A DNA stretch of 64,000 bases. Source: Pneumocystis sp. 'macacae'. Taxonomy: Eukaryota; Ascomycota; Pneumocystomycetes; Pneumocystales; Pneumocystaceae. The translations under genes and the position numbers were made by a program. The notes beneath the pieces are model-generated. The model was not told the origin of the DNA, made no database searches, and saw only the letters and a program-made list of their open reading frames with translations. Positions 1-64,000 of the stretch are shown one piece after another (the first letter of the stretch is position 1; every line of letters begins with the position of its first letter). The stretch spans positions 67,685-131,684 of the forward strand of contig CM030723.1 of the NCBI GenBank assembly GCA_018127085.1, in the 5' to 3' direction.

Positions 1-46
1 TATATACTGTTTAAATATTATACAAAGTATTTAAATATATGGAATT

Positions 47-2181
47 TTAGTCTTCATCTTCAAGATACATATATTGAAATTTGAAGTCCGGCTATATGGT
101 AATTAGTAATGTGCCTATTAAAAGCGATACTACTTTTTTTCGTTGTACCCATGCACCCTGTTTTTATATTAGCTATTTCAATATTTTATTGAGTTTACCT
201 CAAAGTCGAAATATCTATAAGTTCCTGATTCATATTCATCTGTAATTATTTTTGGTTCTTCGTGTCTTTGGAACCATGTAAGATATTTTTTATGAAATCT
301 CCATGCTTGTCTTTTTAATTCTTTTGCTGCTAAATACCTTAAATACTGTAAGTATATCGTATTTGTTAAATAGCTATATTAAGGTAGTCTTACTGTTGAT
401 ATGTTCCCTGTTGATAATAAAACACAAAAAATAGTGCATCGATATCAATTTTTTCAAATAATTCTGGAGAATCAAATATTGCAGGGGGTACTTGTGGATA
501 ATATGACGGAACTGGATATGGTTCAGATGGAATATAATATTTCGGAGTTTCTGAAGTCACAAGTTCCGGTGCAGTAGTAAAAGATAATTCTAAAAGACGA
601 TGTATAATAGATATTGGTGGAGGATTTAAGATTCTTTGTTTAACTGTTTTTAATGATGAAACCAAATCTTTAAGGCTTTGGGGGAGTCGTGACAAATCTA
701 ATGAATTTGGAGAATATGTTTGAGATTCAATAGATGGTTTTTTTATTGGTGGTGTATCGTGAGCTAGTTCTTGTGATAATGTTTCTAAAGAGCTATCAGT
801 ATTTTCTAATGGTTCTAATACATGTTTCTCTTGATATTCATCTGCAACTTCTTGAATATCTGAAGGCTTAATCAATTCATCCTGATGATTGGAAAATGAA
901 GAGATCAAAGGAGATGTTTCTTGTGGTGGCGTTGAAGATGCTGTCCGTATTTTTGCACTTGATAATTGTAAAGGAAGTATTCCATTAGAATTTGGAGAAT
1001 TGGGTGCCGTAGATGAGTATTTTAAAGGCTCTATTTGTGTTTTAACCTGAGATGCTTTCACTACTCCATTTGTAGCTTGACATATGTTTGTATCTATTAA
1101 TGTAGGAGATTTAGATTTTGTTTTGGACGATGCCATTGCATTTAAAGATTCTGTTGATCTTGTTTTAGATGAAATTGTTGCATTTAGAGATTCTGTTGAT
1201 TTCGTTTTGTCCTATAGTTTATAAGTTATGTTTCTATATTTATTTAAATTTACATCTTTATCTTTTTGAGGAGATGTTTCGTCTGCTAAAGACTGTGTAT
1301 CCAAAGACGAATCTACTTCATTGTCTAGACCCCGTCCAAATATTTCTTCGTCCAAATTTAAGTTCTCATAAATATTTTCATCTTCTGTAAAATCTGCATC
1401 CTGATTTGATTCAACATAATATTTGATATCTTCTTGAACTTCAAATACCTAAAAATTAGAATATATTGTTTAGATTTCATATGCATACTTTTTCTGTTTG
1501 TATATTTCCATTTTCAAGGAGTCTTAAAATCAATTCGAGTTTATCTTGATGCCATTTATGTCGTTCTAATAAATGCTCAAGTTGTTCTAATCTTTCAGAC
1601 TTTATATAGTCTTTATTTTTTTTCTTCAAAGACCCTTGTAATATCTCAGATTCTGTTTCTAATTGCTCAATTTGTCTTTCTAATTCATCAACCATAGAGG
1701 ACAGCCAATGACTCATTTCTAATCTTTCTTTCTCCTTAGGATCTAATTTCGCAGCTGAAAGAAGACCTTCTTTACTAAAGGCTTTTGTCTTTATCTCTTT
1801 TTCACATGCTTTAAACCGTTCCATTTGCTAATATGTATTAGTTGGGTTTATAAAAATATAGCATAAAAACCATTTCTATGAGTTTTCGGTTCTCCTGAAG
1901 AGGCTTTTTATCTTTAATATCATTGCTTGCTACCCATGTTTTAATATGATCTCTCATTCTTTGAAGTTTTTTAATTTCTTTTTTTAAATCTCCCTCAAGT
2001 TTATCTTTTTGAGATTGATTACTTGTTGATTGCATTTTTTCATAAATGCTTTCAAATGTTGCAACCCCTTCCGTAACCTATATTTTTCAAATAGATAAGG
2101 AGATTGTAACTTCCATATATTAACATTATTTACCTTTTTTAATGTTTTATCCACCTCAGCTTGTAATTTGCGAGAAGTCAT
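47..2181 (-). CDS. not3: CCR4-NOT complex subunit Not3/Not5
   Basis: Scaffold subunit of the CCR4-NOT complex, which drives mRNA deadenylation and transcription control. The product has about 600 residues from eight exons. The N-terminal Not3 coiled-coil domain is clear: the start reads [17 protein letters not shown], followed by the family signatures [20 protein letters not shown] and [18 protein letters not shown] low-complexity Ser/Thr linker follows, then the C-terminal NOT box with [31 protein letters not shown] and the terminal YLEDED. The start was chosen at MTSRKLQ because relatives begin there; an upstream in-frame ATG at 2214 would add 11 residues. Introns are 40-55 bases. The last two exons are only about 8 and 13 codons. 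The linker holds a 42-base tandem duplication (1118-1201). The family has both Not3 and Not5 names and I cannot separate them here. Confidence 0.93.
1118..1201 (-). repeat. 42-base coding tandem duplication in not3
   Basis: Two adjacent 42-base copies (1118-1159 and 1160-1201) differ at only a few positions and encode two 14-residue units containing STESLNA. The reading frame is kept. They lie in the Ser/Thr-rich linker between the coiled coil and the NOT box, where length changes are tolerated. Confidence 0.8.
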
Positions 2182-2445
2182 TTCAAAATATACTTTTTCA
2201 TATGTTTTTTCCAAAAATATTTATAAATCTTTCGTTCCTTGAAGACTGTAGCTCTAAATTTCTTAGAATTTTATAGTAATTTCTTAAAATTTTAAGAACG
2301 GAAAGTTTATATTTTTCATGAGTTGAGGGTTAACGATTGTAACATTAACTTATAAAATTTATGAGAAGATTTATAATTAATCTGAAGTGCATAATTAAGA
2401 AGCAATATATATATGCTACAAGTTTTACGAATATAGGGAAATGTT

Positions 2446-5080
2446 ATGTTTCAAACAGTTTGTTAATAACATATTTTAAAGCAATATTTAAGAGATAGGT
2501 CGAAGTGTAATATCTAATAATCAAAGACATCAAGATATAATGAAAAATATAGAAATAGTGGATTTGTCAAAGTATTAAAATATCTTTATGTTTTATTTTT
2601 TATTAATATATTTTTAGGATACGGAATTGGGCAATTATTGCACATATAAATCATGGAAAATCAACATGTAATTAGTCTTTATTATATAACGAAGTAGCTG
2701 TAAAAAGAAAATAGTAAGCGATAGATTGTTGGAAATAACTGGAATAATATCCAAATCGTCAGAGAATTGCCAAGTTCTAGATAAATTAAAAGTAGAACAA
2801 GAGAGAGGCATTTAATATATTATAATGCACCTGCAGCTAATATTAATAGGTATTACAGTTAAAGCGCAAGTATGTAGTATGTTTTATAATCATAAATCTG
2901 AAACATATCTTCTTAATTTAATTGATACTCCTGGTCATGTTGATTTTAGAGCAGAAGTTAAACATAGTTTATCAGCATGTGATGGCTGCTTATTACTTGT
3001 GGATGCTTCTCAAGGAATTCAATCACAAACGGTTTTACTATTGAATTTTATTTTTCATATTTAATAGTTTATTTAGATTGCCAACTTCGATCTTGCGTTA
3101 TCTCGAGGACTAGTGATTTTACCTATAGTAAATAAAATTGATTTACCTAATGCAGGTAATGTTACTTATAATTAGGTTTTTTCTTGATTTTTAGAGCCAT
3201 TAAGAGTTTTAGACCAGCTGAAACAAACATTTGATATAATTCCAGAAGATGTCATTTTTGTTTCCGCAAAAAATGGGATTGGTATAGAAAAAATTATTCC
3301 TACTATTATTGATAAAGTACCCCCGTATTCTTCTGTATACTTTTTTGTTTTATTTAACCTCTTAAAGACCTAAGGGATCTCTAATTGATAGTTTAAAATG
3401 CTTTCTTATAGACAGTTGGTAATTCTTGTAATTTAAATATTATCTAAACTTATTTGTGAATGTTAGGTATGATAATTTTAATGGTATTATTCTTTTAATG
3501 AAGATTTGTGATGGTTTTTTGCGTAAGGGTGATAAAGTTCAAAGTATTTATACGGGTTTAAAATATGACGTTACAGAAGTTGGAATAATGTGCCCTGATA
3601 GAGTTGCAACAAGATTTCTTAAAGCTGGACAAGTTGGTTATGTTATATTAGGTATGAAAAATGATGAAGAATCTCATATAGGAGATACATTTTGTCATGT
3701 GGGTAAAGAAGTTATCCCCTTGCCTAAATTTGAGGAATCTAAGCCTACTGTATGTTTTTGTTTTAAAATACGTAAATGTATTGATTTTAGGAAATAGGTG
3801 TTTGTTGGAGCTTTTCCTTTAGATGGAAATAATTTTCAAAAACTTAATGAAAGTATTTCTCATTTGGCATTAAATGATAGATCTATATATATAGAGAAAG
3901 AAACATCTATTGCATTAGGTCAAGGTATTTTTTGTTTTAGATTTATAGAAATATTTTTTAATCCTATACTAGGATGGCGTATTGGATTTATTGGGACTCT
4001 TCATTTATCAGTATTTATAGACAGGTTAAAAGATGAATATGATGAAGAGGTAAGATAATTTTTTAGATAGAGTTTTTGATATGATATTTAGATAATTATT
4101 ACATCACCTACCGTGCCTTTTAAAATAACGTATAAAGACGGAAGAGAGAAAATGATTTCGAATCCAACAATATTTCCTGATTTTATGAATGTGCGACAAA
4201 ATATTTTGAAATTAGAAGAACCTATAACGGAAGTTATTATGGTATTTCCGATAGAATACTTAGGGGTTATTATTGAATTATGTGAAGTATATTTTTAAAT
4301 ATTTATTATCAAGTTTTAATATGTTTAGACTCATAGAGGTGTTCAAAAAGAAACATTATTTCCTTCTGAAAAAAAATGTATTCTTAAATATGAAATTCCA
4401 ATGGTTTTGTTAATTGATAATTTTTATGAAAAACTTAAAGGTCTTACAAAAGGGTATTTCTATTTAATATTTTAAATAATGCTTATGTTCCTTAGATATA
4501 TTAGCTTGGATTATAGAGTTGTTGGTTATAGAATTTCTGATTTAGTTAAAATGAAGGTTCATTTTGTTATCTTTTTTAGATTATTATTTACTATTTACAG
4601 TTTCTAATTAATGGTAAAATTATCGATGCACTTTCTACAGTGCTCCATAGAAGTCAAGTATGTAAAAAAGGAAAAGAATCAGTAAGGCATTTAAAATCTT
4701 TGATTAAACAACAGTTATATGAGGTTGTGATGTATATTAATTGTTAAAGAAAAAAATAATATATTTAGGTGATAATACAAGCTACGGTAGAAAATAGGAT
4801 TGTGGCTCGTGAAACATTAAGTCCATTAAAAAAAGACGTAACAGCTAAATGGTCTATAATAATATTTATTTTGTTTTTTTAGCTAATTATTCTAAAGTTA
4901 CGGAGGAGATATCACGTATTTAAAATCAAAAATTATATTTAATAGTAATTTTAATCTTTAATTAGTCGTAAGATGAAACTTCAGTCCAAACAAAAAGAAG
5001 GTAAAAAAAAGTTAAAAAAAAATAGTAATATTGTTATCGATCGTACTGTATATATTTATTTCAGTTTTATTTTTTACTAA
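2446..5080 (+). CDS. guf1: mitochondrial translation GTPase Guf1 (EF4/LepA)
   Basis: Ribosome-bound GTPase that promotes mitochondrial protein synthesis under stress. The exons give G1 [16 protein letters not shown], the switch region EQERGITVKAQ, G3 DTPGHVDF, G4 NKIDLP, domain II ([14 protein letters not shown]), the LepA segment [15 protein letters not shown] and the LepA-specific C-terminal tail ([20 protein letters not shown]). About a dozen exons. The start is a proposal: ATG at 2446 encodes MFQTVC, and a 46-base intron leads into a Ser/Arg/Asn-rich leader that reaches the G1 exon in frame; a downstream ATG at 2540 would leave no targeting sequence. Oddities: the Asp of the usual HxDHGKST is Asn, and the intron 2808-2849 appears to use a GC donor. 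Its stop lies 123 bases from the stop of the convergent mad2. Confidence 0.9.
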
Positions 5081-5203
5081 ATTTATAAGGTATTTTATAA
5101 TTTTTTGAAAAAATAATACTTTGGTATCAAGAATTATTGAATTTTATATTTACGTAGAATTTATGTTAAAATATATACTATAAAATCAAAAAAAAACAAA
5201 AAT

Positions 5204-6030
5204 TTAATCATCTGCTAGTTTATATGCTATTTGTAAGTCTACTTTATGTAGATCAGTGCTAAAACTTCGCAATTTTATTTGCTCCGCGTTATCAATTTCA
5301 CGTGCATCACTATCTCCCCATTCATCTGGAACTTCCGAATTGTAGTCCGTGTACACTAAAACATTAAATGTGCATTGTCCTTCGAGTTGTGGAAGAAATG
5401 TCACAGATGCTGTAATCTGCCGAATAATTGCTTGAATTTCTGTATGAATTTCTTTTTCTGATTTCTCTGGAATAATGTTATTTCTTTCATTTCTAAAAAT
5501 ATTAGAACTTTATTTTATATAATTTTTTCAATACGCTAACTTATTCTCCTTATTTTCATTATCATCATTTTTGAATATTTGGACATCAAATTGCCATCGT
5601 TCTAAAACCTCTAGTGTATCTTTTGAAATAATAGCAATTACTAGTTTTGATATTTTTCCCTCTTCTATCCATTCTATAGAATTATTATGTCTTTTTGTGA
5701 GAAATGGATGTTACTATGAAGCTGCTCCATGATTTTTCGTATATAAGCTTTTACTTCAATGTCTGCAGTAACTAGCATATTAAGACCATATTTTTTAACA
5801 ATTTTAAAATCATCTGCTGGGTATACCCCTCTTTGAAAAAGTATACTTATTTGTTTAATTATTACAATTATTAGAACAAGCTTATACCTGTTGATACTAT
5901 ATTCTAAACGTAACATTAGAAATATATTCAGTAAGAGGAAAAAGTATGAACCAAAGAATTCACTGACAATTTTAGAAGATCCTTTAAGGGATAGTTTAGA
6001 TCGCGTAGGTGCTATACTAGTCTCAGTCAT
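5204..6030 (-). CDS. mad2: spindle assembly checkpoint protein Mad2
   Basis: HORMA-domain protein that binds Cdc20 and holds anaphase until kinetochores attach. About 206 residues, the usual Mad2 length. Seen in order: KLSLKGSSKIVSEFF, the microexon-encoded EYSINS, ILFQRGVYPADDF, KKYGLNMLVTAD, ERWQFDV, IIRQITASVTFLPQLEG, and the C-terminal safety-belt segment EIKLRSFSTDLHKVDLQIAYK-like stretch (IKLRSFSTDLHKV). The gene has several small introns. A 16-base microexon at 5888-5903 is needed to join the first exon to ILFQRG and restores the family sequence exactly. Convergent with guf1, leaving only 123 bases between the two stops. Confidence 0.95.
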
Positions 6031-7459
6031 AAAAGGCTGATCTTTTTATTAAGTTACTCGTGGTGAGTATGTAGTTAAAGCTAAGTAAAATAAATATAAT
6101 TCAAAAATTTTTCTTCATTTGTATCTTAAAAGGCATTTTTCATATTTTTTTGATAAACGATATAAAGACATACGATTTTTTGCCTTAATGATAAATAAGT
6201 TAATAATTTAAGGATTTATTTATATTAAAACTGAAAACAAATGTTTAGAATTAATTAAGCTTTTTGATCATTAAAAAAGGTAAAGGATAATTTATCTTTA
6301 AATATTTTTAAAAAGATATACATTTTTTTAATTAATAACTACAATAAAAATATTTGCAGGAATAAATAGATATATGTTTTTTATGTATAAGATTTTATAC
6401 TATTATAATGTTATATTCAGTTTTTGAATGATTGTGATTTAAAATGTTTTTCAATCGTTATATTAAAAGTAATTATTAGATAGAAAAACCAATATTTTGA
6501 TAAAAATGTATATTTTATATATTTCTAAATGTATATCTTGAGAATATATTGTTAATATATTTTCTCATATTGTGTTATTAGAATTTAATATGTTTGGATA
6601 TTAAGTTTTTAATTTATAATTTTAAAATATTAAGATTGTATTAATAACTACTAAACATAAATATTAAATGAAATGTATTATTTTACATGTAACTTTTTGA
6701 GATTTATTTTATTTTGAAATAATTGGTTTTAATATAATTAATGTTTAAAATTATTTCTTATAAGATAGATTTAAAGATATAAATCTAAATAGAAAAAAGT
6801 ATTTAAAAATTTGATTAGTATTTTTTTATATTTCGGATAAAATTTTTGAGTTTAAATCAATAAAAAAATGATTTAAAATTTTAACTATAATAATAAATAA
6901 TATAAAATGTTTTAAAAAACAAAAATGAATAATTGGAAATATACTATTTAGGAATTGAGATATCTTTTTATATGAATATCTATTTATTTTATAAGTACTT
7001 GGTTTATTTGAATACTAAATACTATAAAAGGGTATTAAAATCAGATAAATGCTTAAAATCCTGAGAATACTGGGTTAGGATATCAAAGGAATATACAAAA
7101 GAATCTGCGAATCAAATAGATATTGCGGAATTTTTCAATGATTTTATTTCATGAGGAAATATTTAGAATATAATTTATAGAACTATAATTAAGTTTACTA
7201 GAAAGTATTATATTTTAGCATTTTTATGAATTTTTGTTATGTTTTAAATTTAATAAATTGTAAAAAATGATTTTATTAAATGTTTTATTGGATTTTTTTA
7301 ATTTTTTTGAATTATTTTCTGGACTTAAGGGTTGGACTACGTGTTTTTTAATAATATTGATTATAAATAAGTTATGTGAATTTGAAATTTATTCATTTTA
7401 TTAAATTTTAATAATAGAAAATATTTTTTTTTCTTTTGAAGTTTTAAAATTTTGTTAGA
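6031..7459. other. gene-free AT-rich spacer
   Basis: About 1.4 kb between the divergent starts of mad2 and dug1. It is extremely AT-rich with many short A and T runs. I see no conserved reading frame, RNA gene or tandem repeat in it. It must hold the two promoters. Confidence 0.7.
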
Positions 7460-9259
7460 ATGGTACCTTTATCTAGTTTTTATGATGCGTAGGGCTATAT
7501 GATATATATATACATATTAATAACTCAATAGTGTTGATGCTTTGTCTGAAAAATTTGTTGAGAGACTTTCGAAAGCTGTATCTATTCCTTCTATAAGTTG
7601 TAGTGCTTTTCACAGAAAATATGTTATTGAAATGGCAGAATTTCTATATAAAGAAATGAAAAATCTTAATATTAATGTTGAAAAGCGATTTTTGGGGACT
7701 CAAACCTTAGATAATGAGGAAATTGAGCTTCCGCCTCTTGTTATTGGGAAATATGGTGATGATAAAACTAAGAAAAATGTTCTTGTTTATGGGTATTTTT
7801 TTCTTTTTTACTATTAGATCTTATAAATTAGTCACTTTGATGTTCAACCTGCTTTAATGAGTGATGGTTGGATTACAGATCCATGGGAATTTAAATATGA
7901 TGAGGAAACAGGTCGTATGTATGGTAGGGGTATTTCAGATGATAAAGGACCGGTTCTTGGATGGCTTAATGCCATTGAAGCTTTCCAAAAGGCTGGTATT
8001 CATCTTCCTGTAAATCTTATTTTCTGTTTTGAAGGTATTTTATAAATAATATTATGATTTTTTAACTTTTTTAGGTATGGAAGAGAATGGATCAGTTGGA
8101 TTGGATAAATTTATTGAAGCGGAGGCTAGAAAATATTTTGCTGATGTAGATTATGTTTGTATTAGTGATAATTATTGGCTTGGAACTAAAAAACCATGTT
8201 TAACATATGGACTTAGAGGTATATCATGTTACAGTGTAACTGTAAAAGGTATAAAATTATTATTATTATTATTATTATTTTTATTTTTAGGACCTAGTGC
8301 AGATCTCCATTCTGGAGTTTTTGGTGGTATTATTCATGAACCTATGACAGATCTTGTTCATGTATGTTACACCTTTATGTTTTTGTTAATTAATTTTTTT
8401 AGCTATTTTCATCTCTTGTAAAACCTGATGGAACTATACTAATTCCAGGAATTATGGATCAAGTAGAACCTTTATCAAGTATTTTTTATTTATAGTTATT
8501 TTTATATAATTTTGTTAGAGAAAGAGGACTCTTTATATGACGGTATATCAATTACTATGGAAGATATACATCATTCAGCTGGATCCAAAACAACAATTTA
8601 TGATAAGGAAAAGTGTATTTTAATGCATAGGTATTATTTGAAGTATTTTCTTATTATATTAATAAATAAGATGGAGATATCCCTCACTTTCTTTGCATGG
8701 AATAGAAGGCGCATTTTCGTCTCCTGGTATTAAAACAGTGATTCCTTCTAAAGTATCAGGTATAAACAATTGAGTATTTAAATTTTTCGATTTAGTTTAA
8801 AAGGGAAGTTTTCTATTCGTTTAGTACCTAATATGAATCCTGAAGATGTTTGTGTTTTAGTCAAAAAACACCTTGAGTCTGTATTTTTATCTTTAGGTTC
8901 AAAAAATACACTTACAATTGAGTATCTTCATGGATCTAAAGCATGGGTTTCTTCTCCAGATCATCCAAATTATAAAGCAGCTGCGGAAGCTACTAAAAAA
9001 ATATATAATATAGCACCTGATTTCACGCGTGAAGGTGGTAGTATTCCTGTTGCATTGACATTTGAAACTTGTCTAAATAAAAACGTTCTTTTGTTGCCTA
9101 TGGGACGAGGAGATGGTATAAAATTGTTATTAAATTAAATAATCATTAAATTTCATTGTAGATGGTGCTCATTCTATAAACGAAAAATTAGATAAATCCA
9201 ACTTTATTAAAGGTACAAAGCTTTTTGGTACTTATTTATATGAAATATCTATATCTTAG
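7460..9259 (+). CDS. dug1: Cys-Gly metallodipeptidase Dug1 (M20 family)
   Basis: Cytosolic zinc/manganese dipeptidase that splits Cys-Gly and other dipeptides in glutathione breakdown. About 475 residues, the family length. Metal and catalytic residues are all visible: [28 protein letters not shown] (the Glu-Glu pair), SDNYWLG and a C-terminal [10 protein letters not shown]. The start at 7460 (MVPLSSFYD) is in a short first exon joined by a 43-base intron to [12 protein letters not shown], matching the family N-terminus; the longest uninterrupted frame alone would have given a false non-ATG start at 7542. Eight or so exons, one of whose introns carries an ATT microsatellite. The serine usually followed by Glu in GMEESGSxG is Asn here, a conservative change outside the catalytic pair. 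Confidence 0.94.
8256..8279. repeat. (ATT)n microsatellite in a dug1 intron
   Basis: About eight ATT units make up most of a 45-base intron, directly before its acceptor. Such a tract is likely variable in length between isolates. Confidence 0.85.
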
Positions 9260-9751
9260 AGTTATTTTAAAATTATTTTTAAAATTATTTTTATAGATAA
9301 ATAATTATTTTTTCTAATTATAGAAATAATAGATTAATTTTTAAATTATTTAAATTCTTTTGTTTTTTCAATAATATTTATTTTATAATTTTTTTTTTAA
9401 ATATATGTTTCTTTAAGATACCTTTTTTATGATTATCTTGTTTTATAAAGAAAAAGCAATTAAATTATAGTTATTAAAATGGATATTATAAATATTTTTT
9501 AAATAAATATTATATATAAAATATGTTATGTAAAAAAAATAGAAACTTCAAACCTTATATGCATAATTTTTTGATCCAATAATTATTTGACTAGATTTTA
9601 ATAAAACGTTATTTATAGAATATAAATTCTATAACAGTTGAATTTTTAATATTAGATTTAGAATATATTTATAAATAATATCAAAGAATATTGTTTTATT
9701 ATTATGTAATTAAATCCCATTATTTGTTGTTTTTAAGACTATTTTTGAAAT
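9260..9751. other. gene-free spacer between convergent genes
   Basis: Roughly 490 bases between the stops of dug1 and the Cdk11-type kinase. AT-rich and without any frame or structure I can support; presumably the two 3' untranslated regions. Confidence 0.6.
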
Positions 9752-11255
9752 TTACTTTTTTATTCGTTTTCCAAAAGATTGTTCAATATCTGAATTATCA
9801 AAAATATAATTGTTATATTTAGAAAAAATTGGTTTATTTTGCCTAAATATTAAAATAATTAGCAATATGTTATATTATAAAATGAAGATTTACCTTTTAT
9901 GATCATTTTTTTGTTGATTTCTTAATTCGGGAAATGTTGGTAAAAGAGAAGGATCTTGAGCTTAAATAATTAGATAATAAGATATATTTAAAAGTAATAC
10001 TTTGAGGTGATTCTTTAAAATATTCATGATTTAATGCAATCTTTGCTGAAATTCGTTTTTCTGGATCATAAGTAAGAAGTCGATTTAATAAATCTTTCGT
10101 TGCTATTGTTTGGCTAGAAAATTTATGTTTTATCATATTAGTTTTGCTTGAAAAGAAATTGAAGTGTTTAGAAAGTGGCAGTTTTCGAAATTCTGGCCAA
10201 ATAGCTTCATTAGGTGTACCAAGTAAATTAGCTATCAATTGAACTTGCTCAGCTTCATTTTGACCAGGCAAAAGAGGTACTGATGTTATTAATTCTCCTA
10301 AAATACAACCAACAGACCAAAGGTCAACACTACTAGTGTAATTCTTTTTCCCAAAAAGTAATTCTGGAGATCTATACCAAATAGTTACAACGTGAGGTGT
10401 CATGCCAATTTCTCTATATTCTCGAGCCATACCAAAATCGGCTATAGTAATTAAGTATAGATATTTTCAAATTTTTAAAATTATACCAATTTTTAAAATA
10501 CCTTTTGCGTTTAAAAGCAAGTTAGACATTTTTAAGTCTCTAAAATACAATTAGAATCTTATTGAATATGCTTTTAAAATACCTATGAATAATATTCTGC
10601 CTGTGCAAATATTCTAGTCCTTCCAATAATTGCTTCGTTAAACACTTTACTATTAATAAATATTATATATATATATACATAAATATATAGTATCAAATAC
10701 CCTCTGATTGTGTATACTTAACACAAACAGCATCCATTATACTTGCCATGTCCTTTGTAAATTAGAAATTTTTGCTTTTTATTTACAATTGGATAAACTT
10801 GTTCACAATATTCTTCTACCATATAAATATCATCAAGTGCTTTCCCTACTGCTACTTCTAGAACACTTATAATATTTTTGTGTTTTAAAGATCTTAAAAT
10901 AGATATTTCTCTTAGTGCTGTAATAGGGATACCTGAATACCGATCATTATCAAATATGCGTACTGCTTTAAGAGCAACAATTGTGTTGTTTCTTTTATCT
11001 TTTGCACGACTAAAAAAATAAGATCCTTTTAGAGATTAATATATTTCCTTTACTATACAACTCCATATGCTAAATTTTTTATCAAATATATTCATTTATT
11101 TACTTAAATATTTACTTACTTCCTTCACCAATTCTATTAAGTTTTTCAAAATCATGAATAGATGTACATGTCCCAAGGTATAAATCTTTATAACCAATAT
11201 CTATTTGTATTTTCTCTCCTGTAACTGAATGAATATTAAGGTAAGACGGACTCAT
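9752..11255 (-). CDS. cdk11: Cdk11/PITSLRE-type cyclin-dependent kinase
   Basis: Nuclear cyclin-dependent kinase acting on transcription and splicing factors with cyclin L. The N-terminus (MSPSYLNIHSVTGEKIQ) leads into FEKLNRIGEG, the C-helix signature GIPITALREISILRSLKH, hinge MVEEYCEQDMAS, HRxLK region LHRQNIIHR then DLKMSNLLLN, the DFG loop ADFGMAREYREIGMTPHVVT, IWYRSPELLFG, and DLWSVGCILGELI. The C-helix reads PITALRE rather than PITSLRE, but the activation segment GMAREYREIGMTP and the tail resemble Cdk10/Cdk11. The last exons give FPELRNQQKND and end in FGKRIKK. About nine exons. The likely partner cyclin L lies 12.5 kb away in this window. Cdk10 is the main alternative name. Confidence 0.88.
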
Positions 11256-12232
11256 AATATAAAAAATGTATGAGATGTTTCTTTTGACCGAAACGAATTG
11301 ACTTTAATTATAAAAAAACGAAATTGTAGAAAGTATAAGGAGTCTATTTTTTATGGTGTATATTTTTATATGTAAATTTGGTATTAATTGTATTTTATTT
11401 TTTATAAAAAAAATAACATATTTTTTATAGACGTATAATTTTCACAATTAAATATTTTTTAAATTATTATTTCTCTAAGAAGTTGCTTTTATTATTAACA
11501 TAATTTAAAAAAGATCTTTATATTTTTTTTCGAATGTTATAAAAGTTTATAAAGGTAATAAATGTAAATTTTTATTTTATTCTTTCCTTAATATGCAGAG
11601 ATTTTTAGATTTATAAAGTTTATAAATACATGTACAAATAATAAAAGTATTGGAATTTTGTTTTGTATTAGTACGTTTGATATATTGTCATAATTTTCTA
11701 TATATTATTTTATATTTTTAATTAACAATTTGAAATATATTCAAGATGAAATGAGTTATATTCTGTTTGTGTTCTTTTCAATAATATATAATAATTTTAT
11801 GTTTTTTTTTTGTTGTAATTTTTAAAATAATTATATTTTTCAGTAAATCATATGTCAGTAAATTGAATATTTTAATATTATTTATATTATAGCATTTAAT
11901 TTTCAGAATTTATATATATATTAGAGAGTAATAATATGTGATTTGAGAATTCTAATAAATAATAGTGATGAAAGTTATTCTGTATAAACATTTTTTAAAA
12001 TGATGAAATTGATTGTATGTCTTCTAAAAGGTATAAACATTAATTTCAATTAATGTATCAAAAATATAAATATTTTTGATATATTTTGAAAATTTTTATA
12101 TTAGAAAAGAATAAATGAAATTATAAATATAGATATAAAAAGTTTAAAATATGTAAAATATATACTGGGTGGATAAATATAGAAAGAATTAAAATTATAT
12201 CAATATAAAATAATAATGAAAAATATATAATG
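11256..12232. other. gene-free AT-rich spacer
   Basis: Nearly 1 kb upstream of the kinase start and downstream of the dysferlin-domain gene. Mostly A/T with no frame, RNA gene or repeat that I can support. Confidence 0.65.
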
Positions 12233-13442
12233 TTAAATAAAACCGGCTGTTTCATTTTTTTCTGTTTCTTGTTTATCTTCCCAAAAATCATATTTATATT
12301 TTTCTTTTTTTATAAAATTTATAGTTTCTTGGAGGTCGTTTGAGATGGACTGGCTTTGCATTTCAATACTTTCGATTGTTTTAATCAGAAAAGTGAGAAA
12401 CTGTCGTCTGGATTCTTGAAAAATAAAGCAGTCAAGTACATCTTTTATCTAAATTTGCATAAGATACTTTTATCAAATTAAATACATACGGAATCATTTA
12501 GTAAATTAATATTTTGGTTACTTGATAAAATAAAACTCTCTAAAACATGAAGCCGTTCCCTGTCAATCCTATATTCTTTTAATTTTTTAAGCAAATTTTG
12601 AATGTCTGTTTCTGTCTTAAAATTTTTTGATGAAGCTATACTTTCATTTAGAGTTGATGTACTTGGTGATCTGGAGAGTTTATATGAAGAATTAACTGTA
12701 AAATAATTGTCATTATCCATAATATCTGGATCATCGATGCATTTCTGATAAATTAATTGTATGTAAAAGAACATGAAATATTACCCATTGTCGTTCTCTT
12801 ATCCATTTTCGTCTTCTTACAAAACTATGGAACCAAATACATGTTCCATACCACTTTTTTGACCAAAAAGAAAAGGAATATGACCATCCTTCTGCATCTA
12901 CATTTTCACACATGTCGATTTTCCATTTATCCCATGTCTAAATAGTTTAGGTTAATAAAAAAATAAATATAAAGTTACCCATTTCCAGGAAGGACCGGGA
13001 CATGTTGCAGTGGTTGTATTAACAGGAGAACTACTAATAAAAGTGTTATTTTAAAAAATTGTGAAAATATTAATACCGGAAATTTTTATCTGTCCATGGT
13101 GATGGGTCAAAAAATAATAATGAATTTGATGAAAACATCATGGTTCCACAAAAAGATCCTCTAAATATCTTAAGAAAAAGTAACTGTAAATAGCATATTT
13201 ATGTACCCTCTTTGGTTTTCATATAACACATCAATTATTGTATTTTTATTTTGTTCGTTATTAAAATATTTTTTTTTCTTAAATTTGGATTTATTTGTAG
13301 ATTTTTTTCTAAAAAAGGTATATGGTTGATATCCTATACATGCTTCTGTTTTGCTTCCTATTTCATTATTGCTGCGTTGATCTTTTATTTCTATTTGGTG
13401 CAAGTCATCGTTTGCAGAGCTTCGTTCTTGAGATATTTTCAT
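12233..13442 (-). CDS. dysferlin-domain (DysF) protein, Spo73/Pex30-like
   Basis: Contains the paired DysFN and DysFC motifs found in fungal peroxins Pex30-32, in Spo73 and in TECPR1. DysFN is seen as VLYENQRG followed by FFDPSPWTDKNFR; DysFC as PGPSWKWTWDKWKIDM, AEGWSYSFSFWSKKWY and SFVRRRKWIRERQW. About 330 residues in six or so exons. The N-terminal 80 residues are Lys/Asn-rich, and I see no membrane helix, unlike Pex30. The C-terminal half is helical and charged (RRQFLTFLIKTIES), ending near ENETAGFI-like residues (KNETAGFI). The absence of membrane segments favours a Spo73-like role in spore or ascus wall membrane extension; that is inference from family architecture. Confidence 0.75.
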
Positions 13443-15264
13443 AGAAATTGTTTTTTTATTTAAATAGATGATATTTTTGGACTATAAGTTTATATTATTT
13501 TAAATAGCTGTCTTATATATTTATTTTATATTTTCATACTCTAATCATATATAGTAAATGGAATTTTAAGATTAACGATAAAATTACTTTTTAAATTTTG
13601 AGATTTATATTAAAGTGGTCTTGTTTTTTTAAATTGTTTTTTGGTCAGTGTAAAATGAGTAGTTAGTTATATTATATAGGATATTGAAATATATTTCTTT
13701 TTATTTCTATATTATGTATCATTTTAATATTATTTTTATATAGTGTATATTTTTTGAAGTTTATGATTATTTTTAAAAGTATTGTAAGAATTGTTTAAAG
13801 TAATTTCTAAATAATTTAGAAATTTTTTTTTATATATAGAATAATATAATGAAACAATAATTCTTTTATTTTTAAAATTTTTATATAATAATAAATTTAT
13901 AATTATTTCAAGTATAGATAAATAATTTTTATTATTTAAAGATAAAATGTATTGATTTTATAAATAAATTATAAATTTATAAACTAGTATTTATAATTTT
14001 TTTCTATATATTGAAAAAAATTATTGACATTACTTTATATTTATAATTATTATGATTTATATGAACTTATGAATATTTTAAAAAAGATTTGTAATATTTT
14101 AGAATATGTGTATTAAAATATAGTATGAAAAAATAATTTAAGATTTTTAAAGTATTTTAAAAATTTTTTTATAAAATCATAAAATAATATATTTAACTTG
14201 TAGAAAATATCTTTAGTTGTTTTTTATGTGAATTAAGTTGTTTTATTTAATTTAAAGAGTATTTTTTGTTTAAAATTAAATAAGTTTTTTAATGATTTTA
14301 TTACTTTGTTTAAGAATATGATTTATAGATATAAATGATTTATGATAGTTTTTTTAAAAAATGATTTAATGTGTTTTTAAATAGTTTGAAGTTAATAATA
14401 AATAACACTAATGATAACATACTTACGAGAAACTTCTTTTATATTTTTATGATATTATTTATTATTTATCGATTTATTACAGAATAATTATTAAATATTA
14501 TTTCTTATAGTATGGAATTTATGAAAATATATTACTATGTAATTTTTGATTTTTATATTGTTTTGATAGAATTTTAGATTATTTTTAAACATATATCCAC
14601 GTATTATTTATTAATATTTTATTTTATTGTTTTGAAAAAATTATATTTATTATAATTTTTTAGTATTTAAATCTTTTAAGTTTAATAATACATATTAGTA
14701 AAATCATAATATTTTTTATTTAATGTAGAATGAAAAGTATAAACATTTTATTTTTTAAGTTTAAATATATTTGAATTCGAAATGGTCTACAAGAAATGGG
14801 ATATTTAGTAAACATTTCTAATAATTAAATAATTATAATTCAATTGTAGTTTTGTGTTAAGGATTTTTATATATTTTAAAATCTATATATTATACTCTTT
14901 GAATTAATGAAAGTTAACATTTTAATATCATTATTTAAGATTGTTGTTATTTATTATTAATCCATATTTATTCTAAAATATTTAGCTTTAATAATATGTT
15001 TTTATGGATTAGTTTTATTTTAGAAAAAAATCTTTTTATTTATTGTATATTTTTTACTACATTTATTTTTGTTTATAATATAAATTTTATGTTTTACACG
15101 CTAAGATTTAATGATTTTAATTTATCTTGTTTATATTTTTCTAACATTGTAAGGTAATAGATGTATTTATTCTTTTGATTAATGACTGGAAGAATAGTAA
15201 TAAATTTTGATAATTATAAAGTTGGACATAATATTTTTATTTGAAGTATCAAAAACATTGAAAA
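13443..15264. other. 1.8-kb gene-free, extremely AT-rich stretch
   Basis: Lies between the divergent starts of the DysF gene and mbf1. One counted 60-base line (13861-13920) has 4 G/C bases. No reading frame above background, no tRNA-like fold and no tandem repeat were seen. It could be a replication origin or simply promoter and spacer DNA. Confidence 0.7.
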
Positions 15265-15803
15265 ATGAATGGAACAGACTGGGATTCTGTTACAAAAATT
15301 GGTAAAGGGGTACATTCAAGAACTACGATAGCGAAGGCATATTCGAGTGTGAATGAAGCTAGAAGAGAAGGCACAGTATTATCTGTCGAAAAGAGATTTT
15401 CTGCTGGGTCTAATAAGGTTTTTTGAAAAAAAACTGATTATATGAATTTATACAAAAGTTAGGCACATAAAACAACTGAAGCACAAAAAATGGCAAAAAT
15501 AGACCGTGAAACTGATATTGTTCCTTTAAAAACTAGTGGACGTGATATTGGAATAATTATTTCAAAGATTCGACAAGAAAAAAATATTAAACAGTCTGAA
15601 CTTGCGCAAAAAATTAATGAAAAAGTAAGCGTTATAAATGAATATGAGAGTGGAAAGGCTATCCCAAATCAGGCTATTTTGTCTAAACTCGAGAAAGTAG
15701 AATTCTTGTATTTATTTGATATGATATTAATTCGGTAAAGGTCTTAGGTGTTAAATTACGTGGAAGTGGTATTGGACAAACTCTAACTGGGCCTAAGAAG
15801 TAA
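15265..15803 (+). CDS. mbf1: multiprotein-bridging factor 1 (Mbf1)
   Basis: Transcriptional coactivator that bridges DNA-bound activators and TBP and also protects reading frame on collided ribosomes. About 148 residues in three exons. The N-terminal MBF1 domain (MNGTDWDSVTKIGKG, KTTEAQKMAKIDRETD) is followed by the helix-turn-helix Cro/C1 domain (IRQEKNIKQSELAQKINEK, VINEYESGKAIPNQAILSKL) and the terminal VKLRGSGIGQTLTGPKK. Introns of about 45 bases interrupt after SNK and after KLEK. Confidence 0.96.
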
Positions 15804-15937
15804 TTATTTTTTCTATTTGAATACTATATTGTTTAATATGATTAAATGTTACGGAAAATTGTAGGTATATAAAAAATAGAATTGAATATAGATAGTTTAA
15901 TTTTAATCATTATAATACATTTTTGAAATAATCACAT

Positions 15938-16546
15938 TTAATGGTGATTATTTATATTTTCAGTACCAATAAAATCTAGTTTATAGGCATTACCGCATTC
16001 TGGACATCGTGAATTTTGTCGGTCTGTAGATAATTCAAACCAAAGTACATTATGAGAGTCTGCCGGGAATCCCGTACATCCTATTAGACGCGTTTTTTCA
16101 AGGCTTTTAACAATAATGGGGTCTTTAAGTGTTCCCATGCGACTTGCATCAAGAGGTTCAAGATCGAATGCTTCTTCACCTGCTATTTTCTTTAAAAGTT
16201 CTAATTTTTCAATTCCTGTTGCTTGTTCTAAAACAGTAGGAATTCTTCCCTCTACTGGTTTTGAAGGAAGATTATTTTTTTTTACATAACTTTTTGATAT
16301 AAAATTTCTTTCTATTTTAGTTAGTAGTAATAAATGAGAAAAAAAAACAAAGAAATATATCCATTCCCTGGTTTATCTATCTTTTTAACATAAATAGTAT
16401 ATATCTTTGTTTTCTTTATTCTTTATATAATTACCTGTTTTATAAATTGTTATGTTTGTTTTTGAAGATAATATGCTTATTTTCGACTGAAAAAAAACAC
16501 GTAAAATTCTTCTTGTATCTATTTTTAGTATTTTATGCATTACCAT
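15938..16546 (-). CDS. cox4: cytochrome c oxidase subunit Cox4 (COX5B family)
   Basis: Nuclear-encoded zinc-binding subunit of complex IV on the matrix side of the mitochondrial inner membrane. The second exon carries the mature protein: GRIPTVLEQATGIEKLELL, GEEAFDLEPLDASRMGT, RLIGCTGFPADSHNVLWF and the zinc motif RCPECGNAYKLDF. The zinc ligands Cys-Gly-Cys and CPEC are intact. The first exon encodes an Arg/Lys/Ile-rich mitochondrial presequence (MHKILKIDTRRILRVFF). Two in-frame ATGs (16546 and 16540) compete for the start. The single intron (16312-16434) is 123 bases, more than twice the local norm. Confidence 0.94.
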
Positions 16547-16893
16547 TGTGAATTTTTCTTAGAATTAGTTTTGTTTTTATCTTATAAATTTTTTATAAAT
16601 GGTCGAATGATCGTAGTATTTTCTTATATTGTTAATTTTTAAATATGATATATATCTACATACATAAGAATTGTATATAATATTTGAATTAATTATTCTT
16701 ATTAAATTATATCTTTATTTTTTTAACTTCTTTTAAGTACTTTAAAGTTACCGGAGATCGTTGTACAAAAAAACTTAATTTTTATACCTAAAAGAACTTA
16801 TTTACAATATTCAAAATTTTGTCTTTAAGATTATTTTCTAATATTGCAGCAGACTTTTCGTTAATTTTCATCCGCTCTCTCCAAAACAAATAC
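16547..16893. promoter_or_regulatory. divergent promoter region cox4 / C1-THF synthase
   Basis: About 350 bases separate the two start codons. The right part (16792-16893) is an open frame continuous with the C1-THF synthase and reads like a mitochondrial leader, but it has no ATG. No other motif stands out. Confidence 0.5.
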
Positions 16894-19800
16894 ATGTCTT
16901 TAATGACTAATAATATTGAAAAGAGATTTGCAAAAAGAATTGATGGTACTGCTATTGCTCGGTAATTTCTTTTTGTTTATTGAAAGTAGTCTTTACTGGT
17001 AAAGGCAGCTCTATTCGGAGATTCGGAATGAAATTGTTGAAAAACAACAAAGATGCTCAAGATTTCAGCCTACATTAGCGATTATTCAAGTGGGTACAAA
17101 GGAAGAATCAAATACATATATTTCTATGAAGCGGAAATTTGCAGAAGAAGTTATATTATTTTTGTGTCTGGATATTAATTAATGTTATATTCAGGTGAAT
17201 ATTTGTGTTAAACATATAATGCTCCCCGAATTTGTTCAACAAAGCGAGCTTTTACAAAAGATTTTAGATTTGAATAATGATTGTAGTGTTCATGGAATTA
17301 TTGTTCAGCTTCCTATACCTTCTCATTTGTCAGAATCGGTTGTTACTGCTTCTGTATCACCGTTAAAAGACGTAGATGGACTTAGTCTATTAAATATTGG
17401 CGAGCTTTCTAAACGTCATGGCAATCCTCTTTTTGTTCCTTGTACTCCTAAAGGAGTTATGACTATTCTTCGTTCAATCAATGTTAAGCTTGAAGGTAAA
17501 AACGCTGTCGTTCTTGGACGTAGTAATATCGTCGGGAATCCTATGAGTTATCTTCTTCGTAATGCCAATGCTACTGTTACTCTTTGTCATTCTAAGTCAC
17601 GGGATATTAAAGAGATCACAAAGAAGGCTGATATTCTTGTTGTAGCTATTGGGCATCCTGAACTCGTTCGTGAAGATTGGATTAAGCCAGGTGCTGTTGT
17701 AATTGATGTTGGTATTAATTATAAAGAAGATTCTTCAAGAAAATCTGGGCGTCGTCTTGTTGGCGACGTACATTATGAATCAGTCTCTGAGATTGCATCC
17801 TATATAACACCTGTTCCTGGTGGTGTTGGTCCTCTTACTGTATGTATGCTTCTTCAAAATGTTTTAGAATCAGCTAAGCGTATCGAATCTTCTATGCGTT
17901 CAAGACATTTTTCACCTCTTTTGCTTAAGCCGCTTAATCCTGTTCCTAGTGATTTTGTTATTTCTAAGAGTCAGATTCCTAAAAACATTCAAGTATTGGC
18001 CAAAGAAGTGGGTATTTTGAATAATGAACTTGAGCTTTATGGGAATTATAAAGCTAAGGTTGATTTAAGTATTTTGAAACGTTTAAGTCATCGGAAAGAT
18101 GGATATTATGTTTGTGTAACTGGTATTACTCCTACACCTTTTGGTAGTTTTTTTTACTTTTATGAATAAAAATTGTAACAATCCTTAGGTGAAGGAAAGA
18201 CAACTACAGTAATGGGTCTTGTTCAAGCGTTGGGTGCACATTGTGGAAAATTAGCTTTTGCTTGTATTCGTCAGCCATCTCAAGGACCTACTTTTGGTAT
18301 ATAATAATTTAAATTTTATTAAGGTTTAATATATTCAAGGTATCAAAGGGGGTGCATCAGGAGGCGGTTATTCTCAAGTTATCCCAATGGATGAACTCAA
18401 TCTTCATTTAACTGGAGATATTCATGCTGTTACTGCTTCTAATAATTTACTGGGTATTTTGTTTAAATTGTAGTATTTTGTTTAATATTTTTGGTAGCTG
18501 CTGCTGTTGATACTCGTATTTTTCATGAATCAACTCAAAAGACTGAAGCACTTTATTCCAGGCTTGTTTCTACTAAAAATGGTAAAAAGTTTTCACCAGT
18601 AATGAAAAAACGATTGGAAAAATTAGGCATAAGCAAGACTGATCCTGATGATTTAGATACCGAAGAAATTGAAAGATTTTCTAGACTAGATATTGATCCA
18701 AGTACTATTACGTGGCAACGTGTACTTGATGTAAATGATAGATTTTTGCGTAAAATTACTCTTGGACAAAATTCTACAGAAAAGGGGCTCGAAAGGACAT
18801 CTGGATTCGATATTTCTGTTGCAAGTGAATGCATGGCTGTTTTGGCTCTTGCTAGTGATATGAATGATTTAAGAAAAAGGTATGATTTAGTATTTTTAGT
18901 TTTTTTTTTTTTTAAAAAATTTAGACTTGGTAATATGATTGTAGCTAGCTCTCGTTCTGGAAGTTTTGTTACTGCAGATGATATTGGTGTCGGTGGTGCT
19001 CTTGCTGTTCTTATGAAAGATGCTATTAAACCTAATTTAATGCAAAGTATCGAAGGAACACCCGTGTTTATTCATGCTGGTCCTTTTGCAAATATTGCTC
19101 ATGTAGTTATTTACTTATAATATTAAAGTATGCTTATAGTTTTAGGGAAATTCTTCCATTCTTGCTGACAAAATTGCTTTGAAACTTGTTGGTATTGAAG
19201 ATGATGAAATACGGGAAAAGGATGCTGGATATGTAGTAACCGAAGCGGGTTTCGGAGCAGATGCTGGACTGGAGAAATTTTTTGATATCAAAACTAGAGT
19301 GTCTGGTTTATGTCCTGATGCTGTTGTTTTAGTTGCTACTGTTAAAGCGCTAAAACTTCATGGGGGTGGTCCTGAAGTACGGTTTTTAATTGATTTTTTT
19401 TATTTAATGAATTACTTAGATTACTCCTGGAAAGTCTTATGATGATGTTTATCTTAATGAGAATCTTGAATTAGTCAGGAAAGGGTGTTCTAATATGATA
19501 AAACATATTCAAAATATTAAGAAATATGGTGTACCAGTTGTAGTTGCTATTAATAGATTCAAGTAAGTTCGTTTTATTTTAAGCAAATGCAAATAACTAT
19601 GTAGCATGGATACCGATGCAGAAATTAATATTGTTCGCCAGGAAGCTATAAAAGCGGGTGCAATAGATGCTGTTACTTCTAATAATTGGGCATTGGGAGG
19701 CATTGGTTCAATAGAACTTGCGAATTCTGTTCAATATGCGTGTGAAAAAGTTCCTAAAGATTTTAAGTTTCTATATGATTTAGATATTTCTATTATAAAA

Positions 19801-20174
19801 AAGATCGAAATAATTGCCAAAGAAATATATGGTGCTGATGGTATTGAACTGAGTGAATTAGCAAGTAAAAAGATTTCCAAATATACGGAACTGGTAAGCT
19901 TTTTTCATATTTGATTTTATTTAAGTATTAGGGATTTGGAAATCTTCCTGTTTGTATTGCTAAAACTCAATACTCATTTTCACATGATCCGAAATTAAAA
20001 GGTGCACCTACGGGCTTTTCTATTCCTATAAGAGATGTTCGATTAAATGCTGGTGCTGGTTTTATAATTCCATTAGTCGCTGAAATTATGACAATTCCTG
20101 GACTCCCAACTCGACCTGCATATTATGATATAGATATTAATCCTGAGACTTATGATGTAGAAGGATTGTTTTAG
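16894..20174 (+). CDS. MIS1: trifunctional C1-tetrahydrofolate synthase
   Basis: Interconverts one-carbon units on tetrahydrofolate: methylene-THF dehydrogenase, methenyl-THF cyclohydrolase and formate-THF ligase in one chain of about 940 residues. The dehydrogenase/cyclohydrolase half shows [60 protein letters not shown] and [16 protein letters not shown]. The ligase half shows the ATP loop TPFG...[36 protein letters not shown], and ends [18 protein letters not shown]. About ten exons; a 44-base intron with donor GTTATA follows FAEE. ATG at 16894 is the first in frame, but 34 open codons with presequence-like composition lie immediately upstream, so a mitochondrial isoform from a non-AUG start is possible. 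A lone gene here would have to serve both compartments unless a paralog exists elsewhere. Confidence 0.95.
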
Positions 20175-20277
20175 GAGTAGATGTTTTGATATTTTTTAAG
20201 TTTTTATATTTTTTAATATTCTGAAAAAATATTTTTTTTTGTATTTTTTTATAGATGCTGCTCATTTTCTGTTACGA

Positions 20278-20943
20278 ATGAATAATAATCATAATAAAAT
20301 AAATGTGCTTTTTGCATGTCTTGGGAATATTTGCCGTAGTCCGATGGCTCAAGGTTCAAATGATGGTTTTTTATATTTTAAAAATTTATTTTTATCAGGT
20401 GTTTTCACTGACTATGTTTTAAAAAACAAATTACATGACAAATTTGGCATTATTGATAGCTGTGGTACTTCAGGTTGTATATGTATACTTTTTATTTGAG
20501 TTTTTTAATCTTTTGTAGCATATCATATTGGTTCAAAACCAGATTATAGAACACTTTCAGTATTAAAAACACATGGAATAAATTTTACGCATAGAGCTAG
20601 ACAGTTATGTAATGATGATTTTTTTATATTTGATTATATTCTTGTGATGGATCTTTCAAACCTGGAGGATGTTAATGATAAACGCCCTAAAAATAGTCAT
20701 GTAAAAGGTATAATTCTATTTTTTGTTTCTATTAAATTAATATATAGTGCAATTGTTTGGAGATTATAGTTTAGAAAATGAGAGTAAGATTGTACAAGAC
20801 CCTTATTACGTAAGATTAGATTTTTACGAAGTATATATTAAATTTAACGATAGGGAGGAATAGATGGATTTGAGAAGAATTTTATGCAGTTGAGTTCATT
20901 TAGCAAAGGATTCTGTTGTAAGGTTCTAGAAAACAATTTTTAG
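20278..20943 (+). CDS. LTP1: low-molecular-weight protein tyrosine phosphatase
   Basis: Small cysteine-based phosphatase of the LMW-PTP/arsenate-reductase fold. The catalytic P-loop is intact near the N-terminus (VLFACLGNICRSPMAQ; nucleophile Cys, Arg of the CX5R loop), and the general acid motif DPYYGG is present near the C-terminus. Between them are DSCGTSGAYHIGSKPDYRT, HRARQLCNDDFFIFDYILV and MDLSNLEDVN. About 165 residues in five exons. An ATG at 20254 runs into a stop after eight codons, so the start is the second ATG, 20278. It starts only 103 bases after the C1-THF synthase stop and ends 38 bases before the convergent uL22m stop. Confidence 0.93.
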
Positions 20944-20981
20944 AGGATGCAATTATTTAATGATTGTATAAATATATTTTA

Positions 20982-21491
20982 TTAACACGTGAATCCAATA
21001 GCTTTATTATAAATTGGTTTGTTCGGAATTTGTACCCATACAGCTTTGTGTTTTTGTCGAGTTTGCGCCTTTTTTTTTCGTTGTTCTAGTGCAGTAATGT
21101 CCTTGATAATCATTCTTATGTGTGCTCGTGGTCTTCTTCGTATTGACATTCTTCCTCTTCCTCTAAACCACGGTTGTTTAATATATATACCTTTTCCAAC
21201 CAATGCTTGATCAACGAATAATGTATTCTCATCCAGCTCGTTATTTATAGCTCTTATACGTGCATTTTTAAGTGATTCTGCTACATTTTTTGCAGCTTTT
21301 TTCTTACTAAAATCCATCTGTAGAATAGCATCTTTTAGTTTTTTACCAGCAATTTGCTTAGCTATTTTTGTAAGCTTTTTTGGTGAAGTTTTCATATTTG
21401 GAGATTTGTAAATAATCTAAGATGCATATTCAGTATTTCAAATTTATATTTTTTGAATTAAATGAACCATTGTTTTCTTAACGGTAGGCAT
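20982..21491 (-). CDS. mrpl22: mitochondrial large-subunit ribosomal protein uL22m
   Basis: Mitoribosomal protein lining the peptide exit tunnel. The main exon (up to 21416) reads IIYKSPNMKTSPKKLTKIAK, followed by the long beta-hairpin region LVGKGIYIKQPWFRGRGRM and RPRAHIRMIIKDI, typical of L22. The body is about 144 residues. The 5' end is unresolved: an acceptor TAG sits just before 21416, and an in-phase short exon starting at 21491 (MPTVKKTM) would join without a frame break, but this does not look like a strong targeting sequence and another exon is possible. Confidence 0.85.
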
Positions 21492-23756
21492 TTTGTGAAG
21501 TTTTTGATCAAAGACATCTGAAACTGTGGACAAATTGTGATTATTCCTTTTGTATATAATATTTCTAGTGAGATTGTTGAGGTATCTGTTATTTTTTTAT
21601 ATTACTTATTTTTTTCTTTTTAAATATACCTTGGAAAAACTCTGGGCTGGGTTATTGAGGAACAAAATAAATACGAAAAGAATGAATTAGATACTTTAAT
21701 CATATAATTTTTTTGAATTCCAGGTCAAATTATTTTTTTTATTATAGAAAATGTTTTAAATTTTTAAGATCGTTGATTGATCATTGCCGATTTATCTTTT
21801 GTTTTTCAATAACTATTTATTGTATTTATTTTTTTTTGTAAATATATTTGCAAATATATTTTGATTCTAGATTTTAAATATTTATTGTTCAAAGAATTTT
21901 ACTTAATTTTGTTTTTTTTTATAAAATTATTTAAAATATTTTGTAACATAATTTATTTATTTGATGATAAGGTATTTTTATGTTAGTTTTTTAATGATTT
22001 TTAACTTTATTTTTTTACAAATTTTAATATTTTATATAATTTTTAATCTTTGGACATAATGTATCATTCATTGGTAAGTTGTTTTCGTAGTATTCTTATC
22101 ATTTATGAATTTAAAATGGGTAAATATCTATATATATATACATATATGTAGATATCGAGATAAAAATGTATTTATAGATCATGACAATAACTTATTGTAT
22201 TTTTTTATTATAATTAATAAGGATTATTTTTAGTTAAGTTTTTAAAGTATTAGAATTTATAAAAGCTTTAAAGCCAATTTTGCTTAGAAAAAAAGATAAA
22301 ATGATATAATTTTTATTGAAAACTATAGAAATGTTGCATTTTTGAATTGTAGGATTTGGATTAATTGATTATGTTTTTAAATTATGCCTTTTTTCAAATT
22401 TGTAAATGAGTGATTTTATTTTAATTAAAAATATTTTATTAAAAATGGGAAAATACTCGGAAAACATAAAAGTTTGTACCTATATATGCTATCATAAATT
22501 TTTATTTTCTAATATTCCATAATCACTTTTTTACAAAATGTCCTTAAGTGCCTTTTATTATTTGAATTATTATATTATTTAAGTTTCGAAAAAATAATTT
22601 ATAGATATTTTTAATAATACATTCATGGTTTCTTCTTCAGTTTTTAGTGTATCTAGTTGATAATACTTTTTTATAATGAATACAATAATAATATTACAAT
22701 TGAAAATATTTTGGAAATAAAACTTATTATGGATTTGTAGGTATTTGAAAGAGATAAAACATGTTTTTAATTGCTTTTATAGTAATATATGTGATTGAGG
22801 TCCATGTCTGTGTTAATTTCATCAATGGAGATTGTTTATGGTATAGTTTCGTAAAACTGTTTTTTCTTTAGCAATTTTCTTGAAAAAATATAACAGAAAA
22901 TTCACAAACTTATATAAATTATATGTCTGAATTCTTTAATTTACAAGCTCGATGAAATATGATCAAATGTTCTTATTTTATTTGTAGATATTGTTGTGTT
23001 ATTCTTTTCAGAAATAAATACAAAATTATCTGTTAAAATATATGATTTTTGTTTTGAGAAGTGTTTTCTGTCTTTATATAATCTATAATCATTTCTCTAC
23101 AAATTTATTGCAGGAAATTACTAAACAAGTATTAGAGAACCAAAAACGTTACTATCAATAAAACTATTTTTTTTAAATATTTTTACTAATTATACCCAGC
23201 AATTGAAAAATTATTGATATAAATGAATATAGTTTAAACTTTAAAATAGTGAATTGAGGTTTTAAAAAATATTTAGTGGGATGTTAAAACGTACTTCTTT
23301 TTGTGTTCGAATTAAAGTTAAATGTTTAAAGGAAAAATGTCCGAAAACCTGAAGCTTTTGTATCAAATAGCATTTTTATACATTTTTTTCAATAGTTCAT
23401 GAAAGTATGTTTTTAAGTCCCAATTCGAATACAAAGATTTTTTTAAATACTACTTTTCATTAATAGTTAAATTTTCTGCTATTATAAAAAGTGTTTTTTC
23501 TATTTCAAATCACATTAATTCAAAATAGTTATAAATATTAGAATATATGAAGCATTTCTCATTAACGCTTTTATGCATAAAAATGATTTTTTCTCTTCTA
23601 GAGTCCTTTTATTTTATAAAAATAGACATCATATAATGTTTTTTTTCTCAAAACACTATACTCCTTTTTTCTCGCTGATCTTTCTCGATACATTTTCCAT
23701 TTTGATCTGATCCTAATAATAGCTTAATGCTGTTCCCAATTCCATATAGATGACAT
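21492..23756. other. 2.3-kb gene-free AT-rich stretch
   Basis: The longest gap in the window, between the uL22m 5' end and the cyclin L stop. No frame, RNA gene or tandem repeat is supported. Composition is very AT-rich up to about 23.65 kb, then changes abruptly to GC-richer DNA at the cyclin L 3' end. Confidence 0.7.
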
Positions 23757-24656
23757 CTAAGCCCCATCTAGATGCTCTTTGACAGAAACTTCCGCTAAAT
23801 ATTCCTCCAACTCATCCAGCTCAATCGGCGTTCTTCTTTCTTGCTCATGTTTCTTCCTTTCTTTTTCCTCTATATAAAATGACTTAACACATGTTGCTAT
23901 ATATATTATATCCTCCTCATCCACATCAAAGACTTGCCACCACCTGTCTGGAAACCTGATTCCAGCCTCGTTCGCTGCTACATAGATACATCCTACTGCA
24001 ATGCACGCAGCTGGTTCTACACACGGAACTATTGTGCACATTGTATCATTAATATACGACCATACTTTCTGTGCAATTTCTTTTTCCTCCGCCAACCCTA
24101 GTATCTGAAGATATTGCATTGCCTGTCCATACGGCAACTCTACATACGTATCAAACCCTAGGGATGACAACAGTCTTATCTCTGCTACCAAAATTTTTTC
24201 TTTCTCCATATATAGCACCTGACTCTGTCAAAATCGTTCTTTTTATTGCTATGTTTACTTCTTCCGTCAATGATTCTGCCTTTTCGCCCCTCCTAGTCCC
24301 TACTAGTGTCCAAAACACACCCACAATGTCCCGGATTTTTGCCGGCCGCTCTGTAATCTTCGATGCAAGAAAAATAGCTCCCATTGCTATTTCTACTACT
24401 GAGAATTTCCTCAATGACTCTACATAGTAAAACCGCTGCAGCAGCACCTGTGCTGTCACCGTGCATGTGATGTGTCTGCTACTCTTAGCACTGTTTCAAC
24501 GCTGCTTTCTTACAGCCCAAGAGCCACTCCTGCTTGTCGGATCAGTTCTGTTCCTGCGCGCCGCATCCTCCCTTCTAGCTGCCGCGGGATGCCTGAGACT
24601 TGCGACGGAGTTTCCGTTGCTTGCTGCACGTTGACCCGTGCATTGTTACGTCGCAT
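23757..24656 (-). CDS. lcp1: cyclin L (Cdk11 partner cyclin)
   Basis: Regulatory subunit of Cdk11-type kinases in transcription and splicing control. Three exons. Exon 1 starts at 24656 (MRRNNARVNVQQATETPSQV) and reaches RAGTELIRQAGVALGL; a 5' intron ending in GCAG gives HITCTVTAQVLLQRFYY with the same spacing as animal cyclin L. Exon 2 continues AMGAIFLASKITERPAKIRD and VVGVF-like residues; a 40-base intron joins SLTEE to VLYMEKEKILVAEIRLLSSL. Exon 3 has the second cyclin fold (WSYINDTMCT, AACIAVGCIYVAANEAGIR, DVDEEDIIYIA). About 270 residues. It lacks the Arg/Ser-rich tail of animal cyclin L and ends in an acidic/charged stretch. Its 5' half is up to 62% GC, unlike nearly everything else here. 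Confidence 0.88.
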
Positions 24657-24806
24657 TTGCTTGTACTTCTATATTGTTGTTGTTTGTACTGTTTTTTGTT
24701 TCTTTTTGCTTCTCAATCAGTTTATATTTTATACATTACTTATGCACACACCTTCATGTGCTTTAAGTTCGTGCTTATAAGTGTATATTTTCTTCCTTTC
24801 GCGTTT

Positions 24807-24886
24807 GCCCTTATAGTTTAGTGGCTATAACATCTCACTCGTATGTTGGGATGAGAAGGTCCTGTGTTCGACTCGCAGTGGGGGCA
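24807..24886 (+). tRNA. tRNA-Thr(CGT) with a 7-base intron
   Basis: Folds as a full cloverleaf: seven-pair acceptor stem GCCCTTA/TGGGGGC with two G-T pairs, D arm GTTT...TAAC, anticodon stem TCTCA/TGAGA, variable loop AGGTC, T stem CTGTG/CGCAG with loop TTCGACT, and discriminator A. The anticodon loop is 14 bases. Removing seven (24844-24850, starting right after base 37 as nuclear tRNA introns do) leaves CTCGTAA with anticodon CGT at 24840-24842. The internal B box GTTCGACTC is good. A run of five T follows within a few bases, a Pol III terminator. The amino acid is assigned from the anticodon only. Confidence 0.88.
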
Positions 24887-24888
24887 TT

Positions 24889-24895
24889 CGTTTTT
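24889..24895 (+). terminator. Pol III oligo-T terminator of the tRNA
   Basis: A run of five T begins a few bases after the tRNA discriminator base, the standard distance for RNA polymerase III termination. Confidence 0.6.
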
Positions 24896-25097
24896 CTTAT
24901 ACTGTTAATCACGTGTGTTTTATCACGTGATACGACAGCATGTGCTGCTAGGAAACGGGAGTCTATAGTGCACAGATGCAGATGATGCCAGATATAGACT
25001 TTATTTTCCTCGTTTTTTTGCGTGCATGCTGCTCTTATGTACTGTCTGTCTTTTTTCTTTCTCTGTCTGCTTCAGCCTTAATCTTGATAACAGTTTG

Positions 25098-25740
25098 CCC
25101 TAGCCCTAACCCTATATTCGCAAGTGGAGAAATTGGTTTGACCCTAATCTTGGTCCATCATATCTAGGTTTAGTTATCTTAGGGTAACATGTAATCCTAA
25201 CCCTTACTTATCAGAGTCCCTAGTTGATGAATAGCGCTTAAGTCTAACGTGGCTAATGTGTACATATAACAATGTGCATAAATTGCATGGTTTGACACTG
25301 GGTTTTCAGTGCAGGTTTGACTCTATTCAATCTGTGTTTGGGCATGTAATACACATTTGATGCGTGTCTGCCTTAATACGTGTCATAACATGCTTATCAC
25401 GTATTTGGTTGGAACATGACTTGTACTCTCGATGTAGATTCCTCGTTACTCTGTTACCCGGTTATGTTAGGGTTAGGGGTTGTAATGGATTGGTGTGAAT
25501 GTATTAAGGTTAGGGTTGAGAGTTGATGCGCGGTGGTCTATATTGGTTGCGGGTCAGATCTGTGTCTATATTGTTAAGGTTGGGTTGTGAATAGCTTACT
25601 CATGTTTCCGAGCATTGTGTTTTGTATTGAATATATATAATTTGCATTCTGTGTGTTTTGGTTCCTGATTCACAGATTAATATGTTATAACAGCATCTGT
25701 GTTTGTTAGGGTTTGGTCTTTATTATGGATAAGGGTTAGG
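25098..25740. repeat. scattered telomere-like TTAGGG/CCCTAA motifs
   Basis: On the left side the C-rich orientation occurs (CCCTAGCCCTAACCCTA at 25098-25114, ACCCTAA at 25140-25147, CCTAACCC near 25197-25204). On the right the G-rich orientation occurs (TTAGGGTTAGGGG at 25467-25479, GGTTAGGGTT near 25508-25517, TTAGGGTTT near 25706-25714, AAGGGTTAGG at 25731-25740). They are degenerate, interspersed with unique DNA, and switch strand around 25.2-25.45 kb, with one TTAGGG already at 25179. They fill the spacer between the tRNA and tah18, and the last ones lie just upstream of the tah18 start. Confidence 0.75.
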
Positions 25741-25782
25741 TCTGGATATCTGTTGGTTGCCATGACACCATATCAATGGAGA

Positions 25783-28137
25783 ATGGGACGACGACTATTG
25801 GTGATCTTTGGGAGTGAAACAGGGACTGCAGAGGATGTAGCAGTAAGTTTTGCGCGTAGTGCGCGGCGACGACTTTTTGAGACGCACGTTTGTGCAGGAG
25901 AAGATGTTATTCTTGATGGTGAGTTGGTGTATGTACGCATTGCTGCTTTAGTGTTGTCTCTAGGGGACTTCTAGTTTCTATAAGGAGCGTGTTCTTATAG
26001 TGTGTTTATGCAGTTGTACCAATGCAATTATAGTATATTTGCATGATTGTAGTGTGTTTTTGTTGTTTATGATACGTTCGGAGCATATTTATACTATCTA
26101 ATGTTTGTATAGCATTTGTGCTGTTTTTTGAGGGTTTGTAGTATATTTTGGGTGTTTGTAGTTTTAGAATGCAGTCATATGCAGTGTAGCGTATCATAGT
26201 GGATTTGTGCTGATAGTATAGAGTTGCTGGAGCCACTGGTTGTAGTCTTTGTCTGCTCAACGACGGGTGATGGTGAGATGCCGGAAAACATGCGGCCGTT
26301 GTGGCGATTTTTTCTGCGTGCAGATCTACCTGCAGATCTATTTTCAAAGATGCAATTTTGTGTGTTTGGTATCGGAAGTAGACAATATGTAAAGTGTGTT
26401 GAGATTCAGCTTGTACTTGCATTTGTTGGGCTTATAATGTCTTGGCAGATACAATTGGTCTGGAAAGAAGTTACAGCGACGGCTAGAGCAGTTGGGTGCT
26501 TGTGAAATTCATGTTCGGGGGGAGGCTGATGAGCAGGATGTGGAAGGGTAAATAGTGAGACTATTGGATCTGGCTGAATAGGGAAGTGTATGGGGAGCAT
26601 TGATGCGCTGGTCAGAACCTCTTTGGACCATTCTTGAGGAAAAATATCCACTTCCAGTAGGGTATAGAGTGTATGCAGATGATGTACTTTTGCCAGCATC
26701 GTTTTCTGTGTTGTTAAATAAGCCAAAAACAGTAGAAATAGAATTAGAAGAGACTAGGGAGAAAGTGGAAGTAAAGGGGAAGATTAAGGCAAAAGTGTTA
26801 GAGAATGTGCGTATCACTGCGAAAGATCACTGGCAGGATGTACGGCATGTTGTGTTAGGTGTCGATAGGTCAGTGAAGTATCGTTCGGGAGATCGGGTAA
26901 TACTGTACCCAAGAAACCCAGAAAAGGAGGTATGCACATTATTGGAATATATGGGATGGGCGGAAATAGCGGATATACCATTGTATATAGTTTCGAAGGA
27001 GCGTGGAAAGCCTGGAGTTCCGTCTAATGCAAGTTTGCGGTATCTTTTTACGAATGTGTTTGACTTTTTGTCGGTTCCTCGACAGTCATTTTTTGAGTTT
27101 TTGGTCTATTTTACAGATAATCAAGAGTTTGCTGAGAAAATGCGTTATTTTTGTGTAGCAGATGGTCAGGAGGATTTATATAGTTATGTTAATTGGCCAA
27201 GGAGGACAATTTTGGAAGTTATTCAGGATTTTTATCCACTAAATATTCCATTGGATTATATATTTGATGTATTTCCTGTTATACGTGGTCGAAAATTTTC
27301 AATTACGAGTAGTCCAATGGTATATACCTGAGTATTTATTTAACTTTTCTATATTTTTAGGTCAATCCCGGCCAAATTCATTTATGTATAGCAATTGTTA
27401 AGTATAAAACCGTTTTGAGAGAATTTAGATATGGTGTTTGTACAAGATGGGTGTCTGTTCTTTCGAAAGGTATTTTGTTGTTTAGTTCTGGATTATATTA
27501 AAGTTTAGGTGTTGAAATAGAAATAGATTTTTCTCCAGGTACCTTAAAAAAGGCAGAATCGTGCATGGTTCCTGTTGTTATGGTGGGGCCAGGAACGGGT
27601 GTTTCACCGTTACGTTCTTTGATTCAAGAACGTATTTTTGAAGGATGTAAAGGTTGGATTTTTTGTCATTATTTTTTATATTAAGTTTATGAAGATAATA
27701 TTTTATTTTTTGGATGTCGATTTGAACATAAGGATTTCTTGTTTAAAGACGAATGGATGGAACATTGTAATAATGGAAATTTGGTTTTGTTTACTGCATT
27801 TTCAAGAGATCAGGTATTTATATTGAATTATATTATAGAGAATAATAAAATATAGAATAAAAAAAGATATGTTCAGCATATTATGGAAGAGCATTCTAAG
27901 ATTGTATATGATTATTTATATAATAAACGAGGAATTTTGTATTTATCTGGGTATTTTAAAAGAAAAAAGAAATTAATTAATTCTGTATTTAGAAATTCAC
28001 GTTTTATGCCGGAGGCAGTTAAACAAGCTTTTCTTAACATTTTGATAAAAGAAGGAAACTTTACTATCGAGAAATCTAAGGCGTATCTTTTGGAAATGGA
28101 GAAAGGAGGTCGATATATGCAAGAAACATGGTCATAA
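25783..28137 (+). CDS. tah18: NADPH-dependent diflavin oxidoreductase Tah18
   Basis: Passes electrons from NADPH via FAD and FMN to Dre2 in cytosolic iron-sulfur protein assembly. Flavodoxin domain: [71 protein letters not shown] domain: [33 protein letters not shown] then [14 protein letters not shown] domain: [40 protein letters not shown] and the terminal [10 protein letters not shown]. The start could be 25762 (seven residues more); 25783 fits relatives better. The first intron (25919-26221) is 303 bases with a strong GTGAGT donor, while later introns are 39-60 bases. Base composition falls from about 52% GC (26281-26340) to about 18% (27901-27960) within this one gene. Confidence 0.93.
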
Positions 28138-28718
28138 AATTTTACATTAATGTCAAGTATTAATAAATTATACATGAATGTATTATTTATATTTTAAATA
28201 TCTGAGAAAAATTTATTTGGATACAAATTATCAAAATTCTAAATTTTAATTAATTGAATGAATTAAAAATATTTTGTTGCATATAATGGTTTCTTGTATA
28301 ATTTGTAGTAATAATGACGATGAAATATACTTTATCAATGTTGATATTTACTTAAAAACTTAAGAATTGATTGTATTGTTTCATATAAAATGTATGTAAT
28401 TAAAGATTATATCTAAGGAGATGAAATGGTTGTTTCTATAGAAAATTAATGGTTTATGTTTAAATTTCTTATATGAATATTCTATATAATATTTGAAAGC
28501 TTAAATGTATATTTAAGGAAATAACTTTGAAAATTATTTATATTCACAAATATTTTTAATTTTTAGTTGTTAAATGTATGAATTTTATATAGATATGATG
28601 ATTTAAAAATGAAGACTAAGAATATAATACGTAAGATGTATAAATTTTGATATCATAAATACTGTATAATATTTCCAATATGTTTATAAATTTTATAATT
28701 TTATAAAGAAATATAAAT
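28138..28718. other. gene-free spacer between convergent genes
   Basis: About 580 AT-rich bases between the stops of tah18 and vps17. I see nothing in it beyond ordinary 3' flanking sequence. Confidence 0.6.
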
Positions 28719-30230
28719 CTAATTAATTTTTGTACCAAGAGTTGCAAAAGCGCTACGTGCATCCAAAACATCTTCATTTCTTTTGAAAAACCGAAAGTCA
28801 GATTCTTTATTTATATGATTTTTTTGTCTTTGGATACCAGACCATGCATCACCTTGAGCAGTTTGGCTTGAATTAATATCATTTTTGTTCTTTGTTCGTG
28901 TGAATTCTCTTCCTAATCTTGAAAGACCGCCAGTATGATCTATATTTCTTATATCCGGCCTTGCGGATTCTAAGATAGTTAATAAGCATCTTTCGTATTC
29001 TATTTGACGTTTTGTATATTCTTTTAAAGCTGATTTAATATTATCTGATGATCTTTTAATCCACTGACGTCCTTCTTGTAGTAAATTTGTAGTGACTCGG
29101 GTAAGCTTTATATTAAGATTTTGTTCATATGAACGAATTTCTTCAAGAGATGCTAAGACTTCGTCAACTTTTTCTGATTTTATTGAAGCTGATGATTTTA
29201 AACGTGTAATAATAGATAGTTTAGAACGAGAAGACGCTTGTACAGACAATAACTCTTTGATAAGAATCTGACGATTTGTTAAAGTTTCCTTGTCAGATTA
29301 AAAGTTAATATGAACAATGGTAAATACTATACTTTTACAGAGTATGCATCTGAGGAAATATATGAAAAAGTATCTATAAGAAGTATTGCCTTTGTATTCG
29401 CCTGGGTTAAATATGAATGACTGATGATTTGAATAGTTTTTCCAAGTTTTCTGAAAGCGTTGGCCATTCCGGAATGTTGTTCCATATCCGCTATTGCAGA
29501 AAATTTAAGGCCGAGCTCATCTTTAGAAACGCTTATATCTACAAAAAGTCACCAGTTAAATAAGAATACATGGCTTAAAAAGCTACTTCGAAGAGCTTTA
29601 ATAACTTTCTCGAATTTTGCAGATAATTCGCTTGTTTGTTGATGAAATTTTTTAACAATAGGTCTTAGATTAGAGAGTTCTGGAGTATCATCTGGTGGGG
29701 GTCCTTGCATTTTTATTGCTTTCCTTTTTAATCCCGATGCAGGTTTGTCTTTTTGTACAACGGGTGAATACTATATAATAAAAAATTATAATAGATCTAG
29801 TGAAAATATTATAATCAAACCCCAAAGTGACATTCAATGAAATGGACAAGTTCCTCATCATGGATAAGAATAGGGTTTTCACTGATTATATCTAACCATT
29901 TCTGCATGCGAATATGAAGGTATTTTGTTTCTTCTTCTAATGCTAGTCCCGCTGATGTGGTGCTAGGAGGAACTGGAGGAACAAGACACTCTGGATTTGA
30001 AATCGAAAGGTGCTTTCTGAGCTTAAGAAATTCATCATATGTCCGTCGTACATCAGTAAATTGTGGAGCACGAAAACGTTGGATATTCGTCTATATCTTA
30101 TAAGTTCAATGTTTCTTTAGCAACTTTTATACATTAACATTAAATCGAATAATTGAAATTTTTCCAGAACGCTCAATTGCTTTGATTATTGGACAGAAAT
30201 AAGACTTTGTTGACTCGGCTATTATTGCCG
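28719..30230 (-). CDS. vps17: retromer sorting nexin Vps17 (PX-BAR)
   Basis: Subunit of the Vps5-Vps17 SNX-BAR dimer that shapes retromer tubules on endosomes. The PX domain reads KAIERSGKISIIRFNVN, FTDVRRTYDEFLKLRKHL, CLVPPVPPSTTSAGLALEEE and HIRMQKWLDIISENP. The linker YSPVVQKDKPASGLKRKAIK matches fungal Vps17. The BAR region includes SVKETLTNRQILIKELL-like residues (TNRQILIKELLSVQASSRSK), KVDEVLASLEEIRSYEQNL and ESARPDIRNIDHTGG. Six or more exons. The 5' end is not resolved: the frame is open upstream to about 30288 with no ATG, so at least one 5' exon is missing from my model. Confidence 0.88.
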
Positions 30231-30572
30231 AGCCGTTTTGTCTTGGCTCGTTCTTGTCCGTCGTGATGTTAAAAATGTAATTTTAAAAAGAATATCTTTA
30301 TTTTTCCAATAAAATTTTTGTTTCTAAAAAAAATTATTGCAAGGAATTAATAAAGAGCTTTATATTTTATGGCTTTCAAGTCATAGACTTTTTTTGACGT
30401 TGATTTAGCTTCGATCGTTGTTAACAGAATATATATCAAGTATTCTGGTTATTTGAACTATTTTACTACCAAATATTCTTCCTTTGTAATAATTTTTTAT
30501 ATCTGATATTATTGCTTGTGTTTTTTGCTTTAGTATTAGGTCATGCTAAAATTTAGAGTAAAATTATTTTAA
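30231..30572. promoter_or_regulatory. divergent region vps17 / mef2
   Basis: About 340 bases holding the missing 5' end of vps17 and the mef2 promoter. A six-pair inverted repeat (CTCGGC...GCCGAG, 30214-30232) borders it, with a further GGCTCG nearby at about 30245. The rest is AT-rich without recognisable motifs. Confidence 0.45.
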
Positions 30573-33454
30573 ATGACAGGTTTTTTGGTAACTACTGGTT
30601 TAAGTGTTTGGAGATCTATGCAATGGCAGTTATGTGGATATTTACAAACACTAAGTGTACGCATGTACTCTACTTCTATTCCTATTCGTAACGTTGGTAT
30701 TTTGGCCCATGTAGATGCAGTAAGTTTTTTATTGAATTTATTTGTTGAAATAGAGAAAAATTAGGGAAAGACAACGACAGTAGAAAGGATGCTTTTTTAT
30801 AGTGGATGTACACGTCATCTTGGCGGTATATATAATTATTTTAGTAGTATTCTTGATTTATAATAGAGGTGGACAAGGGATCGACGGTTATGGATTGTCT
30901 CCCTATGGAAAGACAAAGAGGGATTACAATTAAGGCTGCTGCAATATGGTTTGTATGGAATGGGAACCGTATTAATTTTATTGATACACCTGGTCATGCG
31001 GACTTTGTGTTCGAAGTAGAACGAGCACTTTCTGTTATGGATGGAGCAATTGTTTTACTGGATGCAATTGCTGGTGTAGAAGCTCAAACTGTGCATATAT
31101 GGCGACGAGCTGCTTCTTGGAGGCTTCCTAAGCTTATTTTTATTAATAAGATGGATCGTCCAGGGGCTGATTCTACAAGAGCTCTTGTACAACTTCAACA
31201 TCAGTTGGGTGCTCGTCCAGTTCCGATGCAAGTGCCTATTTTTGATAAAAAATCAGGAAATAATGACACTTTTTGTGGGCTTATTGATGTTATACGTATG
31301 GAATCTCTTTTCTGGTCATCTGTTGGTGATAGTACTATGTTTACACGAAAACCATTGCCTATTATTCCTGGTCAAGATTCTATAAATCAAGTGGTTTCTG
31401 CACGTACTTTGTTAATAGAAACATTGGCTGAAATTGACGAGAACTTAATTGATGCATTTCTTGCTTCTGATTGCGATCCATTACAACTTGATTCTGATTC
31501 TTTACAACAAGCTGTTCGTCGAGCAACTTTATCAAATTATTTGATTCCTGTTTTTTATGGTTCTGCGCTTAAAAATATTGGTATTCAGCCTCTGTTAGAT
31601 GCAATGGTTGCTTATTTGCCGTCAACTAAGGAACGTCAAGACGTCTTGGAATTATGTGTTTCTAGTAATTCTTCTATTAGATCTATTTCTAACATTGTTT
31701 CTACAGAGAATGCTAATGTTTCCAGTTTGAATACCGTTTCTGTAATTTAGGGTCAATCATATTATAAAGTCTTATGGTGTATAGGTAGATGGTTCGGTAT
31801 TCAAAAAAACTGTATCTTTTATTGAAGATACTACAAAGTCTTGTTTTGAAAAACATGTTCAATTTGGAAATATTTCTCAAGCATATACAAACGTTTTTCC
31901 AGCATCAATAGTACATTTAATTGATATTTGTAGAGGAATCACTGATGTGTTTGCTATTGCTTTTAAGGTTATTGTTGAGAGAGAAATTAGGTATGTTTAT
32001 GTTTCTGTACGTAAAGGTAAGATTTATTTGTTTCGTGGAGAATCATTTTGAATTTGTATATTTGGATAGCTTTGTTTTCATGAAAGTGGTTTCGTTTTTA
32101 ATGTCTTTTAAATATTGTATACTAATAAGTATATAGGTTACCTTAGAAAGGGTCAACAACTACGTATTATGCGGGGAAATCGTATGCATGTTGGACAGTT
32201 GTTTGAAGGTCTTGGTGGAACTATTGTTTTATCACCAAAATTTTCTGTTCTTTCTCAATCTATGAATGGTATTAATAAGATCAATACTGGTCCGTCAGTT
32301 GATAAAATTGAGGAAGGGAACTGGGGTATAATGATATGTGATGATAGGGTTCGTACCGGTGATATATTTTTGGATGATATGAATCCCAAGATTGATTTAA
32401 TGATTAACCATGTCGCGAATTTGAAGATTTATGACACATTAGATGTTTTAACAGGCAGTATGTTAGATTCTAAGTCCTTTTTTGGCTTAGAATTTCCTGC
32501 TCCTGTACTTACAGTAGCTCTTGAACCTATTGGTACCTCAACGATGTACTCTTTATCTCGAGCTCTTATATGGCTTTTGGATGAAGATCCTAGTTTGAAA
32601 GTTAATGATAATGATGGCCAGTTATTATTAAGTGGAATTGGAGAGTTGCATATTGAAACAGCATGCGATCGTTTGCGTAATCATTTTTGTGTAGATTTTC
32701 AAGTAGGTATTGTTCAGCTTTGTCGTTGGGAAAAGGTTTTGACTAGAGCAATGGCCCAAAAAACATATGAAACTAGTGTTCGAGGACGGAAATTATCTTT
32801 GGATGTAAAGGTTTGTTTAGAGCCTATAAATAACCAGAAAAAACTTCAAGATAATATTGACAATAAAATTGTTATATGTAATTCTGTTGTGGATTTATAT
32901 TCCTATTTAGGTCCCCAGAAGGTTAAAAATGCTTGTATTTCTGGTATTTCTGCTGGCTTGTTATCTGGTCCTATTGAAGGACTTCCTGTAAGCGGTGTCA
33001 AAGTAATTTTGGAATCTGTTAATGCTTACGGAGCTGCTATTACATCATCTATTTTAGGTTCTGCTGTTCGTTTTACTGTTTCTTATTTGGTTTCGACTCT
33101 CCCAAAACACTCTGTTTCAGTTATTGAACCAATAATGCAGGTAATAGTTATTCTTCCTTACGAAAAGGATATAGGAAATGTGGTAAAAGATCTTACAAGT
33201 TTACGCCAAGGGAAACTGGTTTCTATGGAGGGTGATCCTACTGGGCAACATGTCCTTGTTGCATTAGTATCACTTAGACATATGTTGGAATATACAACGT
33301 AAGATTTTATAATGATATTCCGCAGTTCTAAGCAGTCTCAGTGTTCTTAGGGGTCTTACAGGTGGGACTGGTTCTTTCGCAATGGTAAGGTATATTTTCG
33401 ATTTATTTAAAACTGATAAAATAGTCATTGGATCATTTTGGAACATGCCATTGA
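30573..33454 (+). CDS. mef2: mitochondrial elongation factor G2, Mef2
   Basis: GTPase for ribosome recycling in mitochondria. The N-terminus is a presequence (SVWRSMQWQL, VRMYSTSIP). G1 is split by an intron: NVGILAHVDA then GKTTTVERMLFYSG. Switch and G3: MERQRGITIKAAAIWFVWNG, FIDTPGHADFVFEVERAL; G4 FINKMDRPGA. Domain II has FAIAFKVIVE and later LRKGQQLRIMRGN; domain III GDIFLDD; domain IV/V QLLLSGIGELHIETACDRL and SMEGDPTGQHVLVALVSLRH. The chain closes as LRGLTGGTGSFAM plus a last short exon ending FGTCH. About 800 residues in eight exons. The serine after the DxxxxER switch and the Arg-Gly-Ile-Thr are EF-G2-like rather than Mef1-like; Mef1 is the alternative. Confidence 0.9.
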
Positions 33455-34221
33455 ATTATTATATATTGAAGTTCGTTTGCAAATTTGGATGGATTTATTT
33501 GGTATTCAATTACCTTTTTGACATTTATAATACTTTTGATGATTTTTTTTATGTGAATATAAATATTAAGTAATTATGTTTTTTTTGGTAGGATTTTCTA
33601 TTTGGTGATAATATTACAAAAACATTACATTGGATGTGCTATGGACCATCAAATGTATTTATTGCCTTAAGATTATATTGCTTTTTATACTGAATTTTGT
33701 TAATATTTTGTATAAACATATGGATTTTATATAACATTCGGTGCAATTATATTTCGTAAATAGATTTAGCATGTATGTAATAGGTTTTTTATTTTCCGGT
33801 CATATTATATTTATGTGTATTAATAGAATGTTTATGTTTTGAAATATTTATGATATGTGTATTTTTGTTTATTTAGTATTTCGTTGTGTTTGTTTTTATG
33901 TAGTTTTACGTAAAAATAGTATTTTTTATTTTGAAGCTAGGAAATTCTTTTTAGGTATATATGATGGAGAATATGGTTTATAATTTTTTTTTTTATTTAT
34001 TTTTTATGAAATAGAATTTACTTTTTTTTCGTTCCCATCGTAATTTCTGCTCGTTTTTCTCCTGAAATCTTTTAAGTAGAAAAAAAGGGAAAAGAGGAAT
34101 TCAGATAAGATCAATCTCTAGATTGCTTTTTTGAAGATTGTAACTTTAAAAAAAGCTATTTTTATTAGGTGAGTTTTTGATATTTGCTATTTAGAATTTT
34201 TTTTGATAATTAGAAGATAAA
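33455..34221. other. gene-free spacer
   Basis: About 770 AT-rich bases between mef2 and the RRM gene. A pyrimidine-rich tract (34021-34080) lies about 150 bases before the next start and may belong to its promoter or 5' untranslated region. Nothing else is supported. Confidence 0.55.
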
Positions 34222-35409
34222 ATGTCACTCCAAGAAAACCTTCAAGAATCCATTAACAATATAAATGAACACAAAACCGGGGATAATGCTGCATTGGTTT
34301 CGACTTGTCATTCGTCTGGAGCTGTAGATCCTACGAATAAGATTTTTATTGGAAATCTTAATTATAGAATTAATGAAGCTCTTATTCGGGATTTATTTAA
34401 AGATATTGGTAATATGTGAGTGTTTTCGGAGTATATGTTGTAGATTGTTTTTATAACTATTTTTAGTACTACTGTTAATATTCCTATGCGTCGTTCATAT
34501 AAAACTGGTGGGCTTCGCCCTCAAGGAATTGCTTTTGTGACTTTCAGTTCAAAAGAAGATGCTCAAAAAGCTATTGATTTATATGATCAGAAAGAATATT
34601 TAGACAGAGCACTTATTGTTACTTATGCAAATCCTCCAAGATCATCTAACCGACGGAATAAAGGTTTACGATCTGGATCAAAGGTAAGCTGTTTTTCATT
34701 TTCGAGAAATATCTAATGTTGTTATTTAAAAAGTCTAAGAAGACTAATGAAACTCAGAACTCAAAAGAGACTGCTGATCCTAAATCTAAAAAAGTAAATT
34801 CTGTAACAGGTATGTTAGTTTTTTGTTAAAAAATGTTTAGAAAATTTTTATATAGACGTTAATTCTGATGGAAGTGCATCTGGTGCACAGAAAAAAATAG
34901 ATCAGGTTAATTCTTCTGGAACAGCTGGCACTGAGAGTGATAACAAACATAATCGGCCTCGTTTTAATCGACCAGGACTTAAACGCGGTCCAAAGGGTCC
35001 TCCTGCTAATGGTGTTGATAGTAAGACGACGGTTTTTGTTGCAGGCCTTTCGTATGATACCAAAACTGAACAAGTTTGTTTTTTTTTGTTTTAAGTTTTA
35101 TATTAACTTTTGTAGCTTATAGAATGGTTTTCAGAATATAACCCTTTAAGTGCCCATGTCGCTCTTCGCCCAATACCCCGTTATATGATTCAAAGGTTAC
35201 AGGCAAGAGGGGAACAACGGAAAGGACGTGGTTTTGGTTTTGTTACGTTTGAAAATGAAGATATGCAAAGTAGAGCGGTCAAAGAAATGAATGACAAGGA
35301 GATCGATGGAAGAAAGTTGACTGTGAAGATTGCTGTTGATAAGCCTCAAAGTATATCGGCGGTGAATGGTTCTCAGGAACTTGGCTCTAGCAATGCCGTT
35401 ACAGATTAA
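34222..35409 (+). CDS. two-RRM RNA-binding protein, Sbp1-like
   Basis: Cytoplasmic or nuclear single-strand RNA-binding protein. RRM1 (KIFIGNLNYRINEALIRDLF ... GIAFVTFSSKEDAQKAIDLY) and RRM2 (TTVFVAGLSYDTKTEQ ... GRGFGFVTFENEDMQSRAVK) both keep the aromatic RNP1 and RNP2 motifs. Both RRMs have a long loop between strands 2 and 3 (MRRSYKTGGLRPQ; RPIPRYMIQRLQARGEQRK), as in yeast Sbp1. The linker is basic and Asn/Ser/Gly-rich (NRPRFNRPGLKRGPKGPPAN). About 300 residues in five exons. The exact ortholog is uncertain. Confidence 0.82.
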
Positions 35410-35696
35410 TGAATATAGATTATATATATGTAGTATAGAGGGTTTAGATGGTATAATTATTATCAAAAGTGAACAATTTTTGATCTTTATAATTTGCCTG
35501 TTTTGCTGTTTTTTGAAAATCTATTGAATTTTCTTGTGTTGATAGAAATTTATACTTTTATTTGTTGATAAATTTAAAGTTGTTTGAAGTTTTAAAGATA
35601 TTTTTTATTTTTTAGTTTAATAGATAATATTTTGAAAAAGTATATATTTTTGTTTAAAATATCTAAACGAATGACACTTCAAAAAATCATATAAAA

Positions 35697-36883
35697 ATGG
35701 TATCAGATTGTTATAAGGAAATGAGAATTTTTGAATCTTTAGACAGTGGGATTTCACAGCCTAGGAAACATCTTTCTTCTAAATCAACCAATCAGGATTG
35801 TTATTCTGAAGATGTTAATTCTAGATTAGTTTTACGTCAAAAGTATAGAAAATTGATTAGAATAACTGATGGTAGGTTCATATTTATCCTTATTGTTTCA
35901 AATAGTACTTTAATTATTGAATGTATTTAGAAAATAGGCTGGATTATATTAAAGCTGGCAATCATGGTTTAGCAAAAACAGTTAAAATTGCAGATATGCT
36001 TTTTCAAAAGGGTATGTAATAGTGTATTCGATACTCTTATATTTATGTTTTTATTAGTTAAACGTCCTCAGGAAGCTGCATTAGATTCTCAACTTCTTGT
36101 ACAGACAGTTGATCTTGCAAGTATGAAAGCAAAGCGTTTAAAGTTAGGAGACATGTTATTTGATATGGATATATATATTGGGAATTTGTTTTTATTTATG
36201 GGATGTAGTAAGGATTGTCACACAAGCAGTAGTTCTGAATTAAATTGGATGAGAATTGGAAAGTTAGCATTACTATGTAGTAAAAGACCTCCAACCATAA
36301 GTTTTATGTTGGGGCCTTTATCTGTTGAAAGAAAAGAGCGTAGAATTGTACGTCAAGAAAGATTCCAAAAAAATAAGGAAGATCTTGTGAAGCCTGATGA
36401 AGTATTTGTTATTGTTTTGTTTTTTTTTTTTTTTACTTTTTTATAGGTAAAAGGGGAAGAAACGTTGCCTCAAAATAATACGACTCCTAAAAACGTTATG
36501 AATATTGATAATCTCTTGAAATGCCATTCTCCTATAGGGCTGTTTGAATTTGTTATAAATCCTGAAAGTTTTTGTCAAACAGTAGAAAATATCTTCTATT
36601 TAAGTTTTTTAATAAGAGAAGGTAAAGCTAATTTGATAAAGGGGGACAATGATATGCTTATTCTACGTATTACTTTTTTTGTTCTGTTTCCTTACTAACT
36701 TGAAAAGAAAGTAAGGACTTTTCTGAAGAATTATGTGAAGAAAATAAAAAACAAATTGTTATGTACATTGATATGGAAATTTGGAGAGTATTTTTATTGT
36801 TTCTAAGTACTTTTAAAGATAACTATTTTTAGGATATTATTGAAGCATTAGATATAACAGAATCTATCATCCCAACTCGTTGA
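35697..36883 (+). CDS. nse4: Smc5-Smc6 complex kleisin Nse4
   Basis: Kleisin that bridges the heads of Smc5-Smc6 in recombination repair. The conserved N-terminal and central blocks are plain: LRQKYRKLIRIT, ENRLDYIKAGNHGLAKTV, VKRPQEAALDSQLLVQTVDL, ASMKAKRLKLGDM, WMRIGKLALL and RPPTISFMLGPLSVERKERR. The C-terminal winged-helix block is recognisable as HSPIGLFEFVINPESFCQTV. The last exons (ELCEENKKQIVMYIDMEIW, then DIIEALDITESIIPTR) close the chain at about 320 residues. Seven or so exons with 40-70-base introns. The stop faces the Pol III subunit stop across 240 bases. Confidence 0.93.
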
Positions 36884-37124
36884 GTTTGCTTATAATTATA
36901 TATTGTGTATAATATTCTAATCGCAATATTATGAAATATATGTATTTTCTTAACTCAATAAAGATTATAATTAGTAAGTTACTTGGACATTTGTAATTAC
37001 TTGGATTTAATAAATTTAATTTGTATACTGATGTTTGGTACTGTATTGTGAATATTTTTCATTTTAATTAGAAGCTTTACATATTATTAGTAGTAATAAT
37101 GATTTTATATGTTGTATTGAAAAA

Positions 37125-42102
<4,978 letters not shown>

Positions 42103-42496
42103 TCTGTTTTCATATTTCTATGTTAAAGTATATATCATTTTCTTTGTTTATTAGTTTACTATGATAATTTTAAATATTATGAAATTTAAGAAAGTATTCC
42201 TTAGTAATTATAATAAAAGATTGTTTTTTTATATTTTTATATTTATATATAAAATAATGAATATTTTATATTTTTAGAAATTCTTCTCTAGGAAACGAGT
42301 TGCTTTTTTTTAAATTCAATTTACGAAAATAATTTAGTGGATTTAAATTATAATATAAAATCGATATGAATAAAAATGCATTGTTCTTAAATTCTTATTT
42401 AATAGGTAGAATACAGAAAGTATGATTCAATATTTAGAATATCTGCAGGACAGATTAGAACTTTTAGATAAAGTATTAGATAAAGTATTATAATAA
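42103..42496. promoter_or_regulatory. divergent region rpc1 / small membrane protein, with uORF
   Basis: About 400 bases between the two starts. A 23-codon open frame runs from 42422 to its stop at 42491-42493, three bases before the downstream ATG at 42497. It contains the repeated unit GATAAAGTATTA twice and encodes a leucine-spaced peptide. The rest is AT-rich. Confidence 0.5.
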
Positions 42497-42920
42497 ATGT
42501 CTGACGAAAATGATGAACTTCCTTCTTATCAAGCTAGTATAAATCCAGAAAATAGAAAACAAGTATTATTTGACTTATTAAATTCTAATGAATCTCAATT
42601 AATAACTCTTACCGGTAAAAGATGTAGAAAGGTTATATTTATGGATTTAAATTGATGTATATTAAAAAATTTAGTTATTCTTTTTTGGAGTTTTATTTCC
42701 TTTTCCTATTCTTCTTATTGGAGCGTATATTGGATTAATACATTACCCGTTTTTCAAAAAAGTTTATTTTAAGGATGAGCAACAGCAAATGTACTTTGAA
42801 TATATTAAAGAAGAAGAAATGAGATGGGGAAAAAGATGTTTGTATTTGTTTGGATTGATATTATTTGCAATAGGATCTATATTATTTGCAGGATTTAAAA
42901 GTAATTGGGCAACAAAATAG
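42497..42920 (+). CDS. small protein with two predicted membrane helices
   Basis: Not recognised with confidence. Two exons joined in phase 0 (ESQLITLTGKRCRK to LFFFGVLFPFPIL) give about 126 residues. The N-terminal 40 residues are polar (MSDENDELPSYQASIN). Helix 1 is LFFFGVLFPFPILLIGAYIG; a charged loop follows (HYPFFKKVYFKDEQQQMYFE, then EEEMRWGKRC); helix 2 is LYLFGLILFAIGSILFAGF, and the chain ends KSNWATK. The pattern suits a helical hairpin in an organelle or ER membrane. A uORF ends just before the start codon. Confidence 0.7.
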
Positions 42921-43022
42921 TTCTTAATATACATAGAATACAGAATAATATTTCTGTCATTTCAGTTATTTGTATTTTTGTTTTAAATGTTTGATTTATT
43001 ATATACAAAAGAAATTTTAATA

Positions 43023-45082
43023 TTAGATATCAAAATCTAAATTAAAATTACTTTGAGCAATGATTTCGTCTTTATTATTAATGTATTTTGTAGCTTTAGG
43101 TGCTAGGCTCTTAAATGCATGTACTTTATTATTTTCGACTTCTTTTGTATCTGTTGGGTTCATTTTTGTATGAGTTCTAGGTGTTTGTGTATTCTCGTCA
43201 GCATCTTTGATTTGAGGCAAGACAAGTTTTTGTGCTCCTGATAACATATTATCATAAAATAGTTTTGGATTAGTTTTAAGTCGTGAAAATGGATTGGCTA
43301 TTATTGGAAAGACACCTATAACATTATATATATATATATATATTGTTATTATTACTTTGTTTTCTACGTTCTTCATTAGCTTGGATTTCCGCTTGTCTAA
43401 TCGTATCTAAGTTAGCTTTTCTATTTTTTTCGTTTAATTTAGCAAGTTTATCTAAATGGACTAAAACATGTCTTTTTTCTGCTGATAATTCTTCAAGAGT
43501 ATTTAATTTTTCTGTAAGTCTTTTTGCTTCCTTTTCGTCTCCATGAGCAATTGCGATATCTCTGGTTTTCTTTAGTTGTGTTTTTTCTACTGCTATATTT
43601 CCAGGAATTTTTTGCAATGCTTTTCGTCGTGCTATCATGTCTGATATTTCTAACTTGAAAAAATTGTATACGTTTCAAAATTTAATAAACTAAACTTACA
43701 TCTGTTAGCTTGTGTTGTGTCATTAGACTCAGTTCGGTTATTTTTTTTTCAATCAATGATTTTTTAGGCATAGCAATTTTATCTTGTTTAAGTTGTTGTA
43801 TCCATCTATCGAATTCTTTCTAGGTTAATTAATAAAGTATTTTTTTAAGTTTGCATGTGTTGCCTGAGTGATAGCAGAGTTTGATACAAATGTGATTTCA
43901 AATGTTTTTATATTTGCACCATGTATACATTCTATTTTTTGATTGGAAAGTATTCCTTCAAAAGAATAAACTTTTGGGCTAGTTTGTAAACCTTTTTCGA
44001 TAATTATACATTTGTATGTTTCTTAGTAAAAAATATTATACCTTTAACTTGACAAATCCGATATATACTTTTACCTTGAGAATTTTCACCTATTTTTATT
44101 CTAGCAAAGCAACCTTAAAAATTAAATCGTATATCCTCATACTGTGCACTAACACAATACCTATTATAGTTTCTTCGAATAAAGGATGAAATAAAAATTT
44201 TGCGAAATGCTTTCTTCCAAGTCTAGCGTTGTTTACATCACTCAAATCAAGTATACTAGCTTCATCTTTATTTTCTGCATCTTTCATGCCATATTCGTCT
44301 TTATTTTCTTTGTTGAATTTTTGTTTGTTTCTTTTTTTGAATATCTTATTATCTAACTATTTAAAGTTAATGACATTTTTGGGTACAAATGTATACTTCT
44401 GGTTCTGCTCGGCTATACTTCTCTTCTCTTTTTCTCTTAAGTTCGGTTAATTTATCTTTTTTTGAAATAGTTTGCGTATTTTTTGTTCCTTGTATTGATC
44501 CTATATATAATTAACAAATATTATAAATTATATTTTTTAACGTTTTGTTTTCAATTGTTTTTTTATACTGAGTTTTTTTTGTTTTAATCTTTCTGCTAAT
44601 TCTCTTTTTTCTTGTAATTTTTGTGTCTAAACACATTACAGTTTGTTTTTTGTACGTGTGAAATACCTCTTCTTCTCGCTCATAAAGGATAGATTCTCTT
44701 TCTACCTCATTCATACTCATTATTCTTTTGAAATCTGTAAAATGTATTTATAGTTTTTTTAAAATATACCTCTTACGGTCCTCTTCGTCCTTGAATTTGC
44801 CTTCTAGTACATAAGGAATGGTGTACTTTTCCATGTCATTATCGTCTTCATCCCTAGATACTAGATTTTTGCTTTCTGTACTATATTCGCTTGAATACAA
44901 TTCGTCACTCGAATTATCATTGCTTCTTAAGGATTCTCTAATAATCTTCAGTGTATTTTTCATTTCAAGGTTATTTTGCGAGACATTACTTTTTTTTTAT
45001 GAGGCAATTTATTTTTCTTAGATGTATTCTCAATATCTTTATGGCCTGCTAATGCCAGAAGCTCGTCTGATAAATCATCCAT
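43023..45082 (-). CDS. rtf1: Paf1 complex subunit Rtf1
   Basis: Transcription elongation factor that couples Pol II to histone H2B ubiquitylation and Chd1/Spt5. N-terminal MDDLSDELLALAGHKDIE, then a charged region; YVLEGKFKDEEDRKR followed by MNEVERESILYEREEEV is the family signature before the Plus3 domain. The Plus3 domain is seen as DLSDVNNARLGRKHFAKFLF, HPLFEETIIG, IYRICQVKG and KCIIIEKGLQTSPKVYSFEG. The C-terminus is a coiled coil (KEAKRLTEKLNTLEELSAEK, LAKLNEKNRKANLDTIRQ) and a tail ending SNFNLDFDI. About 530 residues in ten or so exons. One intron holds a (TA)n tract at 43325-43343. Confidence 0.9.
43325..43343. repeat. (TA)n microsatellite in an rtf1 intron
   Basis: Nine to ten TA units sit inside a short intron of rtf1. 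Probably length-polymorphic. Confidence 0.8.
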
Positions 45083-45308
45083 AATTTTGAATTAATAGCT
45101 AAAATTCTAGTGTTTAAAACAAAGATATATAGTTAACGATAATTTTTATATAAATATTACGAATCGTAAAAAATTATAAAAAATATTTTAAAAATAAAAA
45201 TATTGTTTAAAACTTATGTAATTAAAAGCTTAAAATCTTACTACTATTTCATTTGCTATTGTTATGTATCTTTGAAGATATTAGAAAAAAAGTTAAATTT
45301 TGTGAAAA

Positions 45309-46691
45309 CTACCTTATACCTCTATAATGTTTGGTATTAGGGTTACTAGTTATTTTCAAGCTCTCTACTTTTATATTACTAATAATCCATTCATTGCATG
45401 TGAATTTTGCTACAAGATAATTAGGAGAAATTTTCATTTCATCAAGAGTAAATTTCATAGAAGCAAAAGAACAAGCTTTAAGCATATCTAGTGTCCAAAC
45501 AATTAGTTTATTTTTTTCTTTATGCTTATATTCAATTGTAATGTTTCCATGTGTAGATTTTGAGTTTTTTACTCGGCATGATTCAGAGATTGGAATAGTA
45601 ATAGTTATATTATCAATGAATTGATTAAAAATATTTAATTTTATTTCAAAGTCCTCGATATTTGGTCCTGATTTGGGTTCAATAGAGATTGGTAAAGATG
45701 AAGAGATTTTATCAGAAAGCTCAATTCCATAAGTCATTAATGTAAATTTTCCATCGGGTGGCACAAAGCATAGACGTTTTAATGAGGGAATATGACTTGA
45801 GAGCACACATGGATGAAATGAGGAGTAAAAAATATCATATTTGGATTTTATAGTTAGAATTATGTTAGGAACACCTAGAATAGTTAAATTTTTTTCTTTA
45901 ATGTACTATATACCTGAAATGTTTGAAAGACATTTTATTTTTCCTTTTGAAAATAGAGTTATAAATCTTCCATGTCTATTCTTGATAAGGAAAAAACATA
46001 CAACTTTATTATTAATACTTATCAATTATTCCTGTAAGTTCTTCAACAATGTCAATAAAAAATTCATTTTTTATATGTTTTACATTTGCTCTTCTCCATG
46101 CAATTGGTGATAGAATACCTTGTGGTATATAAGATCTTTTATAAGTTTAGTCTGAATTTAGGGAAAAATATTTGATACTTTTGCAGTCCTGTCATGTTTA
46201 ATATTTGGTTTATTGTATTTGGAAGAGGAACTATATCTTTTAAAGTATTGGATTCTGTAATCATAGGATATCCATAGTCTATCATTTCATTTAGTAATTG
46301 AATAACAATTTCATTTTTTTTTTCTAAAATGGATTTTTTTATGGCATTTTGTCCTAAATAGTCTTTAAGAACATTTATAATATGATATAGGAATTCGATA
46401 ACATATAATGGATCTATTTCTGATGTTACCACGCAAAAAAAAATAATGTTGTCACAATCGATATGAAATAAAAGACCATCTTTACATGGTATAATAGGTG
46501 TAGGTATATCTTTATCATATGTTGCTTTTTTGTATTCTGATATAAATAAAGCAATAATATTTTTTGAAGTACGTCCATGCCAATGATATTCAAAAATAAT
46601 GTTTCTGAATAAATTAGATATTTGGAAAAAACGGGTTTAAAATAAAATACTCTTTTTCATCAAGAATAAATAAAGTTTTTAAAGAATTCAT
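45309..46691 (-). CDS. apm3: AP-3 adaptor complex mu subunit
   Basis: Medium subunit of the AP-3 adaptor for Golgi-to-vacuole transport; binds YxxPhi sorting signals. The longin half starts MNSLKTLFILDEKENIIFEY, followed by IDPLYVIEFLYHIINVLKDY and MIDYGYPMITESNTLKDIV. The bridge reads PQGILSPIAWRRANVKHIKN and EFFIDIVEELTG. The mu-homology half includes GVPNIILTIKSKYDI, SSFHPCVLSSHIPSLKRLCF, VPPDGKFTLMTYGIE and KLIVWTLDMLKACSFASMKF. About 390 residues in five exons, near family length. The PPDG...TY block is typical of AP-3 rather than AP-1 or AP-2. Its start lies 62 bases from the divergent start of the next gene. Confidence 0.9.
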
Positions 46692-46753
46692 TCTTTTTTT
46701 TATTTGATATTTTTAAAAGAATATTCGATACTTGTGAAATTTAAATTTACAAT
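46692..46753. promoter_or_regulatory. 62-base shared divergent promoter
   Basis: The only DNA between the start codons of apm3 (-) and the DUF4536-like gene (+). It is AT-rich with poly-T/A tracts. Both transcription start regions must lie here or inside the opposite gene. Confidence 0.65.
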
Positions 46754-47008
46754 ATGGGCGCAAAAAATGCAGAAAAAATGCTAGAAAATTACGAGTGTTT
46801 TGGGTGCAGAGTTACAAGTGCATTGACTTTCAGCAGTTTCGGAATGTATATCTTGTACCAAGGGAGAAAAAAATATGGGCATTATACTTACAAAGCAATT
46901 TTAAAATCAAATTGTTTTCGAGATTTGAATATATTATTAAAGAAATCTAGCTTCGGCATAGTAGGTACACTTTTCTGTATTATTGGATATTCGAAATTAA
47001 TAAATTAA
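46754..47008 (+). CDS. small membrane protein, DUF4536/DMAC1-like
   Basis: An 84-residue protein in one exon. The segment NYECFGCRVTSALTFSSFGM with its CxxC pair followed by a hydrophobic helix (MYILYQGRKKY) resembles the DUF4536 family, whose animal member DMAC1 helps assemble the distal arm of complex I and whose fungal members are mitochondrial. A second hydrophobic helix is GIVGTLFCIIGYSKLI near the end. The family match is by eye on a short motif. It shares its promoter with apm3. Confidence 0.62.
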   Translation: MGAKNAEKMLENYECFGCRVTSALTFSSFGMYILYQGRKKYGHYTYKAILKSNCFRDLNILLKKSSFGIVGTLFCIIGYSKLIN

Positions 47009-47209
47009 AATATAAATAATTTAAAATGATATAAAACAGGTATTATGTGTATCTTGTATAGATAGACTTAGTATTATTTAAGCTGTACATATCAAATTAA
47101 TATATATTACATGAGGTTTAAAAGTTGAGAAAATTGAGAATATGGGACCAGCCTTAAAAAATATATAAAAGTTACAGCAAATTTTTTGAATTAGGAATTT
47201 ACATTCATG

Positions 47210-48533
47210 TTATACTTTTTTGAGTGTTTCCTTGATCCATGTTTCTAAATTGACATCTTGTTTTCGTGAGTTGATTATGTAATAATGGTCCTGGATATAT
47301 GTTAAAATATATTTTAATTAAAGATAAAAATAACCAGAAGTTCTTGAGGGTTAGGCCTCATTTTTAAATCTTTATTGAGACACGTGCTAATAAAATTATC
47401 TAGATCCTCTGGAAACTCTCCTTTTGGCAAAGTTGGGGCAGATTCATGTACTATTCTTTGTAGTAAGTCTAGGATTCCCATAGTCCCTGTTGCGGGAGCA
47501 TCCAGATTTGATGTTAAGGGGAAATGCCCAATAGCTAATTCTAAAAGAGTCATTCCAAGAGACCAGACGTCAGATTTAACACTATATTTTGCTCCTTGGA
47601 TACGTTCAGGCTATTTAATTAGTAGTGATCTAAAAAGTAAAAAGAAAGTGTTTTTACCGACATATATGTAGATGTCCCTACAAATGTATCGGCTGTTGAA
47701 TTTATAAGTTTTCCTGATACTCCAAAATCACAAAGCTTAATTTGTCCGTAAGAGTTAACCAGAATATTACTTGGTTTAACATCTAATATTTTTAATTGGT
47801 AATAGCTTTTTAAGGAAACTTACCTCTATGAATTATACGATGAACATTGTATAAGTATGTTAATCCTTCTACAACCTAACTTAAATAAATATATTTATAA
47901 TCATAATTACTGTGCACAAACTGCAATAGCTATTTTCCCCAAAACACTAACATGTATGGCACCATACTTGGATATTCTATCTAAAGAACTAAACTGTATT
48001 AGTATCAAATATTAAAAAAATATTCATTTACCCGCAATCCATATACTCCATGCAAATATTAATATCATTTTCATTCATAAATGCACCATAAAATGAAACT
48101 ATGTACGGGCTATCACAATCATGCATTATCTGTAGTTCTCTATGTATTTGTTTTCTGATAACTGGTTTAGCTTCAATATGTATGACCTTTAATAAAGTTA
48201 GGAACATTTTGTATTATAAAGCTTAATCAATACTTTTTTTGCCATAATAGTTTTTGTGGGAAGATGAAGAACTTTAGTGACAGTACCACTATTACCTGCT
48301 CCAATATCTTCTAGTATTTTAAGATCCTCTTGGCATAAATTGAGTTTGAATTCAACACCAACTTCAAGAATTTCAAGTTGCTCAAGAAGACTATTATGAT
48401 ATTTATGGGAATCATCTACATTCCTGGGTAAATGCGTATTTAATATTTTTGATGACCCCGTACATGTTTGTGAAGGTAGTGTTAATTGTTTAAAATTTCG
48501 TTGTTTTTTTCTAGATAAAAGTCCATTTTTCAT
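47210..48533 (-). CDS. byr1: MAP kinase kinase, Byr1/Ste7 type
   Basis: Dual-specificity kinase of a pheromone/mating-type MAPK cascade. The glycine loop is [15 protein letters not shown], with the catalytic Lys in TIMAKKV. The C-helix and hinge region read [20 protein letters not shown] and [15 protein letters not shown]. The catalytic loop [12 protein letters not shown] and the DFG loop [18 protein letters not shown] follow, the latter carrying the SxxxT activation sites before [14 protein letters not shown]. Then [19 protein letters not shown], and the C-lobe ends with [15 protein letters not shown] and a tail ETLKKV. About 330 residues in about nine exons. Byr1/Ste7 is favoured over Wis1/Pbs2 and Pek1/Mkk1 by the short N-terminus and the NSTADTF loop. 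Confidence 0.88.
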
Positions 48534-48844
48534 TTCCTTATATTACAGTATATATGAATATATATATATTTCGAATAATTATACAATTATCTTTTTTATT
48601 GTATTTACTTCAGTTCTTTGTTTTAAGAACTTGTTTTTGTTTTTAGAGAGTTTTCATTAGTAACGTAATGAACAATTTATCCTATCCCTCTTGCTTTTCA
48701 CAGTTGTTGTCTTTTTTACGTTTTTTTTTTTGTATCTTAGTATTATGTCTTAAAAAGATTTATTGCTCCTCGCGTGCCTTCGAAAATGAAGTGCATGTGG
48801 ACCTATATTACAAGAAAAAGTTTAATTATTTGAGAAAGAGTAAA
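48534..48844. promoter_or_regulatory. divergent region MAPKK / spt6
   Basis: About 310 bases between start codons. The right part (48668-48844) is open in the spt6 frame but encodes a hydrophobic, Cys/Phe-rich stretch unlike any Spt6 N-terminus, so I treat it as untranslated. Confidence 0.5.
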
Positions 48845-51800
48845 ATGAACCATTCGTCTGATAAAAAAGATAAAAATGACGAAGTTTCTGTTGATGTTAG
48901 AGATTTTGAGGATGAAGAAAATGAAAATGAGATATGGGGTGAAAAAAGTGATGAAAATGATGACTTGGAGCATGATGCTGTAATAGATTCTAGTGAAGAG
49001 GAAGAGGAAGATGAAGATGAAGAGGAAAGAAGAAAGGTTTTTTGTATTTATGTTTTTATAATGTATACAATTTTGACTGTTTTTTTAAAGGTTCATGAGG
49101 GATTTATTGTTGATGATGATGAAACAGATGATGATGTAGCAAATATAAGACGGCATAAAAGACGAATACGATTAAATGATGTGGATAGGAATATGGACGA
49201 AGATGAACTCGATGAAGAAGATCTAGATCTTGTTATGGAAAATACAGGGATTGTAATGGCACGAGATGTACCAAAATTTAAAAGGCTAAAACGAAGAAAA
49301 GAAAAGTTTGTTTCCAAGAATTTAGAAGATATTTTTTCAGATGAAGAGGACAAAAGTAATATAGAAGAGAAACCTTATGTTAAACTGGGGGCGTTTAGTG
49401 ATGAATTTGCTGATTTTATTGAGGAGGATGACCTTGATGATGATATGGATAATAGAAAAGAAATTCAACATGAAAAGTCATTCCGTGTTGGGATGTATTC
49501 TGAAAGTGTTGGAATAGATAGTGATGCCCATGCCGAGGTTTTTGAAATTTTTGGTGATGGTGGAGATTATGCTTATGCTCTTGAAAATGATGATTCTGAG
49601 CAATATGAAAAGAAGGATGTCTCTTTGCATGATGTTTTTGAGCATAGTGAAATTGTTGAGCGTATGCTTACTGATATGGATGAGATTATCAGAATCACTG
49701 ATGTTCCTGAACGGATTCAGGTTTTGCGGGCTCCGTATTACCATTTACAGCTTTCTGATGAAGATATTTTGAAAGAGTATGATTGGATTTCTAAACGCTT
49801 ACTTTTTGTGCGTTCTGACGTAGATCATAACTTAATGAAGCCTTTTAAAAAGGCTGTAAAAAATGTTATTGATTTTTATAATCGTGATTTTTTTGAACCA
49901 TCATTTATTTGGCAGAATAGAAAAGATTATTTGCTTTTTTCTGAAAAAGCTAGTGATGAAAGAAAAGTAACTAAAGTTCATACTTTGTTAAGACAGAGTG
50001 ATTTGTGGAAAATTCTTGATCTTGATCTTAAATTTCGTGCATTTATTGAAAAAAGGAATTCCTTTTCTGAAACTTTTAAGAATTTGAATGTTGATGATAA
50101 ATTGCTTAAAGACTGCATTGATAAAGCTGAATGTCTTGAAGAGATTATTGATCTTCATGATTATATGTATTTTCGATACTCTGAAAATATAAAAGATATG
50201 AATATTTCACAAGGGTCTGCTTTCAAGAGACCTTCAAATAAATATTCTTTTTATGCTAAAATAAGAAAAGATAGTTTTTACAATCTTGTAAGAGTAAGTG
50301 TTGGGCTTAAAGGGAAAATATTGATTAATTTTTCAGGCCTTTGGGTTACCTCCAGAACATATTGGAAAAAATTTTTTGGAAAATACTAAAAGATATTTTC
50401 CTGAAGATCCTGATAAATGGCCAGAAGTTTTGGCAGAAAAATATGTTGTGGATTCTAATTATTCTTCTGCTTCTAATGCTTTGTCTGGTATGTATTGTTT
50501 TAGGCACTATTTTCTAACATCAACACTAGTTGCAAGAAGAGTTATTGTTGATGAGTTATTGAATGATCCCCAAGTTAGGAAGTCTATACGGACTATTTAT
50601 CTTAAAAAGAGTTATATTAATGTTAATCCTACTGAAAAAGGTGTTAGAAAAATAGATAATGATCATCCTTTTTACTTTTTTAAATATGCTCGTCGTGTTT
50701 CTATAGAAAATATGTTTCATGATCCTGATTTCTATCTTCAAATGATTAATGCTGAAGACCAAGATTTAGTTACAGTTAGTATTCATTTAGATGGATATGA
50801 TAATATATTTTCTGAAATGTTTGAGTTATTAATCTCTGATAATGTTAGCGAAATAGCATCCGCTTGGAATAATCAAAGAAAATTGATATTGGTTGATTTA
50901 TTTGAAAAAATTAACTCAATTATGGAGAAAACTATTAAAGAAAATTTAAAGAGTGATTGCGAAGATGTTCTTGCTTTTTTATGCAGAAAGAAGTTTTTAG
51001 ATAGACTTGATCGTACACCTTACACGGTAAAGTCTTTGGATAAGGGAGAAGTGCCGCGTGTCTTAGCAGTTTCTAATGGAAGAGGCGATCCTACGAAAGA
51101 TGATACTTCGTGTGTATTTGTTGATGAGGATGGAAAAGTGTTAGAGCATATTAGAATTTCTGATATAAATGAAGAAAGTTCTAAAAAAGAGTTATTTGAT
51201 TTAATAAAGCGTCGAAGTCCAGATGTTATTGGCATATCTGGATTTAGTGTTTCTATAGACTTTCTTCGAAGAAGTTTAAAAGATATAGTTGATAATATTA
51301 ATGCAAACCAAAATGACAATAATGATCATATAAAAGTTGTATATGTTAATGATGATGTTGCTAGACTTTATCAAAATAGTGAAAGAGCTGCAAAAGAATT
51401 CCCTAATTTACCTCTATTGGGTAAGTATTGTGTTTCTCTTGCTAGATATATGCAGAGTCCACTTATGGAATATGCGGCAATGGGGAATGATATTGCATCA
51501 ATATCTTTTCATCCATGGCAGCATCTTGTATGTGAATTGTTTTAAAATTCTAAATAATATTGATACAAATAGGTATCACGTGATAAATTACAAAGAGTTT
51601 TGGAAACGGCAATTGTAGATATTGTAAATCTAGTGGGTGTTGATATAAATGATGTTGTTAAGTCTTCCTATAAATTGAACCTTTTGCCATATGTATGTGG
51701 TTTAGGTCCCCGTAAAGCTCAAAGTTTGTGTAAACGTATTTCTCTCGTAGGTGGATATATTTCGAATCGTGCTGAACTTATTACAAAATCTATTGTAACA

Positions 51801-53332
51801 AGAAATATTTTTATTAATTGTGCTAGTTTTTTGAAGATACCTTATGATGATAGCTCTATATCTGATTCTAACGAGATCTTGGATAGTACAAGGGTACATC
51901 CAGAAGATTATGAATTAGCCAGAAAAATGGCAGCAGATGCTTTAGAATTAGATGAAGAAGATGTTGAAGAATATGATTCTAGTGGAGGAATTGTGGCTCA
52001 TCTCATGAATGATGATCCTGATAAACTTAGTGATCTTATATTAGAAGAATATGCTGAGCAGTTGGAGAAAGTTTTTCAACAATTAAAAAGAAACACTCTT
52101 GAGACTATTAGAGATGAACTTCAAAATCCTTATGAAGAACTTCGTAAGGATTATAAAGATATTACAGATCAGGAAATTTTTACTATGTTAACTGGAGAGA
52201 CACCGGAATCGTTGAAACCAGGATCTGTTATTCCTGTTACTGTCAAAAAGATTACTAATAAGAATGTTACCGTCAAATTAAATTGTGGGATAGATGGGAA
52301 CATTTCTAGTTCTCAAGTAAGTGACAATTATAATTTTTTGCCTTCTCAAGTTCTACAATATGGACATACTGTTCAAGCAGTTGTTTTGAGTTTGAATCTT
52401 CAAAAATTTACAGTAGAATTATCAACAAAGGTTTCTTCTATTAAAGAAGCATATAAAAATCAAAAAGACAATTCTTTGCATAGAAAAATTGAATGGGACA
52501 GTATTGCTGAAGAAAAAGATAAGTCTAAAATATCATTAAAGAAGGAAGCAGAGCAACGGATAACTAGAGTTATTAAGCACCCGCTTTTCAAGCCATTTAA
52601 TGCTAGACAAGCTGAAGATTATTTGGCTGGTATGCAACGTGGTGATGTAGTAATTCGACCATCATCAAGTGGACCTGATCATATTGCTATAACATGGAAA
52701 ATTTCAGAGGGGATTTATCAGCATATTGGTATTATGTGTTTAATATTTTTCATATTCAGATTTAATTTTGAGTAGATGTTCTTGAATTAGATAAGGAAAA
52801 TGAATTTTCTGTTGGTCGTCAATTACGTGTACGAGGAAAAGAACAGAATTATTCTTATAGCGATTTAGATGAACTTATAGTCTCTCATATTAAATCAATT
52901 GCTCGAAAAGTTGATGAAATGACTACAAATGAAAAATTTCAAAAAGGTACTAGAGCTGAAACGGGTATGAATATAAATTATGTAATTGTGAATTTATTAA
53001 TAGTGATTTTAGAACAATGGCTTAACAGATATTCGGAGGCTAATCCGAGGAGGTCTTGTTATGCGTTTTGTTTTAATCCTAAATACCCTGGGTTTTTTGA
53101 CCTCTGTTTTAAGGCTAATTTGAAATCTAAAGTTGTTAGTTGGGTAAAGTATAATAATTTTAGTTGAGTTTTGATTAATTTTCTATAGTCAGTCAAGGTT
53201 GTTCCTAATGCATTTTCTTTGAAAGGAAATCTTTATGGTGATATGAATACTTTATGTAATGGTTTTAAAATGATGTTTGCTGCTCAAGCAAATAGTAGAT
53301 CTATTACAAATAGTCGTAGATTAAACATTTAG
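48845..53332 (+). CDS. spt6: transcription elongation factor and histone chaperone Spt6
   Basis: Essential nucleosome-reassembly factor travelling with Pol II. The acidic N-terminus ([20 protein letters not shown], then long Glu/Asp runs) leads to [14 protein letters not shown], the HTH/death-like core ([30 protein letters not shown]), the YqgF fold ([20 protein letters not shown]), the HhH part ([19 protein letters not shown]), the S1 domain ([20 protein letters not shown]) and the tandem SH2 ([37 protein letters not shown]). The chain ends [14 protein letters not shown]. About 1,400 residues in seven or eight exons. The C-terminal linker after the SH2 pair is short. Start at 48845 gives the usual acidic N-terminus. 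Confidence 0.95.
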
Positions 53333-53571
53333 GATTGCTTTTTATTGATATTTATTTTTGGCATTTTAAATTTCATTTTCAGTTTTGTATTTATTTGATA
53401 TATCAATAAATTGTTTTTATAATTTTTTTCTCTTTTATAAATTTATCCAGATTGTCACGTTTTTTTAAAACGTGTTTCGATCTTAAACTAGGCAAGAGTA
53501 AATATTAAGGGAATTAATAAGGAATTGGATTTTTATTTGATAAATAATATCTTGCTGAGTTTAGGGGGGAA

Positions 53572-56500
53572 ATGCTGGATTCTTTAAAGTTTTGTAATGT
53601 GCATTCGAAAAAAACTTATGGTAGATTACGAATTTTAGATGAAACTGAAAGTAGGGATTTTGTAAAACAAAGTGAAAATGAGACATTTGACTCATTACAT
53701 GCTTCCATTTCTTCAACTTTAAATTCTACTGTTTATTCTAATCTTGAATTGACTCCTCGATCCAAAGTGAAAGCTGTTTTAGAGCGATTTGATATGGATG
53801 AATTTGAATTGTATGGTGATAACAAACACTTTAGTCTTTTATTAAATGGATTTTGAAATTTTTTAGAAGCAAGAGGTGTTTTCATTCTGTAAAAAATTAT
53901 AATACTTATTCAAATGGGAACTTGTCATCAGAAATTATTTCCGATGATAACGCTTATGAACGAGTCAAAAAGATGCTTATCAACCAAGGCATGAATAAAG
54001 GTAAGTGCTATTTTTGTATAAACCATGATGTTTTAAAACTAATAAAAAAAGGTGGTCAAGTTAATAAAGGTCTATTTAATGTATTCGATACATCTTTGTT
54101 TTCAGATTCATCTGAGAAACTTATATTTGGTTCTGATAAATATTTTTTGTCTAGTGTTACAGAATTTGATGAAAATTTTGGATTAAAAGATAAACTAGGT
54201 TTAATGCAATCAAGTCAAAAAAAAAATGCACATTTAAAAATTCAAAAAGTTGAAACTTCTTTTGATAATATTTTGGAACATAATTCTAGTATTGAAAAGG
54301 ATTTTTCTTTGATTAAAAAGGAAAAAATAAAAAGAGTAAACTTGTAAAAATATTTTAATTTTGTTAACTTCTCATTAGACTATTACTAAGAAAGCAATGG
54401 AAGAAATGCTGAAAGAAACAGAAAGAATAGACAGAGGTATTTTTGAGTTTTGTTTTTTTTTTTTTTAATAATATAAGGTATGGCATTGGTTCCTGAGAGG
54501 AAGCTTGATAAAAAAACATCTATTTTGAATTTTTTAAAAAAAGTGGGTTATAAAACTGATTTTCTGCTGGAATCTTCTTTAGATCATCAGGGTCTCAAAG
54601 AAGAATCTGGAGCCACTCGGAGTGTTTCTAAATTAGATATTTCATTTATGGATAATTATTTTTTTCAAAATAGTGATAATTTGAATATGTCTTCTAAAAA
54701 TCAAAAGCCTTTTTCATTGGATTTTGGAATAATGAATATTACATCTAAATTTCCAAAAGCGACTAAGGATTGTTCGACTCCTAGAAAAATTAGACATGTT
54801 GACACCCAAATTCATAAAAAGATGTCATTTAAAACACTCGTTTCTGAAAATAGTTCAGACTCAGAGTTGGAAATTGATTCCTCGTTTTGTAATTCGAAAA
54901 TTCTTGGGAAAGAATCTAAATCATTTATACGTTATAAAAAAACTGATGTCTCTTATTTTGATTTGGCTAGACTTGGATCACCGAGTCAGAAAAGTAGAAT
55001 TAAAAATAAGTTGTTTGATCATGAATTATTGGTAAAGGCAGCAGAACAAGTTAAGTTTGAACGTTTTGAACGTGAAGATGAGTTTAAACAAAAAGGTATT
55101 ATTTTAACTTTTTTTGAAGAGTAAAAAAGGTTGTTGAGTTAATGATTTAATAGAAAGGGAAAGGTTGAAAGTTGAAGATATTAAAAAAAATGAAAATAGA
55201 AGTTGTAAAGACTCTGACAATAATGAAGATATATGGAGTGATGTATATTTTACTCAAAGTGTTGAAAAAAGCAATCATGAAAATTTTTATAGTGTTGATA
55301 GCTATAATGGATATATTGTTCATGGTAATGATAACATGGTTTGTTTAAATTTGATTTTTTTGCCTTATAATATTTTCATAGAATACTAATGCTAATTTTG
55401 ATTTTTCTGATCATTTGGATTTAGAGGATATTCAAAGTACAAAAATATATGATGTTCATCAAATTAGCCAATCAGGTTCATTGAATTCAGAAGAATTTAA
55501 AGGAGTTTAATATATATTAGATGGAATTAATGATACTGTTGTTAGGAAAAAGACTTATCGGAATAATAGTCGTAGAATTATAATGGATGATGAAAATGAA
55601 CACACTGGTTTTTGCAACTTTGGATTGCTACAAGATTCTGTTGACAATACTTTAAATCTTTCTCAGTTTTTTTCTTCTACTTTGCCTAATAAACATGTTA
55701 CTAATAATTTTTTACAAAATAATATTGTGAATGGTGATATTGTAAATAATTCTTTAGATGTTAATGATTTATCTAAAGAAACATCTCTTAAATTATCTCA
55801 AGTATTTATGTTTTGTTTTAAAAGATATAACTAAAGTATTTAGTCTGATGTTGATGTTAATTTAGAGGTATTGGATAATATGAATAATTCTGATTGTAAG
55901 TCAATGTATTGTTCTGATAATGGAAACTCTGAAAAAATTGAGAAGTATTTTTCGAATTTTTTAAATTTATATAATTATTTTACAGGGAATTTGAAAATAC
56001 TCAGTTGTCTATGTTTGATCCTCCTTCTTCTGATATAGTTTTTAATAGTTCACCTATATCATATAAATATTTGCATTCGAATACTGCAGAAGATGGTTTA
56101 AATGCTTCTGTAGATTCATTATCGAATATTTTAATTCATGGGAATTCTAAAGGAAAAAAACGTCTTATTCAACGAGTTTCTAATGATAGCAATGATGGTG
56201 ATATTACAAATAATAATAAGAATATGTTTTATTTAACGAGTAACTCTAAATATAATTCTGATACTGATGATGATAAATATATTGCAAGCAAACCTGAGGA
56301 GTTTATTGAAGATCAAGCTCAAGAATCAGATGATGAATATGCTGGTTTGGGAGGAGCAAGTGATGATGATGATGATGATGACTTAAATAATGCTGAAGAG
56401 CTTGAAGATATTATTGATAATACAGTTTCTTCTCAAGATATAGATGCAAGTGATATTGCTGCATATTATATGTATTTTTCTTGTTCGTTATTTTTTTCTG

Positions 56501-57530
56501 ATTCAATTTAGGAAAAAAGAAATAGACAATGATATGAAAATCATTAATAGTTTGTATAATGATATAACAACAGGAAATTTAAAAAAAAGACGTAATACCA
56601 TGCTTTTTGATTTGGATGATTCAGAAGACGAAGAAAGTCTTCAAAGACGTAATAAGAGAGCACAAATTATAAGACAAAAGCTTTTAGATGATCAAAGTCT
56701 TTCTTTTATGGGTAATTTTATGTTGTTATTGTTATTTTCTAATGTTGCATAGTTAATAATCCAAAAATGAAAGCTTTTTTGAATACAATAGAAGATAATC
56801 AAGAAAATTTACAAACATTTGTAGATATTGATAATGAAAATTCCAAATTACAGAAGAGTAGTGATATTAAAAGTTTATTTTTTTCTGATGCTGTTTCGAA
56901 TGTTGATAGTATTGCGGAAGATATATCACCTAAATCTGGAATATTATATTCCAGGAAACATGTTGATATAAAAAAAGTAAGATTTGAAATATTTATTAGT
57001 AGTTATATATGTAATATTTCAGGAACGTTCATTTTTTGTTGATCAACAAGATACAGAAATACTTGCAGACATGTTGATTGATAATGATGATATAGAAAAA
57101 AAAACCAATAATCTTATAGGCGTTATTGATAGAGTAACGGACGAATGTCTATCAAAAGAGTTTCCTTGTTTCTCACCTTTAGTTTTTAATAAAGGAAAGT
57201 CGTTAAATTTGTTTTCTAAAAGATCTCTTTTTGGAAAGGATCATTTATTCAATAATGATGATTATCAGGTTGAAAAGAAAAAAACTGTTTTAGGTGAAGT
57301 TTTTAAGATAAATTCTATTAATTTTGCTTCGAAATTGGCTTCCAGAGCAGTTAATTATAATAGACCAGCTATTACAAAGGTTATTAATATATTTTGTTAA
57401 TCTTATCTTGTTAACGTAGTATTAGAACTTGAAAGTTGTAAATTCTAAAATATTAAACAAAAAAACTGTTAATGAAAAACGGAAAAATAATGTATTAAAA
57501 TTGTTTCAGACTAGTACAATCACTGTATGA
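53572..57530 (+). CDS. mrc1: replication checkpoint mediator Mrc1 (claspin)
   Basis: Fork-travelling protein that links polymerase epsilon to the helicase and activates Cds1/Rad53 when phosphorylated. About 1,150 residues in about a dozen exons. Key family blocks: ITKKAMEEMLKETERIDRGM, ALVPERKLDKKTSIL, the signature ESDDEYAGLGGASDDDDDDD, and RKKEIDNDMKIINSLYNDIT with KRRNTMLFDLDDSEDEES. The rest is low-complexity Ser/Asn/Asp-rich with many candidate SQ/TQ sites, as expected. The Asp run comes from repeated GAT codons near 56365. The last exon closes the gene at NNVLKLFQTSTITV. Fast evolution makes some exon borders in the middle (54.3-56.0 kb) approximate. Confidence 0.87.
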
Positions 57531-57737
57531 TAATATTATAGTATTTTTTCTATAAATGTGTAGTACATGTTAGTGTTTTTATATATAAACAATTGAATAA
57601 TTAAAGTTCAATGTTCGAATGTGCTAAATTTTTTATTAGTTTTTTATTATTGAAGTTATGGTTTTGTAGATAAGTGCTTATGTTGATTAAAAATGTGCAT
57701 AGTAAGCTTATGTAGTTGGGAATTTTAAAATTATAAT

Positions 57738-58726
57738 TTATTCTAAATTCTTATAATCCCAATGAATACATATTATGATTTCTTGAGAAAATGTATTTTT
57801 AAAAATAGTCATTGGTTCATATAATGATAACAATGTTCCTTCGTTTATTTCATTTTGATTTAAATGTTTTTCTGTTAAAAGAAAAAGTATTTTTATTTTT
57901 TTTGTGAACTTTTCATAACCATAAAAGTATATATTGTTCATATTTTTGTCTTTTTTTATTTCAGTGACTATAAATATATGTTCTTGTATTTTTGTATTAG
58001 AATAATTATGTAGAGTATTTTGTGACTGATACTCTATTATCCAGTCTAGAACCATTTTTGCAAAGCCTTTCTCAAAAAATGGCAATTTTTTTTTTTTTGA
58101 TGGTGTCCAGTCTGAAAGAGGTTCTTTTATTTTTATTATATTGTTACATGGAGGTAACATAAGTGTTTTTAAAAATGAAAATGTTGGTTTTATATTTAGA
58201 GTTGTTTGCTTGAAATTTGAAAAAATATATGGTATAAAATGCTTGTCTATGTCTTTTTTTATCGTTTTTTTCGAATTATATATTATAAATGGATTTTCTA
58301 CTTCTTTATTATAATTATTATTAGTATCTGCAGATATAATAGGAAATTCTTCATCTGATTGAATAATATCTTCCTTGAAACTTTCTTTGTGTTTAAATTT
58401 ATTATTAAATTTTGGTATTTCTCTGTTATATAATATATATTTTCTGTTTTTAAATTTTTGAATATGTATAAATTTGTTTGAGTTTTCTGAGTTCTCATGA
58501 ACTATATTTGTATTATTAAATAACAAAAACTTTAAATTCTTGAGATTTTTTGACATGTGGTTTTCATTTGTTTCATTATTATGTAAAGTTTTAAATGATT
58601 TGGAATATTGTTTATATATATATTGACTATCTTTATCTTTAATAATAAATCTGAAAGGAGATAATATCTAAATAAATATTAAATACCATGTAAAAATTTT
58701 ATTAATATTACGTTTTCTTCTGTCAT
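57738..58726 (-). CDS. unrecognised protein
   Basis: Two exons: a short first exon (MTEEN) and, after a roughly 40-base intron, one long exon, about 310 residues in all. The N-terminal two thirds is Asn/Lys-rich and weakly ordered. The C-terminal part looks folded: LPFFEKGFAKMVLDWIIEYQ, IFIVTEIKKDKNMNNIYFYG, KILFLLTEKHLNQNEINEGT, LLSLYEPMTIF. That alternation of short strands around a Gly-Thr-Leu turn suggests a small beta-barrel (OB-like) fold, which is inference only. I cannot assign it to a family. Its stop faces mrc1 across 207 bases. Confidence 0.7.
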
Positions 58727-60224
58727 TTATAAAATAAACCATTTAAAATACTTAAAAAGCTTTATTGACTTATCGTAAATTAGTTTTTACATCATTGTAA
58801 AAAAGTTAAACGAGTGTAAATTTATAAGGATATATTTGTATTGTTGGTAGACAAAAATTGAATTTAAATATATAATTTAATGAATTTGAAATCTAATTGA
58901 TTGTTATATTAATGATCTATAATGTTAGAATTTTGATTTAAAAAAAAAATAAATATGTTGAATTATATTTTTAGAATATTATTTAATTTAAATATATAGT
59001 TAATGATCTTTTATAAATTTGTTTTATACTTTTTATTTTACTAATGTTTTATATTTTTATCTTAACGGATATTCTTAAAATGACGTTGATTATATTTTAA
59101 GGTATTAAATATATATTAATAATAAAATATATTGAAAATTTTAACTTGTGTTTATTTTTCTGTTTATAATTTAAATTTTTTTAGAACTTTGATTTAAATA
59201 ATTTTTTATATTTTTTTATAAGTAAATCAATTTTTAATAATATGAAAATTTTAATATTTTGGTTTTTTTTTTTTAATTTTTTTGAAATAATTATATATTA
59301 TAATGTTAAATTATTTGATAAAAAATTTAATATTTTAGAAAATATAGATTTGTTTCTAGATTATGAGAATTACCTTGTAATAAAAAATGAATTTGGTTTT
59401 ACAAATAAATCTAGTTCAATTATGGTTAGATATTATCAATCGAAAATAGATATTATTGATTCTAATGTTTGATATTTTGCATATATCGGGGGATTTAAAA
59501 AAATTTCTAGTCACTCTGTTGTATTATGCTTACACATCTCTATGATGCAAGTAAGGCTTTTTGATCTGTTGTCTGTTTTTATTTGGTTTGAGCTGTATAT
59601 GAAATTTTTTGGTTATGTTATTAGTGATATTATTTTGAAGGTTATAAAACAAAATATATTAATAGTGAAAATATTATTTTTATAAGAACAATAATAAAGC
59701 CTATTTTATTTTAAAGAATAGGTTCATAATGCTAAAAACAGGAAAATTTGTGTATGGGTTTTTTTGCTTTTTATTAGCTAAACTATAAGCTTTATATTAA
59801 ATATTTGATTATTTTATAGAAATTATGGATTTTTTTTTGATAAAATTTATTTTATTTAAAATTTAACTTTTAGAAAAAGGAATAATATTTTATTTATATG
59901 AAATCGATAGATATATTATGTAATTTATATATTAAATATAATTATTTTTTATATTTAATTTATTGATTAAAGTAACTATGTTTCATACTATATAAAGGTA
60001 ATGGGTTATTAATTTATATATAATAATGAACTTCAAAAAATAATTGTTGATTACCTGTATTTTATATGAAACAAAATAAATCAATAAATTAGAAAATATA
60101 TTGATCTTGAATTTATAATTTATTAAATATGTGTGATTATAGATAAAAAAGTATGACAAAAAATATAATTTTAGAGTCTTAATGACAAGAATTTTATTAA
60201 TATAGATATGGTCTGTGTCAATTT
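58727..60224. other. 1.5-kb gene-free AT-rich stretch
   Basis: Between the unrecognised gene and tif34. One 76-codon frame (59242-59472, +) starts with a hydrophobic leader, but I cannot support it as a gene. The segment 59470-59780 is somewhat less AT-rich and has no frame. Confidence 0.55.
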
Positions 60225-61471
60225 TTAAAGGTTATATTCGAAATCAAAATAGTTTTGTGGAAAGTGATGTATTCTAGTGTATCCATCTTCACCTCCACTG
60301 GCATATGCAATGCCTTTAGGATGAACTGCAATTGTATTTAGTGGACCAAAATGCCCTTTAATTCTTCCTATTTCTTCTTCGAATATTTTATGGTAAATTT
60401 TAGCTTCAAATTTTCCTTGGCGTTGAGATGTTGTTGTTACATCACGAGCTTCTTGTCCACCTCCAAGTATTACCTATGTATATTAGATTAAAAAAAAAAG
60501 AAAATTTTTTACAAAGTTTTTAACAGGTGTAATAGCTGCTGTATTTAAAGGGGTGTCTGTAATATATGTTTTGATTACTTTGAGTGATTCAACATCACAA
60601 ATCTTCATTGATTAGAAATGTTTAGATTTAATGCAAAGATACTTTTGCTGTTTTATCTTTTGATGATGTTATAAAGTATGTTTTATCGGGCGAAAACTGA
60701 AGATCTGTTATCGAATGTCCTTTTTCATGTATTTGTTCTGTTTTTATATGTTTTCCTGTCTATATTTTTATTAATATTTATAAAATGATAATTATTAGAA
60801 TTACTTTGGCATCATAACAAGATACAGATCCATTTTCATGTCCAATAATTATGAAGTTACTTAAATAGGACCATCCTGCAACTGTAGCTTTCGAATCTTG
60901 TGTAAGTATTGTATAAATAGGTGTATTGGTTTCTATATGGATTTAAGATTCTACAAAAAATATTTGTGTTTTACGCTCTGCATTTACGTCATTTATAATA
61001 GGGAAGACGACTAATGATCCTACGTGTCCCATTCTTTGTTCTGTAACACCTAATAACAAAGTGTTATCTTCATTAAATTCAACTCTCTTTACTGCTGTTG
61101 GAAATTTCCAAGTTTTGAGACATTTTCCTGTTTTTACATTCCAAAGCATAATTGTATTATCTGCAGATCCGCTTGCCATAAGTGTTGAAGTAGCTATAAT
61201 TTTGTTTAATTTAATATATTTAAAAAAATCTGAGTTTACAATTCACATCAACCGACCAAATAGCACCTTGATGTCCATGATATGTTCCAAGACGTTCTCC
61301 GTTATGCGAAAACCATACATTAATAATATGATCCTAAAATTTGGAATAATTTAGTAAAAAATAGAATAGTTGAAAAAAAACCTTAGATACTGAAAAAAGA
61401 AGGTCGCCATCATCATTAAATTTTACTTGAGTTAATGGGCGCTCATGTCCTTGAAGAAGAATTGGGCGCAT
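60225..61471 (-). CDS. tif34: translation initiation factor eIF3i (Tif34)
   Basis: WD40 propeller subunit of eIF3, binding eIF3b and eIF3g. Starts [20 protein letters not shown], the usual N-terminus. WD blades include [20 protein letters not shown] with [51 protein letters not shown], and [20 protein letters not shown]. The C-terminal [20 protein letters not shown] is diagnostic for eIF3i, and the end reads [19 protein letters not shown]. About 335 residues in seven exons, the family length. Confidence 0.95.
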
Positions 61472-63152
61472 TTTTTAGTTAATATTGCTGGTTATAATAG
61501 TATAATTTTAAAAAAGCTATTAAAATATTTAACTCAAAAAATTAGTTAAATTTTAAATATGATAAATAAATAATTATATAACAAAAATCTTTAGAATGTA
61601 ATATTTCGCTTTTTTATATTATATAATAATTAAATACTTATATTATTAAATATAAAAAATATAATTTTAAGATTAATGTTAAACTTTAAAATCATATTTA
61701 AAATTATTTTTATTTCATGTTTTATTTTTTAATTTATACAAAAGTAAACTAGTATTTTATAGAATGAGCTAAATGATAATATTAGAATTAAAGTTTTTTG
61801 AAGTATAATAATATTTATAATTTATTTTATCGTTTAATTTTGATTTAAAATATATACTCTTAATTCTTGTATAAAAAAACTATATTATTATTGAATAGTT
61901 CATAATATTAAATAGAAATATTTAAATAAAAAATTTTAAAAAAAATATTGTTTTAAAAAAATGATTTATTAACTGATAGACTCAGAATAATCAAAAATTT
62001 ATATTGAATATTGGATATAATTTTTTCGTATTATGATTATTTTTGTTGTTTATGTTTATTTTTAGTGTTTATGAATTTTGAGTTGATTTAATTTTGTTTA
62101 TTTTATTTTATTTGAATTTTAGATTTTTTTTATAAAAAATATTGTTTTATTATTATAATCATTTAGATGTTTCAACATTATTATTTAATAATTAAAATGA
62201 AAATATAGTTAAAAGAACAATTTTTTGATAGCGATATTTTAGAAAAGGACAATAAATTTGATTAATTTGATTTTTATATTTATTATCAGAAATATAAATG
62301 TATCCTAAAATAGTAGAAATATATATTGATTTAATGATAGAAAGTTATAAAAACAGTATAATTAAATATTGTATTATTATATTGGGTCAATTTATTATAA
62401 ACTAATCTTTTTTTATGATTAGTGTATTTATAATATTTTATATTTGAGTTATTAAATATTTAATTTCTGAGTTCTTTTTTATTTTTATTAATAGTTATTA
62501 AATTTTTGTTTAGATTTTATTTTAGTATAGAAATATTTAAGTTTTTAAACATACTTTGCATAAAAAAGTATTTTGTTTTATGTATTTTAAAATATAAATT
62601 TAAATATATCATTGTAGTTTCATATTTTGTGTTTATTTATTATTAAAATTTATAAAAGTTATAAAAGTTATAAAATAATATTATATTTTTATAAATATAC
62701 ATATATTTAAATTTTTATATAAATATTATTAGCATAATTTTATGTTTATATTCTTTACATTTAATTTTATGATGAATATATCTATATTTTTAAAAAAATT
62801 TTGATTTTATATTAAATTTATATGCTATGTTTTTATGTTATGATTATAAATTAAACATTTCTATATAAAAATTTGTATGTTTAAATTTTAAGAGTATACT
62901 ATAATTTTTGTTTTTAAAAATTCAAATATTAGATTTCTAATTTTTTAATATCGAAATTTTTAAATATACAATTTTTTAGTAATAAATATTAAAAGATTTA
63001 GTAAATTAAAAAAAAATATATAAAACTTGAGAAAATGCTAATGAGTAGATCAATTTTATAAATCTATTTACATAATAATGTAAATTTTCGGTGTTTAATG
63101 TATTTATATAGTAAAATTTATAGACATTTTTATCAATATTATTATTAAAAAG
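61472..63152. other. 1.7-kb gene-free, extremely AT-rich stretch
   Basis: Upstream of tif34 and downstream of the LAM-type gene. Almost entirely A and T with long homopolymer runs; no frame, RNA fold or repeat array is supported. Confidence 0.7.
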
Positions 63153-64000
63153 TTAGAAATTTTTCTCAATCTGTCTAAGAATTCTTTTTATTTTCTTTAT
63201 TTTTTCCTGAAGTTTTTCATTTTCGGTATTTTTATTAAAAGTTTTTTCTTTTATATTATCAAAAAGCGGATTTGAATGTAATTTTGGAATTTGAATATTA
63301 TATATTATCTTAGATTCTGAACATTTCTGAAAATTCTCTTTTTGCTTCCATAATGAATTATAATGATTCAGTGTTTTGTAATTGATATTTGTTAAAGGTG
63401 ATATATTTTGAATTTCTTTTTCTAGTTGAATTATTTTAAAAAGAATTATTAATAAAAGAATTATAATAATTGTATTAATTTTCATAATAAATATAGAAAA
63501 TTTTGAAACAATATGAAATGTAAACTTCAAAGTTTTAAATAATTTTGATTTTATACTTAAATTAATTTTTTTGCTGTATATCTTTTGAATTCTTTTATTA
63601 TTTATATTATTTTCATTTTTATACAGTTCTAATTTCTTAGTTGTTTTTTCTTCAATATATTTCCCATTTATAGGTTTTTTTAAAGCATTCGTTATAGCAT
63701 CAATAAGATCTTTAATGTATGATATTTGACCTTCATTTATGTTTTTTTCAATTGGACCTTCAAATAAATGTTAATATATGAATTAAACTTAATTCCATTT
63801 TTACTTTTCAACCAACTACTTTTAGTCCAATCTGTAGTACAAGTAGCGATTATCCTTGTATAATTGTCTTTAGCCCACATCATACAATATTTTGTTTTAA
63901 TTATAAATGAATTTCCTGACGGAACATCGGGAGTTTTAGTCATAGAAGATATAGTCATATAATTATTATCTTTATGTTCTATAGTTTCCACAATTTTGCA
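63153..64000 (-). CDS. LAM/Ltc-type sterol-transfer protein, VASt domain (partial)
   Basis: 3' end of a gene whose 5' part lies beyond the right edge. The VASt (StART-like) domain is clear: TISSMTKTPDVPSGNSFIIK, TKYCMMWAKDNYTRIIATC and TTDWTKSSWLK, then after a 45-base intron PIEKNINEGQISYIKDLIDA. Family members sit at ER contact sites and move sterols; they carry an N-terminal GRAM domain, which would be outside the window, and a C-terminal membrane helix, seen here as MKINTIIIILLLIILFKII. After the helix is a charged helical tail (ENEKLQEKIKKIKRILRQIE). The glycine usual at the exon joint (GPIEK) would be Ser in my splice. Confidence 0.85.

Follow-up and report, generated by a model that had tools for sequence, protein, structure and literature searches.

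A GC-rich island at the TAH18 locus of Pneumocystis sp. 'macacae' as a candidate recombination hotspot

Recombination and break repair can leave marks on base composition and repeat content. Interstitial telomeric sequences are relics of break repair. The islands described here resemble them in carrying short TTAGGG arrays, some exact and some degenerate, at internal chromosome positions; unlike them, the island repeats flank the island centres, mostly with outward polarity. Smagulova and colleagues are said to have found in 2011 that nucleotide skew changes polarity at the centre of mouse recombination hotspots. The islands share this change of sign at the centre, although the Pneumocystis hotspots are inferred.

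Other likenesses come from compositional studies. In the yeast tract model of GC-biased gene conversion (PMC3020949), GC peaks near the inferred break zone, falls into genes and affects GC3, as in the islands. Unlike that model, the islands form plateaus of 2.7-5.4 kb with fitted levels of 42-70% GC over a 26% background, and an exponential fits them worse. Gerbils carry blocks of extreme GC that are lineage-specific and ascribed to recombination, and in which nonsynonymous substitution is raised too (PMC7403616). The Pneumocystis islands resemble them in these respects, but in gerbils the clustering can be seen at the megabase scale, whereas the islands are kilobase-sized and carry a skew flip and telomere-like repeats. 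Finally, Pneumocystis centromeres are kilobase regions over active genes, as are the islands. In P. murina and P. carinii, however, they have on average 3.9% lower GC and occur once per chromosome (PMC10327204), whereas the islands are GC-rich and four lie in C4 1-260 kb alone. The locus reported here does not have the lower-than-genome GC expected of a Pneumocystis centromere (42% versus 27%), and centromere identity was rejected for this wrong direction of GC.

The island at the TAH18 locus

The window, that is, the whole stretch of 64,000 nucleotides analysed, has 27.3% GC and contains a 3.4-kb island at about 42% GC (Table 1). The top 3-kb stretch overlapping the island region reaches 42.2% GC, whereas no 3-kb stretch in the rest of the window exceeds 34.5%; at the 1-kb scale the values are 44.1% and at most 37.4%. 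The line-by-line GC counts of the initial annotation were right (61.7% at 24541-24600, 51.7% at 26281-26340, 18.3% at 27901-27960 and 6.7% at 13861-13920). The island had been described as covering the facing halves of two genes, the tRNA and the spacer. This description stands for the tRNA, the spacer and TAH18, which is covered in its 5' part, but the cyclin-like gene is covered nearly whole. Similarly, the claim that the boundary ignores gene limits holds only for the right edge, which falls inside TAH18 exon 4, since the left edge coincides with the stop of the cyclin-like gene (23758).

Table 1. Positions of the island and of the genes and elements that it spans wholly or in part
Feature	Position	Strand	Basis or remark
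GC island	23745..27142	.	Plateau fit, fitted level ~42% GC, fitted centre 25443 ± 129
Cyclin-like gene	23758..24656	-	Pfam Cyclin_N, E 3.3e-9; gene model from this analysis
Cyclin-like gene, exons	24656-24514, 24478-24259, 24224-23758	-	Gene model from this analysis
tRNA gene, long anticodon loop	24807..24886	+	Rfam RF00005, 50.3 bits
Spacer with telomere-like repeats	25098..25741	.	Repeat positions
CCCTAA-type 9-mers	25098, 25104, 25195		Left of island centre
Island fitted centre	25443	.	GC skew -0.16 in left half, +0.39 in right half
Exact TTAGGGTTAGGG	25467		In spacer 25098..25741
TTAGGG-type 9-mers	25470, 25507, 25733		Right of island centre
TAH18 / NADPH-dependent diflavin reductase, 607 aa	25762..28137	+	Gene model, homologs, Pfam
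TAH18, first four of eight exons	25762-25918, 26222-26393, 26449-26547, 26587-27319	+	
TAH18, last four of eight exons	27361-27469, 27509-27652, 27686-27813, 27856-28137	+	

Coding, intron and spacer GC are all raised together in the island, and GC3 with them. As previously claimed, TAH18 shifts in composition along one intact gene: exons 1-3 have 45-51% GC and exons 7-8 27-28%, introns 1-3 have 35-42% and introns 4-7 12-24%, and the introns are intact. The spacer between the tRNA and TAH18 has 39.3% GC, compared with 20.7% and 16.1% in spacers outside; the short spacer between the cyclin-like gene and the tRNA has only 30.0%. The tRNA is probably a tRNA-Thr(CGU) whose intron measures about 7 nt. 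A telomerase RNA in the spacer was also considered and rejected, as Rfam gave the tRNA match alone, even at E up to 1.

Islands across the genome

The island at the TAH18 locus belongs to a class found across the genome, of which it is a weak example. Within the 8.3-Mb genome, eight further islands were measured (47-64% GC, 2.7-5.4 kb wide), lying over ordinary conserved genes, and two additional ones were read in part, giving 11 in total. Four islands lie within C4 1-260 kb, in a survey that excluded the stretches at 6-22.9 kb as well as a single one of 0.8 kb; five S-run islands come from among the matches listed, with one single-match place left out. Clusters of GC runs number 47, including at least two that depend on one repeated 12-mer. 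This count leaves out 16 matches (8 places near contig ends, with the same repeated 12-mer) and two places near the C2 end, and adds just three entries from a second list. A plateau fits the GC profile better than exponential decay in 9/9 islands; a saturated or fixed-length tract could be the source of this shape. Borders can cut genes, as in the TTI1 island, where GC3 drops from 0.78 to 0.15 inside one open frame.

Some islands are GC-high near gene starts, as ordinary CpG islands or selection on codon usage would have it. Such an origin is extremely improbable, given that CpG is not enriched, that GC3 shifts inside one gene and that introns and spacers are raised too. At the TAH18 locus the observed/expected CpG ratio is 0.74 against a background of 0.76; across nine islands it is 0.64-0.87, and GC without CpG is still 0.37-0.57. 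The fitted centres do not keep to promoters, lying in the spacer at the TAH18 locus and inside genes in other islands. Divergent promoters were rejected as a rule: by eye, 5/9 islands are divergent near the middle, and several fitted centres fall inside genes. Both Rfam tRNAs of C4 1-260 kb are in islands (2/2; one extra ARAGORN tRNA is without Rfam support). Among 20 of the genome's 40 tRNAs, however, two flanks reach at least 40% GC, compared with 6% of background (p 0.34), so tRNA genes were dropped as a cause.

Skew flip and telomere-like repeats

GC skew passes from C-rich to G-rich at the centre in 11/11 islands, nine measured and two predicted beforehand, compared with 0/1900 overlapping windows of the C4 background. 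Four C4 islands were read with long flanks, and in these the strong minus-to-plus pattern does not reach beyond about 2-3 kb of the centre. The flip is present also where recognised genes all run one way.

Two further accounts of this asymmetry need weighing. In replication origins, bidirectional forks would leave C-rich left and G-rich right sides, with G-rich repeats near initiation zones. Replication origins of bacteria and of some animals do show a minus-to-plus change of skew, and the centre flip in every island read agrees with this. But the strong flip stays close to the centre in the C4 islands instead of extending over a replication distance, and it is hard to see why origins should produce 65% GC or amino-acid drive in one lineage; we consider them very unlikely. 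R-loop-forming bidirectional promoters, with G-rich non-template strands diverging from a shared promoter region, would suit the TAH18 locus, where the genes on either side of the island are divergent and its fitted centre falls in the spacer. Elsewhere, coding strands are C-rich where the flip opposes gene direction: TBP (+) has a skew of -0.37, Shr3 (-) a plus-strand skew of +0.41, and two AMP deaminase pieces (-) stand at +0.07 and +0.40. This makes such promoters a most unlikely source.

The islands are also rich in telomere-like repeats. Nine islands hold 72 telomere-like 9-mers; base-shuffled islands average 9.5, and 207 kb of background hold 4. Their polarity is outward for 64/72. The repeats are crowded in 6/9 islands, and the other three (C4i4, L023 and L025) have zero or one. 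At the TAH18 locus, a single TTAGGG hexamer at 25179, left of centre, runs contrary to the outward rule. Genome-wide, there are 25 interior telomere-dimer sites, and 16 of them are no more than 2.5 kb from GC-run clusters; the surroundings of these clusters account for 3.1% of the genome. Near clusters, 7/38 15-mers among the matches listed point inward, by a midpoint proxy. Five sites were chosen by telomere-like repeats alone, and both of the two covered by a prediction test proved to be islands (2/2). Together, the skew flip and the outward repeats add independent support for recombination hotspots.

The telomere-like repeat of TTI1 is a variable linker, and that of UTP15 may sit in a short GT...AG intron; the claim of an in-frame telomeric insertion in UTP15 was therefore dropped.

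Direction of change and proposed mechanism

Comparison with related species, which the initial annotation had proposed as a check, shows a composition gradient in TAH18 of the sister species P. jirovecii. There, the stretch matching residues 143-300 has GARP 0.39 and R/(R+K) 0.94, and by the end of the protein these values have dropped to 0.15 and 0.27; the same block in P. carinii has 0.14 and 0.33. For the first TAH18 block, P. macacae is not set apart (GARP 0.27, versus 0.27 in P. canis and 0.28 in another relative). Judged by protein composition, P. jirovecii has the stronger island in TAH18.

The same gradient bears on the idea that the DNA is foreign, that it was misassembled or that telomeres once fused here. 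The deviating composition within the window and the telomere-like repeats would fit such an origin, which is nonetheless exceedingly improbable. The seven best relatives of TAH18 are all Pneumocystis or unnamed (five named Pneumocystis proteins and two others), the top named relatives of UTP15 and TTI1 are also Pneumocystis, the TTI1 open frame crosses its island border, related patterns occur in the sister species, and repeat polarity is opposite to that of a head-to-head fusion. The earlier view that horizontal transfer is unlikely is supported by the named relatives, the intact introns and the P. jirovecii gradient, and misassembly fits badly on the same grounds.

Polarised changes were counted on clean alignments as GC-raising to GC-lowering amino-acid changes per branch, at the amino-acid level only. 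UTP15, counted in our own reading frame because the public model is fused to other sequence, gives 56:12 on the macacae branch and 5:4 on the jirovecii branch. For TTI1, the macacae branch gives 30:4 in the island part and 10:4 outside, and the jirovecii branch 8:8 and 8:5. For TAH18, the jirovecii branch gives 10:1 at residues 143-300, a count that avoids a stretch in which the public model of P. jirovecii seems to be out of frame. This contrast is weak because GC-raising changes also prevail on the branch outside the island (11:4). The macacae branch shows no recent GC gain in TAH18 (0:2 at residues 143-300, 2:7 beyond). With a local-identity filter the counts become 9:1 for TAH18, 49:6 for UTP15 and 28:3 for TTI1. 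GC-raising change is thus one-sided in island gene parts, in a single lineage each. The putative TAH18 hotspot looks strongly active in P. jirovecii after its split from P. macacae, and weakened in P. macacae, whose copy looks faded.

A local bias of mutation or repair without biased conversion would predict much of this: in break-prone or differently repaired DNA, new mutations would favour G/C and repair synthesis would leave strand asymmetry. GC gain in coding and noncoding DNA alike, lineage specificity and the skew flip are all expected, and outcrossing is unnecessary. However, to reach 30:4 and 56:12 in genus-conserved proteins the bias would have to work against selection, and transmission drive accounts for such strength more readily. 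This is not decisive, but we regard mutation bias as unlikely.

The best explanation, and probably the right one, is long-lived meiotic break hotspots with GC-biased repair. The island at the TAH18 locus would be an old hotspot of meiotic double-strand breaks, presumably introduced by a Spo11-type enzyme; the genome does encode a TP6A_N (Spo11-type) domain, at C12 (E 4e-13). Repeated gene-conversion repair, with tracts of about 1.7-2 kb to each side, may favour G and C alleles, and would thereby leave a raised-GC plateau of 3-4 kb over the spacer, the tRNA and parts of two genes. GC gain would come from biased repair, not biased mutation, and skew and repeat polarity may record invading 3' ends extending outward. 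Hotspots of this kind should raise GC in third positions, introns and spacers, as found. They should also have borders free of gene limits, as at the right edge in TAH18 and in TTI1, but not at the left edge here, and drive A/T-to-G/C change, as in UTP15, TTI1 and P. jirovecii TAH18, but not P. macacae TAH18. Exponential GC decay from the break site was not seen in the nine fitted islands. The initial proposal of a long-standing hotspot with GC-biased conversion thus survives as the best explanation found, qualified by the flat-topped profile and the lack of recent GC gain in P. macacae TAH18.

More tentatively, dozens of persistent Pneumocystis meiotic hotspots might share three marks of repair: a plateau of raised GC over 3-5 kb, a skew that turns from C to G in the break zone, and telomeric repeats that strand exchange allowed to be added to 3' ends as these extended outward. 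This is doubtful; if true, telomerase works on recombination intermediates, and supposedly self-fertile fungi outcross enough for conversion to rewrite conserved proteins. Biased conversion acts only on heterozygous DNA, so the islands would record outcrossing as well as recombination sites. Pneumocystis is considered primarily homothallic, with outcrossing frequency open (PMC9426428). This need for heterozygosity is a point against hotspots, as are the three islands poor in telomere-like 9-mers, the inward-pointing 15-mers and the fitted centres outside promoters.

A literature search by term returned nothing joining Pneumocystis GC-rich regions, gene conversion and hotspots; mentions of 'GC-biased' were, by title, not focused on Pneumocystis. 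If the islands are hotspots, drive overrides selection on the conserved UTP15, TTI1 and TAH18, and gene models and phylogenies built on island genes may be distorted. Pneumocystis is not reliably culturable (PMC10327204), and hotspots in other uncultured fungi could be easier to map with the joint signature of GC plateau, skew flip and telomere-like repeats that point outward.

A class of GC-rich islands

The GC counts in 60-base lines reported by the initial annotation were correct on recount. Composition and a plateau fit give the island a length of 3.4 kb and a plateau of about 42% GC, against 27.3% for the window. A cyclin-like gene on the left (minus strand) and TAH18 on the right (plus strand) are separated by a tRNA followed by a spacer; the left edge coincides with the end of the cyclin-like gene and the right edge falls within TAH18 exon 4. 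Exons 1–3 of TAH18 have 45–51% GC and exons 7–8 have 27–28%, while intron GC drops along the gene from 35–42% to 12–24%.

This island is a member of a class rather than a lone oddity. A survey of the available bases in 1–260 kb of C4, the contig carrying the window, gave four islands including this one, apart from GC-raised stretches at 6–22.9 kb. Across the assembly (8.27 Mb, 19 contigs), 12-base G/C runs start at 988 positions and are clustered among the matches listed. A rough count, built from two patterns and three entries of the list of G/C 12-base runs, gives 47 interior clusters on 15 contigs, and all five clusters read were islands of 58–64% GC (L022–L026). Island genes are ordinary ones: Pfam searches of eight islands returned an ArsA-type ATPase, a WD40 protein (UTP15), TTI1, chorismate synthase, a LAG1/CSL-type factor, TBP, squalene synthase, PRPP synthetase, DnaJ, histone H3, Pil1, Shr3 and AMP deaminase. 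A frame taken for H4 had weak histone-fold matches only, and 3/20 frames in these islands had no Pfam match.

Positions of the islands and of other features
Feature	Position	GC
Window island (centre 25443)	window 23745..27142	about 42% (plateau)
TAH18 (+), own model, 8 exons	window 25762..28137	
TAH18 intron 1, own model	window 25919–26221	
Exon-border disagreements, PMAC_002175 vs own model	window 26394–26448 and 27320–27360	
C4 island	47.7–51.7 kb	56.5%
C4 island	232.8–237.2 kb	57%
C4 island	248.2–252.4 kb	47%
Stretches near contig end, outside window (L002–L004)	C4:6022–22883	41–45%
Short stretch (L005)	C4:38675–39509	41%
Reversed 15-mer order	C12:293255–295487	
Contig-end G/C 12-mer (examples)	C3:314, C8:480292, C10:472869, C13:6517, C16:10601, C16:338691	

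Other GC-raised sequence was also seen. L002–L004 have C > G and are perhaps, we presume, surface-antigen gene territory. L005 has a CpG observed/expected ratio of just 0.16, unlike the islands. One G/C 12-mer recurs at eight places near contig ends, which suggests a shared subtelomeric repeat.

Skew and telomere-like repeats

All nine islands combine a C-rich left half, with GC skew between −0.13 and −0.52, with a right half that is rich in G (+0.17 to +0.41). An equally strong flip occurred in 0/1900 overlapping background windows of C4; AT skew followed no consistent pattern. The flip is also seen where it runs counter to gene direction (orientations beyond the window were partly judged by eye): on the plus strand, TBP (plus) has −0.37 and Shr3 (minus) +0.41.

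With one mismatch or fewer, GGGTTAGGG occurs 72 times across the nine islands: 6 in the window island, 15, 11 and 0 in C4i1, C4i3 and C4i4 (also on C4), and 11, 0, 13, 1 and 15 in L022–L026. Base-shuffled islands had a mean of 9.5, with 4 copies in 207 kb of background and 1 in 50 kb of tRNA flanks. Polarity is outward in 64 copies, and seven of the eight exceptions sit together as a single group close to the fitted C4i1 centre. The exact telomere-like dimer has 28 interior matches at 25 sites, 16 of which lie no more than 2.5 kb from a GC-run cluster, a zone that takes up 3.1% of the genome (p about 1e-18); three of the other nine were examined, one being the window island and two proving islands on reading. 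Among the matches listed, 38 15-mers lie near clusters, 31 outward and 7 inward relative to cluster midpoints. At one place on C12, 15-mers among the matches listed run plus then minus, the reverse of the usual order.

Before reading, we fixed a prediction for five dimer sites lacking any known GC cluster: each would be an island, centred on the side indicated by polarity. Both of the 2/5 sites read had 53–69% GC over the 3 kb read and a skew flip on the predicted side.

A central break would leave two invading 3′ ends, each extended outward beyond the break. Skew and repeats would both be consistent with such extension during strand exchange, because the strand of the invading end is here the G-rich one, TTAGGG when read outward; repeats put by telomerase onto a plain end of the central break would have the opposite polarity. 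A Spo11-type domain was found in the genome.

Sister species

The comparison rests entirely on proteins. At TAH18 residues 143–300, GARP and R/(R+K) are 0.39 and 0.94 in P. jirovecii, 0.24 and 0.46 in P. macacae, 0.14–0.18 and 0.33–0.58 in P. carinii, P. canis and two further relatives, and 0.23 and 1.00 in P. oryctolagi (just 84 residues present). The C-terminal end is at 0.14–0.17 in every Pneumocystis row. The first block does not set P. macacae apart from other species, and that of P. jirovecii is unusable (62 residues, in part out of frame). For the first two 150-column blocks of TTI1, composition is 0.43 and 0.37 in P. macacae, 0.32 and 0.14 in P. jirovecii, 0.26 and 0.21 in one further relative, and 0.11–0.21 in P. 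oryctolagi, P. canis (part) and two rodent species; GC3 along the single TTI1 frame runs 0.78, 0.78, 0.77, 0.47, 0.36, 0.19, 0.15. For UTP15, P. macacae has a GARP of 0.33 with R/(R+K) of 0.79, and P. jirovecii 0.25 with 0.46; P. oryctolagi and P. canis both have GARP 0.22, with R/(R+K) of 0.41–0.44, and the S. pombe values are 0.26 and 0.50.

Single-branch changes were scored by averaging GC over the first two codon positions and counted as up:down. On the macacae branch, counts are 56:12 for UTP15 (p 6e-8), 30:4 for TTI1 residues 1–480 (p 6e-6) and 10:4 beyond, and 0:2 for TAH18 residues 143–300 and 2:7 beyond. The jirovecii branch gives 5:4, 8:8 and 8:5, and 10:1 (p 0.012) and 11:4, respectively. 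Changes common to both primate species are 9:3 in TAH18 (143–300), 16:6 in UTP15, and 10:1 and 5:2 in TTI1. Judged from the composition of these three proteins, the signal is present in both primate species, its strength varying by gene and lineage. Published work (PMC7940399) places their split at about 62 million years.

The closest protein to the window TAH18 is PMAC_002175 of Pneumocystis sp. 'macacae', which disagrees with our model at several exon borders. In our model intron 1 has 303 bases, against 33–55 for the gene's other introns. The flavodoxin domain is missing from the P. jirovecii gene model T551_02580. In this model and in PMAC_002175, gene prediction may have failed on GC-rich exons.
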